Source of the DNA: an uncultured Alkaliphilus sp.
Lineage (GTDB): Bacteria > Bacillota > Clostridia > Peptostreptococcales > Natronincolaceae
DNA: 64,000 nt
Direction of reading: 5' to 3'
Assembly (NCBI GenBank): GCA_938074565.1
Contig: CALJEQ010000005.1
Location: 62,001-126,000 of the forward strand
The position numbers were made by a program, and so were the translations under genes. Of the stretch, positions 1-64,000 are shown one piece after another; positions within the stretch are counted from its first letter, which is position 1; the number at the start of each line of letters is the position of its first letter. The notes below the pieces were generated by a model. That model was not told the DNA's origin, searched no databases, and saw nothing but the letters and a program-made list of their open reading frames with translations.

Positions 1-834
1 ATTTTCAGCGAGACTAATAGCAAACTATATTGTGTTGAAAATGTTTATCCTAAGATAGACCAATTAAATATAGAACCCACGAGAAAAGTCATTCAAGAGG
101 TTTTTGAAGAACATATTATCCACGCTCCAGGAATGAAATTGGTAAGGGAAATGGTAAACGGGCCAATTATCCCTACACCAGGGGCTGTGATGGAGGCTTC
201 TAAAGTCTTAAAGAATGAAATAGGGGACTTAATCACCTTTGATGTTGGTGGAGCAACCACGGACCTTCATTCAGTAACAGAGGGTAGTGAGGAAATAAAC
301 CGTATACTAGTTAGCCCAGAACCACTGGCAAAACGAACAGTTGAGGGTGATCTTGGTGTTTATGTCAACATGGGTAACATAGTTGAGCGTATTGGTAAGG
401 ATAAACTACAACAGGAGCTTTCTTTGGACATTGATGAAATGATGAAGGAATATAGAGCAATTCCCCAAACCCCTAATCAAATTAAATTTGTTGAAAGACT
501 TACTTTAGAAGCCGTATTAACTGCTTTAGAAAGACATGCAGGGAAGATTAGACACTTGTATGGACCAGGTGGAAAAACCACCGTTGCAGAGGGAAAAGAC
601 CTGTCAAATGTAAAATATATTGTTGGTACAGGAGGGGCTTTAACAAGACTTCCCCGTGGAAAAGAGATATTAAAAGATATCTTAAAGAAAAATAGACAAA
701 ATATTTTATACCCAACCGATGAAGCCAGTATATTAATAGATAAGAACTATATAATGGCTTCTCTTGGGGTATTGGCAAAACCATACCCAGAAGCAGCAGT
801 AAAGCTTATGAAGGAAAGTCTAGGGATGAAATAG
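1..834 (+). CDS. GlmL/MutL-like glutamate mutase-associated reactivase, 5' truncated by window edge
   Basis: Frame is open from base 1 through 834; GDLITFDVGGATTDLHSV (actin-like ATPase motif) and YIVGTGGALTRLPRG; precedes ornithine racemase as in D-ornithine aminomutase clusters. Confidence 0.75.
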   Translation: MFSETNSKLYCVENVYPKIDQLNIEPTRKVIQEVFEEHIIHAPGMKLVREMVNGPIIPTPGAVMEASKVLKNEIGDLITFDVGGATTDLHSVTEGSEEINRILVSPEPLAKRTVEGDLGVYVNMGNIVERIGKDKLQQELSLDIDEMMKEYRAIPQTPNQIKFVERLTLEAVLTALERHAGKIRHLYGPGGKTTVAEGKDLSNVKYIVGTGGALTRLPRGKEILKDILKKNRQNILYPTDEASILIDKNYIMASLGVLAKPYPEAAVKLMKESLGMK

Positions 835-846
835 GGGGAGGAAAAA

Positions 847-1911
847 ATGAATCCGAGAGTTAATATTTATTTAAACAAGCTACAGCATAATACAGAGGTA
901 CTAGTGAGAGAATGTAATGCTGTTGATATGAATGTGGCGGCAGTAACCAAAGTATTCTGTGGTAAGGCTGAAATCGCTGAAGCGATTATAGCAGGAGGAG
1001 TAAAGTATTTAGCCGATTCAAGAATTGAAAATCTATATAAATTAAAGGACTTGCCTTTAGAAAAGATATTATTAAGACTTCCCATGATTAGTAGAGCTAA
1101 AGAAACAGTTGAGCTGGCTGATATAAGTCTAAACTCAGAATTAGAAACAATTGAAGCCTTAAATAAGGCGGCAGTGGAATTGGAAAAAATACACAAAATT
1201 ATTCTAATGATGGATTTAGGGGATCTTAGGGAAGGGATTTTCGATAACGAAGAACTGAAAAAAGTGTTATTAGTAATAAAGGAAATGAAAAACATTAAAA
1301 TAACTGGTATTGGAACAAACTTAACCTGTTATGGAGGTGTTATACCCGATAACGAAAATTTAGGGAAATTATTGGAGACAGCAAAAGTCATAGAAACTGA
1401 AATGGGCTATCCTATGGAAATCATCAGTGGAGGAAATTCCAGTAGTTTTCACTTAATAGAAAAAAAGGGTATACCAGTAGGCGTTAATCATTTAAGATTA
1501 GGAGAATCCATAGTGTTAGGTTATGAAACCGCCTATGGAGAAAGAATTCCAAATACTTATGATGATGTTTTCCAATTGGTGGCAGAGGTTATAGAAATTA
1601 AAGAAAAACCTTCTATGCCCATTGGTACAATTGGAAGAGATGCCTTTGGTAAAGTTCCAACCTTTGAGGATAAGGGCAAACAAAAAAGAGCCATTCTAGC
1701 TATCGGTAAGCAAGATATAGGAACCCATGAGGTACTTCCTTTAGACAAAGAAATAGAAATTTTAGGTGGAAGTAGCGACCATTTAATAATTGATCTTACC
1801 CATTGTCAAAAGGATTATCGTGTAGGGGATGAAGTAACCTTTAATCTTACCTATGGTTCATTACTGGCATTAATGACCAGTGAATATGTTTATAAAAATT
1901 ATATTAAGTAA
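847..1911 (+). CDS. orr: Alanine racemase-fold protein, probable ornithine racemase
   Basis: PLP racemase N-terminal pattern (AAVTKVFCGKAEIAEAIIAGGVKYLADSRIENL), partnered with the mutL-like gene; GGAGG RBS. Confidence 0.75.
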   Translation: MNPRVNIYLNKLQHNTEVLVRECNAVDMNVAAVTKVFCGKAEIAEAIIAGGVKYLADSRIENLYKLKDLPLEKILLRLPMISRAKETVELADISLNSELETIEALNKAAVELEKIHKIILMMDLGDLREGIFDNEELKKVLLVIKEMKNIKITGIGTNLTCYGGVIPDNENLGKLLETAKVIETEMGYPMEIISGGNSSSFHLIEKKGIPVGVNHLRLGESIVLGYETAYGERIPNTYDDVFQLVAEVIEIKEKPSMPIGTIGRDAFGKVPTFEDKGKQKRAILAIGKQDIGTHEVLPLDKEIEILGGSSDHLIIDLTHCQKDYRVGDEVTFNLTYGSLLALMTSEYVYKNYIK

Positions 1912-1929
1912 ATAATTAAATAGCAGTTT

Positions 1930-1978
1930 AATATAGGTGGATTACATAGATGATATGTATGGTCCGCCTATATTTTTT
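1930..1978 (+). terminator. Rho-independent terminator
   Basis: atataggtgga...tccgcctatatttttt stem followed by T-run. Confidence 0.6.
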
Positions 1979-2047
1979 GCTTCAAAAAAATATCCTTTGT
2001 ACTAAAAATACCCTACCTTAAATAAGATGATAGGGAGGAGGGGTTTT

Positions 2048-3121
2048 ATGGGAAAGAAGGTTGAAATTCAATTATCCAATCAATTACATAACAAGTTATT
2101 GAAACAAGCAGAAGAGCAAACTAGAACGTTGGAGGAACATATTTTATCAATCATTACTGAAATTGAAAAGAACCAAGATAAACAAATAATGGATTACAAA
2201 CAATATGTTGCTAAAGAGTTGGAAATGCTAATTAATAAAATAAAAGGTGAAGAAGAACCCAATGGTTTTCCTCTTAAAAAAGAAAAAATAATAATTTATT
2301 CATTAAGAATGTATAAACAAAAACTTCCTAAAGACCTTAATGAAATTATTGAATACTATCAAAATAAAAATTGGTTCAATGAAGAGTACTTTTATTTGAT
2401 AATGGATAGAAAAAAGATAGTGGGTTATATGGGTTTTAATCCACAAGTAGAGGCAATGCCCTTTGGAGAATATTTGTTTTTATATACTCTATACTTATCA
2501 AAAGAATATCAAAATTCAAAAAATATTAATTACATTGCTGGTTTTATTAATGCAGTTGCTAAAAAAGAAAAATTTTATAGTGTTGATATATCCAGTGTTT
2601 TTACCAATATAGAAGAAAAAAGCTTGTTGTCTATGGGTTTTATTAAATTTGATACAGCTATACTAATTGATGGTGGTATTAAAAATAATATTGATGCAAA
2701 AGAAAATATAAAACATGAAAAAATCCAGTTAAATCAAGTAATGGAAAAAGGACTATTAGTCAGTGGTAGAATGTTACCAATAGGCTTCTTGTACAATAGG
2801 TGGATGGAAAAGGAGACTGACTTAGAAACAACTCTTCATAAAATCTCTAAAAAACATCAATCGGTTGAATTTGTAGTTGTTAAAGAAAAAAGCCAACAAA
2901 ATAAAGATTTAATAGTAAAATATACAGTTTTAGTAGAACCCGATATATTGTTTGATAAAAATAGCCTTAGAAGAATCTACAAAAGAGTGTACTATTTATT
3001 ACATCAGGATTATGAAAATAAAATACAACTAATTATTCCAGATGAGCTGTTGGAGGAAATAGAATTTATAGAAATCAAAGGTATGAAGAAAACATGTTGG
3101 TATAGAAAAATGATAATATAA
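2048..3121 (+). CDS. Hypothetical protein with ribbon-helix-helix-like N-terminus and GNAT-like region
   Basis: ORF 2027..3121; ATG at 2048 has GGAGGAGG RBS; KIVGYMGFNPQ...LYLSKEYQNS...NIEEKSLLSMGFIKFD resembles an acetyltransferase fold. Confidence 0.45.
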   Translation: MGKKVEIQLSNQLHNKLLKQAEEQTRTLEEHILSIITEIEKNQDKQIMDYKQYVAKELEMLINKIKGEEEPNGFPLKKEKIIIYSLRMYKQKLPKDLNEIIEYYQNKNWFNEEYFYLIMDRKKIVGYMGFNPQVEAMPFGEYLFLYTLYLSKEYQNSKNINYIAGFINAVAKKEKFYSVDISSVFTNIEEKSLLSMGFIKFDTAILIDGGIKNNIDAKENIKHEKIQLNQVMEKGLLVSGRMLPIGFLYNRWMEKETDLETTLHKISKKHQSVEFVVVKEKSQQNKDLIVKYTVLVEPDILFDKNSLRRIYKRVYYLLHQDYENKIQLIIPDELLEEIEFIEIKGMKKTCWYRKMII

Positions 3122-3224
3122 GATGAAAACAAAAATAGGTTATATTCCAACGGGGGAGTATAACCTTTTTCTTTTATAATAAAGATTAAAATATTAGTAA
3201 TAATTGTATTTTCAAATGTGTTTA

Positions 3225-3716
3225 TTACAAAATTACCAATAGCAATAGAATGAAATATAAGGCTTGAACATGATCTTTGTGATGCTTTAACTCTTTTTTT
3301 AAAGCTTCATTTTCTAAAGCTAATTTTGATATATCAGTATTGATGTTTTCCCCACTATTATCGTCCTTAACATCAATTGTGAAGGTTTGATATTTCTTTA
3401 ATTCTTCCTCTAATATGGCAATTTTATTATTGGAATTATGTAAATTTTCCTCCAATGTAGTTAACTGATTTTCAGAGTAGAAAAGCTGTTCCCTTAAATA
3501 ATCTATCTCATTATTTAGCATAGTTTTTTCTTCTATTCTAAACAATTCCTTTCTTTGTGAAAATTCTTCCTGCTTAGTTTCTTCTAAAAATTTGGGAGTT
3601 AGGTGGACTTTTGTGGGTTTTTCTTTAGGTAAAATATCTTTTTTAGATGACTGATCTTCTTTTGGAATGAAATTAAGATTTGTTGGTTGATACTTCATCA
3701 TGCTGACCACCTCCAA
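3225..3716 (-). CDS. Coiled-coil protein, translationally coupled to upstream beta-propeller-like gene
   Basis: Overlaps upstream ORF by 44 nt; RBS GGAGGTGG before ATGATGAAGTAT; heptad-rich sequence. Confidence 0.6.
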   Translation of the reverse strand: MEVVSMMKYQPTNLNFIPKEDQSSKKDILPKEKPTKVHLTPKFLEETKQEEFSQRKELFRIEEKTMLNNEIDYLREQLFYSENQLTTLEENLHNSNNKIAILEEELKKYQTFTIDVKDDNSGENINTDISKLALENEALKKELKHHKDHVQALYFILLLLVIL

Positions 3717-4737
3717 AACCTAGAAATTGTATACTGGGATAATGAGTCCCATATAAGAAGTCGCAGACTATTGTGTTTTTATAGAGTAGGTGATTATTGG
3801 CATACCTATAACGTTTGAAATTGTTCATTTTGGATTCGGGAACTACAGTAGGTGTATTCCAAATAATACCACTATCTACACTTTGGGAAACGTATAGATG
3901 ACTAAACTGAACCCACATACAATACAGCGTTTCATTAAATTGTATTAATTGAGGAAAAGAACAGTTTAGACGGTCTGATAGCGATAAAATAGATTCTTTA
4001 TTTTTCCCTAAATTATTAATTTTACATTTTAGATACTTAACGATAAGTCCCTCTTGTTCTAGGTACTGACACCAAGATATATGTATATTACCGTTATTAT
4101 CCAGTAAACCATCTAAATATAGCTTTCTATCAGAACTGGTAGTTAGTTGTATGGGTTTATTCCATTGGTCCTTTATAGAATCATATTGAATAATAAATAC
4201 TTCTTCATAATTATTGATAATTGAAATATAAAGTAAATAAATTTGATTTTTATAAGTGAGTATTTTATAAGGATTAACAAATTTATTAAATCTTATGGTG
4301 CAGACATTGTTTTTTATCCATTTCATTTCCTTTTCATGGTAGGTATAGTGGTATAACGTACACCTATCCCTTTCGTTTGTCTGCTGTAGATCGTAAAACA
4401 CATGGATAGTATTATCCACTGTTTTAATGCGAGGATAAAAAGTCCGCTCAGTTCGATTAAGCCTAGTCAGTTGGATGTTCTTCCATCTATCTTTAGATTT
4501 ATGATGGTAATACAGATCTCCATCGTAATGATAACTAACGATATGAAAGTGATCCTTTGAATCTAAATCAATATCAAGACTATTACATCGTTTAGGAAAC
4601 ACATCTTCTTTACTGACCCATTGCCGCTGTTGATTAGAGGCTATACAAGTGATGTCATCCTTTTCATTTAAGAAAAAGTTAAAAATATTATCTTTAGAAT
4701 TTTGCATAATAAATTCGTGGTTACCATTTAAACCCAT
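3673..4737 (-). CDS. Repeat (BNR/beta-propeller-like) protein
   Basis: Repeated HFHIVSYHYDGDLYYH / NIHISWCQYLEQEG / LYCMWVQFSHLYVSQSVDSGIIWNTP units; similar in layout to 8786..10378. Confidence 0.55.
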   Translation of the reverse strand: MGLNGNHEFIMQNSKDNIFNFFLNEKDDITCIASNQQRQWVSKEDVFPKRCNSLDIDLDSKDHFHIVSYHYDGDLYYHHKSKDRWKNIQLTRLNRTERTFYPRIKTVDNTIHVFYDLQQTNERDRCTLYHYTYHEKEMKWIKNNVCTIRFNKFVNPYKILTYKNQIYLLYISIINNYEEVFIIQYDSIKDQWNKPIQLTTSSDRKLYLDGLLDNNGNIHISWCQYLEQEGLIVKYLKCKINNLGKNKESILSLSDRLNCSFPQLIQFNETLYCMWVQFSHLYVSQSVDSGIIWNTPTVVPESKMNNFKRYRYANNHLLYKNTIVCDFLYGTHYPSIQFLGFGGGQHDEVSTNKS

Positions 4738-4887
4738 ATCATCACATCCTACTTGATTTTAGTAAAATATATGTTGTATTTAAAATAAAAATTACTGATT
4801 AGTAGCACCTATATTAATGTAATTACATATTTTACAGTAAGCAAAGGTTAAAAGAAGATTAGGATTAAAAAAAGGAGTTGAATAATT

Positions 4888-5802
4888 ATGCATAAAAAGC
4901 CTATAGATGTAAGCCCAGAAACAATAGATGATAGATGTTGTATAGCAGACACAGGATGCTTTTTTGATGGTTGTTTAGATAAGATTGTTGGTGAATGTAT
5001 ATTTGTTGATAAGGTTTATGATTCTGTAACCTTTAATTTACAAGGATTACAACCAGCTTCAAAAATCCCATTTGGTGCATTACCAGCAACAAAATGCGGT
5101 CCTAAATCTAGAATTGTTAGAGTACTAGATATTCGTAGTAGAAAATTCTTTAATCCTAAAAATATTAATGACCCTAAAAACCTAACAATTACGCCAAAAA
5201 CCAACTTATCTGGAGCTCAATTTGTTACAGATGAAAGAGGAAACCCTGTAGTTGTACCAGGTCCTGCTGGCTTACTACAATATCTAATTTATACAGATAC
5301 TTCTGATTGTGACGAAGAAGGTTTAGGAACACCTATCTTTGGTTCTCAAGAAATATGTATTACAGGTACAGTATTGGTAGAAATAGATGTTGAATATATT
5401 GATGCTTTAGGTAATATTCAGTTTGCAACATTAAGAGGAAGAGTACCAGTAACTCAAACTCTGACAAACTTCTTTGAATTATGTATGCCATCAGTATTTG
5501 ATTCAGCTTTCTTACCACAGTTTACAGAGTTCTGTAATATATCTTTCATTACTAGATTAGCTACTCAAAGTATTTCAAGAGATATTACCTTTAACCCAGT
5601 AACTGGTGAAATTTTCCTTAACTTAATAGTAGCATTATGTATCACTTGCGAAAAGAAAATTAAAGTTCCAGTTCAACTATGTGTACTAAGTACAGGTTTC
5701 TGTGAGCAAAGACCTAGAGTAAGACCAATTTGTGGTGATGAATTCCCATCATTATTCCCACCTCAGGTAAATGAACCATTTGTTAGTATGCATGATCATT
5801 AA
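4888..5802 (+). CDS. Cysteine-containing protein sharing the CI(F/I)VDKVY motif, possible spore-surface protein
   Basis: ECIFVDKVYDSV...; shares motif and FP(S/D)xFPPQ C-terminus with 10493..11158 and 11272..11934. Confidence 0.5.
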   Translation: MHKKPIDVSPETIDDRCCIADTGCFFDGCLDKIVGECIFVDKVYDSVTFNLQGLQPASKIPFGALPATKCGPKSRIVRVLDIRSRKFFNPKNINDPKNLTITPKTNLSGAQFVTDERGNPVVVPGPAGLLQYLIYTDTSDCDEEGLGTPIFGSQEICITGTVLVEIDVEYIDALGNIQFATLRGRVPVTQTLTNFFELCMPSVFDSAFLPQFTEFCNISFITRLATQSISRDITFNPVTGEIFLNLIVALCITCEKKIKVPVQLCVLSTGFCEQRPRVRPICGDEFPSLFPPQVNEPFVSMHDH

Positions 5803-5832
5803 ATAATTAAAGAATAACCAATGGCTTAAAAT

Positions 5833-5880
5833 AAACCCTATAGAGTAGACTATTTATATAAGTCTACCATATAGGGTTTT
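5833..5880 (+). terminator. Rho-independent terminator
   Basis: AAACCCTATAgaGTAGACT...AGTCTACcaTATAGGGTTTT. Confidence 0.75.
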
Positions 5881-6012
5881 TATATTTAAAGGGTTGTTCA
5901 ATTAAATGTTTGAGTTGGTTGCTACTATCTTTAAGAATGGTCATATAAGTCATTGGAAAATATATAATTATAAATTATAATTATATAAGTGAAGTACTAT
6001 AAATAGGAGGTA

Positions 6013-7068
6013 ATGTTTGTGAAGGAAAACAAATATAGATATGATTTTAGAAGTGATACAGTAACACTACCAACCCAAGAAATGCTGGAGGAAATTGTAA
6101 AAGCAAAATTAGGGGATGATGTTTATGGTGATGATGAAACAGTTAATCAACTAGAAGCAATGACGGCTGATATGATGGGGAAAGAAGCTTCTTTATTTGT
6201 TCCTTCTGGAACAATGGGAAATTTAATAGCAGTTTTAGCCCACACAACTCCTGGTCAAGAGATAATATTAGAAGAAAGTAGTCATATCTACTTATATGAG
6301 GTGGGGGGAATTGCTAGACTTGCTGGTGTACAAGCCCGAACATTAAAGGGAATTGATGGGATGCCCACTGTTGAAGCAATAAAAGGTGCTATTCGTCAAG
6401 AGAATATACATTTTCCTGAAACGGGCTTAATCTGTTTGGAAAATACCCATAATATGTCAGGTGGAATGGTTTTACCCCTTGAAGAAATAAAGAAAGTAAG
6501 TGAGTTAGCAAAAGAAAAAAAAATTCCATTACATATAGATGGAGCAAGAATATTTAATGCCGCAAATTATTTAAAGATAAATGTTAAAGAAATAGTCCAA
6601 TATACAGACTCTATTATGTTTTGCTTATCAAAAGGGCTAAGTGCCCCTATAGGTAGTATGTTGGTGGGATCACAAGAATTTATTAGAAAAGCAAGAAAAA
6701 TCCGTAAAATGTTGGGGGGCGGAATGCGACAAGTGGGAATCATTGCTGCCGCAGGTATTATCGCTTTAAAGGATCATAATCAATGGATTAATAAAGACCA
6801 TGAAAATGCTAAACTATTGGCAGAAGGATTAAATCATTTAGAGGGAGTATCGGTTGATCTTAGTAAATTACATACTAATATTATTAATGTAGATTTTTAT
6901 GAGACAGGTTTAAATATACAAGAGTTAGTGGCAAAAATGACTGAAAAGGGTTTGTTGGTTAATCCTCGAAATGAAAGATTGATTCGTTTCGTCACCCATC
7001 GGGGCGTGGGTAAGGAAGATGTTATTGCTGCCATTGGAATAGTTAAAGAAATTTTAGCGTTAGGGTGA
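6013..7068 (+). CDS. ltaE: Low-specificity L-threonine aldolase
   Basis: FRSDTVTLPTQEML, DDVYGDDETVNQLE, HIDGARIFNAA, LSKGLSAPIGS. Confidence 0.9.
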   Translation: MFVKENKYRYDFRSDTVTLPTQEMLEEIVKAKLGDDVYGDDETVNQLEAMTADMMGKEASLFVPSGTMGNLIAVLAHTTPGQEIILEESSHIYLYEVGGIARLAGVQARTLKGIDGMPTVEAIKGAIRQENIHFPETGLICLENTHNMSGGMVLPLEEIKKVSELAKEKKIPLHIDGARIFNAANYLKINVKEIVQYTDSIMFCLSKGLSAPIGSMLVGSQEFIRKARKIRKMLGGGMRQVGIIAAAGIIALKDHNQWINKDHENAKLLAEGLNHLEGVSVDLSKLHTNIINVDFYETGLNIQELVAKMTEKGLLVNPRNERLIRFVTHRGVGKEDVIAAIGIVKEILALG

Positions 7069-7072
7069 TATT

Positions 7073-8389
7073 ATGGACTTATTTGATATGGCTAAGGAAA
7101 GTACACTGGCAGAAAGAGCTCCTTTAGCAGAAAGGATGCGACCACAAAAACTAGAAGAAATTATGGGACAAGAACATATTTTAGGAAAGGATAAGTTTTT
7201 GACCCGTTCCATTAAAGCAAAAAGGATTCCTTCAATTATTTTGTATGGTCCACCAGGTACAGGTAAAACCACCATTGCAAAGGTAATCGCAAAGGAGATG
7301 CAGATTCAGTTTTTTCAATTAAATGCAGTTACCTCTGGGGTAAAAGAGATTCGTGAGGTTGTTAATGAAGCTAATCAACTGTTGGGGATGTACCAAAAAT
7401 CCAGTATTTTATTTATTGATGAAATCCATCGTTTTTCTAAAAACCAACAGGATGCACTACTTCCACATGTAGAGAATGGTTTATTTATTCTCATTGGGGC
7501 AACCACAGAAAACCCATATTTTCAAGTAAATGGAGCTTTGCTTTCAAGAACTACAGTTTTAAAGCTGGAGTTGGTGGAGAAAGAAGAACTTATGGAATTA
7601 ATGAAGAGGGCAATAGTTGATAAAAACAAAGGGTTAGGAAATTATCCTGTAGAAATTAGTCAAGACGCGTTGGAACATCTTGCAGATGTGGCTAATGGAG
7701 ACGTAAGAAGGGCGCTAAACGCTTTAGAAATTGCTGTTTTAAGTACACCTTATAATGAAGATATGAAGCTAAAGATAGACTTGGAAGTGGCACAAGAGTC
7801 AATTCAGAAAAGAGCCATACAATATGATAAAAATGGAGATCAACATTATGATGTTATTTCTGCTTTTATCAAAAGCATAAGGGGTAGTGACCCAGATGCA
7901 GCCCTTCATTATTTAGCAAAAATGATTTATGGTGGTGAAGAACCTGAGTTTATTGGAAGAAGATTAATTATATCAGCTTCAGAAGATATAGGAAACGCAG
8001 ACCCAATGGCATTACAGGTGGCAATAGCAGCCCACGATGCAGTTCGGGTTATTGGATTACCAGAAGGGCGTATTACATTGGCGCAGGCAACCACCTACTT
8101 AGCTACTGCCCCTAAAAGTAACGCTGCCTATGTTGGTATCGATAAAGCTTTAAGGGATGTAGAAAAGATAAAAACCACCGTTCCTCTACATTTGAGGGAT
8201 GCCCATTATGGTGGAGCGAAGGATCTAGGTCATGGGAAGGAATATTTGTATGCCCATAACTATGAAAAAAATTATGTGGAGCAACAATATTTACCTGACC
8301 AGCTAATAGATAAAAAATATTATGAGCCAACTACAAATGGTTATGAAAAAAACATAAAAGAACATATGGATTTTATTCAAAAGCCATAA
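7073..8389 (+). CDS. rarA: RarA/MgsA-family replication-associated AAA+ ATPase
   Basis: [17 protein letters not shown] Walker [10 protein letters not shown] Walker [41 protein letters not shown]. Confidence 0.93.
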
Positions 8390-8407
8390 TTATTTAAAAA
8401 TTATTTC

Positions 8408-8444
8408 AAAAACCACTTTCTATATTAGGAAAGTGGTTTTTGTG
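8408..8444 (+). terminator. Rho-independent terminator
   Basis: aaaaccactttc tatatta ggaaagtggtttttg. Confidence 0.65.
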
Positions 8445-8520
8445 TGTAACCAGAAAAAAAATTTTACATATAGTAATATATACAAATTTAAATTTTACTA
8501 CCCAAAGAGGGGGAAGGAAT

Positions 8521-8793
8521 ATGGAAACTAAATATTATCTTGCTGTGTTCGATTCTAAAAATCATGCCATCTATTTACACCAATATTTAAGAAAAAATAA
8601 GATTACTGGTTATGAATTAGTTTCAACACCTTGTAAAATTACAGCAGGATGCAGTTATTCTATAAAATTTAATGACTTTCAACAGCATATATTATTGAGG
8701 GAAGAAGCAAAAGCCATTGGTAAAACCATTGCAGGTTTTTATGAAGTTAATAGATCTTATGGAAGAAGAATTATAAACAAACTTATCATTTAA
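8521..8793 (+). CDS. DUF3343-like small protein (putative Se/S carrier-like)
   Basis: ATG at 8521 with GGGGGAAGG RBS; KYYLAVFDSKNHAIYLHQYLRKNKITGYELVSTPCKITAGCSYSIKF. Confidence 0.6.
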   Translation: METKYYLAVFDSKNHAIYLHQYLRKNKITGYELVSTPCKITAGCSYSIKFNDFQQHILLREEAKAIGKTIAGFYEVNRSYGRRIINKLII

Positions 8794-10378
8794 AAATATT
8801 TTTTATTTTATGTATTAAATTTGTGTTAATAGAGGGGGTTTTCATTATTTGATCTTCAAACTCTAATAATTGTCTTTTGAAATAAATCATTCGATCCTCT
8901 ATTGTATATATTTTTTTCTGATAGTCATCCAGCTGTTTTTGAAGTTCAAAATGCTCAGTTTCTATAGAGATCAAGTCATTGTTTAAACTTATTAGTCTCT
9001 TTTGTAAATCTGAAAATGAATTTGAGGGGTCTTCTGCTGTGGATGATGGTGGTGGTGAAGAGGATGCTTTGTTTTTATCTTCAAGCTTTTCTACTTCTAA
9101 AGCCATTTTACTAATATAACTTTGAACTTCCTGTACCAATACTTTAATATTGGTATCTAATGCTATTTCAGAAGGTAACGTTTTATTTTCTTCTGATAAC
9201 TTAATACTATCATCAACTTCATCTATTCCCGTATTTAATGTTTGGTTAGAAGTAGGTACTTCTATAGCTGAAGGAGTTTCTTCCTGTGGAGATATAGAGG
9301 CAGGAGGAGACTCTTTTTTATCTGAAAGTTGAAATAAGTTTGTTCCAATAACCGAAATAGAATTGTTGAGGAGACTACCATAAATATGGGTAATAGAAGT
9401 ATTTGATTTCTCGAAATCATTGTTGGTGCTATATTTTAGTAAAAGCAATTCATCAGAACAGTAGGACTTATGTATTTGAGAAGTACTCCAAGTACTACCT
9501 AAATCCTCTGAATATACTATGTTTATGCGATTATTTTGTTTGCTAAAAATTTTAAGAAGTAGACCGTCTTGAAGTAGTAGTGGAGCGAGGGTATTACTAT
9601 TTTTATCAGATATGTTTCTACTGGAAGACCATTTAGATCTTTTGTCTAAAATATCTACTCTTCTTTTATACTTTAAGGTAAAGTTATTGTCCTCAATTGT
9701 ACACCAAACTAAATGTAAATTATCTTGTTTATCTATGAGCATATGGGGATGGCTATGGTCTTCGTTTAAATTTGAGATGATTTCTCCGTTACTCCATTTT
9801 TTATTAATAAGGTTGAAGCAACTATAATATAATTGATTATTTTTTTGGTGTAATACTTTATAAATGATATGAATATTTCCATTGTTATCTATATCCATTT
9901 GAAAAGGACTAGGATATTTGCCTGGAAGATAGGTGGTGACTGTTGTTTTTTTAATACTTTGATTATTCCAATACATATGTTCAATTGATGTAATACCAGG
10001 ATTAGTCAAATTAGTTTTATTGCATAATAGGTGGGTATTCTCATTATTTGTGATGATAAGTAAATTTCGATAATGGTTTGATTTAATATCCAATGTAGAA
10101 ATTTGTCTATGCTTCCATTTATCTTTTTGATGGATGTAATAAATTAAATTTCCTTCAAGGGTAATACATATGAGATGTATAAAATCGTTTTTATCAATAG
10201 TTACAGAGAAGTCTAATACAGGTTTACAGGCTAGAGCTTCTTCATCTAAAAAAATATTGTTTTCTGTAAATGTTTTAATGGCTATGGTTTTATCGTTTTT
10301 GAGATGAAAATAATAGGTTATGTTTGTCTTTGTTTTAATCAGATAATAGTGAGGAGAAGGTAACTGCATAGCATTCAC
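8786..10378 (-). CDS. Beta-propeller-like repeat protein fused to C-terminal coiled coil
   Basis: Repeats FIHLICITLEGNLIYYIHQKDKWKHRQI / NIHIIYKVLHQKNNQLYYSCFN / LHLVWCTIEDNN, then low-complexity linker and coiled coil. Confidence 0.55.
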   Translation of the reverse strand: MNAMQLPSPHYYLIKTKTNITYYFHLKNDKTIAIKTFTENNIFLDEEALACKPVLDFSVTIDKNDFIHLICITLEGNLIYYIHQKDKWKHRQISTLDIKSNHYRNLLIITNNENTHLLCNKTNLTNPGITSIEHMYWNNQSIKKTTVTTYLPGKYPSPFQMDIDNNGNIHIIYKVLHQKNNQLYYSCFNLINKKWSNGEIISNLNEDHSHPHMLIDKQDNLHLVWCTIEDNNFTLKYKRRVDILDKRSKWSSSRNISDKNSNTLAPLLLQDGLLLKIFSKQNNRINIVYSEDLGSTWSTSQIHKSYCSDELLLLKYSTNNDFEKSNTSITHIYGSLLNNSISVIGTNLFQLSDKKESPPASISPQEETPSAIEVPTSNQTLNTGIDEVDDSIKLSEENKTLPSEIALDTNIKVLVQEVQSYISKMALEVEKLEDKNKASSSPPPSSTAEDPSNSFSDLQKRLISLNNDLISIETEHFELQKQLDDYQKKIYTIEDRMIYFKRQLLEFEDQIMKTPSINTNLIHKIKNIFK

Positions 10379-10492
10379 TTCCTTTTATTATTAATTTATA
10401 AAAAGTAATCACCTTTATTGACTTACTTCATATTATGATATTACTATCAAATTTATTAATGTTTTTCAAAGTATTAAAATAGGGGGGGTAAT

Positions 10493-11158
10493 ATGTTAAA
10501 CAATTTTGTTCCTAAATCTGGAGAGTATATACCACTACAGAAAGATGCATATTTTCCAGATTTTAAAACAGAATGTATCATTGTTGATAAGGTTTATTTT
10601 AGTTGTCAACAAAGAGAATGTTTTGAAGAGGTTTTAATTCCAATTCCATGTGAAGATGAATTTGAGGTGTTAGGTGTTTCTTTTAATCCAGGAAAAATTA
10701 TTAAGGATACTTTAGTCATTACACCTATACCAAATAGACCTAACTTTAGTAGAGTAAGGTTTAGAGTTAATATAACCTTCAATTTAAGTGTAAGAGAAAA
10801 ATGTGATAAGAAAAATGTACTTAATATTATAGGGGAATTACCAGAAATTCAAAAAGATATTATTATGTTTATTCCAAAAGCTAGGGATGAATTTAGCTTT
10901 CATATACTCATTGAAACCGCATCAAAACTTTTAACAGAGCCTGTGCAAGAAAATGGATACTTTGTTTTTTCCGTAGGCGTGTTTATTATAGTAAAGGTTG
11001 TAGGAAGGGTTCAATTGTTAATTCCAGCATTTGAATTCTGCCCAGAACCTCCAGATTGCGAAGACTTTTTAGGAGATGAAATATGTTTCGAGTTCGATAC
11101 AGCACCCTTTCCAGATTTCTTTCCCCCACAGTTAGAAGACATTGTGGACAATTTTTAA
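10493..11158 (+). CDS. CIIVDKVY-family protein, possible spore-surface protein
   Basis: YFPDFKTECIIVDKVYFSCQQRECFEEV...; closely similar to next ORF. Confidence 0.55.
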   Translation: MLNNFVPKSGEYIPLQKDAYFPDFKTECIIVDKVYFSCQQRECFEEVLIPIPCEDEFEVLGVSFNPGKIIKDTLVITPIPNRPNFSRVRFRVNITFNLSVREKCDKKNVLNIIGELPEIQKDIIMFIPKARDEFSFHILIETASKLLTEPVQENGYFVFSVGVFIIVKVVGRVQLLIPAFEFCPEPPDCEDFLGDEICFEFDTAPFPDFFPPQLEDIVDNF

Positions 11159-11271
11159 TATATATATTATTTAATTAGAGTGGGTCCTCAATTGTAACAA
11201 AATTTTTATATTCACATATATTAATATTGTGTAGAAAGACATATAAATCTAAGTAGTAAGGAGGTAACACA

Positions 11272-11934
11272 ATGTCAAACCATGAATTGAATTCAGAGGA
11301 TAAAATTTCGCTACATCATGACCCCTATTTCCCAGACTTCAAAGCAGAATGTATAATTGTTGATAAAGTATATTTTAGTTGTCAACAAAGAGAATGTTTT
11401 GAAAAAGTATGTGTACCTATACCATGCGATGGTGATTTTCAATTTGTAGATATTATTTTTAATCCTGGAGAAATTATTAAAAATACAATAGTCATTACAC
11501 CTATACCAAATCGACCTAATTTTAGTAGAGTTCGTTTCAGAGTAAGAATTACATTTACATTAAAATTAAAAGATAAAGGCGATAAGAAGGTTATAAGTAT
11601 TAAGGGTGAATTACCAGAAATACAAAAAGATATTATTATGTTTATACCAGAAGCAAGGGATGAGTTTAAATTTAAAATTGTTATAGAGACAGCATCACAA
11701 TTATTATCCGAGCCGATAAAGGAAGATGGATTCCTTGTATTTGCAGTAGGGGTGTTTATCATAGTAAAAGTTGTAGGTAGAGTTCAATTATTGATTCCAG
11801 CATTTAGTTTCTGTCCAGAACCACCAGATTGTGAAGAGTTTATAGCAGATGATGTTTGCATTGATTTTGATATGGCACCATTTCCAGACTTTTTCCCACC
11901 TCAATTAGAAGATATTGACCATAATTTATTGTAG
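11272..11934 (+). CDS. CIIVDKVY-family protein, tandem paralog
   Basis: Near-collinear with 10493..11158 including PIPNRPNFSRVRFRV, GELPEIQKDIIMFIP, FPDFFPPQLEDI. Confidence 0.55.
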   Translation: MSNHELNSEDKISLHHDPYFPDFKAECIIVDKVYFSCQQRECFEKVCVPIPCDGDFQFVDIIFNPGEIIKNTIVITPIPNRPNFSRVRFRVRITFTLKLKDKGDKKVISIKGELPEIQKDIIMFIPEARDEFKFKIVIETASQLLSEPIKEDGFLVFAVGVFIIVKVVGRVQLLIPAFSFCPEPPDCEEFIADDVCIDFDMAPFPDFFPPQLEDIDHNLL

Positions 11935-11936
11935 AC

Positions 11937-11968
11937 ACAAAAAACTGCCCTAAGGCAGTTTTTTGTGG
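11937..11968. terminator. Bidirectional terminator between convergent genes
   Basis: acaaaaaactgcc ctaa ggcagttttttgtg. Confidence 0.75.
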
Positions 11969-11980
11969 GTTAATTTTAAT

Positions 11981-12919
11981 TTACTTACTTATAAACATTT
12001 GAGTATAGTATCCATTATGGATTCCGATACCAATATGAGTGTAGTTTGGATTTAAAATATTTTTTCTATGACCATCAGAATTCATTAGTGAAGTATGGGC
12101 AGATTGTACATTAGAGTTCTTTGCAATGTTTTCAGCTGCACTTTTATAACTAATACCAAAGGCACGCATCATATCAAAAGGAGATCCATAGGTCGGCGAT
12201 TGATGTGAGAAATATTTGTTATCATGCATGTCTTTTGATTTTACTCTAGCAACATAAGATAAATCTACATCAATTGCTAATGCCTTAAGACCAGCTTTAG
12301 CCCTTTCTGAATTAACTAACTCTACCATTTGTATTTCATTAGCACTTAAAGAATGTTTAGCATTACTTGTATCAGCTGGTGCCGGAGCAGGAGCTGGTGC
12401 CGGAGCAGGAGCTGGTGCAGGAGCTGGTGCCGGAGCAGGTGCCGGAGCAGGAGCCGGTGCTGGAGCAGGAGCTGGTGCCGGAGCAGGAGCTGGTGCAGGA
12501 GCTGGTGCCGGAGCAGGTGCCGGAGCAGGAGCTGGTGCCGGAGCAGGAGCTGGTGCTGGAGCAGGAGCTGGTGTTGGAGCTGGTTCTGGTGTTGGAGCCG
12601 GAGCCGGTGTTGGTGTTGGAGCCGGTTCTGGTGTTGGAGCTGGAGCCGGAGCCGGAGTTTCTTTTACCGCTTCCTGCTTCTTAACTATCACCTTACCAAT
12701 AAAAAATCTTTGAATAGTAGTATATGTTTTAAGTGGTATTCTTTTAAAACTAAAAGAATTAGAACCATTTTCTGTACTTGTTCCTGTAATATTATAAATA
12801 AATCTTACATTATTGGAGCTAATATTTACATTTGCACTGGCATTGGCAGTTGTACCCATAAGCATTAATGCCGCTAGTGCTGGAACAAGTACTTTCCTTG
12901 AAAGTTTGTTAACTAACAT
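11981..12919 (-). CDS. Secreted CAP/SCP-domain (YkwD-like) protein with long Ala-Pro repeat
   Basis: Signal peptide; (AP)n tract; EIQMVELVNSERAKAGLKALAIDVDLSYVARVKSKDMHDNKYFSHQSPTYGSPFDMM...AENIAKN...MNSDGHRKNILNPNYTHIGIG. Confidence 0.85.
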   Translation of the reverse strand: MLVNKLSRKVLVPALAALMLMGTTANASANVNISSNNVRFIYNITGTSTENGSNSFSFKRIPLKTYTTIQRFFIGKVIVKKQEAVKETPAPAPAPTPEPAPTPTPAPAPTPEPAPTPAPAPAPAPAPAPAPAPAPAPAPAPAPAPAPAPAPAPAPAPAPAPAPAPAPAPAPAPAPAPAPAPADTSNAKHSLSANEIQMVELVNSERAKAGLKALAIDVDLSYVARVKSKDMHDNKYFSHQSPTYGSPFDMMRAFGISYKSAAENIAKNSNVQSAHTSLMNSDGHRKNILNPNYTHIGIGIHNGYYTQMFISK

Positions 12920-13029
12920 TGTATCTCCTCCTTTAACTAAGACTAGTATTAATTATACAGTAATATAAAAGTCTATTCAACGCATAAAATATGGTAGTTG
13001 CACGAAAAAAAGGAAAAGGAGACAAACTG

Positions 13030-14010
13030 ATGTACAAAATACTTTGTCTTTCAACTGTGGATTTTGACTGGATGTATCAAAGACCACAGCAGTTAATGAT
13101 GGAATTTAGTAGAAGAGGATGGTCGGTGATATATTGTAATAAAACCCAAAGAGAAGAATTATACTTAGAAGAAATAGACATAAATATAACAATATGTCAC
13201 AATTTAAAGGGATTGTTAAAAAAAGGATGTAGCGTCGATCTAGTATGGGCAATCAATCCACAATATGCTGGTTTAAAAGGAATATTTAATGAAAAAGTAT
13301 TTGTATACGATTATGTGGATGATTTTCCTTTTTTAATACTACATCATCATAGAATGGTTAAAGTAGCGGATGTTATTATTGCAACATCTACACCATTATT
13401 AAATACTGTTAAACGGTATAGTAAAAACGCCCACTTAATACCCAATGGTTGTGATTATCAGTTTTTTAATGCCTCTCAAAATTTGAAATCAGATTATCAT
13501 AAAAATGAAAAAGTTAAAACTATTGGCTATATTGGAGCTATTGCACCCTGGGTGGATTTAGAGCTAATAGAATTGGTGGCACAGAATTTTCCACAGGAAG
13601 AGATACTACTTATAGGGGCTACGCTAGGAGGCGTGAAGGTTCCTAAAATAGAAAATATTAGACATCTAGGGCATCAAATCTATGAAAAAATACCAAGTTA
13701 CTTAAATGAAATGGATGTTGTTTTAATTCCATTTAAAAGAAATCAGATTACCCGTGCAACTAACCCAATAAAACTTTATGAATATCTATCTATGGGCAAA
13801 CCAATTGTAAGTACCTATCTGCCAGAATTACTCCCCTTTAATCAATATATATATATGAGCAATAATAAAGAAGAATTTATAGAATCTCTTTCAATGGCAT
13901 TGAGGGAAGATGATCCAAAGTTGGTGGAAAAACGAAAAGATATAGCCCAACAGAACTCATGGCAGGATAGAGTAAATTCTATAATAGAAGTATTGCTTAA
14001 ATATTTATAA
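13030..14010 (+). CDS. Glycosyltransferase (GT4-like)
   Basis: ATG at 13030 after AAAGGAGA; FDWMYQRPQQLMMEFSRRGW, TIGYIGAIAPWVDLELI, NPIKLYEYLSMGKPIVST. Confidence 0.8.
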   Translation: MYKILCLSTVDFDWMYQRPQQLMMEFSRRGWSVIYCNKTQREELYLEEIDINITICHNLKGLLKKGCSVDLVWAINPQYAGLKGIFNEKVFVYDYVDDFPFLILHHHRMVKVADVIIATSTPLLNTVKRYSKNAHLIPNGCDYQFFNASQNLKSDYHKNEKVKTIGYIGAIAPWVDLELIELVAQNFPQEEILLIGATLGGVKVPKIENIRHLGHQIYEKIPSYLNEMDVVLIPFKRNQITRATNPIKLYEYLSMGKPIVSTYLPELLPFNQYIYMSNNKEEFIESLSMALREDDPKLVEKRKDIAQQNSWQDRVNSIIEVLLKYL

Positions 14011-14080
14011 GTCATTTTTTTATCATTAGTCAATTTGAAATAATAATTTATTAGCATACGCTATAAGGGGGAAGTAGTGA

Positions 14081-15079
14081 ATGGAGGTATTATTTTATAT
14101 TAGGGAAGACTACTTAAATAATATAGCAGGAGACACAATACAGTTTCTTAAGACGAAGGAATACCTTAACCAATTGGGAGTGGGCATTACAGTGTCCCAT
14201 GACCCCCATGAAAACTTATTTGCTTATGATATAATTCATTTATTTAATACCATTAGAGTAAATGATACATATCGTTTTTTTAAAAATGCATGTCATTATA
14301 AAAAGAAGATAATCTTAACACCCATTTACTGGAATTATATAGATTATATTCCTAAAAAAAACGAACTAGAGTTAGTTTATTGGAATGAAGGGAATCGTTT
14401 AAGGAATGAAATCTTTCAAAAAGTGGATATGATACTTCCTAGTTCAGAAATTGAAATGAGACAAATCGAAAAGAACTTTCTCGTCAATAAACCATATCAG
14501 ATTATTCCTAATGGGGTTGATATTGCCTTTGAAAGTGGAAAAGTAGATGGGTTTTGTAGTAGTCATAATATTAAAGATGACTTTGTTTTATGTGTAGGAC
14601 GTATTTGTCAACATAAAAATCAATTAAGTCTTGCACAAATAACAAAAGAACTAAATATTCCCCTTGTATTGGTGGGACCGGTAAATAATATGAAATATTA
14701 TAATCAGTGTATTAATGCTAATCCTAAATTAAAGTATATCTCCTGTGTAAGTCACTTAGAATTGGTTAATATATATAAGGTAGCTAAAGTACATGCTTTG
14801 GTGAGTTGGTATGAGATACCAGGTTTGGCTAATTTAGAAGCTGGTCTTGCTGGGTGCAATCTTGTTACAACAAGAGAAGGAAGTACAAAAGAGTATTTTA
14901 AAGATTTAGCTGACTATGTTGATTCTACTAACTTAAATGAAATTCGTAACAGCATTATCTCAGCCATGAAGAAAGGAAAAAGCTTAAATTTACATAAGCA
15001 TATAAAAAGCAAATATCTATGGCAACATATTGCTGAGAAAATAAAAGATTCGTATAAAGATTTATTAGAAAAGGAATAG
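14081..15079 (+). CDS. Glycosyltransferase (GT4-like)
   Basis: VGRICQHKNQLSLAQI, IPGLANLEAGLAGCNLVTTREGSTKEYF. Confidence 0.75.
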   Translation: MEVLFYIREDYLNNIAGDTIQFLKTKEYLNQLGVGITVSHDPHENLFAYDIIHLFNTIRVNDTYRFFKNACHYKKKIILTPIYWNYIDYIPKKNELELVYWNEGNRLRNEIFQKVDMILPSSEIEMRQIEKNFLVNKPYQIIPNGVDIAFESGKVDGFCSSHNIKDDFVLCVGRICQHKNQLSLAQITKELNIPLVLVGPVNNMKYYNQCINANPKLKYISCVSHLELVNIYKVAKVHALVSWYEIPGLANLEAGLAGCNLVTTREGSTKEYFKDLADYVDSTNLNEIRNSIISAMKKGKSLNLHKHIKSKYLWQHIAEKIKDSYKDLLEKE

Positions 15080-15341
15080 ATGGTATATGCATTATAAACT
15101 ATCTTTTCCTTTTCATTAATAAATATAGAATAAAAATTGTAAAATAAGCAAAACTTAATAATATTTATATAGATGCTTTTGTTGAAAAAGTTTAAGTATA
15201 ACAGGATAAAAAAAATACTAATAAATTAATAAAAGGCATATAAATATTATAATAAGTAAAAAAAAATGCGAGATTCTGTTACGAATTAGTTATATACAAA
15301 GCAGAGAAATAATGGGTCACTACTATTTGGAGGGGTAAAGC

Positions 15342-16160
15342 ATGAAGATATGTTTATTAGGTGGAACTGGTCAATTAGGGAACGAAATTAATAAAGTTCT
15401 TCAAGATGATGTAGTTTATAGCTTTGGAAGAAAAAGTTTAGACATTACAAATTTAGATGAAGTATATACTAAAATAAAATCACTTCAACCAGAGGTGATT
15501 ATCCATGCTGCGGGATACACAAATATAGATAAGTGTGAAGAAAGTCCTGAAATAGCCTATGAGGTAAATACTTTAGGAACAAGAAATGTAGCAGAAATAT
15601 CACAAGAGTTAGGAAATAAATTAGTCTATATTAGTTCGGACTATGTTTTTGATGGCGAAAAGGGAAGTCCTTATAAAGAGACTGATAAACAAAACCCCAT
15701 AAACGTATACGGAAGAACAAAATTTGATGGGGAAAAAGAGATTTTAAAAAATGTTGATAAACATTTTATTGTTAGGACAGCATGGTTATTTGGACATAAA
15801 GGTAAAAACTTTATTCAATCTACACTAAGTTTAGCCAGTAAAAAAAGTATAATGAATGTAGTTGATGATCAAATAAGTTCTCCCACTTATGGGCTAGATT
15901 TAGCCCATGCTTTAAAAATGCTTTTAAACACAGAGGATTATGGAATTTATCATTTCGTGAATGACGGGGATTGTTCATGGTATCAGTTGGCACAGGAGAT
16001 TTGCAGATTAAGAAAAATAGAGGCAAAACTAAATCCAATTACCACTGAAGATTTAAAGTGGAAGGCAGCAAGACCTAAAAATTCCAGCTTGTCAAACAAT
16101 TCTAATATTCCTCTAAGACCGTGGCAGGAAGCATTAGAAGAATTTCTGAGAACGTTTTAA
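15342..16160 (+). CDS. rfbD: dTDP-4-dehydrorhamnose reductase
   Basis: GGTGQLGNEI, AGYTNIDKCEESPEIAYEVNTLGTRNVA, YISSDYVFDGEKGSPYKETD, RTAWLFGHKGKNF. Confidence 0.92.
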   Translation: MKICLLGGTGQLGNEINKVLQDDVVYSFGRKSLDITNLDEVYTKIKSLQPEVIIHAAGYTNIDKCEESPEIAYEVNTLGTRNVAEISQELGNKLVYISSDYVFDGEKGSPYKETDKQNPINVYGRTKFDGEKEILKNVDKHFIVRTAWLFGHKGKNFIQSTLSLASKKSIMNVVDDQISSPTYGLDLAHALKMLLNTEDYGIYHFVNDGDCSWYQLAQEICRLRKIEAKLNPITTEDLKWKAARPKNSSLSNNSNIPLRPWQEALEEFLRTF

Positions 16161-16317
16161 AACATATCATTTAGTTAATGAAATACATATTGCTTACTGT
16201 GAAGAGATAGATAAACTATCTCTTTTTGTGTATGTAACAAAAAAAGCATAAAGGAATATATTATAAAGGAATGATTAATTTATTATAGACACTTAAAAAT
16301 GGAGTTGATTCAAGAAT

Positions 16318-17052
16318 ATGGAAAAGGAAAATAATAAAAAAAGAGAAAAGCTATTAAAATCCTTACCTTTTGTATCTATTGTCACTCCCACCAATCGGAA
16401 AAATAATATAGATAAGGTATTTGAGAATTATCACAAACAAAAGTATATAAATAAAGAATTGATTGTAATTTTAAATGATAATAGTATGTCTTTAGAAGAG
16501 TGGAGATTAAAGGCAAAAAGATTTAAAGACATTAGGGTGTTTCAAATAGATGAAGAAGCTACTTTAGGTGAGTGCAGAAATTTTGGTGCTGAACAGGCAA
16601 GGTATGATTATATTGCTCATTTTGATGATGATGACTACTATGCCCCTAACTATTTAGTAGACAGTATGAAAAATTTTCTTAAAGTAGACGCTGATATAAT
16701 TGGAAAGACAACAACATTTATGTATTTTGAAGAGAGTAAGTATCTAGCAATTAACTGTCCAAACTTTGAAAATAAATATGTAACCCATGTGCCAGACGGG
16801 ACCTTAATATATAAGCGATATGTCTTTGAAGAAGTAAAATTTTCAGAAATGACTTTGGCAGTTGAAAAAGATTTTTTAGAAAGATGTATTGACTATGGAT
16901 TTAAAATTTATTCTATTAATAAGTACAACTATACAATTTTTAGAGCTGCTGATAAAAATCAACACACATGGCAAGATTCAGATAAGAACATATTGAGGTA
17001 TTCAAAAATTGTAACAATTACGGATAATTATAAAGCCATTGTTAGTCGGTAA
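16318..17052 (+). CDS. Glycosyltransferase family 2
   Basis: FVSIVTPTNRKNNIDKVFENYHKQKY..., AHFDDDDYYAPNYL. Confidence 0.8.
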   Translation: MEKENNKKREKLLKSLPFVSIVTPTNRKNNIDKVFENYHKQKYINKELIVILNDNSMSLEEWRLKAKRFKDIRVFQIDEEATLGECRNFGAEQARYDYIAHFDDDDYYAPNYLVDSMKNFLKVDADIIGKTTTFMYFEESKYLAINCPNFENKYVTHVPDGTLIYKRYVFEEVKFSEMTLAVEKDFLERCIDYGFKIYSINKYNYTIFRAADKNQHTWQDSDKNILRYSKIVTITDNYKAIVSR

Positions 17053-17097
17053 TTTGCCATCTTGTTTTAAAAATATTTTAAATAGGGAGGTGACCCG

Positions 17098-17787
17098 ATG
17101 GAAATAGTGGAACAAAAGTTACTATCACCAAATGAGGTGATGGAAAAAATTGAAGAAGCTTATATAAAAAAACAGAAGCTATCCGTTGTTCGACTGGGGG
17201 ATGGAGAGGCATTAACTTTAGCTCAAAGTATTGTAATGCCTTTTTCGGAAATACAAAAAAGAGAATTTCTCCCCTATGCAGGGTTACAAGTACCAAATTT
17301 AAAGGCTAGAGATGAATTGTTGGAGGCAATTAAAAAAGCTGATATAGTAGGGGTGGCAATGAATGAACTAGAGGATTTTACACCTTTATTAAATAAATGC
17401 TTTCATGCCCATAAAATTGATGTAGAAGAAATGACCCTTACAAATGCGTGTATTAACTATTTTTTATTAGAAAATGATATGTTGAAGAATTTCTTATTGA
17501 AAAACCCTAATATAAGGGTTTTGCTGGTGGGAAATGCCACACCATATTTATTGCCTATTTTTAATAGAGTAAATATAAAAGTAGCAGGGTTGATAAAACC
17601 AGTAAAAGGGGTAAAGGACTGGCAACGGGTAACTCAACTAGCTGGTAAGTATAGATTTGACATTGCTTTGGTTTCGGCAGGTATTGCAGCGGTTATGATT
17701 TGTGAGGAAATAGCAAAAAAAACAAATAAAATAGCTATAGATTTTGGTCATGCAACAAATTTGATTGGAATACGTAAGTATTTATAA
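17098..17787 (+). CDS. GT-D fold glycosyltransferase-like protein
   Basis: SVVRLGDGEALTLAQS; clustered with glycosyltransferases. Confidence 0.6.
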   Translation: MEIVEQKLLSPNEVMEKIEEAYIKKQKLSVVRLGDGEALTLAQSIVMPFSEIQKREFLPYAGLQVPNLKARDELLEAIKKADIVGVAMNELEDFTPLLNKCFHAHKIDVEEMTLTNACINYFLLENDMLKNFLLKNPNIRVLLVGNATPYLLPIFNRVNIKVAGLIKPVKGVKDWQRVTQLAGKYRFDIALVSAGIAAVMICEEIAKKTNKIAIDFGHATNLIGIRKYL

Positions 17788-17805
17788 GAATGATATATTC
17801 TTAAC

Positions 17806-17858
17806 TAAAATCAGCCTGTGACGTATTTTGACCTACGTTTCGGTGACTGATTTTTTTT
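17806..17858 (+). terminator. Probable terminator
   Basis: aaaatcag...ctgatttttttt. Confidence 0.5.
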
Positions 17859-18291
17859 GTACAAAAACAAAATCTAAATGATAATTTAATGTCATATTGT
17901 ATTGACTGATAAAAAGTGGTTAGAACTGTTAAAATATGTTTATACTTTAAAATATGTTTATACATTAAAATAAAGGGCATTAATTCCTTTGTGCATACTA
18001 TTAATAAGTATTGTTTACTATTAGATATTTTGTTTTAGTTTTTAAATTTTTAAAAAAATCAGACTAAAATCATTGGTTATTGGTAGCCTAAAATGGGACT
18101 ATTCGCTTAAAAATTTAAAATGTAATTAACTAACTAAAATTAATAAATATTGGAATACAAAGGTTGTAGAAAAAGAAATTGTAATTTTTTAATAAATATT
18201 TTCCATATGTAATGTTGACAACAATACTAGGGTATAATATACTTAATATGAATTCCAATCATTTCACTTGGGATTGAAGGAGCGTGACAGG

Positions 18292-18741
18292 ATGAAGCTT
18301 TCTACAAAAGGAAGGTATGGATTAAAGGCAATGTACGACCTAGCCATTCATTTTGGTGACGGACCTATTGCTTTAAAAAATATTGCAGAAAGACAACGGA
18401 TTTCAGATCACTATTTAGAGCAATTGGTGGCTAATTTAAGAAAAGCTGGTTTGGTAAAAAGTGTAAGAGGTGCTCAAGGTGGATATATGTTAGCACAACC
18501 ACCTGAAAGGATTACTGTTGGAGACATTATTAGAACATTAGAAGGTCCATTGGGTCCATCTGATTGTGTTTTGGAAGAAGATGCAACCTCCTGTGAAAAC
18601 GCAGAATGTTGTGTAACTAGAGTCATATGGGAAAAAATTAGAATTAGTATTAGTGATGTAATAGACTCCATTACGCTGCAAGATATGGTGGAGGATTATC
18701 ATAAAATGAAAAACAAAGATCATTACATGTTTTATATATAG
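18292..18741 (+). CDS. iscR: Rrf2-family Fe-S cluster regulator
   Basis: MKLSTKGRYGLKAMYDLA..., VRGAQGGYMLA, C-x-C cluster region; upstream of iscS/iscU. Confidence 0.92.
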   Translation: MKLSTKGRYGLKAMYDLAIHFGDGPIALKNIAERQRISDHYLEQLVANLRKAGLVKSVRGAQGGYMLAQPPERITVGDIIRTLEGPLGPSDCVLEEDATSCENAECCVTRVIWEKIRISISDVIDSITLQDMVEDYHKMKNKDHYMFYI

Positions 18742-18780
18742 TGACTTAGGATAAAGGAGAACGCTTAAGGAGAGGATTCC

Positions 18781-19959
18781 ATGAAAAAAAGAGTATACTT
18801 AGACTATTCCGCAACAACGCCAATGAAAAAAGAAGTGCTAGATGAAATGCTACCATTCTTCAATGTTCAGTTTGGTAATCCCTCAAGTATCCATTGTTTT
18901 GGTAGGGAAAACAAATCTGCTATTGATAAATCCCGTGGAATAATTGCTAAAACCTTAAATGCTAGGACAGAAGAAATCTTTTTTACTGGTGGTGGTTCAG
19001 AAGCTGATAACTGGGCTATTAAAGGTGTAGCAAGTGCATTAAAAGATAAAGGAAAACACATTATTACAACAAAAATAGAGCATCATGCAGTTTTGCATAC
19101 CTGCGAATATTTAGAGAAAAATGGTTATGAAGTAACTTATCTTAACGTAGACCAGTATGGTCTAATTGATTTAGAAGAACTTAAAGCGGCAATAAGACCT
19201 GATACAATTTTAATTTCTATTATGTTTGCAAATAATGAAATAGGAACAATTCAACCTATTAAAGAAATAGGGGTTATAGCAAAAGAGAATAATATCATTT
19301 TCCATACAGATGCTGTACAAGCTTATGGAAATGTTGTAATAGATGTAAATGAATTAGGTATTGACTTAATGTCTCTATCAGCCCATAAAATTTATGGACC
19401 TAAAGGTATAGGGTTATTGTATATCCGCAAAGGCACTAAAATTCAACCTATTATCCACGGTGGGGCGCAGGAAAGAAGAAGACGTGCAGGAACAGAAAAT
19501 GTACCAGCAATTGTTGGATTTGGTAAGGCGTCAGAAATTGCTTCAGAGGGTATAGAAGATCATATAAGTAAGTTAACATACTTAAGAGATAGATTAATTA
19601 ATGGTTTAACTGAAAAAATACCATATGTATTTTTAAATGGACATCCAACTAAAAGGTTGCCAGGAAATGTAAATATCTGCATTCAATATATTGAAGGAGA
19701 ATCCTTACTGTTAAGTTTAGATATGGTAGGAATTGCATGTTCAAGTGGTTCGGCTTGTACATCTGGTTCACTAGATCCTTCTCATGTTTTAATGGCAATT
19801 GGTTTAACCCATGAAGTAGCCCACGGTTCTTTAAGATTAACCATTGGTGACTACACAAGTGAAGACGATATTGACTATGTGATAGAACAACTACCACCTA
19901 TTGTAGAAAGATTAAGACAAATGTCACCTTTATATGAGAAGGTAAAAGGAGGAAATTAA
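18781..19959 (+). CDS. iscS: Cysteine desulfurase
   Basis: YLDYSATTPMKKEV, FTGGGSEADNWAIKG, SLSAHKIYGPKGIG, CSSGSACTSGSLDPSHVL. Confidence 0.95.
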   Translation: MKKRVYLDYSATTPMKKEVLDEMLPFFNVQFGNPSSIHCFGRENKSAIDKSRGIIAKTLNARTEEIFFTGGGSEADNWAIKGVASALKDKGKHIITTKIEHHAVLHTCEYLEKNGYEVTYLNVDQYGLIDLEELKAAIRPDTILISIMFANNEIGTIQPIKEIGVIAKENNIIFHTDAVQAYGNVVIDVNELGIDLMSLSAHKIYGPKGIGLLYIRKGTKIQPIIHGGAQERRRRAGTENVPAIVGFGKASEIASEGIEDHISKLTYLRDRLINGLTEKIPYVFLNGHPTKRLPGNVNICIQYIEGESLLLSLDMVGIACSSGSACTSGSLDPSHVLMAIGLTHEVAHGSLRLTIGDYTSEDDIDYVIEQLPPIVERLRQMSPLYEKVKGGN

Positions 19960-19960
19960 T

Positions 19961-20407
19961 ATGTATAGTGATAAAGTAATGGACCATTTTACAAATCCTA
20001 GAAATGTAGGAGAAATTGAAAATGCTGATGCAGTTGGTCAAGTAGGAAATGTTAAATGTGGAGATATTATGAAAATGTATCTTAAAATAGATAATGAGGT
20101 TATCGTTGATGTAAAGTTTAAAACCTTTGGTTGTGGTTCGGCAATTGCTACTTCCAGCATGGCTACTGAAATGATAAAAGGCAAAACGGTAAAAGAAGCA
20201 TTAAACCTTTCAAATAGAGCTGTTGCAGAAGCATTGGATGGGTTGCCACCTGTTAAAATGCATTGTTCTGTATTGGCAGAACAGGCAGTAAAGTCAGCTA
20301 TATATGATTATGCACAAAAAAACAATCTACATTATGAAGAATTAGATGGTTATAATCCTAATGAAGAAGATGATCACCATGATCATGGAGTAGAAGAGGA
20401 AGACTAA
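19961..20407 (+). CDS. iscU: Fe-S cluster scaffold IscU/NifU-like
   Basis: MYSDKVMDHFTNPRNVGEIENAD, KFKTFGCGSAIATSS, PVKMHCSVLAE. Confidence 0.95.
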   Translation: MYSDKVMDHFTNPRNVGEIENADAVGQVGNVKCGDIMKMYLKIDNEVIVDVKFKTFGCGSAIATSSMATEMIKGKTVKEALNLSNRAVAEALDGLPPVKMHCSVLAEQAVKSAIYDYAQKNNLHYEELDGYNPNEEDDHHDHGVEEED

Positions 20408-20430
20408 CAAATTAAATATTAGAAGACGTT

Positions 20431-20463
20431 TAAAAAATGCAGGGATTCCCTGCATTTTTTTTG
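20431..20463 (+). terminator. Rho-independent terminator
   Basis: aaaaaatgcaggga ttccctgcatttttttt. Confidence 0.75.
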
Positions 20464-20510
20464 TTGTTAAATGAAAAAATATTAATAATCGTTGGAAAAG
20501 AGGGATATAT

Positions 20511-21059
20511 ATGAAAAAAGGAAGTGAATTTACTGGAGTTTCTATTCTTAATATAAATTGTGAACTGTTGAATTATTATGTTTGTGATTTGATTTATTGT
20601 ACAAAGAAATTAAAAGTTTTGGGGTTTTTAGTTCAAAAGCATTTAAAAAGCAAAGAAAAAAAAGTAGTTCTATATCGTAAAATAAAAGAAATTAATGATA
20701 ATGGAATAGTTGTTTCATCAAGTAAAGATATATTGCTGCCTAAACAATTACCTGAAATTGAAAGTGCTTTGAATAGTACAAGTAAAATAATTGGATTTGA
20801 AATTTATGGAATAAATGGAGATTTAGTTGGGATAGTTAAGGACACTGTTATTGATGCTAAAAATGGAAAAATTAACGGATTAATTATTAGTGAAGGAGTT
20901 TTAACAGATTTAATTAAGGGTTACAGCGTTATACCTATCTCTAATAAAATGGATTTTGAGAAAGAAAATATAATAATTGATAATAATCAGTTTCAAGAAG
21001 CTATATTATATCAACAGGGTGGATTGAAAAAAATGTTTGGTATAGAACAGGAGAATTAA
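20511..21059 (+). CDS. PRC-barrel domain protein
   Basis: IIGFEIYGINGDLVGIVKDTVIDAKNGKINGLIIS. Confidence 0.65.
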   Translation: MKKGSEFTGVSILNINCELLNYYVCDLIYCTKKLKVLGFLVQKHLKSKEKKVVLYRKIKEINDNGIVVSSSKDILLPKQLPEIESALNSTSKIIGFEIYGINGDLVGIVKDTVIDAKNGKINGLIISEGVLTDLIKGYSVIPISNKMDFEKENIIIDNNQFQEAILYQQGGLKKMFGIEQEN

Positions 21060-21101
21060 CAAAAACTATATTAGAATAAACTCTTACAAAGGAGTGATTA
21101 T

Positions 21102-21272
21102 ATGAATAGAAGTACAATGATGGGTTTAGTAACTGGTAGTTTGTTAGGTGCAACAATAGGAATATATGCTGTGTCTAACATGAACCCAAGAGAAAGAAAG
21201 AAAGCATTAAAACAAACAAAGAAGATGCTAACTAGAGCTACTACAAACATGATGGGAATGGGAATATTCTAA
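21102..21272 (+). CDS. YtxH-like small membrane protein
   Basis: Own translation: MNRSTMMGLVTGSLLGATIGIYAVSNMNPRERKKALKQTKKMLTRATTNMMGMGIF; AAAGGAGTG RBS. Confidence 0.6.
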   Translation: MNRSTMMGLVTGSLLGATIGIYAVSNMNPRERKKALKQTKKMLTRATTNMMGMGIF

Positions 21273-21312
21273 AAAGATTTGTTTACTTTCTTTACTAAAT
21301 AAAAGCAGCTAC

Positions 21313-22593
21313 ATGGCTGCTTTTATATTCTTTAAGTTAGAGAAGGGAAAGGTGATAAAAATGAATTATACAACAATTGAAACAATATCCAATAGTATTA
21401 AACAAATTACTAAAGGTGGTTCTTTTCAAAACTTCATCATTTTTATTACTCAAATATTGTTATTTTTGTTAATTGTTTTTATACTATATTATTTAATTCA
21501 TATAGGTAATAATTTTGTAGAACCACAAAAAAGAATTAACTTAGAAAGAAAACAAATACTCAATATTATTTTAGTTTTAATAATAGGTTCTTTTATTCTT
21601 ATATTATTAAAATTAAGACTTATTTTATTTGAGATATTAGCCCCTTTTATAGGTGCAATTATTTTAGCTTACTTATTAAATCCTTTGGTAAAATACTTAA
21701 GTAAAAAAGGAATTAAACGTTTATGGGGTGTACTAATTATTTATCTTTCTATATCTTTTATAATTTTTGTGTTATCTGTTACAATCATTCCTAAAATGTC
21801 TAGAGAAGTAAAAGGATTGGTGGATGTAATACCAGAGTTTAGCAACGGAGCATATCATTTTTTACATAATGCATATTTAAAATTTAATAAAAATCTAGAA
21901 AATTTACCACCAGAATTTGATGGGGTAAGAAATCTACTACAGCTTAACTTAAACCGAGTTCAACACTTTGTTATGGATATACTAACTGTGGTGACGGATA
22001 CATTATTAGCTGTATTTAGTAAAGTTTTTAGTATTATTTTAATTCCGATTTTAGCGTTTTACTTCTTAAAAGATGCTGAAGAGTTTAAAAAATCCATTAT
22101 TCTATTTATTCCCAGTGGTATAAGAAAAAAAGCATTACAGATGGCAAAGGACTTTGATGAGGTTTTAGGAGGTTTTATACGGGGACAGATGATAGTTGCA
22201 TTCATTGTGGGGATCTTAACAACTGTAGTATTATTAATCCTTAAAGTGAATTTTGCAGTTTTGGTAGGTATGGTTGCAGGTATTGCAAACATTATTCCAT
22301 ACTTTGGACCTGTTATTGGTATTGTACCAGGAGTGTTTTTTGCTTTAATGGATAGTCCAATGAAAGCCCTCTGGGTAATAATTGCTTTTACTGTAATTCA
22401 GCAATTTGAAAGTGCTATTCTCTCACCAAAGATAGTTGGTAAAAGTGTTGGAGTACACCCTGTATGGATAATATTGTCACTATTTATTGGAGGTAAACTT
22501 TTTGGTTTAGTGGGTTTGTTAATAGCTGTTCCAGTGGCAGGAATGATAAAAGTAGTAGGTAAGCATTTTATAGACTATATTGTTAGGTTCTAA
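21313..22593 (+). CDS. AI-2E family transporter
   Basis: Multi-TM; FGPVIGIVPGVFFALMDSP, PKIVGKSVGVHPVWIILSLFIGGKLFGLVGLLIAVPVAG. Confidence 0.88.
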   Translation: MAAFIFFKLEKGKVIKMNYTTIETISNSIKQITKGGSFQNFIIFITQILLFLLIVFILYYLIHIGNNFVEPQKRINLERKQILNIILVLIIGSFILILLKLRLILFEILAPFIGAIILAYLLNPLVKYLSKKGIKRLWGVLIIYLSISFIIFVLSVTIIPKMSREVKGLVDVIPEFSNGAYHFLHNAYLKFNKNLENLPPEFDGVRNLLQLNLNRVQHFVMDILTVVTDTLLAVFSKVFSIILIPILAFYFLKDAEEFKKSIILFIPSGIRKKALQMAKDFDEVLGGFIRGQMIVAFIVGILTTVVLLILKVNFAVLVGMVAGIANIIPYFGPVIGIVPGVFFALMDSPMKALWVIIAFTVIQQFESAILSPKIVGKSVGVHPVWIILSLFIGGKLFGLVGLLIAVPVAGMIKVVGKHFIDYIVRF

Positions 22594-22792
22594 AAAAAAC
22601 ATAAATTTAACGTAGAAAAGGTTTACTAAATACATTAGTGAAACCTTTTTTTGAGTATTCATAATTATTTCTAAATTAGTTGACACATTTACCGATATAG
22701 ATAATAATATAATAAAAGTAAATATGGCATTTTTTTCTTTATTGGTTAAAGTTGTTTGTACAATTTAAATTATTTTTGATAGGGGGGTTAAT

Positions 22793-23548
22793 ATGTGGAC
22801 TAGAGGAGAGTTAAAAGAAAGAGCAAAGAGTGTTCTCAGTATTTTATACTGGAAAGCTTTTTTAGTAAGTTTAATCATATTATTTGTAGGGGATAGTGAA
22901 AGGCTTAAAAATACAAACTTAAACTTTAGAAACGATAACCGTGGACTCATCAATATAACACCACGTATGATTGCTGATAAATATATAATACCCTATTTAG
23001 GAATTGTAGCTATTGCAGTTTCATTGGTTATTTTAGGGGCAATATTGATTAGGATTCTTATCGGATACCACGTTGAAGTGGGTGGAAGACGTTTTTTCTT
23101 AAAAGCAGCAGTTAAAAAAGAAGGCGATATAGGAATTATAGGTCAGTCATTTGTTAAGGGTAATTACTCTAATATTTTAAGAACAATGCTTTATCGAAGT
23201 GTACTACTTATCTTATGGACATTACTTTTTATTATACCTGGAATAATAAAATCATATGCCTATAGAATGGTACCTTATATTCTAGCTGATAATCCTAATA
23301 TTGGTTATAAACGTGCTATAGAATTGAGTAATCAAATGACCAACGGGCAAAAGTTAGATATTTTTATATTAGACCTATCTTTTATTGGTTGGTATTTACT
23401 AGGTTCTTTGCTTTTGGGTCTTGGTGTGTTTTTCGTATTACCTTATGAAAATGCAACAAATGCAGAGTTATACTTAGTATTACGTAAAAATGTTATAGAA
23501 CAGGGACTATGTAGTCTTAAGGAGTTGGGAATAGAAGAAAACATATAG
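22793..23548 (+). CDS. DUF975 family membrane protein
   Basis: Multi-TM; LWTLLFIIPGIIKSYAYRMVPYILADNPNIGYKRAIELSNQMTNGQK. Confidence 0.8.
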   Translation: MWTRGELKERAKSVLSILYWKAFLVSLIILFVGDSERLKNTNLNFRNDNRGLINITPRMIADKYIIPYLGIVAIAVSLVILGAILIRILIGYHVEVGGRRFFLKAAVKKEGDIGIIGQSFVKGNYSNILRTMLYRSVLLILWTLLFIIPGIIKSYAYRMVPYILADNPNIGYKRAIELSNQMTNGQKLDIFILDLSFIGWYLLGSLLLGLGVFFVLPYENATNAELYLVLRKNVIEQGLCSLKELGIEENI

Positions 23549-23644
23549 ACTAATGGGTGTTTACACTATAGTTATTGAAAAAATAGGTTTAATCCATTGA
23601 CAAACTATTCTAATTCTAATATAATTCATATAACTAAATATCAC

Positions 23645-23870
23645 AAAAGCAATGAAGAGAAGTAGTAATATGAATGAATTCTTCCAGAGAAGAGGTTCTT
23701 GGCTGTAAAACCTCCAGATACATCATATGAAGCAGTCTTAGAGCTATAATCTTGAAATAACAGTAGAGATTATCGGTAAATCCGTTAATATTTTAAACCA
23801 AAGCGACCTTTTTAGGTAATTAGGGTGGTACCGCGGGTATTATTATACTCGTCCCTTTTTATTTCAATTA
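23645..23870 (+). ncRNA. T-box leader upstream of alaS
   Basis: gaagagaagtagtaatatg stem I start and attagggtggtaccgcgg T-box sequence, terminator-like end; followed by alaS. Confidence 0.92.
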
Positions 23871-24021
23871 AGGTGGCTTTTTATTTTTGTATAAAATTAT
23901 AAATAAACAGGCAAAATTCTTAATTAAGACAGGTTTTAAATAAAGAAATATTTATCTCTAATAGAAATAAAAATACTTATTTTAAACTTTTTATTAGAGT
24001 ATTTTGTAAGGAGGAATAACA

Positions 24022-26664
24022 ATGGAAAAAAAAGGATTGAATGAAATTAGAAAAATGTTTTTAGATTTTTTTGAATCTAAGGAACATTTAGTTGTGCCAA
24101 GTGCCCCGTTAGTGCCACAAAACGATAATAGTTTATTATTGATTAATGCAGGTATGGCACCCTTAAAACCATACTTTTCAGGAACAGAAGTACCACCAAA
24201 AAATAGAATGGCTTCTTGTCAAAAATGTATACGTACAGGGGATATAGAAAACGTGGGAAAAACCTCTCGTCATGCCACCTTCTTTGAAATGTTGGGGAAC
24301 TTCTCTTTTGGAGACTACTTTAAAAAGGAATCTATACAGTGGGGTTGGGAATTTGTTACAGATTACTTAAAATTACCTTTAGATAGAGTTTGGGTTAGTG
24401 TTTATGAGGAAGATAATGAAGCCTACGAAATTTGGAACAAGACAGTTGGTGTACCAGCAGATAAAATTGTTCGATTAGGTAAGGCTGATAACTTTTGGGA
24501 AATAGGAGTAGGTCCTTGTGGACCTTGTTCTGAATTATACTATGATCGGGGAGAAAAATTTGGTTGCGACAGTGCTGACTGTAAACCAGGTTGTGATTGT
24601 GATCGTTTTATTGAGTTTTGGAACCATGTATTTACTCAATTTGATAAGGATGAAGCAGGAACCTATAATCTTTTACCAAAGCCCAACATAGATACAGGAA
24701 TGGGATTAGAGAGAATTGCGTGTATTATGCAAGGAGTAGATTCTATATTTGATGTAGATACAATGCAATATATATTAGAACAGGTTTGTGAAAAAACCTC
24801 AACTAAATACAACCAAGATACTAAAACCAACACTTCTATTAGAATCATAACGGATCATATCCGTTCTATTACTTTTATGGTAAACGACGGAATTATACCT
24901 AGTAATGAGGGAAGAGGTTATGTATTAAGAAGACTTCTTAGAAGAGCTGCTCGACATGGAAAACTTTTAGGAAGAACCAATGCCTTTCTTTTTGAATTGG
25001 TAGATGCAGTAATCAAAATGTATGGTGAAACCTATACAGAATTACAAGAAAACAAAGAATATATTCAAAGAGTTATAAAAGTAGAAGAAGGAAGATTTCA
25101 AGAAACCATTCATCAAGGTGTAGATATTTTAAATGAATATATTACAACTTTAGAAAAGTCTGGTGAGAAGTTGTTGGCAGGCGACATAGCATTTAAGTTA
25201 TATGATACTTTTGGATTCCCATTAGATTTAACCAAAGAAATTTTAGAAGAAAAAGGTTTACAGGTTGACGAAGAAGGCTTCCAAGCAGAAATGGAAAAAC
25301 AAAGAGATAGAGCTAGAAAAGCTAGGGTTGGGGAAGATAATGAAGGTTGGAAGGATGATGTTTTTGCATCTCTAGATAAAACCATTCAAACAAACTTTAC
25401 TGGATATAACTCATTAACGGGTAAAGGTGCAGTGTTATCTATTATCCATAACCAAACAACGGTACAAGAAGTTAAGGTTGGAGAAGAAGCAATACTTATT
25501 TTAAATGAAACACCTTTCTATGGTGAAGGTGGAGGACAAATGGGGGATAAGGGAATTGTCTTTAATGATAATTTTAAAGCAACTGTTACAGACTCTAAAA
25601 AAGGTGTGAATAACAGAATTCATTTATTCGTTAAAGTAGAAGAAGGAAAACTTAATGTTGGAGATACTGTTGGTGGTGAAGTAGACGGATTAATTAGAAA
25701 AAATACCGAGAGAAACCATACTGCCACCCACTTGCTTCACAAGGCATTAAAGGAAGTTGTAGGGCAACATGTGCAACAGGCAGGTTCTTTAGTAACTTCC
25801 GAAAGACTTCGTTTTGACTTCACTCATTTTGAAGGATTAACCCCTCAACAGATTAAGACAATTGAAGAAATGATTAATGAAAAGATCCTTTCTTCTATGG
25901 AAGTAGATGCTTTAGAAACCTCTATTAAAGAAGCAAAGGAAATGGGGGCAGAGGCTTTATTTGGGGAAAAGTATGGAGAAAATGTTAGGGTTGTGAAGGC
26001 TGGCGACTATAGCACAGAACTTTGTGGAGGAACCCATGTTAAAAATACCAGTGAAATTGGAACTTTCCTTATTCTAAGTGAAGCAGGTATTGCAGCAGGC
26101 ACAAGAAGAATTGAAGCATTAACGGGTATAGAAGCTTATAAATATATTAACCAACAGAGAAATACCATTGAAAAAGCAGCAGGAATTGTAAAAACACAAG
26201 AAGCACTTTTAGTAAACCGATTAGAATCAATAATGGTGGAACTAAAGGAAAAGGATAGAGAAATTGATCGTTTAAAGAGCCAATTGGCTTCGGGTGCAAC
26301 GGAACAAATTTTAGCTGATGCAACAGTAATCAATGATACAAAGGTTATATTACACCATATGGGTTCGGCTAGTATGGATGATTTAAGAAAAGTTGCAGAT
26401 GTGATAAAAGCAAAAGTGGATACTGGTGTTATTGTTTTAGCAGGGGAAAGTGAAGGTAAAGCCAACTTTGTGACAGTGGTAACTAAAGACTTAAATAAAA
26501 AAGGTATTCATGCTGGAAACTTAGTAAAAGAGGCTGCAAAAGTTACTGGTGGCGGGGGTGGTGGCCGCCCTGATATGGCTCAAGCAGGTGGAAAAGATGC
26601 TACAAAAATAAATGAAGCACTAGAAACTATAAAATTAATTTTGAAAGATCAAATAATTGGGTAA
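24022..26664 (+). CDS. alaS: Alanyl-tRNA synthetase
   Basis: IRKMFLDFFESKEHLVVPSAPLVPQNDNSLLLINAGMAPLKPYFSG, HNTATHLLHKAL-like, GTHVKNTSEIG, GGGGGGRPDMAQAGGKD. Confidence 0.98.
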   Translation: MEKKGLNEIRKMFLDFFESKEHLVVPSAPLVPQNDNSLLLINAGMAPLKPYFSGTEVPPKNRMASCQKCIRTGDIENVGKTSRHATFFEMLGNFSFGDYFKKESIQWGWEFVTDYLKLPLDRVWVSVYEEDNEAYEIWNKTVGVPADKIVRLGKADNFWEIGVGPCGPCSELYYDRGEKFGCDSADCKPGCDCDRFIEFWNHVFTQFDKDEAGTYNLLPKPNIDTGMGLERIACIMQGVDSIFDVDTMQYILEQVCEKTSTKYNQDTKTNTSIRIITDHIRSITFMVNDGIIPSNEGRGYVLRRLLRRAARHGKLLGRTNAFLFELVDAVIKMYGETYTELQENKEYIQRVIKVEEGRFQETIHQGVDILNEYITTLEKSGEKLLAGDIAFKLYDTFGFPLDLTKEILEEKGLQVDEEGFQAEMEKQRDRARKARVGEDNEGWKDDVFASLDKTIQTNFTGYNSLTGKGAVLSIIHNQTTVQEVKVGEEAILILNETPFYGEGGGQMGDKGIVFNDNFKATVTDSKKGVNNRIHLFVKVEEGKLNVGDTVGGEVDGLIRKNTERNHTATHLLHKALKEVVGQHVQQAGSLVTSERLRFDFTHFEGLTPQQIKTIEEMINEKILSSMEVDALETSIKEAKEMGAEALFGEKYGENVRVVKAGDYSTELCGGTHVKNTSEIGTFLILSEAGIAAGTRRIEALTGIEAYKYINQQRNTIEKAAGIVKTQEALLVNRLESIMVELKEKDREIDRLKSQLASGATEQILADATVINDTKVILHHMGSASMDDLRKVADVIKAKVDTGVIVLAGESEGKANFVTVVTKDLNKKGIHAGNLVKEAAKVTGGGGGGRPDMAQAGGKDATKINEALETIKLILKDQIIG

Positions 26665-26667
26665 AAT

Positions 26668-26698
26668 AAAAGGACATGGAACACCATGTCCTTTTGAC
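26668..26698 (+). terminator. Rho-independent terminator
   Basis: aaaaggacatgg aaca ccatgtccttttg. Confidence 0.65.
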
Positions 26699-26875
26699 CT
26701 GTTAAAAAATGTTTATGTACACATGAGTATGGCTTGAAGGCTTTGGTATTAGATTAGTTTTTATGGTATTGAAGGAGTGTAGTTATACTTTAGTAAAAAA
26801 TAAATGTTTAATTTGAGGTTGAGAGGTTATATATGGTAAAATAATATTAACTGGAAAAGAAGGGAGAAATTTAAG

Positions 26876-27130
26876 ATGACTGAAAAAATGAATTATACAA
26901 TGAAATTTAATTTGGATAAAGAAAAAGAAAAGAAGGCAAATGATATTATTACTTCTGTTTACAAAGCATTAGAGGAAAAAGGATATAATCCCATTAATCA
27001 GTTTATAGGATACATATTATCTGGCGATCCTACATATATTACAAATCATAATGAAGCTAGAAGTAATATCCGTAAAATTGAACGGGATGAATTGTTAGAG
27101 GAATTATTAAGATCTTATTTAAAAAAATAA
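26876..27130 (+). CDS. ireB: IreB/UPF0297 family protein
   Basis: [64 protein letters not shown]. Confidence 0.95.
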
Positions 27131-27145
27131 TGGGAGCGATCTGTT

Positions 27146-29326
27146 TTGAAAATTGCCAGATTAATCTTTATAAAACTATTGATCATTTTAATTTTAGTTG
27201 CTGAATTGTCAGTAGTTTTTGCCCTTGAAGAAAAACAACCTAATCAAAAAGTTGTGATGCTAATTGTTAATCGTGTTGATCTACAGAACTTATTAGAGAT
27301 GAATGAAGTCCAAAGATTAATGGAGGAAGGTTCAATAGGGTTGATGAACATTAGAGCTTCTGGGCGATACAGTGAGTATAAGTCTTATGCCACCATTGGT
27401 TGGGGGACTCGTGCAGAGGCTAATAAAGAGAGTCAGGCATTTTTTAATGTGGATAAGAACAGTACTGCAATTTATCGAAGAAGGTTGGGAGAAATTCCAT
27501 CTGATAAAGGAATTGTTAACCTATCAATTAATCGATTGATACAGCAAAACTATAAAGGGGAATTTGGTGCAGTACCAGGCTCACTTGGAGAAATTTTAAG
27601 ACAAAATGGTTTGAAAACTGTGGTGTTAGGCAACGCAGATACAGAAGATGAAAAGAGAAGGGCAGCAGCTCTAATTGCAATGGATAAACAGGGTTATATA
27701 GACTATGGGGATATAAGTAGTAAATTAATTATGGAAAATTTTTCAAAGCCCTTTGGAATTCAAACCAATTATGATTTACTTTTTGAAGAATTTACAGAAT
27801 TATACCCTCAAGGGGACTTTTTTGTAATTGAAACCGGTGATTTATCAAGACTAGAAAGTTATAAGAATAATCTTAATAGAACAGCATATCAAAACCATAG
27901 GAAAGCAATATTACAAGAAATTAATCAATTTACAGAAAAAGTTACTAATCATATAGAAGGCGATCCAACATTGTTAATGTTGGTTGTGCCATATCCTACT
28001 GTTGTCGTCTTTGAATCAGGTGCTAGGCTAACTCCTATTATATTTTATGGAGAGGGTATAACAGGTGGGTTACTAACATCGGATACCACTAGAAGGGAAG
28101 GTATTATCGGTAATATTGATATTGCCCCCACTGTATTAGCTTATTTTGGATTATCGCCAGAGGAAATGACAGGAAGAAGGATTAATGAGTTAAGTACAAA
28201 AAATAACATACAATTTTTAGAACAACTGTATAAAAATGTTGTCAATATTTCACAACAACGATATAAAGTGCTTTATACCTTTGCTGTCTTTGAAATGCTT
28301 GCCTCGGTTTTTGCATTATTGGCTATTATATTTAAAAAGAGGATTCCCAGTCTATGGAGAAGGGGGATTTCTAATGTTTTGATAGCCACCATCGTAGCTC
28401 CTTTTACATTTTTATTAATGCCGATATTTGATTTTCAAACGCCAACTTTAATTTATACTTTATTAATGCTAATAACTTCAATAGTAGTGGTTTCATTAAG
28501 TCTTTTAATCAGAAAAGATTGGGTGAAGATGTTGATTTTATCAACAGGGTTAGTGGTGTTGGGTTTGTTGGTGGACTTAATAACTGGGCAACAATTAATT
28601 AAAAGTTCAATATTGGGATATGACCCAATAATAGGAGCAAGGTACTATGGGATAGGAAATGAATTTGCAGGTGTTTTAATAGGAAGTACTTTAGTTTTTA
28701 CCACAGCCATTGTAGAAAAAAACAAAAAATTAAAATGGTTAGTACCTATTATATATCTAGTTATTGTGGTGGCAATTGGCTTTCCCCAGTGGGGGGCTAA
28801 TGTAGGTGGTACAATTACAGCTATGTTTGCTTTTTTGTTTACTACATTCAAATTACTAGGGGTTAAAATGAATTTTAAAAAATGGTTGTCTATTTGTGGA
28901 ATGGTGGTCATCGCAGTTTCTATTTTTGCTGTTGTAGACATGTTTGTTTTAGAGACTAAGTCCCATTTAGCTGGTGCTATTCAACAAATCTATCGGGGTG
29001 GGCCACTGGTGGTTTTACAAATCATCACCAGAAAAATTGCCATGAACATTAGAATAATGGGAGTTACCATTTGGAGTCGAGTGCTATTAATTGCTATAGT
29101 AGTTATAGGAATACTGTTTTATAAGCCTGTGGGGGTATTGAAAAAAATTGCATCTGCCTACCCTCATTTGGCAGCAGGTTGGACAGGTATATTGGTTGCA
29201 TGTGGTGTTGGTTTTGTTTTTAATGATTCTGGAGTAGTAACAGCTGCTTTAGCAGCAATTTTTCTATCGACATCTATATTATACTTAGTGTTAAATGATT
29301 TAGATGATAAATTAATTAAAGAATAA
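27146..29326 (+). CDS. Multi-TM protein with alkaline-phosphatase-like extracytoplasmic domain
   Basis: Signal/TM N-terminus, IGNIDIAPTVLAYFGLSPEEMTGR motif, multiple C-terminal TM helices. Confidence 0.6.
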   Translation: MKIARLIFIKLLIILILVAELSVVFALEEKQPNQKVVMLIVNRVDLQNLLEMNEVQRLMEEGSIGLMNIRASGRYSEYKSYATIGWGTRAEANKESQAFFNVDKNSTAIYRRRLGEIPSDKGIVNLSINRLIQQNYKGEFGAVPGSLGEILRQNGLKTVVLGNADTEDEKRRAAALIAMDKQGYIDYGDISSKLIMENFSKPFGIQTNYDLLFEEFTELYPQGDFFVIETGDLSRLESYKNNLNRTAYQNHRKAILQEINQFTEKVTNHIEGDPTLLMLVVPYPTVVVFESGARLTPIIFYGEGITGGLLTSDTTRREGIIGNIDIAPTVLAYFGLSPEEMTGRRINELSTKNNIQFLEQLYKNVVNISQQRYKVLYTFAVFEMLASVFALLAIIFKKRIPSLWRRGISNVLIATIVAPFTFLLMPIFDFQTPTLIYTLLMLITSIVVVSLSLLIRKDWVKMLILSTGLVVLGLLVDLITGQQLIKSSILGYDPIIGARYYGIGNEFAGVLIGSTLVFTTAIVEKNKKLKWLVPIIYLVIVVAIGFPQWGANVGGTITAMFAFLFTTFKLLGVKMNFKKWLSICGMVVIAVSIFAVVDMFVLETKSHLAGAIQQIYRGGPLVVLQIITRKIAMNIRIMGVTIWSRVLLIAIVVIGILFYKPVGVLKKIASAYPHLAAGWTGILVACGVGFVFNDSGVVTAALAAIFLSTSILYLVLNDLDDKLIKE

Positions 29327-29333
29327 TGGAGAA

Positions 29334-30299
29334 ATGATTGTGTTTGAAATAGAAAAAAAGCAATTGGGAAATACAGGATTACAAGTTTCAAAGCTATGTT
29401 TTGGTAGTTTAACTATGGGGCCACTACAAAAAAATATGTCCCCCAAAGAAGGTGGCGACCTTATCAAATATGGTTTTGAAAAGGGAATTAATTTCATCGA
29501 TACGGCTGAATTATATGGTACTTACCCCCATATTAAAGAGGCGTTAAAGGATATAAAAAGAGATGAATTTGTTATTGCTACAAAATCCTATGCTTACTCA
29601 AAGGAAACAGCAGAAGAAAGTTTGAATAAGGCAATGAAGGAAATGGGGGTAGATACCATTGATGTTTTTCTCCTCCATGAACAGGAAAATCAGCACACCC
29701 TTAGAGGGCATGAAGAGGCGTTAAATTATTTCTTAAAGATGAAGGAGAAGGGGTATATTAAATCTGTAGGCATATCTACCCATCATATAGCTGCTGTGAA
29801 AGCTTCTTTAAAGTTGAAAGAAATAGAGGTGCTTCATCCAATAGTCAATAAAAATGGTTTAGGAATACAGGATGGAAGTATTGAAGAAATGTTGGAGGTT
29901 TTGCAGGATGCCCATAAAATAGGTAAGGGAATTTACGGAATGAAGCCTTTGGGCGGTGGAAATTTACTTAGAGATTTTCAAGATTCCTTTAATTTTGTAT
30001 TAAATCTTCCCTTTTTAGATTCTATAGCTGTTGGAATGCAAAATAACAATGAGATTGATATTAATGCTGCCATATTTCAAGGACATGCTATGGATGAGGA
30101 ATTAATGAAGAAAGTAACAATAGAAAACAAACAGTTAAATATTGCCCATTGGTGCGAAGTTTGTGGAAATTGTTTGAAGGGTTGTAGCCATCAAGCTTTA
30201 AGTATTGTAGAAAATCAATTGCAGGTGGACCACAATAAATGTGTGCTATGTGGGTATTGCTCTAAGTATTGTCCACAATTTTGCATTAAAGTAGTTTAG
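29334..30299 (+). CDS. Aldo/keto reductase with C-terminal 4Fe-4S domains
   Basis: [51 protein letters not shown]. Confidence 0.88.
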
Positions 30300-30309
30300 G
30301 AGGAGAAGT

Positions 30310-30729
30310 ATGCCAAGAATTATGGGTTTAGATGTTGGGGACAAAACTATTGGAATAGCCGCCAGTGACTTATTGGGTTTCACAGCTCAAGGAATTGAAA
30401 CCATCATAAGAGTAAGTATAAAAAAAGATTTAAGACGTTTAGAAGAATTAGTAGCTGAATATGAAGTTAATAAAATGGTTGTGGGACTACCCAAAAACAT
30501 GAATGGTACTATTGGACCACAGGGAGAGAAAACCATTGAATTTGCTGAAAGATTAAAGAAGCGTTTCCCAAAAGTTGAAGTAGTTATGTGGGATGAGAGA
30601 TTAAGCTCTGTTGCAGCTGAAAGGGCTTTAATACAAGCAGATGTAAGTCGAAAAAAACGTAAAGAAGTAATTGACAAAATGGCTGCTGTATACATTTTAC
30701 AGGGTTATTTACAGAGCATAAGTAAATAA
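30310..30729 (+). CDS. ruvX: Holliday junction resolvase-like YqgF/RuvX
   Basis: [45 protein letters not shown]. Confidence 0.95.
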
Positions 30730-30813
30730 TAATTATAAAATAGTATTTTTTTCTAAAAAAATGGTATATAATACTTATGTGGCTTAGACCTAAAAGGAAA
30801 GGAGTTTTTAAAT

Positions 30814-31086
30814 ATGGAAGAAAAAGAAAATTTTATAACATTGGTTGATGAGGAAGGTAAAGAAGAGGAGTTTGAAATACTAATGACTCTTGATGTAGAA
30901 GATAAAGAATATGCTATCTTATTAGCAGTAGATGCTGATGAAGATGATGAAGCATACATCTTTAGAATTGTAAGTGAAGAAGAAGACGAGTATACTTTAA
31001 TCGCTATTGAAGATGATGAAGAGTATGAAAATGTTGTGGCTGCATATGATGCAATTATGGAAGCTGAAGATGGTGACGAAGAATAA
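30814..31086 (+). CDS. DUF1292 family protein
   Basis: Acidic small ORF: ITLVDEEGKEEEFEILMTLDVEDKEYAILLAVDADEDDEAYIFRI. Confidence 0.9.
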   Translation: MEEKENFITLVDEEGKEEEFEILMTLDVEDKEYAILLAVDADEDDEAYIFRIVSEEEDEYTLIAIEDDEEYENVVAAYDAIMEAEDGDEE

Positions 31087-31093
31087 GATGGAC

Positions 31094-31546
31094 TTACCAA
31101 GTCCATCTCTTCTTTTTATTTATGGTAAAACTAGATATAAAGGATGCAACAGCAGTAAGGGTTATAAATATACTTAATAAATAAGTACTCAATTGAGTAT
31201 CTAGTTGTCTTAAACCAAAACCAGTTTTAAATAATACTGGAGGTAAAGATAAGGCACGATCGTATCCTAATAAATAATACATAATAGTAAAGGATACAAT
31301 AGGGATGATAATGGTGCCGACTGTTGAAAATAAAGGAAACAGTAACTTACCATGTTGATTATAGCCCTTAATGAAACCAATAATTCCTCCTATAGCTGAT
31401 ATACTGGGGATTATGAAGCCAGGATGAAAATAAGTTTCAAGATCGGGTGCAAATTCATTGGCTAAAACGGCTAAGGTTAATCCGAAGACAAAGCCTAAGA
31501 AGATGCCGTGGATTGAATGTAAAAACAATTGTGTAGATGATTTCAA
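31094..31546 (-). CDS. Hypothetical membrane protein
   Basis: Four predicted hydrophobic segments. Confidence 0.55.
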   Translation of the reverse strand: MKSSTQLFLHSIHGIFLGFVFGLTLAVLANEFAPDLETYFHPGFIIPSISAIGGIIGFIKGYNQHGKLLFPLFSTVGTIIIPIVSFTIMYYLLGYDRALSLPPVLFKTGFGLRQLDTQLSTYLLSIFITLTAVASFISSFTINKKKRWTW

Positions 31547-31616
31547 GTTATTAACCCCCTCAATATAATGAACTAACTAACTACATTCGACATTAATTTT
31601 ATTATAACATAAGTAG

Positions 31617-32327
31617 GTGAAAATTATGAGTATAATTATTGATGGTGTGAAGGTTTTAGGTGTATTTATAAAAAGACTAAATCGTTTTTTAGCAGAAGTC
31701 CTTATAGAAGGTGAAGCACACATTACCCACGTTCCTAATACTGGAAGAATGCAGGAATTGTTAATTCCTGGGGCTAAAATAATATTGAGGAAAATTAACA
31801 ATCCTAATAGAAAAACCTCCTACGATTTACTGTTTGTATATAAAGAAGATCTTTTGGTGGCTATTGATTCTAAACTTCCTAATGTTTTATTAGAAAAATG
31901 TTTTGCTGATGGATTAATTCCTTATTTTGTTGGGTATAATTATATTAAAAGGGAAGTTTTTTACGGAAAAAGTAAATTTGATTTTTCTCTAAACAGTTCT
32001 GATGGTAAACACGCTTTAGTTGAAGCAAAATGTGTAACTTTAGTAAAAGGTTCTGGCATTGCTTCTTTTCCAGATGCCCCCACTGATAGGGGAAGAAAAC
32101 ATGTATTAGAGTTAATAGATGCTGTGGAAGAAGGAATTAGAGGAGCAGTAATTTTTATTATTCAGAGGGATGATGCTGTAAAATTTACTCCTAATAATGA
32201 AATGGATGAAAGATTCTATGAAGCAGTGGTTTTAGCAAAGAAAAAGGGTGTAGAGTTTTTTGCTTATAATTGTGATGTAACACCAGATTCCATAACATTA
32301 GGAAAAGAATTAAGCATAATCATTTGA
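31617..32327 (+). CDS. sfsA: SfsA family sugar fermentation stimulation protein
   Basis: FIKRLNRFLAEVLIEGEAHITHVPNTGRMQELL, KSKFDFSL, LVEAKCVTLV, FPDAPTDRGRKHVLEL. Confidence 0.95.
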   Translation: MKIMSIIIDGVKVLGVFIKRLNRFLAEVLIEGEAHITHVPNTGRMQELLIPGAKIILRKINNPNRKTSYDLLFVYKEDLLVAIDSKLPNVLLEKCFADGLIPYFVGYNYIKREVFYGKSKFDFSLNSSDGKHALVEAKCVTLVKGSGIASFPDAPTDRGRKHVLELIDAVEEGIRGAVIFIIQRDDAVKFTPNNEMDERFYEAVVLAKKKGVEFFAYNCDVTPDSITLGKELSIII

Positions 32328-32407
32328 AAATGATGATTGACATAAGCCGTTGAAAAGTATATAATTTTATTTGAAAAGGGTTATTATTTGAGAAATGGGT
32401 GAAATAA

Positions 32408-32842
32408 ATGGAAAACCTAATGGAAGAATTAAAAGAAAAACTAAAAGTAAAGGGTTTAAAGCTCACCCCTCAAAGAAGAGCTACCCTAGAAGTTTTGTTT
32501 AATAATCAAGGTCAACATTTAAACACAGAAGAAATTTATGCCATAGTAAAGGAAAAATGCCCTGAAATTGGACTGGCAACTGTTTATAGAACCTTACAAT
32601 TATTAGATGAAATGGGATTAATATCAAAACTGAATCTAGATGATGGTTGCAGTAGATACGAATTTAATAACCATGATGAAGATCATCAACATCATCATTT
32701 AATCTGCCAAAGCTGTGGAGCAGTTATAGAGGTAGAATTGGATCTATTGGATCAATTGGAAGAAGCTATTGAAAAAGAGTATAGGTTTAGAATAAAAGAT
32801 CATAAGGTAAAGTTTTTCGGGATTTGTTCTAATTGCGATTAG
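32408..32842 (+). CDS. fur: Fur-family transcriptional regulator
   Basis: KGLKLTPQRRATLEVL, IGLATVYRTLQLLDEMGLI, HHHLICQSCGAVIE. Confidence 0.92.
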   Translation: MENLMEELKEKLKVKGLKLTPQRRATLEVLFNNQGQHLNTEEIYAIVKEKCPEIGLATVYRTLQLLDEMGLISKLNLDDGCSRYEFNNHDEDHQHHHLICQSCGAVIEVELDLLDQLEEAIEKEYRFRIKDHKVKFFGICSNCD

Positions 32843-32872
32843 TCTTGCCAGTACTTGCAAGACTTTTTTTAT
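32843..32872 (+). terminator. Rho-independent terminator
   Basis: agtcttgc cagtactt gcaagactttttt. Confidence 0.65.
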
Positions 32873-33106
32873 TTTCATAAAGTTTTTTGTCATTCATTGA
32901 CTAATTTTTATTTAAAAATTTTATTTTAGGATAAAATATATATGAGAGAATTAAAAAGAAAAATTAAATTGAAAATAATATTTTAATATAAATGAAATAT
33001 ATGGTAAAATATTTCTTAGGTGTGTAAGTTCGGATAAGTCATTTATATTATATAACATATATAAAGAATGGGCGGATTATAGATAAAAATAAAGGAGTGT
33101 ATCGTA

Positions 33107-34771
33107 TTGGGGAGAAAACCAACAAAATTAAAAATAATTCCTCTAGGGGGATTAAATGAAATTGGAAAAAATATGACTGCAATTGAATATAGAGATGAAA
33201 TCATCATTATTGATTGTGGTTTAAGTTTTCCAGAGGACGAAATGCTAGGAATAGATATGGTAATACCAGATATATCTTACATTTTAAAAAATAAAGATAA
33301 AGTGAAAGCTATCTTTTTAACCCATGGTCATGAAGACCATATTGGAGCATTACCTTATGTGCTAAAGAAAATTAATTTACCAGTTTACGGTAGTCGATTA
33401 ACTTTAGGATTAGTTGAACTTAAATTAAAAGAACATAAATTGACCAATGTTCATTTACAAAGAGTTAATCCAGGAGATAATATTAAATTAGGTTGTTTTA
33501 CTGTGGAATTTATCCGTTCTAGTCATAGTATACCTGATGCCTGCTGTATTGCCATTCATACACCATTAGGAATTATTTTTCACACTGGCGACTTTAAAGT
33601 AGATTACACACCAATTGCTGGTGAAATGATAGATCTACCTAAAATAGCAGAGTTAGGGCAAAAAGGTGTATTGGTAATGTTAGCTGACAGTACAAATGCA
33701 GAAAGACGTGGAGCAACCATGTCGGAAAAAAATGTAAAGGCTACATTTGAAAACATCTTTAGAAATACTACTCAAAGGATAATTGTAGCAACCTTTGCAT
33801 CAAATGTTCATAGAGTACAACAAGTTATGGAAGCCGCTGAAAAATATAATAGAAAAGTTGTAGTATCTGGAAGAAGTATGGTGAATGTGGTTGGTGTGGC
33901 TGAAGAATTGGGAATATTAACATTACCAGAAAATTTATTAATAGATATAGATGATATGGATAAATATCAGTCCCATGAGATTGTTATTATTACAACTGGT
34001 AGTCAAGGTGAACCAATGGCTGCCCTATCAAGAATGGCAAGTTCTGATCATAGAAAACTAGAAATTCAGCAGGGGGATTTAGTAGTATTTTCCTCTACTC
34101 CTATACCTGGAAATGAAAAGTCTGTAACTCGTGTTATTAACCAATTATTTGAAAAGGGTGCAGATGTAATCTATGAAAGCCTAGCAGAAGTACATGTATC
34201 TGGTCATGCATGTCAAGAAGAATTAAAATTAATGCACAGCCTAGTTAAACCAAAATATTTTATACCTGCCCACGGGGAGTTTAGACATTTAATGAAACAT
34301 GCTCAATTGGCAGAAGGTTTAGGAATGCCTAAAGAAAATATTTTTATTGCTCAAAATGGAAGTGTTATAGAATTTAGTAAAGATAGTGCTAAGATTAATG
34401 GCAGTGTTCCAGCTGGTAGAGTTTTAGTGGATGGTTTAGGTGTTGGAGATGTTGGTAATATAGTTTTAAGAGACCGTAAGCATTTAGCAGAAGATGGTCT
34501 GATGGTGGTGGTGGTGACCATTGCTAGGGAAACAGGAAAAATTGCAGCTGGACCAGATGTAATATCTAGAGGCTTCGTATATGTACGAGAGTCAGAAGTT
34601 TTAATGGTGGAAGCTAAGGAAGTTGTTAGAAAAGCTCTAGAACTTTGCGAACAACAAAATTCAAGAGAATGGTCAGTTCTAAAAAATGCTATAAGAGATG
34701 GTTTAAAAGATTTCTTATGGGAAAAAACAAAGCGTCGCCCAATGATTTTACCAGTTATTATGGAAGTATAA
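33107..34771 (+). CDS. rnj: Ribonuclease J
   Basis: IPLGGLNEIGKNMTAIEY, LTHGHEDHIGALPYVL, ADSTNAERRG, SGHACQEELKLMHSLVKPKYFIPAHGEFRHL. Confidence 0.96.
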   Translation: MGRKPTKLKIIPLGGLNEIGKNMTAIEYRDEIIIIDCGLSFPEDEMLGIDMVIPDISYILKNKDKVKAIFLTHGHEDHIGALPYVLKKINLPVYGSRLTLGLVELKLKEHKLTNVHLQRVNPGDNIKLGCFTVEFIRSSHSIPDACCIAIHTPLGIIFHTGDFKVDYTPIAGEMIDLPKIAELGQKGVLVMLADSTNAERRGATMSEKNVKATFENIFRNTTQRIIVATFASNVHRVQQVMEAAEKYNRKVVVSGRSMVNVVGVAEELGILTLPENLLIDIDDMDKYQSHEIVIITTGSQGEPMAALSRMASSDHRKLEIQQGDLVVFSSTPIPGNEKSVTRVINQLFEKGADVIYESLAEVHVSGHACQEELKLMHSLVKPKYFIPAHGEFRHLMKHAQLAEGLGMPKENIFIAQNGSVIEFSKDSAKINGSVPAGRVLVDGLGVGDVGNIVLRDRKHLAEDGLMVVVVTIARETGKIAAGPDVISRGFVYVRESEVLMVEAKEVVRKALELCEQQNSREWSVLKNAIRDGLKDFLWEKTKRRPMILPVIMEV

Positions 34772-34997
34772 GTTATCTTATCAGAAACTACACACATTAA
34801 AATAGTAAAGAAGTCACTCTTAATGAGTGATTTTTTTTGTTAGTGGAACTATAGTGAAGGTTTTATAAAAATTCTTTTTAGGGAGTTAATAAAGTTTAAA
34901 GAGGGCATAGGAAAAAAATGTAGAATAGTATAAAAGACAATAATAGAAGGCATATAATTTATTTGTGTATAATCTGTAAAATGATGGGAGGGTTTAA

Positions 34998-35294
34998 GTG
35001 AATATATTATTATATTTTTTAATCCTAATGGTGGGGGCATATATTGGTTATAAAGATAATATTAAAGTCTTAATAAAACATGCAGGGGAAGTACAAAATT
35101 ATGCCCTATTCTTTTTACTGCTTATTATGGGGATAAAAATAGGTTTAGACAAAGAACTTGTTTATTCTTTTGGAAAGATAGGATTTCAAGGATTAATTTT
35201 AGCCTTGTTTTCAATTGTTTTTAGTGTATTAGGTGTAAAGTTAGTTGCTAAAAGGTTACTGAAGGAGAAGGAGCAGATGGAAAATGACCTATAA
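34998..35294 (+). CDS. LysO/DUF340-like, N-terminal half
   Basis: Small multi-TM ORF overlapping the downstream LysO-like ORF by 11 nt. Confidence 0.6.
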   Translation: MNILLYFLILMVGAYIGYKDNIKVLIKHAGEVQNYALFFLLLIMGIKIGLDKELVYSFGKIGFQGLILALFSIVFSVLGVKLVAKRLLKEKEQMENDL

Positions 35295-35877
35295 AATTAT
35301 ATTGTCAGTAATATTTGGGATATTGTTTGGGCGGTTTTTTTTCCCAGTAGCTTTAGCAGAATATGTAGGGTTGTTAATAGATTTAGGTTTATGTGTATTA
35401 TTATTTTTTGTAGGTATTGATATAGGCAAACAAAAGAATATATTCTTCAAAATAAAAAAGATAGGTATGAAGGTTTTGTTAGTGCCTTTAATGATAGGTA
35501 TAGGCAGTATATTAGGTGCTATGTTGGGGGGATTTTTTCTAAGAATACCTTTAAAAGAAGCTGGTGCTGTAGGAGCAGGTTTTGGCTGGTATTCACTTTC
35601 TGCAATTGAACTTTCTAAGCATAGTTCACAGTTAGGTACATTAGCTTTTGTAACTAATGTCATTAGAGAGGTGATCGCCTTAATGTCTATCCCTATAATA
35701 GCTAAATATATTGGAAAACTGGAAAGTATTGCTCCAGCAGGGGCTACGGCAATGGACACAACATTGCCTGTAATTTCAAAAGCGACGGATGGCAGTATTG
35801 CAATAATTTCATTTATAACGGGGGTAGTTCTCTCTACAATGGTACCTATACTTGTACCCCTCATAATGTCTTTATAA
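35284..35877 (+). CDS. lysO: LysO family transporter
   Basis: GAVGAGFGWYSLSAIELSKHSSQLGTLAFVTNVIREVIALMSIPII...GATAMDTTLPVI. Confidence 0.8.
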   Translation: MTYKIILSVIFGILFGRFFFPVALAEYVGLLIDLGLCVLLFFVGIDIGKQKNIFFKIKKIGMKVLLVPLMIGIGSILGAMLGGFFLRIPLKEAGAVGAGFGWYSLSAIELSKHSSQLGTLAFVTNVIREVIALMSIPIIAKYIGKLESIAPAGATAMDTTLPVISKATDGSIAIISFITGVVLSTMVPILVPLIMSL

Positions 35878-35982
35878 ATCTCTATAGTTGATTTTTTAGT
35901 GGATTTCTTATAAAATAGAATAATACACTTGTACAAAGCTTAGGTTATAAAGGTGTGGTTGTAGCTAGAAGGGGGCTTACTA

Positions 35983-36342
35983 ATGAATGTTTTTGATATA
36001 GCACATCAATTAGCAAAGTCTTTAAAAGAAAGCAATGAATACAAAACATTTAAAGAACTTGAAAAGAAAATGAAGTCTAATCCATCCATTAAGTCTATGA
36101 TGGAGGACTTTAGAAAAAGTCAATTTGAAGTACAAAATGTTCAAATGAGAGGTCAGCAAGTTGATGAAGATAAGTTGAATAAGCTACAGGAACTAAGCAC
36201 TTTAATAATGAAAGAGCCTACTATTAGTGAATATGTAAAGGCAGAAGTCCGTTTTACACAAATGCTGACAGATATTTATAAGATATTAGGTGAGTCTGTA
36301 GAGTTTAATATTAACTTAGATGATGAAGTAGAAAGTTTATAA
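35983..36342 (+). CDS. YlbF/YmcA (Com_YlbF) family protein
   Basis: AHQLAKSLKESNEYKTFKELEKKMKSNPSIKSMMEDFRKSQFEVQNVQMRGQ. Confidence 0.88.
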   Translation: MNVFDIAHQLAKSLKESNEYKTFKELEKKMKSNPSIKSMMEDFRKSQFEVQNVQMRGQQVDEDKLNKLQELSTLIMKEPTISEYVKAEVRFTQMLTDIYKILGESVEFNINLDDEVESL

Positions 36343-36521
36343 GATAAAGAAGGTAGTCATTTTGACTGCCTCTTGTTTTTTTATGCAGTAGATAATATAA
36401 TATACATGAAAATAAAGGGCTTGTACCCAAATATGGGAAGGTTTTTACTTGTTTGTATTTGAAAAACTATTAATATGTGGCACTTACCATCTATTAATAT
36501 ATCATTAAGGAGTTGTTATTG

Positions 36522-37175
36522 GTGAGTAATATTACAAATGAATTTGTAGAAAGATATATAAGAGAGCTACTACCTCAAGAAGAAGGTTTATTTAAAGATA
36601 TGGAAGACTATGCAGAAGAACATCATGTGCCTATCGTTCATAAAGAAGTGGCGGCTTTATTAGAAGTGATAACAATGACTTCTGGGTCAAAAAAAATATT
36701 AGAAGTTGGGACTGCAATTGCCTATTCCACCCTATTGTTTTGTAGAGCAATGGGAAAAGATGGACATATCACCACCATTGAAAGAAATGAAGAAATGATA
36801 GTTCAAGCTAAAGAAAATGTAAAAAAAGCCCATTGTGAAGATCAAGTAAGGATTTTACAAGGGGATGCAGAAGAAATATTAAGGTTTTTAGAAGGAAAAT
36901 ATGACTTGATTTTTTTAGACGGAGCAAAGGGTCAATATAGTGATTTTTTAAATGATTGTCTTCATCTTTTAAAGCCAGGGGGACTTTTAGTATCGGATAA
37001 TATCCTATATAAAGGAATGATTGCTTCTGATGATTTAGTTGTTAGAAGGAAGAGAACCATTGTTAATCGTATGAGAAGCTACCTAGAGACAATTTGTGAT
37101 CATCCACAATTAAAAACCAGTATTATCCCAATTGGTGATGGCTTGGCTCTAAGTTACAAAAATCAGGAGGAGTAA
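36522..37175 (+). CDS. trmR: O-methyltransferase, TrmR-like
   Basis: ILEVGTAIAYSTLLFCRAMG, YDLIFLDGAKGQY; adjacent to a U32 peptidase-family gene as in the trmR-trhP order; GTG start at 36522 preferred over 36513. Confidence 0.8.
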   Translation: MSNITNEFVERYIRELLPQEEGLFKDMEDYAEEHHVPIVHKEVAALLEVITMTSGSKKILEVGTAIAYSTLLFCRAMGKDGHITTIERNEEMIVQAKENVKKAHCEDQVRILQGDAEEILRFLEGKYDLIFLDGAKGQYSDFLNDCLHLLKPGGLLVSDNILYKGMIASDDLVVRRKRTIVNRMRSYLETICDHPQLKTSIIPIGDGLALSYKNQEE

Positions 37176-37177
37176 GT

Positions 37178-38422
37178 ATGACAAAGGTAGAATTATTAGC
37201 ACCAGCAGGGGATTTAGAGAGGTTAAAAGTTGCTATAATGTATGGGGCAGATGCAGTCTATGTAGGTGGACAAATTTTTGGACTACGGGCGGCAGCAAAA
37301 AACTTTTCTATTGACGAACTGGCAGAAGGGGTGAAGTTTGCCCATGAAAGGGGAGCAAAGGTTTTTGTTACAGCCAATATTATTCCCCATAACGAAGACT
37401 TAACTGAGCTACCTCCCTATTTAAAACAGATTAGGGACATTGGAGTTGATGCAGTCATTGTTTCTGATCCTGGTACTTTTTCCATTGTTAAGGAGATTGT
37501 TCCAGATATGGAAATACATATTAGTACCCAAGCTAATAATGTTAATTATCGTACAGTAAAGTTTTGGTATGACTTAGGGGCTGAAAGGGTGGTTTTAGCA
37601 AGAGAATTATCCTTTAAAGAAATTAAAGAAATTAGGGAGAAAATACCTAAAGAGTTGGAGTTGGAAGCATTTATTCATGGAGCTATGTGTATTTCTTATT
37701 CGGGTAGATGTCTTTTAAGCAACTATATGGCAAATAGAGATGCCAACAGAGGTGAATGTGCCCAACCTTGTAGATGGAAGTATCATTTAGTTGAAGAGAA
37801 AAGACCAGGGCAATATATGCCAGTTTACGAAGATGAGAGCGGAACTTATATAATGAATTCTAAAGATTTGTGTATGATCGAATACATACCAGAAGTTATT
37901 GAGTCGGGAATTAATAGCTTAAAAATAGAAGGCAGAATGAAAACAACTTATTATGTGGCTACAGTGGTAAGGGCATATAGAATGGCAATAGATAACTATT
38001 TAGCTGACCCCCAAAATTGGGTATGTAAGGAAGAATGGGTGGAGGAAATTAAAAAAGCCAGTCATCGAGACTTTACAACTGGTTTTTACCATGAAAAACC
38101 TGATGAAAATGAGCATCTCTATACTGAAAAGACTTATGTTAGAAACTACGATTTTATTGGTATGGTATTAAATTTTGATGCTTCTACTGGTATTGCTACA
38201 GTAGAACAAAGAAACCGTTTCTTTAGGGGAGATAATATAGAGATTATAGGACCCCATAAAGAAGTAATTAAAACAGTAATTGAAAATATGTGGGACGAAG
38301 AAGGAACTGAAATTGAAGTTGCCCCCCATCCTAAACAAATTATTAGAATAAAGATTGATAAGGCAGTAGAACCCTATTATCTTTTAAGAAGAGAAGTACA
38401 AGAAGTAGACAATTCCATTTAA
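37178..38422 (+). CDS. trhP: U32-family tRNA hydroxylation protein
   Basis: VELLAPAGDLERLKVAIMYGADAVYVGG, HGAMCISYSGRCLLSNYMANRDANRGECAQPCRWKY, SLKIEGRMKTTYYV. Confidence 0.9.
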   Translation: MTKVELLAPAGDLERLKVAIMYGADAVYVGGQIFGLRAAAKNFSIDELAEGVKFAHERGAKVFVTANIIPHNEDLTELPPYLKQIRDIGVDAVIVSDPGTFSIVKEIVPDMEIHISTQANNVNYRTVKFWYDLGAERVVLARELSFKEIKEIREKIPKELELEAFIHGAMCISYSGRCLLSNYMANRDANRGECAQPCRWKYHLVEEKRPGQYMPVYEDESGTYIMNSKDLCMIEYIPEVIESGINSLKIEGRMKTTYYVATVVRAYRMAIDNYLADPQNWVCKEEWVEEIKKASHRDFTTGFYHEKPDENEHLYTEKTYVRNYDFIGMVLNFDASTGIATVEQRNRFFRGDNIEIIGPHKEVIKTVIENMWDEEGTEIEVAPHPKQIIRIKIDKAVEPYYLLRREVQEVDNSI

Positions 38423-38441
38423 GCCTATGGCTAAAGGTTTA

Positions 38442-38491
38442 CGCCCCTATGTTTTTGGTGATACTAATAAAAAAACATAGGGGCGTTTTTT
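38442..38491 (+). terminator. Terminator-like hairpin abutting the PBP start codon
   Basis: CGCCCCTATGTTTTT ... AAAAACATAGGGGCG TTTTTT, immediately before ATG at 38492. Confidence 0.8.
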
Positions 38492-40243
38492 ATGCAAAGA
38501 TCAAGAAAAGAGAAAAAAGAAGATTCTATAATTTATACCAAACGTATTTTAATAATGGGGGCTGTTTCAACAATTATTATACTGGCTCTACTATTACGGT
38601 TATTTTTTTTACAGATCATTAAACATGATTTTTATACAACAGAAGTCAACAAACAAAGGAATTTGACCATCCCTTTAACCAGTGGGCGGGGTACTATTTA
38701 TGATAGAAATTTTATTCCTTTAACAGATAGAGAAGAAGAAACCATTGGAGTAATCTATCCGCAACTCTTTCATACCAGTGATGAAAATTTGAAATTTTTA
38801 AGTGAGTTAACAGGAATCTCTTCTCTGGAATTAGAAAATAGAATCTCCCGTACTGGTTACTTAATTGAGTTATCCATTAAAGAAAATTTAGATTGGAATG
38901 ATAGACGCTTGGTTAATACAAGGGGTCTATTTATTGTTGAAAAAAGAAATAGATATGACGAGGATAATCTTTTAAGGCATGTTATTGGATATATAAGTGG
39001 AGTGGACAAAAGAGGTATGTCGGGGATTGAACGATCGCAGGACATTATACTAAAAGAGCAACAAGGTAGGGCTATTGCAGCAGTATTGGATGGAAAAAAA
39101 CGACTTTTACCAGGGGAGGGTTATGTACTGGTTAATGGTAATATGGAAGAAAAACATGTTAAACTAACGGTGGATTACCATATTCAGTCGATCGCAGAAA
39201 ACGTATTAGATAATACTAGGCATAGAGGAACAGTGATTATTAGTAATGTTGAAACGGGAGAAATATTGGCTATGGCAAGTAGACCTAATTTTAACCCCAA
39301 TGAGATTACAAAACATCTTAAAAGTGATGGTGACGAATTGTTTAATAAGGCTATTCAAATGACTTTTCCCCCAGGCTCAATTTTTAAAATAATTGTAGCA
39401 GCAGCTGCTTTAGAAGAAGGGTTATTGGATGTAAAAGAGGTTTTTAATTGTTTGGGCAGTGAAAGTGTTGGAAATGTACAAATCCGTTGTAACTCCCATA
39501 GTCAAGGTGGAAATGGTGAAATTATATTTGAAAAAGCCTTTGCCGAATCCTGCAACTCTACTTTTATTCAACTAGGGCAGAGGATAGGGGCAATGAAAAT
39601 TATTGAAATGGCAGAAAAATTAGGCTTTAATAGTAAAGTAAATATTGGACTAGTGGAAGAAGAAAAAGGCAATTTACCAACTGGAGACTATTTATTAGGC
39701 CCTTCTATAGGTAACATTTCCATTGGTCAAGGGCAAATAGAAGTAACCCCCCTACAGGTGAATCAAATGACACAAATTATTGCCAATGGGGGAGTAAAAA
39801 AACAATTGTATTTAATTGATGAAGTGGTTAATCAGCTCCACGAAAAAATTGAAGAGGTTGAAGAGATTGTTGAGATTGAAGGTATTGAAGGTATTGAAGA
39901 GATAGAAGGCATTGAAATTAGTAATGAGTCAGTACAAGAAGAAAAACAGTTACTAAGCAAGGAAACTATTCAAAAATTACAGCATATGATGGGGTTAGTA
40001 ATGGAAGCAGGGACGGGTAAAACTGTTGGGGAATTAGCCAATATTACAGCTGGTAAAACAGGTACTGCTCAAGCAACTGAAAGAGGACAATCGGTACTAC
40101 ATGCATGGTTTACTGGTTACTATCCTAAAGAAGAACCTAAATATGCAGTAACAGTATTATTACAAAATGGTCAATCGGGGGGGAGAAATGCAGTTCCTGT
40201 TTTTAAAGAGATTATAGAAGAAATGGTTAAGTTAGGATACTAA
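38492..40243 (+). CDS. Class B penicillin-binding protein
   Basis: N-terminal TM, FPPGSIFKIIVAAAALEEG (SxxK), SCNSTF (SxN), AGKTGTAQ (KTG). Confidence 0.93.
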   Translation: MQRSRKEKKEDSIIYTKRILIMGAVSTIIILALLLRLFFLQIIKHDFYTTEVNKQRNLTIPLTSGRGTIYDRNFIPLTDREEETIGVIYPQLFHTSDENLKFLSELTGISSLELENRISRTGYLIELSIKENLDWNDRRLVNTRGLFIVEKRNRYDEDNLLRHVIGYISGVDKRGMSGIERSQDIILKEQQGRAIAAVLDGKKRLLPGEGYVLVNGNMEEKHVKLTVDYHIQSIAENVLDNTRHRGTVIISNVETGEILAMASRPNFNPNEITKHLKSDGDELFNKAIQMTFPPGSIFKIIVAAAALEEGLLDVKEVFNCLGSESVGNVQIRCNSHSQGGNGEIIFEKAFAESCNSTFIQLGQRIGAMKIIEMAEKLGFNSKVNIGLVEEEKGNLPTGDYLLGPSIGNISIGQGQIEVTPLQVNQMTQIIANGGVKKQLYLIDEVVNQLHEKIEEVEEIVEIEGIEGIEEIEGIEISNESVQEEKQLLSKETIQKLQHMMGLVMEAGTGKTVGELANITAGKTGTAQATERGQSVLHAWFTGYYPKEEPKYAVTVLLQNGQSGGRNAVPVFKEIIEEMVKLGY

Positions 40244-40531
40244 AGCTGTGGTTAAAAAATTAAAAAAGCAATCTATTTTGGAAGACTTACTATTATAATT
40301 TCATATATAGCTAAGACAATGCCTCGGTTGAGAATAAAACTCTTATATCGGGGCTTTGTTGAATTTTGGTGTAAAATGTAATCTTTAGAATATTTTTTAA
40401 AAAAAAGAAGGTGTTATTATAAATCTGTAGAATGTTAAATATATATCAAAAAAATTATATATAGGACTATTGGATTAATTTTTAACTTAATTTTTAATAA
40501 TAAGTTACTACAATAAAGAGAGGTGCTACTA

Positions 40532-42451
40532 GTGAGCAAGGATAAAATAATATATACTGTCGAGGAAAATTGTGTAGGATGTAACAAATGTATTAACGGA
40601 TGCCCAGTTAAAGATGCAAATGTAGCTCTTATGGTAAATCATGAAAATATTATTAATGTAGATTCCGAAAAATGTATCGTCTGTGGTCATTGTATAGATG
40701 TTTGTGACCATAGTGCTAGAGAATACTATGATGATTTAGATCAGTTCATGGAAGATTTAAAATCAGGTAGAAAAATATCATTACTGGTTGCCCCTGCTAT
40801 ACGTGCAAATTTTAGTAACTATAAAAAATTATTTGGGTATCTGAAATCTATTGGGGTGGAGTTAATTTATGATGTGTCTCTAGGTGCAGATATAACCACT
40901 TGGGCGTACTTAAAAAAGATTAAGGAAGAAAAATTAACTTCTGTAATAGCACAACCTTGTCCTGCTGTGGTAGAGTATATTGAAAAATTTAGCCCAGAAC
41001 TAATTTCTAAGTTATCACCTATTCACTCACCCATGATAAATACAGCCATATTTTTAAAGAAATATGAGGGTTATAATGGTACACTTGCATTCATATCCCC
41101 TTGTATTGCTAAAATAAATGAGATTAGAGATAAAAACACAAATGGGCTTATTAAATATAACGTAACATTTAAAAGATTAATAGAATATATACAAAATAAC
41201 AACATTAATTTAGACTCTTATCCAGAGTTGGAGTTTAATGATATGGGTTGTTCTATTGGGTTACTATACAGTAGACCAGGTGGACTAAGGGAGAACGTAG
41301 AAGCAAGAATGACAGGAGCTTGGGTTCGACAAATTGAAGGTCACAACCATGCATATCACTATTTAGATGAATATAAAAAAAGGTTAGCTAAAAATAAGCC
41401 GTTGCCATTATTGGTGGATATATTAAATTGCTCTTTTGGTTGTAATTTAGGTACTGGAACAACTAAAGAAACAGAAATAGATGATATTGACCTATTGTTT
41501 AATCAAATGAAGAACGACAAACTAAAGGCTAAAGGTAAACGCCCTTTAAGAAAAAGAATAGACGAGATGTATAAATTATTTGACTCTAAGCTAAATATAA
41601 ATGACTTTGTTAGAAAATATACAAATCAATTTGACAGTATAACCAAATGGAAAGAGCCTTCTAAAAAAGAGTATACGGATATTATGTTTAAGTTACATAA
41701 AACAACGGAGAAGGAAGAAAAAGTAAACTGCTTTGCCTGTGGTTATGGAAACTGTGAAACTATGATTAAAGCAATTCATAATGGAGCAAATTATCTTAAT
41801 AACTGTATACACTACAATAAAAAAGAATTAATTATTGAACAAGAAGAGATTAATGTAAAAAATAATGAGTTGGGAAATGTTTTAGAACAAGTTAATGCCA
41901 TGAATGATGAACGGTTTGGTCAAGTTGAGGGGCTAAAAAAAGTTGTAGGTACAGTGATGAATTCTTTAAATGAACTGAATGCAGGTAGTGAGGAAGTTGT
42001 TGCTAGTATTGAAAGCATAGCTAATGAAGTTAAAGACACCCTTAGTGTATCAAATGATTTAAAGCTTAACATAGAACTTGTGAAAGAGAAACTTAAGAAA
42101 TTTTCAAAAGCCACCAGTGAAATTGTTAGCATTTCTGAACAAACAAACCTACTGGCTTTAAATGCTAGTATAGAAAGTGCAAGGGCAGGAGAACATGGAC
42201 GGGGATTTGCAGTTGTTGCAGAGGAAGTTAGAAAGTTAGCCGAAAATTCAAAAACAGTGGCAGAATCTACTAGAACAGATGAGCATGATATATTAAATTC
42301 AGTTGTTGAAATAATAGAAAAGTCTGTAAGGGTTGAGAATAGAATGGATAAAATTAATGACTCCATATCAATTATTTCTGCTAACCTTGAAGAGATTACA
42401 GCCACTAGTCAGTCTATTGCTGATTCGGTGGTGGAGTTAGTAGAGGATTAA
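40532..42451 (+). CDS. [FeFe]-hydrogenase-like H-domain / 4Fe-4S / methyl-accepting signalling fusion (putative redox sensor)
   Basis: [11 protein letters not shown] and [11 protein letters not shown] ferredoxin motifs; [29 protein letters not shown]-domain motifs; [50 protein letters not shown]. Confidence 0.85.
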
Positions 42452-42657
42452 CTTTACCTAGACAAATAAGTATAAATATACGGCTTGAAGGGTTTTTAGT
42501 TTAAGTATTTATAAAGGATGATTAAAACAGAAAGTGCCTGATTTTTAATGGCACTTTTTTTTATTATAAATTTTCCGTACATGCACATATGTAGTTAATG
42601 AAACATATTATTTAAAGTGACCTATTATATAGGTTTTTACAAGGAGGTGTTATCTAC

Positions 42658-43000
42658 ATGTGGGCTTTATTGACTGGAACGATACCGTTTGTCTTCAAAC
42701 CATTGATGTTGGCAGTATCTTTTATTTCCAGCAGTGCTTCTTTTCCTCAACCCCTTACGCCAGAGGAGGAAGCCATATACTTAGAACGATATGAAACAGG
42801 AGATGAAGAAGCAAGAAATGTACTGGTGGAGAGAAATTTAAGGCTAGTGGCTCACATTGTGAAGAAGTACTCAAATATTGGTGCAGATGCAGACGATCTA
42901 ATATCTATAGGCACAATTGGGTTAATTAAAGGGATTACAACTTTTGATCGAAAGAAAGGTACTAGATTAGCCACTTATGCTGCAAGATGTATCGAAAATG
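42658..43000 (+). pseudogene. sigK: N-terminal half of sporulation sigma factor SigK, interrupted by element insertion
   Basis: FPQPLTPEEEAIYLERYETGDEEARNVLVERNLRLVAHIVKKYSN..DLISIGTIGLIKGITTF..RLATYAARCIEN, after which homology to SigK ceases. Intact upon excision, if the other half lies beyond the window. Confidence 0.92.
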
Positions 43001-43030
43001 CTATACATACCAAAATGCTACCAATATCCA

Positions 43031-44614
43031 CTACCCAAAAAGGTAGTGAATATCAAAGTTTTCACCATTCCATTCAATTCTCTTCACAAGATTTTTGATT
43101 AAGTCTCGCTTCTCTTTATAAGGTACTGTATCAATTAGTTGTGAAAAACGCATAATACTTTCGTTAAACACTTCAATATTTAAATCTTCTATCATATTAC
43201 TGTTATCTTCAATCTGTTTTTTAAGTTCTATATTTTCATTTTCTAGTTTTTCCATTTCTGCAAAAATATATTTAGTTACTGTACTGTTTTCATTTGATGC
43301 CAGTTGCTTAACTAAATTTTCAATATGTTTTTTATTGATTTCTATTTTATTTTTCATTTTTTTTATTTCTTTATCTCTGTTTTCTAATTTATCATTATAG
43401 GCTTTAATTCCACTAAAAAGACCAGACTCAATGTCTTTTTTTATTTCATCAATTATAATGTTATCAATATGTCTACCGATTAAATTTTTACAATCACATC
43501 TAACTCCTCTAGAAATATCCTTCATAGAACAAACATAATAGTGAAGCAACTCACCTGTATTCTTACTTTTCTGACCATATTTAATCTTCATAAAACTGTC
43601 ACACTTTGTGCATCTTAGTAAAGTAGACAACATGGCAGCATAAGAACCTTGACGTGGTGCTAATGATTTATTTTGTTGCAATATTTTTTGAACCCTAACC
43701 CAATCCTTACCAGGTATAATACCATTATGTTTACCTATAGAAATAATCCATTCGGACATGTCTTTTTGCTTTACAGACTGTCCTTTTTTGACTAGGTTTT
43801 TATTATATGCCATTACTCCATGCTTACCATTAAATTCAGCTTTATTTTCAGCAATTTGGGCGTTATTAGCTGTAAAATAATCAAATACATCTTCATCAGC
43901 AGTAGCATACACTGGGTTTATAAGTATATGACGAATACCAAATTTGTGAAAATCATTACCTTTTTTAGTTTTAATGTTGTTTTGAACTAAAAAGGTTTCT
44001 ACTTGAGATAAAGATTTTAATTCTAAATACTTTTGAAATACAAGCTGTACAATTTTTAGTTCATCTTCTAGTGGTGAAAGTTTAAACATTTTACGCTCCT
44101 TCATAGATTCATCAAGATATATAATAGGCTCGGACTCAAAGCCTGTTGGGCAGTTACCCCCTAACCACCTACCAGTACGTGCAAGTTGCATCATATTGTC
44201 TTGAATACGTTCAGCTATAGTTTCTCTTTCTAGTTGGGCAAAAACACTAGAAATATACATCATTGCCCTTCCCATCGGGCTTGTGGTATCAAAACTCTCA
44301 CGAAGAGATATAAAAGAAATATTGTATTTCTCAAGTTCTTCAATAGTATTTGAAAAATCAGAAACGTTCCTACTAATCCTATCTAATCTGTAGCAGATTA
44401 GAATATCAATTTTTTTTGCTTTTGCATCCTTCATCATTTTCTTAAACTGAGGTCGATCAATATTGCCACCAGAAAACCCTTCATCTTCATATAAAACTAT
44501 ATCAGCACCAGGGAAGTGTTTTTCTATATACTCTTTACAGAGTTCTATTTGATTAAGGATAGAATCTCCTTTTCCCGTAAATTTTGATTTGCGTGAATAA
44601 ATTGCAACTTTCAA
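43031..44614 (-). CDS. Large serine recombinase, SpoIVCA-like
   Basis: VAIYSRKSKFTGKGDSILNQIELCKEYI, LICYRLDRISRNVSDFSNTIEEL, GRAMMYISSVFAQLERETIAERI, zinc-ribbon-like CTKCDSFM, coiled coil. Confidence 0.95.
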   Translation of the reverse strand: MKVAIYSRKSKFTGKGDSILNQIELCKEYIEKHFPGADIVLYEDEGFSGGNIDRPQFKKMMKDAKAKKIDILICYRLDRISRNVSDFSNTIEELEKYNISFISLRESFDTTSPMGRAMMYISSVFAQLERETIAERIQDNMMQLARTGRWLGGNCPTGFESEPIIYLDESMKERKMFKLSPLEDELKIVQLVFQKYLELKSLSQVETFLVQNNIKTKKGNDFHKFGIRHILINPVYATADEDVFDYFTANNAQIAENKAEFNGKHGVMAYNKNLVKKGQSVKQKDMSEWIISIGKHNGIIPGKDWVRVQKILQQNKSLAPRQGSYAAMLSTLLRCTKCDSFMKIKYGQKSKNTGELLHYYVCSMKDISRGVRCDCKNLIGRHIDNIIIDEIKKDIESGLFSGIKAYNDKLENRDKEIKKMKNKIEINKKHIENLVKQLASNENSTVTKYIFAEMEKLENENIELKKQIEDNSNMIEDLNIEVFNESIMRFSQLIDTVPYKEKRDLIKNLVKRIEWNGENFDIHYLFG

Positions 44615-44707
44615 GTTAGAAACCTCCTAATCTAAACTTATATTATAATAATTATAGTTTATTTATAATCTTAGGTAAAGAAAAAGCCCCTATGGGGCAA
44701 ATAAATG

Positions 44708-46375
44708 CTATATTCTTAAATCAATTTTTACATCTCTAACTCTTTTTACTAAGTAATGTGTTGATATGAATAATATGAAAGTAGCTAGTAAAATTAATAA
44801 TATTGATATGTCTATATTCTTAAAAAGAAGAGTTCTAAAATAATCACTTAAAAAAATTAAAAGTGGAAGTATACTAAAAATTAGTAGAACCCAAAGTGTT
44901 GAAAACTCGGTTATTTTTTCGCTAATATGTATTAGGTTATTTTTAAGTATGTCATTGCTAAAAATGTTATCTAGATCTTTTGGAGATAACAGGCTTTTAT
45001 AAGATTTTTTTAGACTCTTTATAATTTCATTATAATGCTTTAAGTCGGAAGTAATTCCATTTAATGATACAATCAGATATATGTAAGATATTGAATTTAT
45101 AAACAGTAGTACAATGCTTACATCCCTATTAAATAAATTAGTATATTGTGGGTTTTCACTAAAAATACCAGCAATAAAAATAGTAAATATAAAAGAGAAA
45201 GTAGCTATAAAGTTATTTTTAAAAGAAGATGCAAAGTCACTAATAATATCCCCACTTTTAATAGAAATATCAATTATACTATCAGTTATTTTAGCTTTTA
45301 AATCTATGTATTTCTCTGTGTTTTCTTGAAGGTAAATTGAATGATTAGATTGAATTGATGCTAAGGTATTGTTGTCTACACTTAGTAAGCTATTAGAATA
45401 ATCTAATTCTAGTGTCATAATATTTCTACTTAAAATTAATCTATCATTAATATTACCATCTTTATAAATCCAATGAAATATATTAAAAATAGAGTCGTTG
45501 GGGTTTATCAAGCCTTTATAATCAATCGTTTTTGTAATAAGCTTATAACCCTGTAAGTGTATTTTTAATGTATTATTATCTATAAATTCACTATAATTTG
45601 CAATATTAACTATAGATATTATAAATAAAAGCTTATTAAATAATAAATTTATTTTTTCATTCCTAGACTTAGTATTAAACTTAAAAGAATATGGTGTAAG
45701 TTTTAAATCACAACCAATAAATCTACAGTTAAATTTATACTCTTCTATTGCTTTTGTATCAAAACCATTTTGTATATTATAAGTATTAATAGATTCGATA
45801 CTATGTACAAAGAATATATTATTAGTATAAAATTCATTTTCAGATTCATCAATAAAGAATATAACTTTATTATTATAGTGGACTCGTTTTGAAAAAATTT
45901 CTAAAATTTCTTTAAGGTTTAATCGATCAAGATAGTCTATAAAATAATTAAACAAATAAATTCTATGAGTAGGGTTAATACTTTCTGGTTTACTAAATTT
46001 AATTTCTAAATGCAAATATTCTGATTCATCAATATCTTCAAATTCTTTATCTTTTAAGTATTGAAATTCATCCTGTAATTTAGTTCTTAAATCATCATTA
46101 AGACTTTTTTTATCGTAAAGACCTCTAAAATCTGGGCTACAATTAGGTTCACTTATATCTTTATCTAACGTTCTAAAAATGAATTCAAAGGTATCCGACT
46201 CAAGTTTTTTACATATTTCTTCGATAGTTTGGTAGTAAATCTCAAATGTAGAAAGTTTAAATTTTTCTATCTTATAATTTAATTTTGCTACGCTAAAAGT
46301 TTCTTTGGGTGTTGGATCTATTAATGTATGATTATCTTCAGTAAAAAGAGATATAAACTTAGTTATTAAACTCAT
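44708..46375 (-). CDS. Hypothetical protein with C-terminal transmembrane helices
   Basis: Long soluble N-terminus, about four hydrophobic segments in the C-terminal third. Confidence 0.6.
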   Translation of the reverse strand: MSLITKFISLFTEDNHTLIDPTPKETFSVAKLNYKIEKFKLSTFEIYYQTIEEICKKLESDTFEFIFRTLDKDISEPNCSPDFRGLYDKKSLNDDLRTKLQDEFQYLKDKEFEDIDESEYLHLEIKFSKPESINPTHRIYLFNYFIDYLDRLNLKEILEIFSKRVHYNNKVIFFIDESENEFYTNNIFFVHSIESINTYNIQNGFDTKAIEEYKFNCRFIGCDLKLTPYSFKFNTKSRNEKINLLFNKLLFIISIVNIANYSEFIDNNTLKIHLQGYKLITKTIDYKGLINPNDSIFNIFHWIYKDGNINDRLILSRNIMTLELDYSNSLLSVDNNTLASIQSNHSIYLQENTEKYIDLKAKITDSIIDISIKSGDIISDFASSFKNNFIATFSFIFTIFIAGIFSENPQYTNLFNRDVSIVLLFINSISYIYLIVSLNGITSDLKHYNEIIKSLKKSYKSLLSPKDLDNIFSNDILKNNLIHISEKITEFSTLWVLLIFSILPLLIFLSDYFRTLLFKNIDISILLILLATFILFISTHYLVKRVRDVKIDLRI

Positions 46376-46471
46376 TCAATAGACCCCCTTTACATTAATA
46401 TTTTATGTTAATACTTATATCATAATATCTCTATATATAATACGCAATATTTTATTATTAATAACTTTATA

Positions 46472-47563
46472 TTAACTAATTTCATCTTGTAGTTCTGGAT
46501 TGTTTTCAATTAGTTGTTCAACTGGTGGTGTAAGTAATTCTTTAATAGTATTTTCATCATCTGTTCTTATCTTTAAAAAATATTCTTCTTTTTCCTTTTC
46601 GTGTACTACATAAATTTCATTGCGATTTATCTTTCCTTCTATAGATAGAAGAATAGTTTTAGATTTTAAGGGATGAAATTTTCTAGTAACCAATCTTTTT
46701 TTTATACCTTTGGGGTCAATAGAAAATCTTTTATCAAACCCTTTTTTGCTATCTGCTATCTTGTCTATTTTATCAAAAACTTTATCAATCTCTTCACTAT
46801 CACATATTTTTTTTATAGTTTCCTTAAATTCTTCTAAATCAAAATTTTCGTTGGTTCTAAAATAACTAATAGTTTCATTTCTAAGGTCGGTAAAAATTGC
46901 TCTATCACTGATTTTTTTATCCATTACATTGATGATATTGTCTACGGCATTATCAGTATTAACTTCATCATTATTGCATTTATCTAAATCTAAAAAATCA
47001 TCATACCAATGAACAGCATGGGATTTTTGAATAGAATCATCAATATATATATTATAAACTTCAAATTCTCCATCTATATTTTTAATTTCAAAAATACATA
47101 TTCTTAGGGGAGTTTTTTTCTTTTTATCATAAAGAAAAGCTTCAATTATTTCCATTGAATTACGATTAACACCTGTAAAAAATTCATTCTTCATCAAAAT
47201 ATAGTAGTATCCTTCTTCGTTTTTTATTAAAGACTGTATTAGACCACCACTACTTATTTGTGCAGCACCTCTCGAAAATCTAATTTCAGATTCCAATAGT
47301 TTTTGTGCTATTAGTTCTGAATTTTCATCAAAATTAGCTTGATCTGTTTCATCTTGCAGACACTTTTTTATAATAGCGAAAACTTCGTTAGTATCTCTTT
47401 TAAGTTTATAACGCTGACAATTGGTAGAATCATTTAATACATAAGAAGCTGTTTCGGTAATATAATTTGTCAATGTTTCATGTTCGGAGTCTTTAAAAAT
47501 TATGATTTTGCTTTGTCCATCAATATCATAATAACTTTTTAACAAAATATCTGTATTGTCCAT
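46472..47563 (-). CDS. Hypothetical cytosolic protein
   Basis: ORF 46472..47611; ATG at 47563 preceded by AAAGGAGTG RBS; paired with the downstream membrane protein. Confidence 0.55.
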   Translation of the reverse strand: MDNTDILLKSYYDIDGQSKIIIFKDSEHETLTNYITETASYVLNDSTNCQRYKLKRDTNEVFAIIKKCLQDETDQANFDENSELIAQKLLESEIRFSRGAAQISSGGLIQSLIKNEEGYYYILMKNEFFTGVNRNSMEIIEAFLYDKKKKTPLRICIFEIKNIDGEFEVYNIYIDDSIQKSHAVHWYDDFLDLDKCNNDEVNTDNAVDNIINVMDKKISDRAIFTDLRNETISYFRTNENFDLEEFKETIKKICDSEEIDKVFDKIDKIADSKKGFDKRFSIDPKGIKKRLVTRKFHPLKSKTILLSIEGKINRNEIYVVHEKEKEEYFLKIRTDDENTIKELLTPPVEQLIENNPELQDEIS

Positions 47564-47903
47564 TATGAGCACTCCTTTATAGTTTAAATAGTTAATCAAA
47601 TTATACAACACTATATCTGTTGAATTTTGCTACAATTTGTCGAATGAAATAAAATATTTTCATAAAACAATTTTTAACAAAACAGAAGAAAGAGACCTTC
47701 CCCCACTCACTTATTCAAATAGTAAAAAAGGGGGTTAAGGTTCAAGATTGGGATAACATAAAAGATTATTTAGTAAATGTTTTTTTGTTAACAGAATATT
47801 TGTAATTTAATCATCAAACTTCATAAATAATGTGTTAAAATACAATATAAAGCTTTAAAAATGGAGTGAAATATAGAAATGGAAAAGATAAAGTAGATAA
47901 CAC

Positions 47904-48134
47904 TTGCAAATTAAATATATAACTGCAAACCGAGAATATATTATAAGTTGTATTAAAAAGTTACTTGATTGTTTAATAGAAGAAAATGATACAAAGTCAA
48001 TTAAAATGCTTTTTAAGAGCCTTTATAAAAGTTGTAAGAGTAACAATAGTGACTTTAGTAATGATTTGAAACTAATTACAATGGATGTTATTATATTTTT
48101 AGAAGAAAGGGGTTATCTAAATGAAAAAAATTAG
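47904..48134 (+). CDS. Hypothetical small protein overlapping pro-peptide gene
   Basis: TTG-start ORF, 14-nt overlap with 48121..48240. Confidence 0.4.
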   Translation: MQIKYITANREYIISCIKKLLDCLIEENDTKSIKMLFKSLYKSCKSNNSDFSNDLKLITMDVIIFLEERGYLNEKN

Positions 48135-48240
48135 TAGATTGTTAGTTGTTTTACTTGTAGTTACAACTATTATTACAGGGTTTGTATATGCAGGCCCTGA
48201 CAGTAATCCACGACCAGATTCTGTAGTAATTGAAAAGTAA
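48121..48240 (+). CDS. Small exported pro-peptide (candidate signalling peptide)
   Basis: Own translation: MKKISRLLVVLLVVTTIITGFVYAGPDSNPRPDSVVIEK; signal peptide; upstream GAAAGGGG; terminator follows. Confidence 0.65.
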   Translation: MKKISRLLVVLLVVTTIITGFVYAGPDSNPRPDSVVIEK

Positions 48241-48242
48241 AA

Positions 48243-48273
48243 TAAATACCCCCTGATTTAGGGGGTATTTATT
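48243..48273 (+). terminator. Rho-independent terminator
   Basis: aaataccccctgatttagggggtattta. Confidence 0.75.
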
Positions 48274-48406
48274 TTTGAGTATACTCAATTATTTTTGTCA
48301 CATTTGTAATTCATTTTAATATATTAAAAAAATTGCGAAACTCGCAACTTTATTTAGTACATTTAGTGCTATAATTATCTTAACTATAATGCATGGGGGT
48401 ATACAT

Positions 48407-49147
48407 ATGAATAAACTGCTGAATGAATTTAAAGTAGAAAAAGACAATGAGCATCTAACAGTACAAGTAATCGAAAATGAAACAGGTATAAAGATTAATA
48501 TTGATACAAATACACCATTATCAATTTCGGTAAATGGTGATGTTGTAGAAGAACTATTTAATCAAGAAGAATATAAGTATATTCCACCACATATAAGACC
48601 GTTTATCTCCAGTAGTTTTCAATGCGACAGAGAAACCAAGAAAGAAGGAGAGTGCAAAGGAGGGACATGTTTAAATACAGACGTAATATACTTACAGGAT
48701 AAAGACAATCTTCCAATTCCCTTACTTACGCCTAAACGCATTCGATGCAATAAAGAAATAGATAGGGAAAATAGGAAAGTCCTTTGCAGTTACTTAGAAA
48801 TAGGAGAAGAATTTATGTATGATTTTCTACTTGTGAATATTCCTATTAATGGTTCTGATTTGAGGATTGAAATAGATTTATATGAATATGAGCAAATTGA
48901 AATTTTTAAAAATGTAAATATTGAAAATGGGTTAGAGCACTTCGATAGGTTAATAAATGATTTATCAAAATTAGGATTTAAATTGAATCATATTTGTCGT
49001 AATGATGGACGGTATGATAGCTTATATGAACTAATAATTCCGATAGATAATTTTAATAAAGATGATGTACGTGAGGCAGTAAAATTGTGTTATTGTTACA
49101 ATAGTAATTTGGAAAATAGCTATTTAGCAAATAAAATATATAAGTAA
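48407..49147 (+). CDS. Hypothetical protein with cysteine cluster
   Basis: ATG 48407; FQCDRETKKEGECKGGTCLNTD...IRCNKEI...VLCSYLEIG. Confidence 0.5.
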   Translation: MNKLLNEFKVEKDNEHLTVQVIENETGIKINIDTNTPLSISVNGDVVEELFNQEEYKYIPPHIRPFISSSFQCDRETKKEGECKGGTCLNTDVIYLQDKDNLPIPLLTPKRIRCNKEIDRENRKVLCSYLEIGEEFMYDFLLVNIPINGSDLRIEIDLYEYEQIEIFKNVNIENGLEHFDRLINDLSKLGFKLNHICRNDGRYDSLYELIIPIDNFNKDDVREAVKLCYCYNSNLENSYLANKIYK

Positions 49148-49299
49148 GTTTTTATTCAAAAAGGGGGGAATTCAATAATTGTACTGTCTAAAGAATTAAC
49201 ATTATAAATAACTTCAATAAAAAATACAGCACATTACATCTAGTACATATAAAATTTGCTATGATATAATGTACAATAGAAAGTATTAGAGGTTCAGAG

Positions 49300-50595
49300 G
49301 TGATGAGATTAATGAAATTGACCTTAAATGATATTGTAATAAAAAGTGCTGGCGAGCAACTCAAAGAAAAAATAACAGATAAATTTGGTACATTAAAAGC
49401 TTTTGCAGATTTTTTAGGTATAACCGATAGAGATTTAAGGAGGAAATTAAACTCAAAACAAGTTGAATTATTTAATAGTAGTATTGTTAAATTCAAATTA
49501 CGCTTAACTAATATATTTGAAGCAAGTTATGATGAGCTAGTTCTAACAGACGAAAAGCAAGCTATACGTTTTGTAGATAACCTATTTGAAAACATTCATG
49601 GCTATAAAAATGAAGAAGATATGTTAATTATTAAAAAACTAAAAGATTTATGCTACAGCTACAATCTTACTAGAGAGCTTGTTAAAATTAAGAGGATAGA
49701 AGCAATATATTATTACTATAACGATAGTTTTAATAGAGCCACAGATACTTTAAGAAAAGCCATTGATGAGGCTACTGACAAAAGTTATAAAAATTTAGAG
49801 ATATTCTTTATATGTGATTTAGCGATGTTGTATTATTTTAAAAAAGATAATATTACAGCAGATCAAATATTAAAGACTATAAACATAGCAGAAGCGGAAG
49901 ACAATGAGCTTAAGAAAAGAGTATGCTATAAGTATTATTACAACTGTGCCACCCTTAAACTAAGCATGACGTATTATGAAGAAGCCATTAATTATTACAA
50001 AAAAGCTTTACAGTATAGTAGGGATGATATAGACCAGGGCGTAGTTTTAAGTGGCATAGGTTTAGTATATAAGAAAAAGGGTGAGTATGATAAAGCTTTA
50101 ACTTATTATGATGAAGCCTTAAAAATTCAAAGCGATAATAATACGTTAATTATCACATATAATAACAGGGCAGAGTTATTCCGTTGTATCGGTGACTTAG
50201 AAAATGCACAAGTTGAAATACGTAAGGCTATAAAAATAATTGAGGCTAACAATATTAATACAATGCACAGTGTTATTGTTTATAAAACTGGGTTCGAGAT
50301 AGAAATTGCAAAAGGACAAGTAACTAAAACAATTGATAAAGTAGTTGAATGGCACTATAATATAGAAAAACATCATATATTTAAAGAATATGTTATTGAA
50401 GGACTAGAGATTATTATAACAGAGTTAGAAAAACATCAATCCTTCTTAGATCTGAAAAAAGTTGGTATATTAATTAATGATTTAATAATGAAAGCACAGA
50501 CATCAAATGAAACAAACTATCTTAGCGATTTAGAAAAATATTTAGGTAAGATAGTAACAATATTTTTTAAAAATAAAATAGAATGGAGGTATTAA
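49300..50595 (+). CDS. HTH + TPR regulator, putative RRNPP-type peptide receptor
   Basis: FGTLKAFADFLGITDRDLRRKLNSKQ HTH; TPR units such as AINYYKKALQYSRDDIDQGVVLSGIGLVYKKKGEYDKALTYYDEALKIQ. Confidence 0.78.
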   Translation: MMRLMKLTLNDIVIKSAGEQLKEKITDKFGTLKAFADFLGITDRDLRRKLNSKQVELFNSSIVKFKLRLTNIFEASYDELVLTDEKQAIRFVDNLFENIHGYKNEEDMLIIKKLKDLCYSYNLTRELVKIKRIEAIYYYYNDSFNRATDTLRKAIDEATDKSYKNLEIFFICDLAMLYYFKKDNITADQILKTINIAEAEDNELKKRVCYKYYYNCATLKLSMTYYEEAINYYKKALQYSRDDIDQGVVLSGIGLVYKKKGEYDKALTYYDEALKIQSDNNTLIITYNNRAELFRCIGDLENAQVEIRKAIKIIEANNINTMHSVIVYKTGFEIEIAKGQVTKTIDKVVEWHYNIEKHHIFKEYVIEGLEIIITELEKHQSFLDLKKVGILINDLIMKAQTSNETNYLSDLEKYLGKIVTIFFKNKIEWRY

Positions 50596-50596
50596 A

Positions 50597-50743
50597 ATGA
50601 AAAAGAAAATTATAAGTTTGTTATTAGTAGTATCTATGGCATTGGTTTTAGTAACTAACGTGACCAAGGTTTCCACTGAACAAGAAAATTTAACAACTGA
50701 ATTTAAAATACATACTGATAATCCAAATCCAACACATGTATAA
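50597..50743 (+). CDS. Small exported pro-peptide, candidate cognate signal of the adjacent RRNPP-type regulator
   Basis: Own translation: MKKKIISLLLVVSMALVLVTNVTKVSTEQENLTTEFKIHTDNPNPTHV; TGGAGG RBS inside the 3' end of the regulator; terminator follows. Confidence 0.72.
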   Translation: MKKKIISLLLVVSMALVLVTNVTKVSTEQENLTTEFKIHTDNPNPTHV

Positions 50744-50746
50744 AAT

Positions 50747-50777
50747 AAGCTAGCGAAAAATCGCTAGTTTTTTTTTA
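50747..50777 (+). terminator. Rho-independent terminator
   Basis: aagctagcg aaaaat cgctagttttttttt. Confidence 0.75.
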
Positions 50778-51238
50778 TACATGTGTTGTCGAAAAATGTC
50801 GCAAAAAACACTAAATATAATTTAAAGTTTATTTATTAGTATAAATATAGTAAGAATAAGTTTATACATGCCTGATAGACACCAAATATATGTTCAAGTT
50901 AACCAAATAAGCAGTATATTACTTTAAGAACTTAATAATTCCATAAAAAACAGGTCTATAGTTTACATTTTATGTAAACTATAAATTTTGACACATATTA
51001 TTTATTTAAGTATAATTTAACTACAAAACACAACTTGTAAGAAACACAACGCTATTATATCAACACTCGAAGTTAACAAGGGGGAAATGGTCATGTGCAT
51101 AGCATGTAAACTAATTAAAGACAATGATATTGAATGCTGTAATATTGATACTATTAAAGAAAAATTTCTATGTTTAATACCAGATTATATGGAAGTAGAT
51201 ATAGTAAAATCAATATCAAAAAAAATAACATCTAGTAA

Positions 51239-51676
51239 TTAGCTGTTATTTTTTTTATCCTTAAACATTATATCGTACATTTGTACTATTTTTTTTATTC
51301 GTTCAGAAATTATTATTTCTGTTTCTTCATTAAGCTTAAAGTCCTTATCTAATAAACCCTCTTCAATAAGACTTTCTACTATTAAGTTGTATATTTCTAA
51401 TTTGTTATTAATATTTGTAGTGTTTTGTAATTTTAAACTTTCTGGTTTTTGTGAATAACTATTTTCTAAATCTTTAGAGTCTGTTTCACATAACAGGTAG
51501 TCAATAGAAACATTAAAAATGTTTGCTAGTTTTTTTAGCATTTCAGTGTCGGGTTCAGCTTTGTTACGTTCCCATTTTGCAACAGCTTGTTGTGTAACAC
51601 CTAACATATCTGCTAATTTTTGTTGAGATAAATTTAATGTATCTCTTAATTGTTTAATTTTAGAACTTAACATTAA
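51239..51676 (-). CDS. XRE-family repressor
   Basis: SSKIKQLRDTLNLSQQKLADMLGVTQQAVAKWERNKAEPDTEMLKKLANIFNVSIDYLL. Confidence 0.88.
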   Translation of the reverse strand, partial: LMLSSKIKQLRDTLNLSQQKLADMLGVTQQAVAKWERNKAEPDTEMLKKLANIFNVSIDYLLCETDSKDLENSYSQKPESLKLQNTTNINNKLEIYNLIVESLIEEGLLDKDFKLNEETEIIISERIKKIVQMYDIMFKDKKNNS

Positions 51677-51757
51677 ACACACTCCTTTCATTTATATTTT
51701 ACAACAAAAAGTTGTTGTGATAAAGAATAACAACTAAAATTCGTAAAAAAATATTGA

Positions 51758-51803
51758 CAACAACCTTAAGTTGTTATATACTAATAACAACTTAAGGTTG
51801 TTG
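51758..51803. promoter_or_regulatory. Inverted-repeat operator in divergent XRE promoter region
   Basis: CAACAACCTTAAGTTGTTAT atacta ATAACAACTTAAGGTTGTTG, perfect 20-bp inverted repeat; TTGACA overlaps its left end. Confidence 0.8.
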
Positions 51804-51842
51804 AGTTAAACTTTTCAAGAAAACAGGAGAGGTGGTGCAAAG

Positions 51843-52043
51843 TTGAGAAAATGGCTTATTCAAGCAAGAGAAAAAAGCAAGTTGTCGCAAAGTGAACTAT
51901 CTAGTTTATGTAATATAACACAACAATATTATAGTTACATTGAACTAGGTGAACGTAGACCTTCTCCTGAAACAGCTCAAAAAATAGCAGAAGTTTTAAA
52001 TTTTGACTGGACTTTGTTTTTTATAACCCAAACAAAATGTTAG
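51843..52043 (+). CDS. XRE-family regulator (Cro-like position)
   Basis: WLIQAREKSKLSQSELSSLCNITQQYYSYIELGERRPSPETAQKIAEVLNF. Confidence 0.85.
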   Translation: MRKWLIQAREKSKLSQSELSSLCNITQQYYSYIELGERRPSPETAQKIAEVLNFDWTLFFITQTKC

Positions 52044-52325
52044 CGTTTTAGCAAAAATAACAATTTTAATTATAATAGCGTTCTACGTTTAATTAAAAAA
52101 TCCTTTAATTATTAAAAAGATAAAAAGAATTTGTATGAGGAGTATAAATATGTGATGACCTCCCTCATAGAAGTAATTAAAATTTTTCAAATAAAATGGT
52201 TGCTGAAATGATGGGGAAGTCTCAACAATTTATAAGAAAATGATTTTTTTGCTAAATAAAAGAACTAACACCTATAAGTAATAGTACAATCTAAGCTTCA
52301 CATAAATTGTAGTGGGGGTGGTGAT

Positions 52326-52538
52326 ATGAGTAAAAATCCATATGCCAATATGAAAGTTAGAAAGTTTATCAATGGTGTCCCATTGGAAGAACTTAACGAA
52401 GAAGAATTAAAAGCATTTCGCAAATGGAATACACAGGTAGCAGAAAGAGTTATTTCAAAACATGTTAATAACATGATAGAGAATGGTGCTACCAAACAAG
52501 AAATTATAAATTTTTTAAAGCCAGGGCTAGAAAACTAG
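52326..52538 (+). CDS. Hypothetical small protein
   Basis: 70-aa ORF, GGGGGTGGTG upstream. Confidence 0.5.
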   Translation: MSKNPYANMKVRKFINGVPLEELNEEELKAFRKWNTQVAERVISKHVNNMIENGATKQEIINFLKPGLEN

Positions 52539-52608
52539 CTCAATATTTTAACAAAAATTAGTACAAGTCATTGATGAATTAGTACAAACCAATGATGGGG
52601 GTGTTGAA

Positions 52609-52713
52609 ATGAAATCTAACTGGTTTGCATTATATTTATCTATAATGAAAGGCTTTACAGTAACAAAGGCATTGAGCCATATGGGGGTTAATGCAAAAAA
52701 AGAAATAGAATAG
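52609..52713 (+). CDS. Hypothetical small protein
   Basis: Own translation MKSNWFALYLSIMKGFTVTKALSHMGVNAKKEIE; GGGGGTG RBS. Confidence 0.4.
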   Translation: MKSNWFALYLSIMKGFTVTKALSHMGVNAKKEIE

Positions 52714-52724
52714 GAGGACTTATT

Positions 52725-53306
52725 ATGTACAAAGAAACATCGACCTGGGTGGACATGCAGATTGAATACAAGAACAGCCTCCAGTCAATTAGAAAAGTAA
52801 AAAAACACAGAAAAAATACTGGAAATTTTATTGATGTAGTTGACTGCGAACTGGCAGCAACTATGGAAAATGATCTGGCTACAAGTGTTAAGGAAATGAA
52901 ACAACGTGCTTTGCAAGAATATAAGGCTGTTAGTGCAGAAGATATTATCAACCCTGCTTATGGACTAACGAAGCGTCAAAAGGAAATAACGTTACTTAGA
53001 ATTGAATTTTCTTGCAAGGAAATTGCAGAATGGCTCAAAATAGACATTAGTACAGTATATAGAATACACGAAACATCAATAAATAAGATAATGAAAGTTA
53101 AGCAACAAGAAAAGAAGAATGAAAATGCCTTCGTTGGCTTGAGTAAGAGTCAACAAGAAATATATAAACACTACATAGACGGTTTAAAACAAAAAGAAAT
53201 CGCTGAAAGACTTGATGTAAGTGTAAATACAATTAAAACTCAATTAAAGAGAATAAAGCAAAAAATACAAAATGTAGGGGGTGACAAAACCATACAAATC
53301 AGTTAA
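52725..53306 (+). CDS. Regulator with two sigma region 4/LuxR-like HTHs
   Basis: YGLTKRQKEITLLRIEFSCKEIAEWLKIDISTVYRIHETSINKIMKV and GLSKSQQEIYKHYIDGLKQKEIAERLDVSVNTIKTQLKRIKQKI. Confidence 0.7.
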   Translation: MYKETSTWVDMQIEYKNSLQSIRKVKKHRKNTGNFIDVVDCELAATMENDLATSVKEMKQRALQEYKAVSAEDIINPAYGLTKRQKEITLLRIEFSCKEIAEWLKIDISTVYRIHETSINKIMKVKQQEKKNENAFVGLSKSQQEIYKHYIDGLKQKEIAERLDVSVNTIKTQLKRIKQKIQNVGGDKTIQIS

Positions 53307-53543
53307 GGGGAGAGGTGCGTCCAAAAGGGGGTGAACTTATGAAGTGTTTAGTTTTTGTAGGGTCTGTAAAAGAGTTAAGAATATATTTACAGTCTTGGGG
53401 AAAAGAAAATAGCCCAACAGCAGCAACTGTTAAGGCTATTCAGTAAAACATATTAAATTTAATGTTAAAACCATTATAGCACATGCAATTATTTATTAAC
53501 AAGACAGTTTTTATAAAAAAATAATTTTCTTTTAAAAATAAAA

Positions 53544-53873
53544 TTGGGGGTTGTTCAAATGAAAAAATCAGTTACCCTAAACGCAGAAGAAACAAATTAT
53601 TTTTTTCTTATTTTAAGAGATCTCAAGAGTACAATAGAAGAGAAAATTGTAACATGTACAATTGATTTAAATATAGAACTTGAAAAAATTTTATATCTAA
53701 ATGACTTGATAGAAGTTAGTTGGGACGAATTCGATCAGAAACTTTATAAAAATAACAAAGAAATATATTTAGAGAGAGCAGATATGTTTTACTCAATTTA
53801 TATGAGGGCTTTAAATGATTATACTTTAGAGTTAGAACATGTTGAAGAATTATTAAAAAAGTTGACTATATAG
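53544..53873 (+). CDS. Hypothetical protein
   Basis: ORF with GGGGGTTG upstream. Confidence 0.45.
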   Translation: MGVVQMKKSVTLNAEETNYFFLILRDLKSTIEEKIVTCTIDLNIELEKILYLNDLIEVSWDEFDQKLYKNNKEIYLERADMFYSIYMRALNDYTLELEHVEELLKKLTI

Positions 53874-53950
53874 TAATAAGTAGTATTTATTATTAAGTGC
53901 GTATTTGTCTAATATTGCGAAGTTAATAAAACTGAAAGGGGAAAATAATA

Positions 53951-54700
53951 ATGAATTTAGAGAATAACATTAAAGATGTAATAAATAAAAAGATGGAGGA
54001 TGGAACTATTGAAAGACTAATAGGAGAGCAACTGGAAAAGGGTATTAATAAATCCTTAGAAAATCTCTTAGGGACATATGGTGATGTTACAAAAATTATT
54101 GAAGGAAAAATAAAAGAGGTTATGGTAAGTCAATTATCTAAATTCGACTATTCAAACTATGTAGTAAAACTAGATTGTGTTTTAACTGAAATACTAGAGA
54201 AAACTACATTAGATCATAAAAAAATATTAGAGAATTTTAAAGAGTTAATGCTTGATGATGATATTCCTAAACAGGTAAAAGTTTCAGATATATTTGAAAA
54301 ATATAAAAAGAATATAGCTAAAAATATAAATACAAGTGATTTGAAAATAGATTATGATGATTGCGAACCAAGTTATCAATTTGTAACAGCAACTATGGAA
54401 ATTGAGCATGAAGAAAAAAGATCTTGGTCAACATCATCATTTAAGAATGCAAAAATTATTTTAGAGTGTGAAGAAGATGAAGATTTAAACTTAGAGATTA
54501 ACATATCGAAATTTATGGAATATCCTTGGAAATTAAGTGAAAAAACAGATACATCTATCGATGGATTGAGATATTTAGATGAATTTAAAATCTATATTCT
54601 GAAGCTATATCAAAAAGGTACTATATTAGAGATTGATGAAGAATATTTAAGTGATGACGAGGTGGAACCAGAAGGACGTCCAGAAATAGAATACAGATAA
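53951..54700 (+). CDS. Hypothetical protein
   Basis: 249-aa ORF, AAAGGGG RBS. Confidence 0.55.
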   Translation: MNLENNIKDVINKKMEDGTIERLIGEQLEKGINKSLENLLGTYGDVTKIIEGKIKEVMVSQLSKFDYSNYVVKLDCVLTEILEKTTLDHKKILENFKELMLDDDIPKQVKVSDIFEKYKKNIAKNINTSDLKIDYDDCEPSYQFVTATMEIEHEEKRSWSTSSFKNAKIILECEEDEDLNLEINISKFMEYPWKLSEKTDTSIDGLRYLDEFKIYILKLYQKGTILEIDEEYLSDDEVEPEGRPEIEYR

Positions 54701-54970
54701 TGGGGATATTGCGACATTGAATTATTCGAAAAAATCGAATAGTTGGAAGGAGGAATATATGGCTAATTGTTCAAAATGCACACAGAAAACCATTATTGAA
54801 GTAGGTAAAATTGCAGTTGAATTCGATTGTCCATACGGTGTATCTGTAGTTGATAATGAAGCATATATTGAAGATTTTTCAGACAAAGAGTGCAGTTATT
54901 ATAAAGAGTGATGTTACGCAAAACAAGATGAACATGTAATGGGAATTATATATTATTAGGAGGTGTTGAA

Positions 54971-55216
54971 ATGTCAGTAGTTAAAACTTCTATAATTCCT
55001 GTAGCTATAGCCATATTTACGATTGTAAGTTATCTTATTGTTAAACGAATCAATACAGCTTCAAGTTTTGGTGTAAATTTACATGTATTTAAAAGCGAAA
55101 AACACAAAGAATTCACTTCAATATACGGTTATTTTTGTTTAATTATTTTATTAATAGCTGCTATTTATACCATGTATAAAGTGATTTTTGTTTTTAAAGT
55201 AATAGATATCATTTAA
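54971..55216 (+). CDS. Hypothetical small membrane protein
   Basis: Two hydrophobic segments; AGGAGGTG RBS. Confidence 0.55.
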   Translation: MSVVKTSIIPVAIAIFTIVSYLIVKRINTASSFGVNLHVFKSEKHKEFTSIYGYFCLIILLIAAIYTMYKVIFVFKVIDII

Positions 55217-55257
55217 TGGGGATAAGGCGACATTCCATTTAAGAAAGGGTTGAGTAT

Positions 55258-55491
55258 ATGAGGGATATAAATGGCATTCAAATAAAAGTTGGGATGATGG
55301 TTATTAAGTTAAACAAAACAAAAAACAATGCACCAGATATTCAAGGTAAAGTCGTTATAAACAAACGAAAGGAACTGGGTATTGCAATAGAAGTAGATCA
55401 TGCCTTTTATTATGATGGAACAATAATGCCTAATTCGGGTGGCTATCGACATTGTATCAAAGAAAATTTAAACTACTTAGTTGTAAGTTAA
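55258..55491 (+). CDS. Hypothetical protein
   Basis: 77-aa ORF: INGIQIKVGMMVIKLNKTKNNAPDIQGKVV. Confidence 0.5.
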   Translation: MRDINGIQIKVGMMVIKLNKTKNNAPDIQGKVVINKRKELGIAIEVDHAFYYDGTIMPNSGGYRHCIKENLNYLVVS

Positions 55492-55510
55492 ATTGATTGG
55501 AGGGAGTAGA

Positions 55511-55744
55511 TTGAAATATAAAAAACCAATATGTGAATGTGGTAAAGAATTAACCATAACTGCTGTTTTTTCTTGTGATATATTATGGACCATAAATTCT
55601 AATGGTAAAAGATCAAAAAAACATACATTTTCAGCCGATACCCAAAGTGGTGAACATCTAGAGTGTGAATGTGGGGCTGATTATGAAATAGACTTTGATG
55701 AAAAAGGAAGGATATTAAGAGGGAAAGAATATAGCCCAGTTTAA
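55511..55744 (+). CDS. Hypothetical cysteine-containing protein
   Basis: KKPICECGKELTITAVF...ECECGADYEIDFD (paired CxC motifs). Confidence 0.5.
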   Translation: MKYKKPICECGKELTITAVFSCDILWTINSNGKRSKKHTFSADTQSGEHLECECGADYEIDFDEKGRILRGKEYSPV

Positions 55745-55782
55745 TTAATATGTCGTCTTACATGAAAAGGGGAACTTTTAAA

Positions 55783-56001
55783 ATGATTGAAATTCCAAAG
55801 TTGATTAAAAATAAAATTCAGAGGGTTAATAGATTAAGAATTGAACAAACAATGGTTTGTAATGAAGTATTTGATTGGTTTAAAAAACAAGGGATTGATA
55901 CAACAGAAAGTGGCTTTATAGATGTAATAGGTGCGAAAATATTGTATGGAGAATTTACTGATAGTGACTGGTGGGATTATCTTAACGGGCGAAGGAAATA
56001 A
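55783..56001 (+). CDS. Hypothetical small protein
   Basis: 83-aa ORF 55750..56001, ATG at 55783 likely. Confidence 0.4.
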   Translation: MIEIPKLIKNKIQRVNRLRIEQTMVCNEVFDWFKKQGIDTTESGFIDVIGAKILYGEFTDSDWWDYLNGRRK

Positions 56002-56070
56002 TTTGACATTTCATGAATAACTGCCCTTGTAGGGGATTTATGGGGAAAGGATGAAGGGAAGGTGGAAAGA

Positions 56071-56465
56071 ATGCTTAGAGCTAAAAGTTATTTCAGTGGA
56101 GCAGGTGGGATGGATCTAGGAATGTTAGGAGCAGGAATAGAAATAATTGAGTCTTATGAAATTGATACAGTTGCTTGTGAGACTCTAAGGAACAATTTCA
56201 AACACCAATTATTACTGATTTAAATGGAATAGCCCCAACCTGTGTAGCTCATTATTCTAAAGACAGATCCACGAGACTCATAAATGATGGAAAGAAAATA
56301 AGACCTTACTCTGTAAGAGAATATGCAAGATTACAAGGTTTCCCTGATTGGTTTAAGTTTAGTGGTACTGACAACGATGCGTACAGGCAAATTGGAAATG
56401 CAGTACCAGTGGACATGGGAAAATGGATAGCACAACAGGCTAAGAGGTATTTTAAAGCTTCATAG
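56071..56465 (+). pseudogene. C5 cytosine DNA methyltransferase remnant (internal deletion and frameshift)
   Basis: Own translation: YFSGAGGMDLGMLGAGIEIIESYEIDTVACETLRNNF then, in another frame, YSVREYARLQGFPDWFKFSGTDNDAYRQIGNAVPVDMGKWIA; central region with the catalytic PC motif is absent. Confidence 0.85.
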
Positions 56466-56555
56466 TCTGGGGATTATGCGACATAATAGGATTTACTCTT
56501 TTAAAAATGGGTTAATTAAAATATGACTATAAAAAGTAGAAGAGGAGAGATAGGT

Positions 56556-57221
56556 ATGAAATATAAAGGCAGAGTTGTAAGAGATTTTAGCATAGGTGTT
56601 GAATCTTGGGGTGAAAAGGTAGGAGAGATTTTAACACAAAACAATATTAGGTGGAGTACTTGCGAAAATGTTGCAGGAGACCTAGTAATTGTTACACCAG
56701 TAACCAATACATTTGAATCTATAAATACATTGTTCCTTGAAACCTCAAAACACTTTAAAGCCAGTATTCATGTTTTGTATGAAGAATTCGATAGCAATGG
56801 GCATAATCTTGAAGAATTTAATGAAGTGTTAGATGTTAATTTATTAGAACTACCAGTATGGACTTATGATTATCCTAACATTGAGGTATGGAGGGAGGGG
56901 CATTTTTTATACACTAAAGAACAGGCTATTGTAGCTGGTAGAATATTTGCTAAGAATGAAGGGTTGTTAAGTTTCCAAGTTGGAAGACAAGTTGAAGTTA
57001 CCCCTGTAGGCATAGATACAGATAGTGTATTAGAAAACATTGCAGAAAACTTACAAAGTGAAGTTGTAGAAGTAGCTGACGATTATCTACTTGATGTAAC
57101 CAAAGAACACCAAGAAGAATTAGAAGAAAAGCTCAATGAAGTCCTTTTCGACTGGATGAAAAAAAATAACTACGAACCAACCTTCTACACTATCGAGGAT
57201 GTTGAAGAAATAGCTATGTAA
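56556..57221 (+). CDS. Hypothetical protein
   Basis: ATG at 56556 within ORF 56523..57221; GAGGAGAG RBS. Confidence 0.55.
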   Translation: MKYKGRVVRDFSIGVESWGEKVGEILTQNNIRWSTCENVAGDLVIVTPVTNTFESINTLFLETSKHFKASIHVLYEEFDSNGHNLEEFNEVLDVNLLELPVWTYDYPNIEVWREGHFLYTKEQAIVAGRIFAKNEGLLSFQVGRQVEVTPVGIDTDSVLENIAENLQSEVVEVADDYLLDVTKEHQEELEEKLNEVLFDWMKKNNYEPTFYTIEDVEEIAM

Positions 57222-57265
57222 AGTTTCGCATTACATGAAAAGTACGATGTTATGGGGGGAATAAA

Positions 57266-57421
57266 TTGAATAACATTAAACAGTCGGTAAAATCAAAGTA
57301 TTTAAAATACAGAGCAGAAAGAATAAAAAAACATCTTTTAAAACAAAAAATATTTGGAACACCGAGAAGTTTAGGTAGTGGGTTTTATCCTATGAATACA
57401 AGGTTATGTAATCAAAGATAA
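57266..57421 (+). CDS. Hypothetical basic small protein
   Basis: TTG start after GGGGGG; NNIKQSVKSKYLKYRAERIKKHLLKQKIFGTPRSLGSGFYPMNTRLCNQR. Confidence 0.35.
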   Translation: MNNIKQSVKSKYLKYRAERIKKHLLKQKIFGTPRSLGSGFYPMNTRLCNQR

Positions 57422-57441
57422 GATCGGATAGGAGGGGTAAA

Positions 57442-57918
57442 ATGTCTATAGATACAGGTGTTTACATTGTTATATTTGGGCGACAGTTTTATATTGGTAT
57501 GCGTTCCAAATATGGCTCTCATACATATCCTTTAAATAATGATGAGTTTGAAGAATTAAAAAGAAATTTTCCTAAAGTAAAATTAAATAATGTATTTGAT
57601 AATAACATGTTTATTGACGAAGAAGGTACCGAAGAAGATCGAGCTGAATGGAAACCCTATATACGTTTTAATAAAAAAGAGTACAATATATTGAATTCAA
57701 ATTGTAATGCATTGAAAAAATCAACAGCAATAATGATTTCTAAATATTTATCAAAACTAGGATATAACGTACTTTGTGAATGTTTAGGTAGAAGTAGCAA
57801 TAATAAAATTGTTTTAAATGATCGTATAAGTCAAAAAATAACACCCTTAACGGGACAGCAATCTAATCCTAAAAAAGAAGTTCACGTCACCCAATTATCA
57901 ATATTTGAAATTATTTAA
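57442..57918 (+). CDS. Hypothetical protein
   Basis: 158-aa ORF, GGAGGGG RBS. Confidence 0.5.
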   Translation: MSIDTGVYIVIFGRQFYIGMRSKYGSHTYPLNNDEFEELKRNFPKVKLNNVFDNNMFIDEEGTEEDRAEWKPYIRFNKKEYNILNSNCNALKKSTAIMISKYLSKLGYNVLCECLGRSSNNKIVLNDRISQKITPLTGQQSNPKKEVHVTQLSIFEII

Positions 57919-58153
57919 AGGAGTGAATTATATGTCAAATTTAAATATTCTTATAGCTGAAAGAGAAAATAAAATGAAAGATTTTATTGAGTACCTTAAA
58001 AATGGATTAGTAGAATTAGAAAAGGTACATTTTTATAAAAATGAGATATGTAAATTAGAAATCCAAATAGATATTGTTGAGTTTACACAGAGCCTTTCAT
58101 CCATATAGGGCTTTTTTTATTTCTACTAAATACAACTAAGGAGGATTTATATA

Positions 58154-59299
58154 ATGAAAAAAGTAATACCTGCTGGGTGGGACCCAGGAAGGCTAAACAA
58201 CAAGTTGTACCTTGAAAACGACAAAGTGCTAAGTATGAATGCTATATGCTCTGGGTATCAAAGAAGAGTTTTAGAGCAGGAAGAAGGTCCATTAGTAAAT
58301 TTTCTTGATGTGGAATTATACCAAGAAGAAGACTTTATGGGAAGATACTTTGTAGGAGCTATGGCGTATAAGTTTAACCGAGGGGATCTTAGATGGTCAA
58401 CATCGGGTCTTCCTAAATTTCATAGCATTGATTCTGGTAATGATGAAATAGTTAAGCTGATGACTTACTTGGCGTTATCGCAGGTAAGTATAGGGAATGA
58501 AAAGAAGGAAATTTTTTGTTTAGGAACAGGTGTGCCTACAGAAGAATATTTTGAACAACCAGAGTTACTTGCAGACTTTGAAGAAGCGTTGAAGTATGAG
58601 TATAAGGTAGTATTTAAACACCCTAAATTCTGCAATTCTATTGTTAAGATTAGAATAAAATCTGTATATTTTAAGCCTGAAGGTACGTCAGCAATTATTT
58701 CTATGTGTTATTCTGATGATTTTAAGAAAAAACCATTTATTGATAGTTATTTAGAAAAAGGACCTATTATTGGAATGAACATTGGCTCATCCACAACTGA
58801 TGTATCAATTATGAACTCTAAAATGGAGTTTGAACCACAAGGATTTTTTGGATTGCCTATAGGCAGTAGTAATCCACTAAACGAAGTGAGAAATTTATTG
58901 TATAAAAGCTATAATTATGATGTTCCAAAAGTAAAGCTAGATCATTTAATTAGAACCTACAACCTTGTCAAATACAAGGGACATACAATAGATTTAAAAC
59001 AATTATCTAATAAACCATATAAAAACTTAGTTTCACTATTAAAATCACAGTTTTATGATAAGGTTGAGCAAGCAGGCATATTACTTGGTGAGTCGGGGGC
59101 ACTCTTTATATCTGGGGGGACATGTCTCAGACTACAAGACGAACTGCATTCTTTTATTCCTGGTGTACAGACAGTTATCTCCGCTGATCCTCTATTTGAG
59201 GATGCAAGGGGGTATTTTATAGAAGCTAAGTACCACTTAGATAATGAAGAAAGCATACAGAGTGATATATTTAAGGATAACGATATTGAGGGTGTGTAG
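58154..59299 (+). CDS. ParM/Alp-like plasmid segregation actin
   Basis: GMNIGSSTTDVSIMNSK (phosphate-2-like) and AGILLGESGALFISGGTCL (adenosine-like) motifs; followed by a small ParR-like gene. Confidence 0.82.
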   Translation: MKKVIPAGWDPGRLNNKLYLENDKVLSMNAICSGYQRRVLEQEEGPLVNFLDVELYQEEDFMGRYFVGAMAYKFNRGDLRWSTSGLPKFHSIDSGNDEIVKLMTYLALSQVSIGNEKKEIFCLGTGVPTEEYFEQPELLADFEEALKYEYKVVFKHPKFCNSIVKIRIKSVYFKPEGTSAIISMCYSDDFKKKPFIDSYLEKGPIIGMNIGSSTTDVSIMNSKMEFEPQGFFGLPIGSSNPLNEVRNLLYKSYNYDVPKVKLDHLIRTYNLVKYKGHTIDLKQLSNKPYKNLVSLLKSQFYDKVEQAGILLGESGALFISGGTCLRLQDELHSFIPGVQTVISADPLFEDARGYFIEAKYHLDNEESIQSDIFKDNDIEGV

Positions 59300-59301
59300 G
59301 C

Positions 59302-59643
59302 ATGGCAAGAACAAAACGTAAAATATTTAATGCTGGCGATACTACCAGTTACAAGTTTCCAGTTATAAAAAGTTCCCATGGGGATGATTTTTATAGCTGG
59401 TTAAATAACTATTCAAAGTTTGGATATAAGAGCTTTAATAATCTAATTACAGAATCATTAAAACTGAAATTTACAGTGGATAATTTGAAGGTTAGTCAAG
59501 GTTTTGAACAAAATTCAAGTCTACAGTTAGAATGCGTCTATACAAGCAATGATATTTTTGAAATAGATGAAATAGATGAAATTGAAGCAGTTGAAGAAAC
59601 TTGCTCAACATTAAGTAGGACATTTAATTCTATAAAAAGGTAG
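59302..59643 (+). CDS. ParR-like DNA-binding partition protein
   Basis: Small ORF directly after parM-like gene and next to a repeat-rich segment; call rests on position and size. Confidence 0.5.
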   Translation: MARTKRKIFNAGDTTSYKFPVIKSSHGDDFYSWLNNYSKFGYKSFNNLITESLKLKFTVDNLKVSQGFEQNSSLQLECVYTSNDIFEIDEIDEIEAVEETCSTLSRTFNSIKR

Positions 59644-59867
59644 TATTACCAAAGCTGGTATTATCAATATTTAGAACTGAAAAATTATATAAAAGGTATT
59701 ACCTATTTTGAACTTATATAAAAAAGTAATACCTTTTAGGTGTTTTTTTAAAAATAAAACTTCAAAGTACAATAAAAAGTAATTAATTACACCAAAGGAA
59801 TTTAAATAAACATAGGTGATTAATAACAGTAAAGGTAATACCCTATTAAAAAGGTATTACCTTTTTA
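59634..59867. repeat. GGTATTACC/GGTAATACC repeat cluster (candidate parC or rep-binding sites)
   Basis: AAAAGGTATTACC (59691), AGTAATACCTTTT (59725), AAGGTAATACC (~59831), AAAAAGGTATTACCTTTTT (59849), plus degenerate copies near 59636 and 59656. Confidence 0.7.
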
Positions 59868-59886
59868 CAAAGGTGGTGAATAGGCT

Positions 59887-61062
59887 ATGGAAAATTTTAG
59901 CGATATATTAAAGGTACAAGGTGTAAAATCAAAGGGATACGGTATAATAGGTAAATTAGTCATGTTGGATAGACGATTAACAATTGAAGCCAAAGCCATA
60001 TATGCCTATTTCTGTAGTTACGCAGGGGCAGGTTCTACTGCCTTTCCCAGTGTGTCAAAAATAATTGAAGATTTAGAGATAAGCGAAAACCGATTTTACA
60101 AGCATTTTAAACTACTTAAAAACTATGGGTATATATTAGTTGAACAGGTTAAAAAGGGAAGTGGAAAGTTTAGCCACAATCTTTATACACTAACGGAATG
60201 TCCAGAAGAAAAAGTGGAGGAAAAAGTAAGTCCACTTGAAAATGATATTGATAATGATAATGAAGAACTTGCACCGTCCCTTCAAAATGACGATACGGTA
60301 AAAAAAATACCGTCCCTTCAAAATAGAGGTACGGGTAAAATACCGTACCTTAAAAATGAAGGGACGGGACAAAAAGCGTTCCCGTCCCTTAGTTTTCCAT
60401 GCACGGAAAACGTGGGTACTAATATTAACAGGTCTTCTTTAAAATTAACAGATATATATAATAATCTTTCTTTCTATCTATCTAATACAGATAAATTAAG
60501 TAAAGAAGAAAGAGATAAACTTAAAAAGCTACTTAATGAGAAGGATGGAAAGACTGATGGAGAGAATCACAACAAAATAATACAAAAATATGAGTTTGAA
60601 ACCATTTTAGAAAAAGCAGAAGTTCATCAGAGTCAAGATTCTGTAGCAGCAGAACAAGCTTTACGTCTTTTATACTTCAACGATGCACCCCTTAAAATAA
60701 ATAATTTATGTGTATCTCCTGAACAGGTTCGAGAAGATTTAAAAAACAAAATTAATATTAATAGCATCAAAACTGGTTTTAATGACTTTCTAACTCAATC
60801 AAATAATCAGCAAATAAAAAACCCTATAGCTTACTTATCAAAATGTATATACAATGCCATGTGGCACGCCCAACTGAAAACGCAGCTAAAAACTAAAATC
60901 AATGAGCCTGTTACTGCTGATGTAAGTACCGTAGAAAAAAATAACACTGCCCCTCACAGAACAAAATTTCATCTGCCACAGAGCAGATTTACGCAGTACA
61001 CAAATGAAGATCTTGAGACCATGTTGTTAAATAATCAAAAGAAAAAACGTCAAGAGAGTTAA
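59887..61062 (+). CDS. Replication initiator with N-terminal winged-HTH
   Basis: LTIEAKAIYAYFCSYAGAGSTAFPSVSKIIEDLEISENRFYKHFKLLKNYGYILVEQ; repeat-rich linker; adjacent to parMR-like genes. Confidence 0.75.
   Translation: MENFSDILKVQGVKSKGYGIIGKLVMLDRRLTIEAKAIYAYFCSYAGAGSTAFPSVSKIIEDLEISENRFYKHFKLLKNYGYILVEQVKKGSGKFSHNLYTLTECPEEKVEEKVSPLENDIDNDNEELAPSLQNDDTVKKIPSLQNRGTGKIPYLKNEGTGQKAFPSLSFPCTENVGTNINRSSLKLTDIYNNLSFYLSNTDKLSKEERDKLKKLLNEKDGKTDGENHNKIIQKYEFETILEKAEVHQSQDSVAAEQALRLLYFNDAPLKINNLCVSPEQVREDLKNKININSIKTGFNDFLTQSNNQQIKNPIAYLSKCIYNAMWHAQLKTQLKTKINEPVTADVSTVEKNNTAPHRTKFHLPQSRFTQYTNEDLETMLLNNQKKKRQES
60273..60390. repeat. Iteron-like repeats inside rep coding sequence
   Basis: ACCGTCCCTTCAAAAT at 60273 and 60309, ACCGTACCTTAAAAAT at 60342, CCCGTCCCTT near 60381, with inverted GGTACGGG / GGGACGGG between them; encodes (I)PSLQNxGTGK repeats. 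Confidence 0.8.
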
Positions 61063-61161
61063 TTAAAATTCTGTTTTTATAACTAGTAACATTCACATTT
61101 TACACTATGTCAAAAATATCGATATTCAATTCATTGAATTTAGATGCCTTTGACCGATACT

Positions 61162-61207
61162 GTTACTAGACCGAGAATAGAAACTCGTAGAGTTTCTTAG
61201 TAGTAAC
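61162..61207. repeat. Inverted repeat/hairpin in non-coding region
   Basis: GTTACTA...AGAAACTC gta GAGTTTCT...TAGTAAC. Confidence 0.75.
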
Positions 61208-61346
61208 TGTAATGAAGGTGTCTATACAGGTTATAGGTGTATGTAGGTTGTGTTTTTCGTCCTAATCTATAAAACAGGTAACAAGTAATAAGGAGATACA
61301 TTGTAAGTTTCGGAGGTAGGTTTGGTTTTCTCGTCGTCATATTTTC

Positions 61347-61386
61347 CACGATTTTTAGAACGCAAATTGCAGTTCTAAAATTCGTG
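61347..61386. repeat. Long inverted repeat
   Basis: CACGATTTTTAGAAC gcaaattgca GTTCTAAAATTCGTG, 15-bp arms with one mismatch. Confidence 0.85.
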
Positions 61387-61439
61387 ACAGATTCACATTA
61401 GGGAGGGGGCGAAAAAATTAGGAAGGAGTTGTGGTTGTG

Positions 61440-61787
61440 GTGCTTAATGAAATTATAAATATATTTGTAAAAACAGTAGAAGAATTAATAGATTACAATT
61501 TGCCAAACAATGGTAAATTATACATTGAAACCAAGAATGGTGAATATGTGAACTTTAGACCGAAGGATTTTAAAAACAAAATAATTTCAGTTACTAAAGA
61601 AAAAGATATAAATAAATATCTTAATTATTTTAAAGGATTAGGTTTAATTGTAACTACAGGTAAACACAGCTACAGTAATATTCAAAGAGTTAAGAGCAAA
61701 ACGAGAAGGGTTACCACTGTAGAAAAGAATAAATTTCTTTTGCTTAAAAAATTGTTAGAGTCAGAAAAGGAGAAAACAATGGGGTAA
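61440..61787 (+). CDS. Small putative DNA-binding protein in TcpK position
   Basis: ORF 61431..61787; INKYLNYFKGLGLIVTTGKHSYSNIQRVKSKTRRVTTVEKNKFLLLKKLL compatible with winged HTH; precedes tyrosine recombinase and FtsK-like genes. Confidence 0.5.
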   Translation: MLNEIINIFVKTVEELIDYNLPNNGKLYIETKNGEYVNFRPKDFKNKIISVTKEKDINKYLNYFKGLGLIVTTGKHSYSNIQRVKSKTRRVTTVEKNKFLLLKKLLESEKEKTMG

Positions 61788-61810
61788 CGATAGATGTAGA
61801 TAAATTCAAA

Positions 61811-62587
61811 GTGTACTTAGATGAGTTAATAGCAAAAAAAGAAATCACCCCCGATACAGCCAGAACCTATAAATCCTGCATTAAGCAACTAAAAAACAGT
61901 TGTTCTAGTTTAAGTGCTGAATCATTTAAAGAATATATGTTAAAGAATGTGAAGGATAAGGGTGGGTTATTAAAGTTTGTATCTGCACTTAGAAAGTATG
62001 AGATTGGTATACTAAAGCAAGAAAAGGGAATTTTGTTTGGTGAACCAGAAGTAGAGCTATTTAAGGCATTTAAAGAAGCACCAACAAACAATAAAAAACT
62101 AATATTAAAAAATTCTAATGACAGGATAGAGAGAAAAATTAATGGATTAAGAAATAAAAAACTAAAAATAGCTTTAAGGTTACAATTAAGGTCAGGATTA
62201 AGGGTTGCTGAAATAGCAGAAATAAGAAAAAACGACCTGTTATTTGATGATGAAAAAATAAAAATAGAAGTAAGGGATGGGAAGGGCAGAAAAAGTAGGG
62301 AAGTGGAAGTTCTAAACGATGCATATCTTTTAGAAAACTTAGTTGAACAAGTTGAAACTCTTAAATCCAACGATAAAGTATTCTACAGTAGAGATTATCT
62401 AAGACATAAAGCAGCAGCAATAGGGATTGAAACACACGATCTAAGAAGAATTAATGCAAAAAATAGATTAGAAGAAGAAATAGATATGGGTAAATCTACT
62501 GAAGAAGCTAAAGATTTAGTTCGTAAACAACTGGGGCACGAAACCATACGAATGACTAACCTATATCTTAGATACAAATATAAATAA
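61811..62587 (+). CDS. Tyrosine recombinase-family protein (integrase or TcpM-like relaxase)
   Basis: SGLRVAEIAEIR, DGKGRKSREVEV, HDLRR, LGHETIRMTNLYL: full R-K-HxxR-H-Y set. Confidence 0.88.
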   Translation: MYLDELIAKKEITPDTARTYKSCIKQLKNSCSSLSAESFKEYMLKNVKDKGGLLKFVSALRKYEIGILKQEKGILFGEPEVELFKAFKEAPTNNKKLILKNSNDRIERKINGLRNKKLKIALRLQLRSGLRVAEIAEIRKNDLLFDDEKIKIEVRDGKGRKSREVEVLNDAYLLENLVEQVETLKSNDKVFYSRDYLRHKAAAIGIETHDLRRINAKNRLEEEIDMGKSTEEAKDLVRKQLGHETIRMTNLYLRYKYK

Positions 62588-62608
62588 TACAATAAAGGAG
62601 AGGATAAC

Positions 62609-64000
62609 TTGGCAAAGGAAGATGAAATAGTTGGGCAATATATATACAACTTCTTAAAGGGGTTATTTAACTTTTTTAAAACCGTCTACTATGGAATTAA
62701 GAGACTGCCAGAAAAGAAAAATAACTTTTATACGTTAGCAGTAATTACAGCCATTGCATTAGGGCTTTTTTTATTGCGACAAAAAGTATGGCAGTTAATT
62801 CCTACTGAAAATAAAAAAATGAATGTTTTAAAATATGCCATTTATGCCACCCCAATAACCCCTTTACTGTACCTATATGGACTAGGTGAAGCACATCTTA
62901 AATTTAGAGGTGAGTTTGATGAAAAGTTTGACGAAATAGGTTTATTTACTAAGGGTAAGAAGAAAGATTTTAATGGTAATATGGTTGAAAAAAAAATTTA
63001 TCCTAAATATTTAGGAGAAGAAAAGGAGGGAAATATTACAACGTATTCCTTCTACAGCAACATACCTTTGGAAGACTGGAGAATTAAAATCAGAAATATA
63101 GAAAATATGCTAGATTGCAATATTTTAAAAATTGAAAATGCTATTTCCACAAAAAAGGTAGTTAAAATACAAACAGTACCAGCGTCTAAAATTATTCCAT
63201 TGTATTTAGATTGGAAGGATTTATACATTTCAGATAAAGACTTTGAAATAATAGTTGGGGAAAATATGTTAGAACAAATTAGATTTAACTTAAATAGTAC
63301 CCCCCACGCCCTAATAGCAGGTGAAACAGGAAGTGGTAAGTCTGTTATTTTAAGATTAATTTTAAGGCAAGCAGTATTAAAATCTAGTAAAATAATCATG
63401 ATTGACTTCAAAGGGGGCGTAGAGTTCGGTATTAAATACGAACGCTATGGAGAAGTCATCACTGAAAGACAAAGAGCATTGGAACGTCTAAAGGAACTTA
63501 CTGTAGAAAATGATGCCAGGTTAAAACTTTTTAGAAAGTTAGATGTTAAAAATCTAGGTGAATACAATAAGTTAGCTGAAAAAACCACAAACTTTAAAAA
63601 GCTTTGTAGAATACTTGTGTTTTGTGATGAAGTTGCAGAAATGATGGATAAGTCTGGTTCTTCAAAAGATGATAAAAAAGTTCTTGAGCAAATAGAAAAA
63701 GAAATATCTACACTTGCCCGTCTAGCACGGGCAACGGGGATCAACTTAATTTTAGGTATGCAAAGACCTGATGCTAAGGTTTTACCAGGTCAAATTAAAA
63801 ACAACATACCTGTAAGAATATCTGGAAGGTTTGCAGATAAACCTGCATCGGAAATAGTTTTAGGAAATTCTAAAGCAACAGAACTTCCAGAAACAAAAGG
63901 TCGATTTCTTTTTAAAGTTGGGGCCGATACCTTAGAGTTTCAAGCCTATAACTTCGATGATAATAAAATGCTTACAGATATTGAAGTGTCAAATGGGGGC
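62609..64000 (+). CDS. FtsK/TcpA-like DNA translocase/coupling ATPase, truncated by window edge
   Basis: Own translation from TTG 62609: N-terminal TMs, ALIAGETGSGKSVILRLILRQ Walker A, ILVFCDEVAEMMD Walker B, LARATGINLILGMQRPDAKVLPGQIKNNIPVRISGRF. Confidence 0.9.
   Translation, partial: MAKEDEIVGQYIYNFLKGLFNFFKTVYYGIKRLPEKKNNFYTLAVITAIALGLFLLRQKVWQLIPTENKKMNVLKYAIYATPITPLLYLYGLGEAHLKFRGEFDEKFDEIGLFTKGKKKDFNGNMVEKKIYPKYLGEEKEGNITTYSFYSNIPLEDWRIKIRNIENMLDCNILKIENAISTKKVVKIQTVPASKIIPLYLDWKDLYISDKDFEIIVGENMLEQIRFNLNSTPHALIAGETGSGKSVILRLILRQAVLKSSKIIMIDFKGGVEFGIKYERYGEVITERQRALERLKELTVENDARLKLFRKLDVKNLGEYNKLAEKTTNFKKLCRILVFCDEVAEMMDKSGSSKDDKKVLEQIEKEISTLARLARATGINLILGMQRPDAKVLPGQIKNNIPVRISGRFADKPASEIVLGNSKATELPETKGRFLFKVGADTLEFQAYNFDDNKMLTDIEVSNGG

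Follow-up and report, generated by a model that had tools for sequence, protein, structure and literature searches.

A putative peptide-signalling cassette within the immunity region of an ICE-like element that splits sigK, and its parallel in a prophage of the same genome

The window, by which we mean the whole 64,000-nucleotide stretch of Alkaliphilus sp. DNA that was analysed, carries a sigK gene split by a mobile element, and within this element a regulator gene and a small pro-peptide gene precede a compact set of regulatory features:

42658 to 43098, + strand: 5' half of sigK (TIGR02846); the C-terminal half is found at contig C5:148843, outside the window
43031 to 44614, - strand: large serine recombinase encoded by the sigK element
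49312 to 50595, + strand: RRNPP-type regulator with HTH and TPR regions, 427 aa; also readable from GTG 49300
50597 to 50743, + strand: pro-peptide gene, 48 aa, predicted to be exported, with the candidate pheromone core TDNPNP within HTDNPNPTHV
50747 to 50770, + strand: strong intrinsic terminator of the regulator-peptide operon, 10-bp stem and T tract
50787 to 50801, + strand: tandem Spo0A-type boxes TGTCGAAAAATGTCG (TGTCG-N5-TGTCG)
50957 to 50983, no strand assigned: putative operator, a perfect palindrome with 12-bp arms, TATAGTTTACAT-TTT-ATGTAAACTATA
50988 to 51016, + strand: perfect sigma-70 promoter, TTGACA-17-TATAAT, starting 4 bp past the palindrome
51087 to 51242, + strand: short ORF, candidate AimX-like effector, 51 codons (49 from ATG 51093), with the Shine-Dalgarno sequence AAGGGGG
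51239 to 51691, - strand: CI/ImmR-like repressor, 150 aa (HTH_3, E 2e-20), convergent with the short ORF
51843 to 52043, + strand: Cro-like HTH protein, divergent from the CI-like repressor

The regulator reading frame (49300 to 50595, + strand) contains TPR repeats (Pfam TPR_2, E 1e-13), and an N-terminal HTH is suggested by a weak match to DUF739 (E 6e-4) that lies under the curated cutoff; an HTH-like block at this position is conserved among its relatives (alignment A1). ATG 49312 is the most likely start codon, because AGAGGTGAT is a Shine-Dalgarno sequence that overlaps GTG 49300, and because the alignment of the relatives begins at MKLTL (MKLTLNDIVIKS). A single nucleotide separates the stop codon of the regulator gene from the pro-peptide ORF, whose own Shine-Dalgarno sequence, GGAGGT, is located within the 3' end of the regulator gene. 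The pro-peptide begins with KKK and a hydrophobic run, terminates with FKIHTDNPNPTHV, and is devoid of the clear AxA cleavage site present in most of its relatives' peptides. The sequence-only reading had described an HTH and TPR protein adjoined by a 48-aa ORF, a ribosome-binding site inside the 3' end of the former and a terminator behind the latter; each of these elements was recovered at its position. Two features had escaped that reading, namely the orphan pro-peptide at 48121-48240 and the region of operator, promoter, short ORF and CI at 50787-51691.

The published signature of RRNPP systems comprises a receptor of 250 to 500 aa with TPR repeats and a small pro-peptide of 10 to 100 aa encoded within -60 to 400 bp of it (PMC10075063). 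The pair in the window agrees with this signature in receptor size (427 aa), TPR repeats, peptide size (48 aa) and spacing (1 nt), so the proposed RRNPP assignment stands on these features. Such systems are also marked by a Sec-type export signal on the pro-peptide and, Rap excepted, by an N-terminal HTH; here the window shows the KKK with its hydrophobic run for the one, and the weak DUF739 match with the conserved block for the other. AlphaFold and Foldseek were set aside as evidence: a prediction from the single regulator sequence, made without an alignment, was of low confidence (pLDDT 59), and its Foldseek matches were TPR and Rap proteins of a generic kind, with TM-scores that were low when taken across the full model.

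Diverged relatives of the regulator, searched for across the order and the class, were found twice more in the same genome (contigs C28 and C8), seven times in genome G062, and in G115, G084, G027, G024, G157 and family f31; since the profile searches scored four candidates per genome, counts of pairs are lower bounds. An exported small ORF lies just downstream of the regulator in at least 14 further loci (C28 and C8; L005, L016, L017, L018 and L019 of G062; L046 of G115; L062, L064, L068, L069, L070 and L072), with L067 as a weaker fifteenth; no downstream peptide ORF was found at L006, L007, L008, L015, L047, L048, L049, L052 and L061. The window regulator shares 19 to 29% identity with its relatives in the aligned set, and recent shared DNA therefore does not account for the retention of the peptide; that at least 14 such diverged relatives keep an exported small ORF downstream argues that the window pair is more than a chance neighbourhood. 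The earlier reading had named a lack of such pairs, with a shared peptide core, among the observations that would speak against it; at least 14 were found, with a proline core. Phage records and IMG/VR yielded zero relatives with the window, prophage or G062 queries, a plasmid search returned generic TPR matches only, and a TPR protein that was the single match in a scan of genome contigs was dismissed as unrelated.

The peptides are built alike: KK and a hydrophobic segment come first, most relatives then have a clear AxA site, and in many a D/N-rich stretch with a proline follows. The cores of the relatives include VDDTNP, SDITDP, GDHTDP, VHDTTP and TDNPD, and that of the window peptide is HTDNPNP. 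When the rule that a proline occupies residue 6 after AxA was derived from the G062 peptides and tested on ten others, six of these ten conformed versus 1.1 expected, a result reached by 0.015% of shuffles. A [DN]..P pattern occurs in 13 of 17 peptides versus 4.1 expected; it was picked after looking at the sequences, and we hence rely on the held-out position test. An unbiased motif search of the post-cleavage tails was marginal, with width 6 reached by one of 40 shuffles and widths 4 to 5 not significant. In L046, L064 and L069, the core is repeated at the C-terminus of the peptide. Judged by the conserved TDNP-like core, the mature window peptide plausibly corresponds to about HTDNPNP to DNPNPTHV.

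Downstream of the terminator, the arrangement TGTCG-N5-TGTCG is one of four such sites in the 3.68-Mb genome, two of which lie in the cassettes of the window and of the C8 prophage; of the other two, one is situated upstream of an exported-protein gene and one appears unrelated. In C. difficile, the boxes that Spo0A recognises have the core TGTCGAA (PMC3485338). The palindrome belongs to a class (GTTTACA-N3..17-TGTAAAC) with three occurrences in the genome, and two similar long-spacer palindromes are positioned at host sites. The CI/cro intergenic region has AACAACTTAAGGTTGTT-type repeats that are unlike the palindrome, so the latter is not obviously a CI operator. The 12/12 match of the adjoining promoter is reached by 0.15% of dinucleotide shuffles of the region. 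The short ORF that follows gave zero Pfam or PHROG matches, and a hairpin (z -4.3) at its end is shared with the convergent CI-like repressor gene; a Spo0E-like identity, considered for the short ORFs of both window and prophage, found no support in Pfam and was discarded.

The two sigK halves lie about 44 kb apart, which is the size of the element, and an intact sigK is present in the sister species G001. Conjugation genes (TcpC, TcpE, a VirB4-type AAA_10 ATPase and an M23 peptidase) are accompanied by Tad-like AAA_31, T2SSE, prepilin peptidase, ParM-like and DnaD-like genes. By this gene content the element is ICE-like; its interpretation as a phage was rejected, as conjugation and Tad-like genes are present and capsid genes were not found. 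Among the element ORFs scanned, which are a part of all its ORFs, no relaxase or coupling protein was recognised, and no excision factor was identified in the element. On contig C5:126001-146000 (L029), the element combines conjugation genes of TcpC/VirB4 type with Tad-like genes for a pilus and a gene for an SLH protein. Three element ORFs of 555, 379 and 252 aa, at 44708 to 49147 of the window, matched neither Pfam nor PADLOC entries and are possible cargo. The nearest relative of the sigK-element recombinase among 198 genomes, with 59% identity, is that of G115, where an RRNPP pair is directly divergent from it and sigK fragments are found nearby. The sigK gene of G115 is broken into at least three pieces, and the contig concerned (L112, C16 6126-19839) has two serine recombinases, with the pair beside one of them. 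The small sigK elements of G003 and G034 are without the pair in the stretches read.

A parallel copy of the cassette resides in a prophage on contig C8 (206.5-248.6 kb) with a terminase, structural-type genes and a serine recombinase. The terminase, the one gene searched, is 50-55% identical to those of Exiguobacterium, Faecalibacterium and Paenibacillus phages; the structural labels derive from size, order and reading. As in the window, the gene order is a divergent serine recombinase, regulator, peptide, terminator, tandem TGTCG boxes (in the opposite orientation to those of the window), inverted repeat, promoter (TTGACA-17-TATACT), short ORF and convergent CI. The inverted repeat, TTTACACT-N10-AGTGTAAA, has the half-site AGTTTACA in common with the window palindrome, an 8-mer arm whose sharing is not significant alone (913 of 4000 shuffles), and the spacing of the arms is unequal, with 3 nt in the window and 10 nt in the prophage. 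The peptides of the two cassettes differ, and the short ORFs are unlike each other. The two elements also have genes in common: a 249-aa protein without a Pfam match, encoded at 53951-54700 of the window, is 75% identical, in 189 of 251 columns, to a protein of the C8 prophage.

The order of receptor, exported pro-peptide, operator region and short ORF (49312-51242 in the window, and in the C8 copy) resembles that of the arbitrium system AimR-AimP-AimX of phi3T and SPbeta, and the cassette likewise sits in the decision region of its element. The AimX of phi3T, a 51-aa protein, acts on targets other than the master repressor (PMC10769878), so that even by analogy the short ORF may have a target other than the CI-like repressor. 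In contrast to arbitrium, the window system has a different pheromone and a clostridium-relative host, its short ORF runs towards a convergent CI-like repressor gene, and an ICE-like element carries one of the copies. No convincing similarity to AimR was detected: hhalign of alignment A1 against phi3T AimR gave a probability of 8.8% over 57 columns in one TPR stretch. The window system is thus laid out like arbitrium, with a regulator that, by its sequence, is not AimR. RapI-PhrI of ICEBs1 offers a second resemblance, namely a TPR regulator and a downstream exported peptide that are borne by an ICE, together with a CI-type repressor on this element. RapI, which works through ImmA/ImmR, is not known to have an HTH or to bind DNA, whereas the window has a putative operator, and ImmA was not seen. 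The Qsr-Qsp systems of Clostridium acetobutylicum and the QssR-QssP systems of C. saccharoperbutylacetonicum also consist of an HTH-TPR regulator followed by an exported peptide of 39 to 50 aa (PMC7376267), but the window peptide has a TDNP core in place of L..P..W, and its pair is element-borne. A chromosomal, Qsr-like pair is found on contig C28 (L033 14239-15670), and its peptide end, GTLGDIVWRW, is close to that of C. acetobutylicum QspB, LGAEPTWGW (PMC7376267). The skin (sigK intervening) element of C. difficile likewise splits sigK, carries a serine recombinase and is excised to rebuild the gene (PMC5025042); it is prophage-like, whereas the window element carries a putative peptide-signalling cassette as well as genes of the conjugation and Tad-like kinds.

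At about an even chance, we favour the reading that the pair is a self-sensing RRNPP system wired to the immunity switch of the ICE-like element in sigK. Starting from the observed gene order, pair conservation, cis elements and parallel prophage copy, it would operate as follows. After its export, the pro-peptide would be cut down to a short peptide with a core of the TDNPNP type, which the oligopeptide permease of the host would take up and the regulator would bind through its TPR domain. The HTH of the regulator, placed on the palindrome, would set the activity of the adjoining promoter. The resulting 49-51-aa product, or its transcript, would oppose the convergent CI-like repressor and so favour excision and transfer; the presumed sign of regulation is that high peptide, when neighbours already have the element, shuts the switch off, and Spo0A at the tandem boxes might add a sporulation input. 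The control of excision or transfer envisaged earlier would thereby become more specific, running via the immunity region beside the putative operator, promoter and CI-like repressor. This immunity-switch reading is suggested by the maintenance of the pair, with exported pro-peptides, at 19-29% regulator identity, by the repetition of the cassette order in the C8 prophage, including the AGTTTACA inverted repeat, by the presence of two of the four genomic TGTCG-N5-TGTCG sites in these cassettes, by the held-out proline test, and by the recurrence of the recombinase-RRNPP linkage in G115 together with the conjugation genes in the element. Counted against it are the weak HTH profile match, the dissimilar short ORFs, the unequal palindrome spacing, the shared 8-mer arm that is not significant alone, the absence of a convergent CI from the G115 and chromosomal pairs and the fact that neither a relaxase nor an excision factor was recognised among the element ORFs scanned; counted against the Spo0A part is the unusual distance of about 190 bp between the boxes and the promoter.

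Three other explanations have to be weighed. That the peptide is an unrelated small secreted or membrane peptide next to a TPR transcription factor, with quorum sensing not involved, is very improbable: the missing clear AxA site and the regulators without a downstream peptide ORF (L047, L048, L049, L052, L061) would fit it, but the further pairs with export signals, the proline core that passes the held-out test and the L046, L064 and L069 peptides, with a core at either end, argue otherwise. A genuine pair might instead act mainly on host genes for sporulation or physiology, like Rap or Qsr, its siting in the immunity region being incidental. Chromosomal relatives (G062, family f31, C28) indeed have the pair with no immunity region in the flanks seen, QssB of C. 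acetobutylicum affects solvents and sporulation (PMC7376267), and Spo0A-type boxes are close by. We regard this explanation as rather unlikely, if by no means negligible, given that the pair and its accompanying cis elements occupy the same position in two elements of one genome, one ICE-like and the other a prophage.

It is also conceivable that palindrome and promoter serve a different factor, be it CI, Cro or a regulator of the host, and that the RRNPP regulator acts elsewhere, for instance by protein contact. RapI of ICEBs1, which is not known to bind DNA, provides a precedent, and the similar long-spacer palindromes at host sites point the same way; the different AACAACTTAAGGTTGTT repeat between CI and cro and the conserved N-terminal HTH-like block of the regulator relatives speak against such ownership and leave it doubtful.

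Arbitrium-type decisions have so far been described from Bacillus phages, and no clostridial arbitrium-like case was found in the open-access literature searched. Here, an AimR-unrelated RRNPP regulator in an arbitrium layout occurs on two different mobile elements of a single clostridium-like cell, and one of these elements splits a gene, sigK, that sporulation must rebuild. It thereby becomes testable whether peptide signals and Spo0A jointly set the exit of the sigK element, and whether elements that inhabit the same cell exchange signals. Each of the two elements may time its exit by its own peptide signal.

Upstream of the intact cassette, the element contains the remains of another:

47620 to 48134, + strand: second-cassette remnant, with a promoter, a start codon that leads into MEKIK and a stop, and some 70 codons from the 3' end of a prophage-type regulator gene
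48121 to 48240, + strand: orphan pro-peptide, 39 aa, ...VYA/GPDSNPRPDSVVIEK, intact, with its own Shine-Dalgarno sequence and terminator

The promoter and start of the remnant match the 5' region of the C8 cassette with 83% DNA identity over 58 bp and 75% over 108 bp, and its regulator C-terminus is 29% identical to that of the C8 prophage regulator over 63 aa (E 1e-7). By these similarities, the orphan pro-peptide is the leftover of an internal deletion in a prophage-type regulator gene. It may act as a receptor-less signal, and its GPDSNPRPD resembles the prophage pheromone region ...YIEPRPDFS. One might speculate that a two-input exit switch, which responds to an element's own pheromone and to Spo0A, is common to the ICE-like element and the prophage, and that the orphan peptide GPDSNPRPD..., kept after the loss of its own receptor, signals to the receptor of the resident prophage and biases its decision; we consider this improbable.

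Follow-up and report, generated by a model that had tools for sequence, protein, structure and literature searches.

A sigK-intervening element of an uncultured Alkaliphilus species with Tcp-type conjugation genes, probably a transferable plasmid-like element

The element that splits sigK in this genome is very probably an ICE with plasmid functions that has integrated site-specifically in sigK. It is made up of a serine integrase, a MOBM/Tcp transfer system, Rep and ParMR, plus Tad pilus genes. Its own integrase, the predicted relaxase, the coupling protein and the channel genes all lie between the att sites. Having a serine integrase of its own, the element is as much an ICE as an integrated plasmid. 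Positions are counted from the first letter of the window, the whole 64,000-nucleotide stretch that was analysed, and those above 64,000 lie to its right.

The sigK split and the candidate excision genes

The split point of sigK is a single codon, and the element between the halves measures 43,855 bp (42996 to 86851). Fusing the halves at the AAATG core, which they share (the right-hand copy at 86851), opens sigK again and gives the junction ...RCIENEILMTIRSSKKLKTEV..., the same as that in the intact sigK of genomes G001 and G016. Among the sigK matches of the source genome, no intact copy was found. As in a skin element, the insertion lies within sigK, its removal restores the frame, and a large serine recombinase stands at the junction. 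Relatives of this recombinase adjoin the sigK 5' half in G002, G003, G005, G009 and others, and the insertion codon is identical to that of the elements in G002, G005 and G009. We propose that the recombinase, from its place beside the sigK 5' half, would insert a circle at one sigK codon, and that it would remove the element again, restoring sigK, with the help of an excision factor; the 70-aa gene at 52326 probably encodes this factor.

Table 1. Features of the element and its borders
Feature	Position	Strand	Basis and remarks
sigK 5' half	42658..43000	+	98% to composite; attL core AAATG at 42996-43000
Large serine recombinase, integrase/excisionase (SpoIVCA/CD1231-type position)	43031..44614	-	Pfam Resolvase 8.6e-39, Recombinase 2.1e-16, Zn_ribbon_recom
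TPR regulator, RRNPP-like	49300..50595	+	TPR_2 1e-13; weak N-terminal HTH-like match DUF739 6e-4; architecture only
48-aa peptide, signal-peptide-like start	50597..50743	+	sequence inspection; terminator-like hairpin after
Xre/CI-like repressor	51239..51691	-	HTH_3 2.3e-20; G004 match 1e-15
Predicted sigmaE-like promoter of candidate RDF	52280..52307	+	ATA-N17-CATAAATT
Candidate recombination directionality factor (RDF), 70 aa	52326..52538	+	co-occurrence, size class
Sigma/HTH-type regulator	52725..53306	+	Sigma70_r4_2 1.5e-14; G004 match 3e-17
ParM-like actin	58154..59299	+	ALP_N 1e-6, over cut-off; 61-62% to G016 and G007
ParR-like adaptor	59302..59643	+	position, size, synteny only; 43% to G016, G007
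parC/iteron-like repeat cluster	59642..59861		GGTAWTACC
Rep-like protein	59887..61062	+	N-terminal HTH_36 8.6e-11; 53% to G016
Non-coding region	61063-61430		
Candidate oriT	61083..61285		GTAAC - ACACTAT - GTTAC - GAATAGAAA - GTAAC - GTAAC, spacing conserved
15-bp inverted repeat before tcpK	61347..61386		
TcpK-like relaxosome accessory protein (small basic)	61431..61787	+	predicted fold
TcpM-like (MOBM) relaxase, putative	61811..62587	+	Pfam Phage_integrase 1e-13
TcpA coupling ATPase (FtsK/SpoIIIE family)	62609..64000, continues to 64231	+	540 aa in full
sigK 3' half	86851-87220		

Among 299 genomes of the order, the candidate RDF occurs only in those whose recombinases are most closely related to the sigK recombinase, and its size class is that of CD1234, which has 72 aa (PMC5025042); we consider it the likely excision factor. 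All four relatives keep its predicted sigmaE-like promoter, at a distance of 38-45 bp before the matched start, and the strict motif AATAG.ACA.TC-N9-13-CATA..TT has a single occurrence on the + strand of the window. This promoter suggests that excision would be timed to the mother cell. A bolder proposal makes sporulation itself the excision switch: in the mother cell, sigmaE would activate the RDF, and the element would come free as a replicating circle at the moment when that cell is bound to die; the circle could then leave the cell by conjugation, and the forespore would retain its integrated copy. We hold this scenario to be unlikely.

Transfer genes and an oriT-like region

The features listed in the first-pass annotation, from the ParM-like protein to the FtsK-like ATPase, are all present in the order given there and on the + strand. 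The ATPase groups with TcpA, as proposed, scoring 3.5e-96 against the PDB 6o1w-6o1z entries and 8.6e-17 against FtsK, and it is 44% identical to the protein in the TcpA position of a plasmid. The FtsK/SpoIIIE reading of this protein was ruled out by these scores.

The small basic protein upstream has no match to TcpK by sequence search, and its identity to TcpK is only 13%. Its AF2 model (pLDDT 89.5) finds TcpK structures (5VFX/5VFY) as all of its top seven Foldseek matches, with TM scores of 0.71-0.85 and a best E of 3.1e-6; the next protein follows at 4e-3. The predicted fold therefore favours the proposed assignment as TcpK. The gene ends 23 bp before tcpM, and a conserved non-coding block lies upstream of it. 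Within that block, a 9-mer of the candidate oriT is common to four genomes (0/500 shuffles), and the motif spacings agree to about 2 bp among G000, G016 and G007. The inverted repeat before tcpK has counterparts at about the same place in G016 (12-bp) and G007 (10-bp), each with its own repeat.

An alternative reading makes the protein at 61811 a second integrase instead of a relaxase, in which case the element would move by integration and excision only. It matches Pfam Phage_integrase at 1e-13 and keeps R131, H209, R212 and Y252, which are typical of tyrosine recombinases. However, these residues also align with those of the NCBI-named MobM relaxase TcpM of NZ_CP046516, to which the protein is 34% identical end to end; the order tcpK-tcpM-tcpA is found in four genomes, and the conserved oriT-like region is close by. 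A second integrase is thus very improbable, and we read the protein, as first annotated, as a putative TcpM, a MOBM relaxase with a catalytic Tyr.

Further conjugation genes had been expected right of the window, and most of a channel set is found there: TcpC (Pfam 7.8e-25; PDB 3ub1 9e-21), a TcpD-like protein (TcpD domain at 1e-4, just under cut-off), TcpE (match over cut-off), the VirB4 protein TcpF (NCBIfam 1.2e-127, yet below that family's strict cut-off; 36% to a plasmid VirB4) and a TcpH-like protein (NF046089 over cut-off; 25% to TcpH). The expectation failed for tcpB and tcpJ, neither of which was recognised in the element, and for the NlpC/P60 hydrolase, whose place is occupied by an M23 peptidase. 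TcpA, VirB4/TcpF, TcpC, TcpE, the predicted MOBM relaxase and the TcpK fold together place the system in the Tcp type (MPF-FA, TcpA/MOBM). In the mechanism that we propose, TcpK and TcpM would act at an oriT within 61083-61285, TcpA would pass the strand to a TcpC/D/E/F/H channel, and the M23 hydrolase would open the wall.

A Tad-type pilus cluster also lies right of the window. It includes matches to TadA/CpaF (1e-28) and A24 prepilin peptidase (5e-15), a CpaB match below cut-off (4.8e-6) and an 80-aa prepilin-like protein found by inspection; TadB/TadC and TadZ are assigned by position, with weak or generic matches only. The element also encodes an SLH protein and a 1643-aa surface protein. 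Tad-type pili and these two proteins may aid cell contact.

Phage-like features, plasmid functions and relatives

Elements in sigK are usually described as prophage-like, and G009, of the same family, has a 34.6-kb sigK element with a phage-like gene order. The left arm here holds CI-like regulators, and several of its genes match phage-collection families without known function. Such features would fit a degenerate skin-like prophage with some conjugation-like genes by chance. Against this, none of the element's genes was recognised as coding for a terminase, portal, capsid or tail protein, the Tcp set is near-complete with its frames intact, and two left-arm regulators, the Xre/CI-like repressor and the sigma/HTH-type protein, have homologues in the conjugative relative G004, in each case upstream of its transfer genes. 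We reject the prophage reading on this gene content, above all that right of the window, and regard it as extremely unlikely, in agreement with the first-pass annotation. Because the conjugation genes are nearly complete and none for phage particles were recognised, the element is probably a transferable plasmid-like element.

Elsewhere in the left arm, the 48-aa peptide following the TPR regulator is a candidate pro-signal of that regulator, judged from its sequence. Rfam gave no match within 42000-64000, and a PADLOC search of the left arm for defence genes gave generic TPR and methylase-fragment matches only.

The replication and partition block is plasmid-like in make-up. The ParM-like protein has one match among plasmid records, at 24%, and the ParR-like protein has no Pfam match. 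Of the 24 copies of GGTAWTACC in the window, counted with at most 1 mismatch, 6 fall in the repeat cluster at 59642-59861, and the N-terminal part of the Rep-like protein matches plasmid HTH proteins. A free circle could be replicated by Rep and partitioned by ParM, ParR and the repeats; an active rep/par set would need silencing in the integrated state.

The block from tcpK to the Tad genes is syntenic in three genomes of the family (G016, G007 and G004), and sigK is intact in all three. Neither terminal overlap nor ORFs across the joined ends support circular closure of contigs G007:C8 and G004:C47, which are not proven plasmids because they lack terminal overlap. In the neighbours, elements at the same sigK site are phage-like or short. 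We surveyed sigK sites through the top recombinase matches of sampled genomes and checked TcpC and VirB4 afterwards; some class-level sigma-factor matches in this survey have 42-55% identity and may not be sigK. Tcp genes were found in 1 of up to 30 other genomes with a sigK-adjacent recombinase (G532), on a different contig from the recombinase.

These comparisons bear on another history, in which recombination captured a non-integrating conjugative plasmid in an older, small sigK element, where it now rides along as passive cargo, immobile as a unit. The recombinase is absent from the compared stretches of the relatives, small sigK elements with a recombinase and without transfer genes are common, and the ParM/Rep/tcp block resembles a plasmid backbone. 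We consider this history possible but doubtful. An unsystematic look revealed no internal junction, and the integrase, the oriT-like site and the full transfer genes still form a single unit flanked by att sites, so that the element could in any case move and integrate in the manner of an ICE.

Meaning and likeness to known systems

In the usual account, sigK-intervening elements are prophages or their remnants, and conjugative spread has so far been a guess. A sigK element with its own Tcp/MOBM conjugation system would be a concrete vehicle for such spread. Phage-like, minimal and conjugative cargo all use one attachment site and one type of recombinase, and a coupling of sporulation timing to horizontal transfer, a link proposed in the first-pass annotation, becomes testable. 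The element also documents, in Clostridia, a Tcp channel set beside Tad-type pilus genes.

In skin elements such as those of B. subtilis and C. difficile (PMC5025042), too, sigK is split, its 5' half adjoins the gene of a large serine recombinase, the att core is short, and a sigmaE-like promoter precedes a small RDF-like gene. Their cargo is prophage remnants, whereas here it is a conjugation and pilus system, and excision here is predicted from the genes. ICEBs1/Tn916-type ICEs are similar in being integrated and in having a VirB4/TcpC/TcpE-type channel (MPF-FA). Those ICEs use tyrosine integrases, whereas the sigK element has a serine integrase. Their relaxase is MOBT (PMC12857230), compared to the predicted MOBM enzyme here. 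Flp/tad plasmids of Cutibacterium acnes (PMC5696575) combine, on a single molecule, a tad locus with neighbouring FtsK-, VirB4- and TcpC-like genes; they are linear, actinobacterial and not in sigK, and no TcpK or MOBM is described in the excerpt consulted.

The pCW3 Tcp system (PMC6137059; PMC12857230) shares homologues of TcpK, TcpM, TcpA, TcpC, TcpE, TcpF and TcpH and a TcpD-like protein. The first-pass annotation had proposed an integrated conjugative plasmid of the pCW3/Tcp type, and its Tcp-type conjugative content stands. Membership of the pCW3 family proper does not, given the oriT-like region upstream of tcpK (the order in pCW3 is tcpK - oriT - tcpM), the M23 hydrolase, the Tad cluster and the lack of a recognised tcpB or tcpJ; the sigK element is, moreover, integrated with its own serine integrase. 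Finally, gin, which lies in gerE of B. cereus ATCC10987, is likewise a non-phage element within a sporulation gene, and its authors proposed spread by conjugation (PMC5595907). Gin was reported without structural genes for conjugation, whereas the sigK element has them.

The insertion in sigK and its transfer genes

The window spans positions 62001-126000 of contig C5, which is 254,893 bp long. The source genome holds sigK as two halves only, either one 98% identical to the joined protein. Joining them in silico at a shared AAATG yields an open sigK reading ...RCIENEILMTIRSSKKLKTEV..., and the product agrees with the intact sigK of G001, a genome of the same genus, and of G016. The intervening element measures 43,855 bp, and a gene for a large serine recombinase, on the minus strand, adjoins the sigK 5' half.

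We consider this element most likely to be an ICE with plasmid functions. The first-pass annotation had read it as a pCW3/Tcp-type conjugative plasmid from a run of eight features (ParM-like, ParR-like, repeat cluster, Rep, non-coding inverted-repeat region, small basic protein, tyrosine recombinase-family protein and FtsK-like ATPase), all of which are present on the plus strand in that order. The repeats between ParR and Rep have GGTAWTACC cores in both orientations, with six copies (at most one mismatch) in 220 bp versus 24 window-wide. Judging from families and gene order, the serine recombinase with its recombination directionality factor (RDF) would carry out integration and excision, Rep replication, ParMR and the repeats partition, and TcpK-TcpM-TcpA with the TcpC-to-H channel transfer.

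The identities proposed for the last three proteins hold. The ATPase, whose gene runs past the window end and encodes 540 aa in full, matches solved TcpA structures at 3.5e-96 versus 8.6e-17 for FtsK, and is 44% identical to an FtsK/SpoIIIE-domain protein adjoining tcpM on the annotated plasmid NZ_CP046516. PDB 6o1w-z, titled 'DNA translocase coupling protein', we take to be pCW3 TcpA. The TcpA structure has been solved (PMC12857230). For the small basic protein, an AlphaFold model from an alignment of four sequences (pLDDT 89.5) has TcpK, 5VFX/5VFY, as all seven of its best PDB matches (E 3e-6, TM 0.71-0.85), the next-best being far weaker (4e-3); by sequence, no match was found to the tcpK-position gene of NZ_CP046516. 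The recombinase-like protein is 34% identical end-to-end to the named MobM relaxase TcpM of that plasmid, with the catalytic tyrosine aligned. In TcpM one tyrosine is essential, and other recombinase residues are dispensable (PMC12857230).

Conjugation genes, which the first-pass annotation had proposed to look for right of the window, are found there together with an M23 peptidase; no phage structural genes were recognised from the window end to the sigK 3' half.

Features of the element and its surroundings (w, position beyond the window on the same scale)
Feature	Position	Remark
Shared AAATG	42996 and w86851	element ends
Serine recombinase	43031..44614, -	
555-aa and 379-aa genes	44708..47611, -	between recombinase and left-arm regulators
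TPR regulator and 48-aa peptide	49300-50743	
70-aa protein	52326..52538	
phrog_2600 match	53951..54700	4e-49; PHROG without known function
Remnant gene	56062..56223	53-aa piece of C-5 cytosine methylase (PF00145 4.5e-7)
phrog_1672 match	56523..57221	1e-30; PHROG without known function; part recurs upstream of parM in G007
TcpC	right of window	Pfam 7.8e-25; PDB 3ub1 9e-21
TcpD-domain membrane protein	right of window	slightly below cut-off
TcpE	right of window	4.6e-14
VirB4/TcpF ATPase	right of window	AAA_10 1.6e-84; NCBIfam TcpF 1.2e-127
TcpH-like membrane protein	right of window	CD3337/EF1877 family, above cut-off
M23 peptidase	right of window, after TcpH-like gene	
AAA protein	after M23 peptidase	TadZ by position
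TadA/CpaF	after TadZ-position gene	1e-28 to solved CpaF
Two membrane proteins	after TadA/CpaF	TadB/TadC by position
Prepilin-like protein, 80 aa	after TadB/TadC-position genes	
Two more small membrane-anchored proteins	after 80-aa prepilin-like gene	
CpaB-like SAF protein	after small membrane-anchored proteins	
SLH protein	after CpaB-like gene	
Surface protein, 1643 aa	after SLH protein gene	
Type IV prepilin peptidase	after 1643-aa surface protein gene	
YdjM-family protein	last before sigK 3' half	
Surface/pilus module attached to Tcp system	w76165..86624 (L006/L011)	prepilin-like, CpaB-like, SLH, 1643-aa and prepilin peptidase genes
CRISPR-like array	w87689..89018 (L011 9689..11018)	shortly 3' of sigK 3' half; unit TTTATAATTCCCTTTGGGAATTGAAAC, spacing ~75 bp

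Relatives of the transfer backbone and the candidate oriT

VirB4 relatives with 69-78% identity occur in three more genomes of the family, on contig 16 of Alkaliphilus pronyensis LacV (40,139 bp) and on two MAG contigs, one from Alkaliphilus (81,502 bp) and the other from Clostridiaceae (580 kb). In all three, synteny with the source runs from tcpK through to the CpaB-like gene; ParM and ParR are common to the source and two of them, and Rep is shared with G016. Because sigK is intact in all three relatives, the transfer backbone is not tied to sigK. The two shorter contigs resemble plasmids; circular closure was sought in both and not found. The SLH and large surface proteins are weakly conserved across the relatives.

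The non-coding block 5' of tcpK, our candidate oriT, is conserved across these relatives. A 9-mer within it, GAATAGAAA, is common to all four genomes, and equally long sharing arose in 0/500 dinucleotide shuffles. The source, G016 and G007 keep the order GTAAC-ACACTAT-GTTAC-GAATAGAAA-GTAAC-GTAAC, with spacings that agree to ~2 bp. This arrangement, with the candidate upstream of tcpK, is unlike that of pCW3, because the pCW3 oriT sits between tcpK and tcpM.

Probable excision control and left-arm genes

The 70-aa protein has only three relatives among 299 genomes of the order. One sits in the sigK element of G002, and the other two are near recombinases ranking with the closest relatives of the sigK recombinase here, at distances of ~1.6 kb (G003:C6) and ~13 kb (G002:C1). 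At 38-45 bp 5' of the matched start, all four genes have AATAG[T/G]ACA[A/T]TC and then CATA. This layout would suit a sigmaE promoter, and in its strict form the motif occurs once on the plus strand of the window. In C. difficile, the skin element has a 72-aa RDF, CD1234, which is controlled by sigmaE and SpoIIID (PMC5025042). We infer that the gene at 52326 probably encodes the RDF of the element. G002 and G003 also have a second recombinase/RDF pair at a non-sigK site, adjoining a similar 352-375-aa gene in both.

Elsewhere in the left arm, a TPR regulator is followed by a 48-aa exported-looking peptide after 1 bp plus a terminator-like hairpin. This resemblance to an RRNPP quorum-sensing pair suggests that the element may be under peptide-signal control, as in Rap-Phr type systems. 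The 555-aa protein, which has membrane segments, and the 379-aa protein have no match in Pfam or PADLOC, and are possibly an accessory or defence pair.

Other elements at sigK

Elements in three comparison genomes entered at the same sigK codon with recombinases 48-56% identical to the one here, and they differ in contents and in size (~3.6 kb in G002, ~5.5 kb in G005, 34.6 kb in G009). The last (G009:C50 28001-64500, L025/L026), from a member of the same family, has a phage head/tail-like gene order, as read from ORF order and sequence. Recombinases of this group are present in 54/299 genomes of the order and, among the top recombinase matches, at sigK in 10 genomes besides the source, in all of which a TcpC gene is absent genome-wide. 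Among 20 class-level genomes with a sigma-factor match adjoining such a recombinase, one has TcpC and VirB4 genes, and these lie on another contig than its recombinase.

In the literature, mainly open-access papers, we found no earlier report of a conjugative sigK element. These papers describe sigK elements as prophage(-like) or as infectious prophages; gin, their single example of an element of non-phage type in a sporulation gene, is reported to be devoid of conjugation genes (PMC5595907, PMC13141910).
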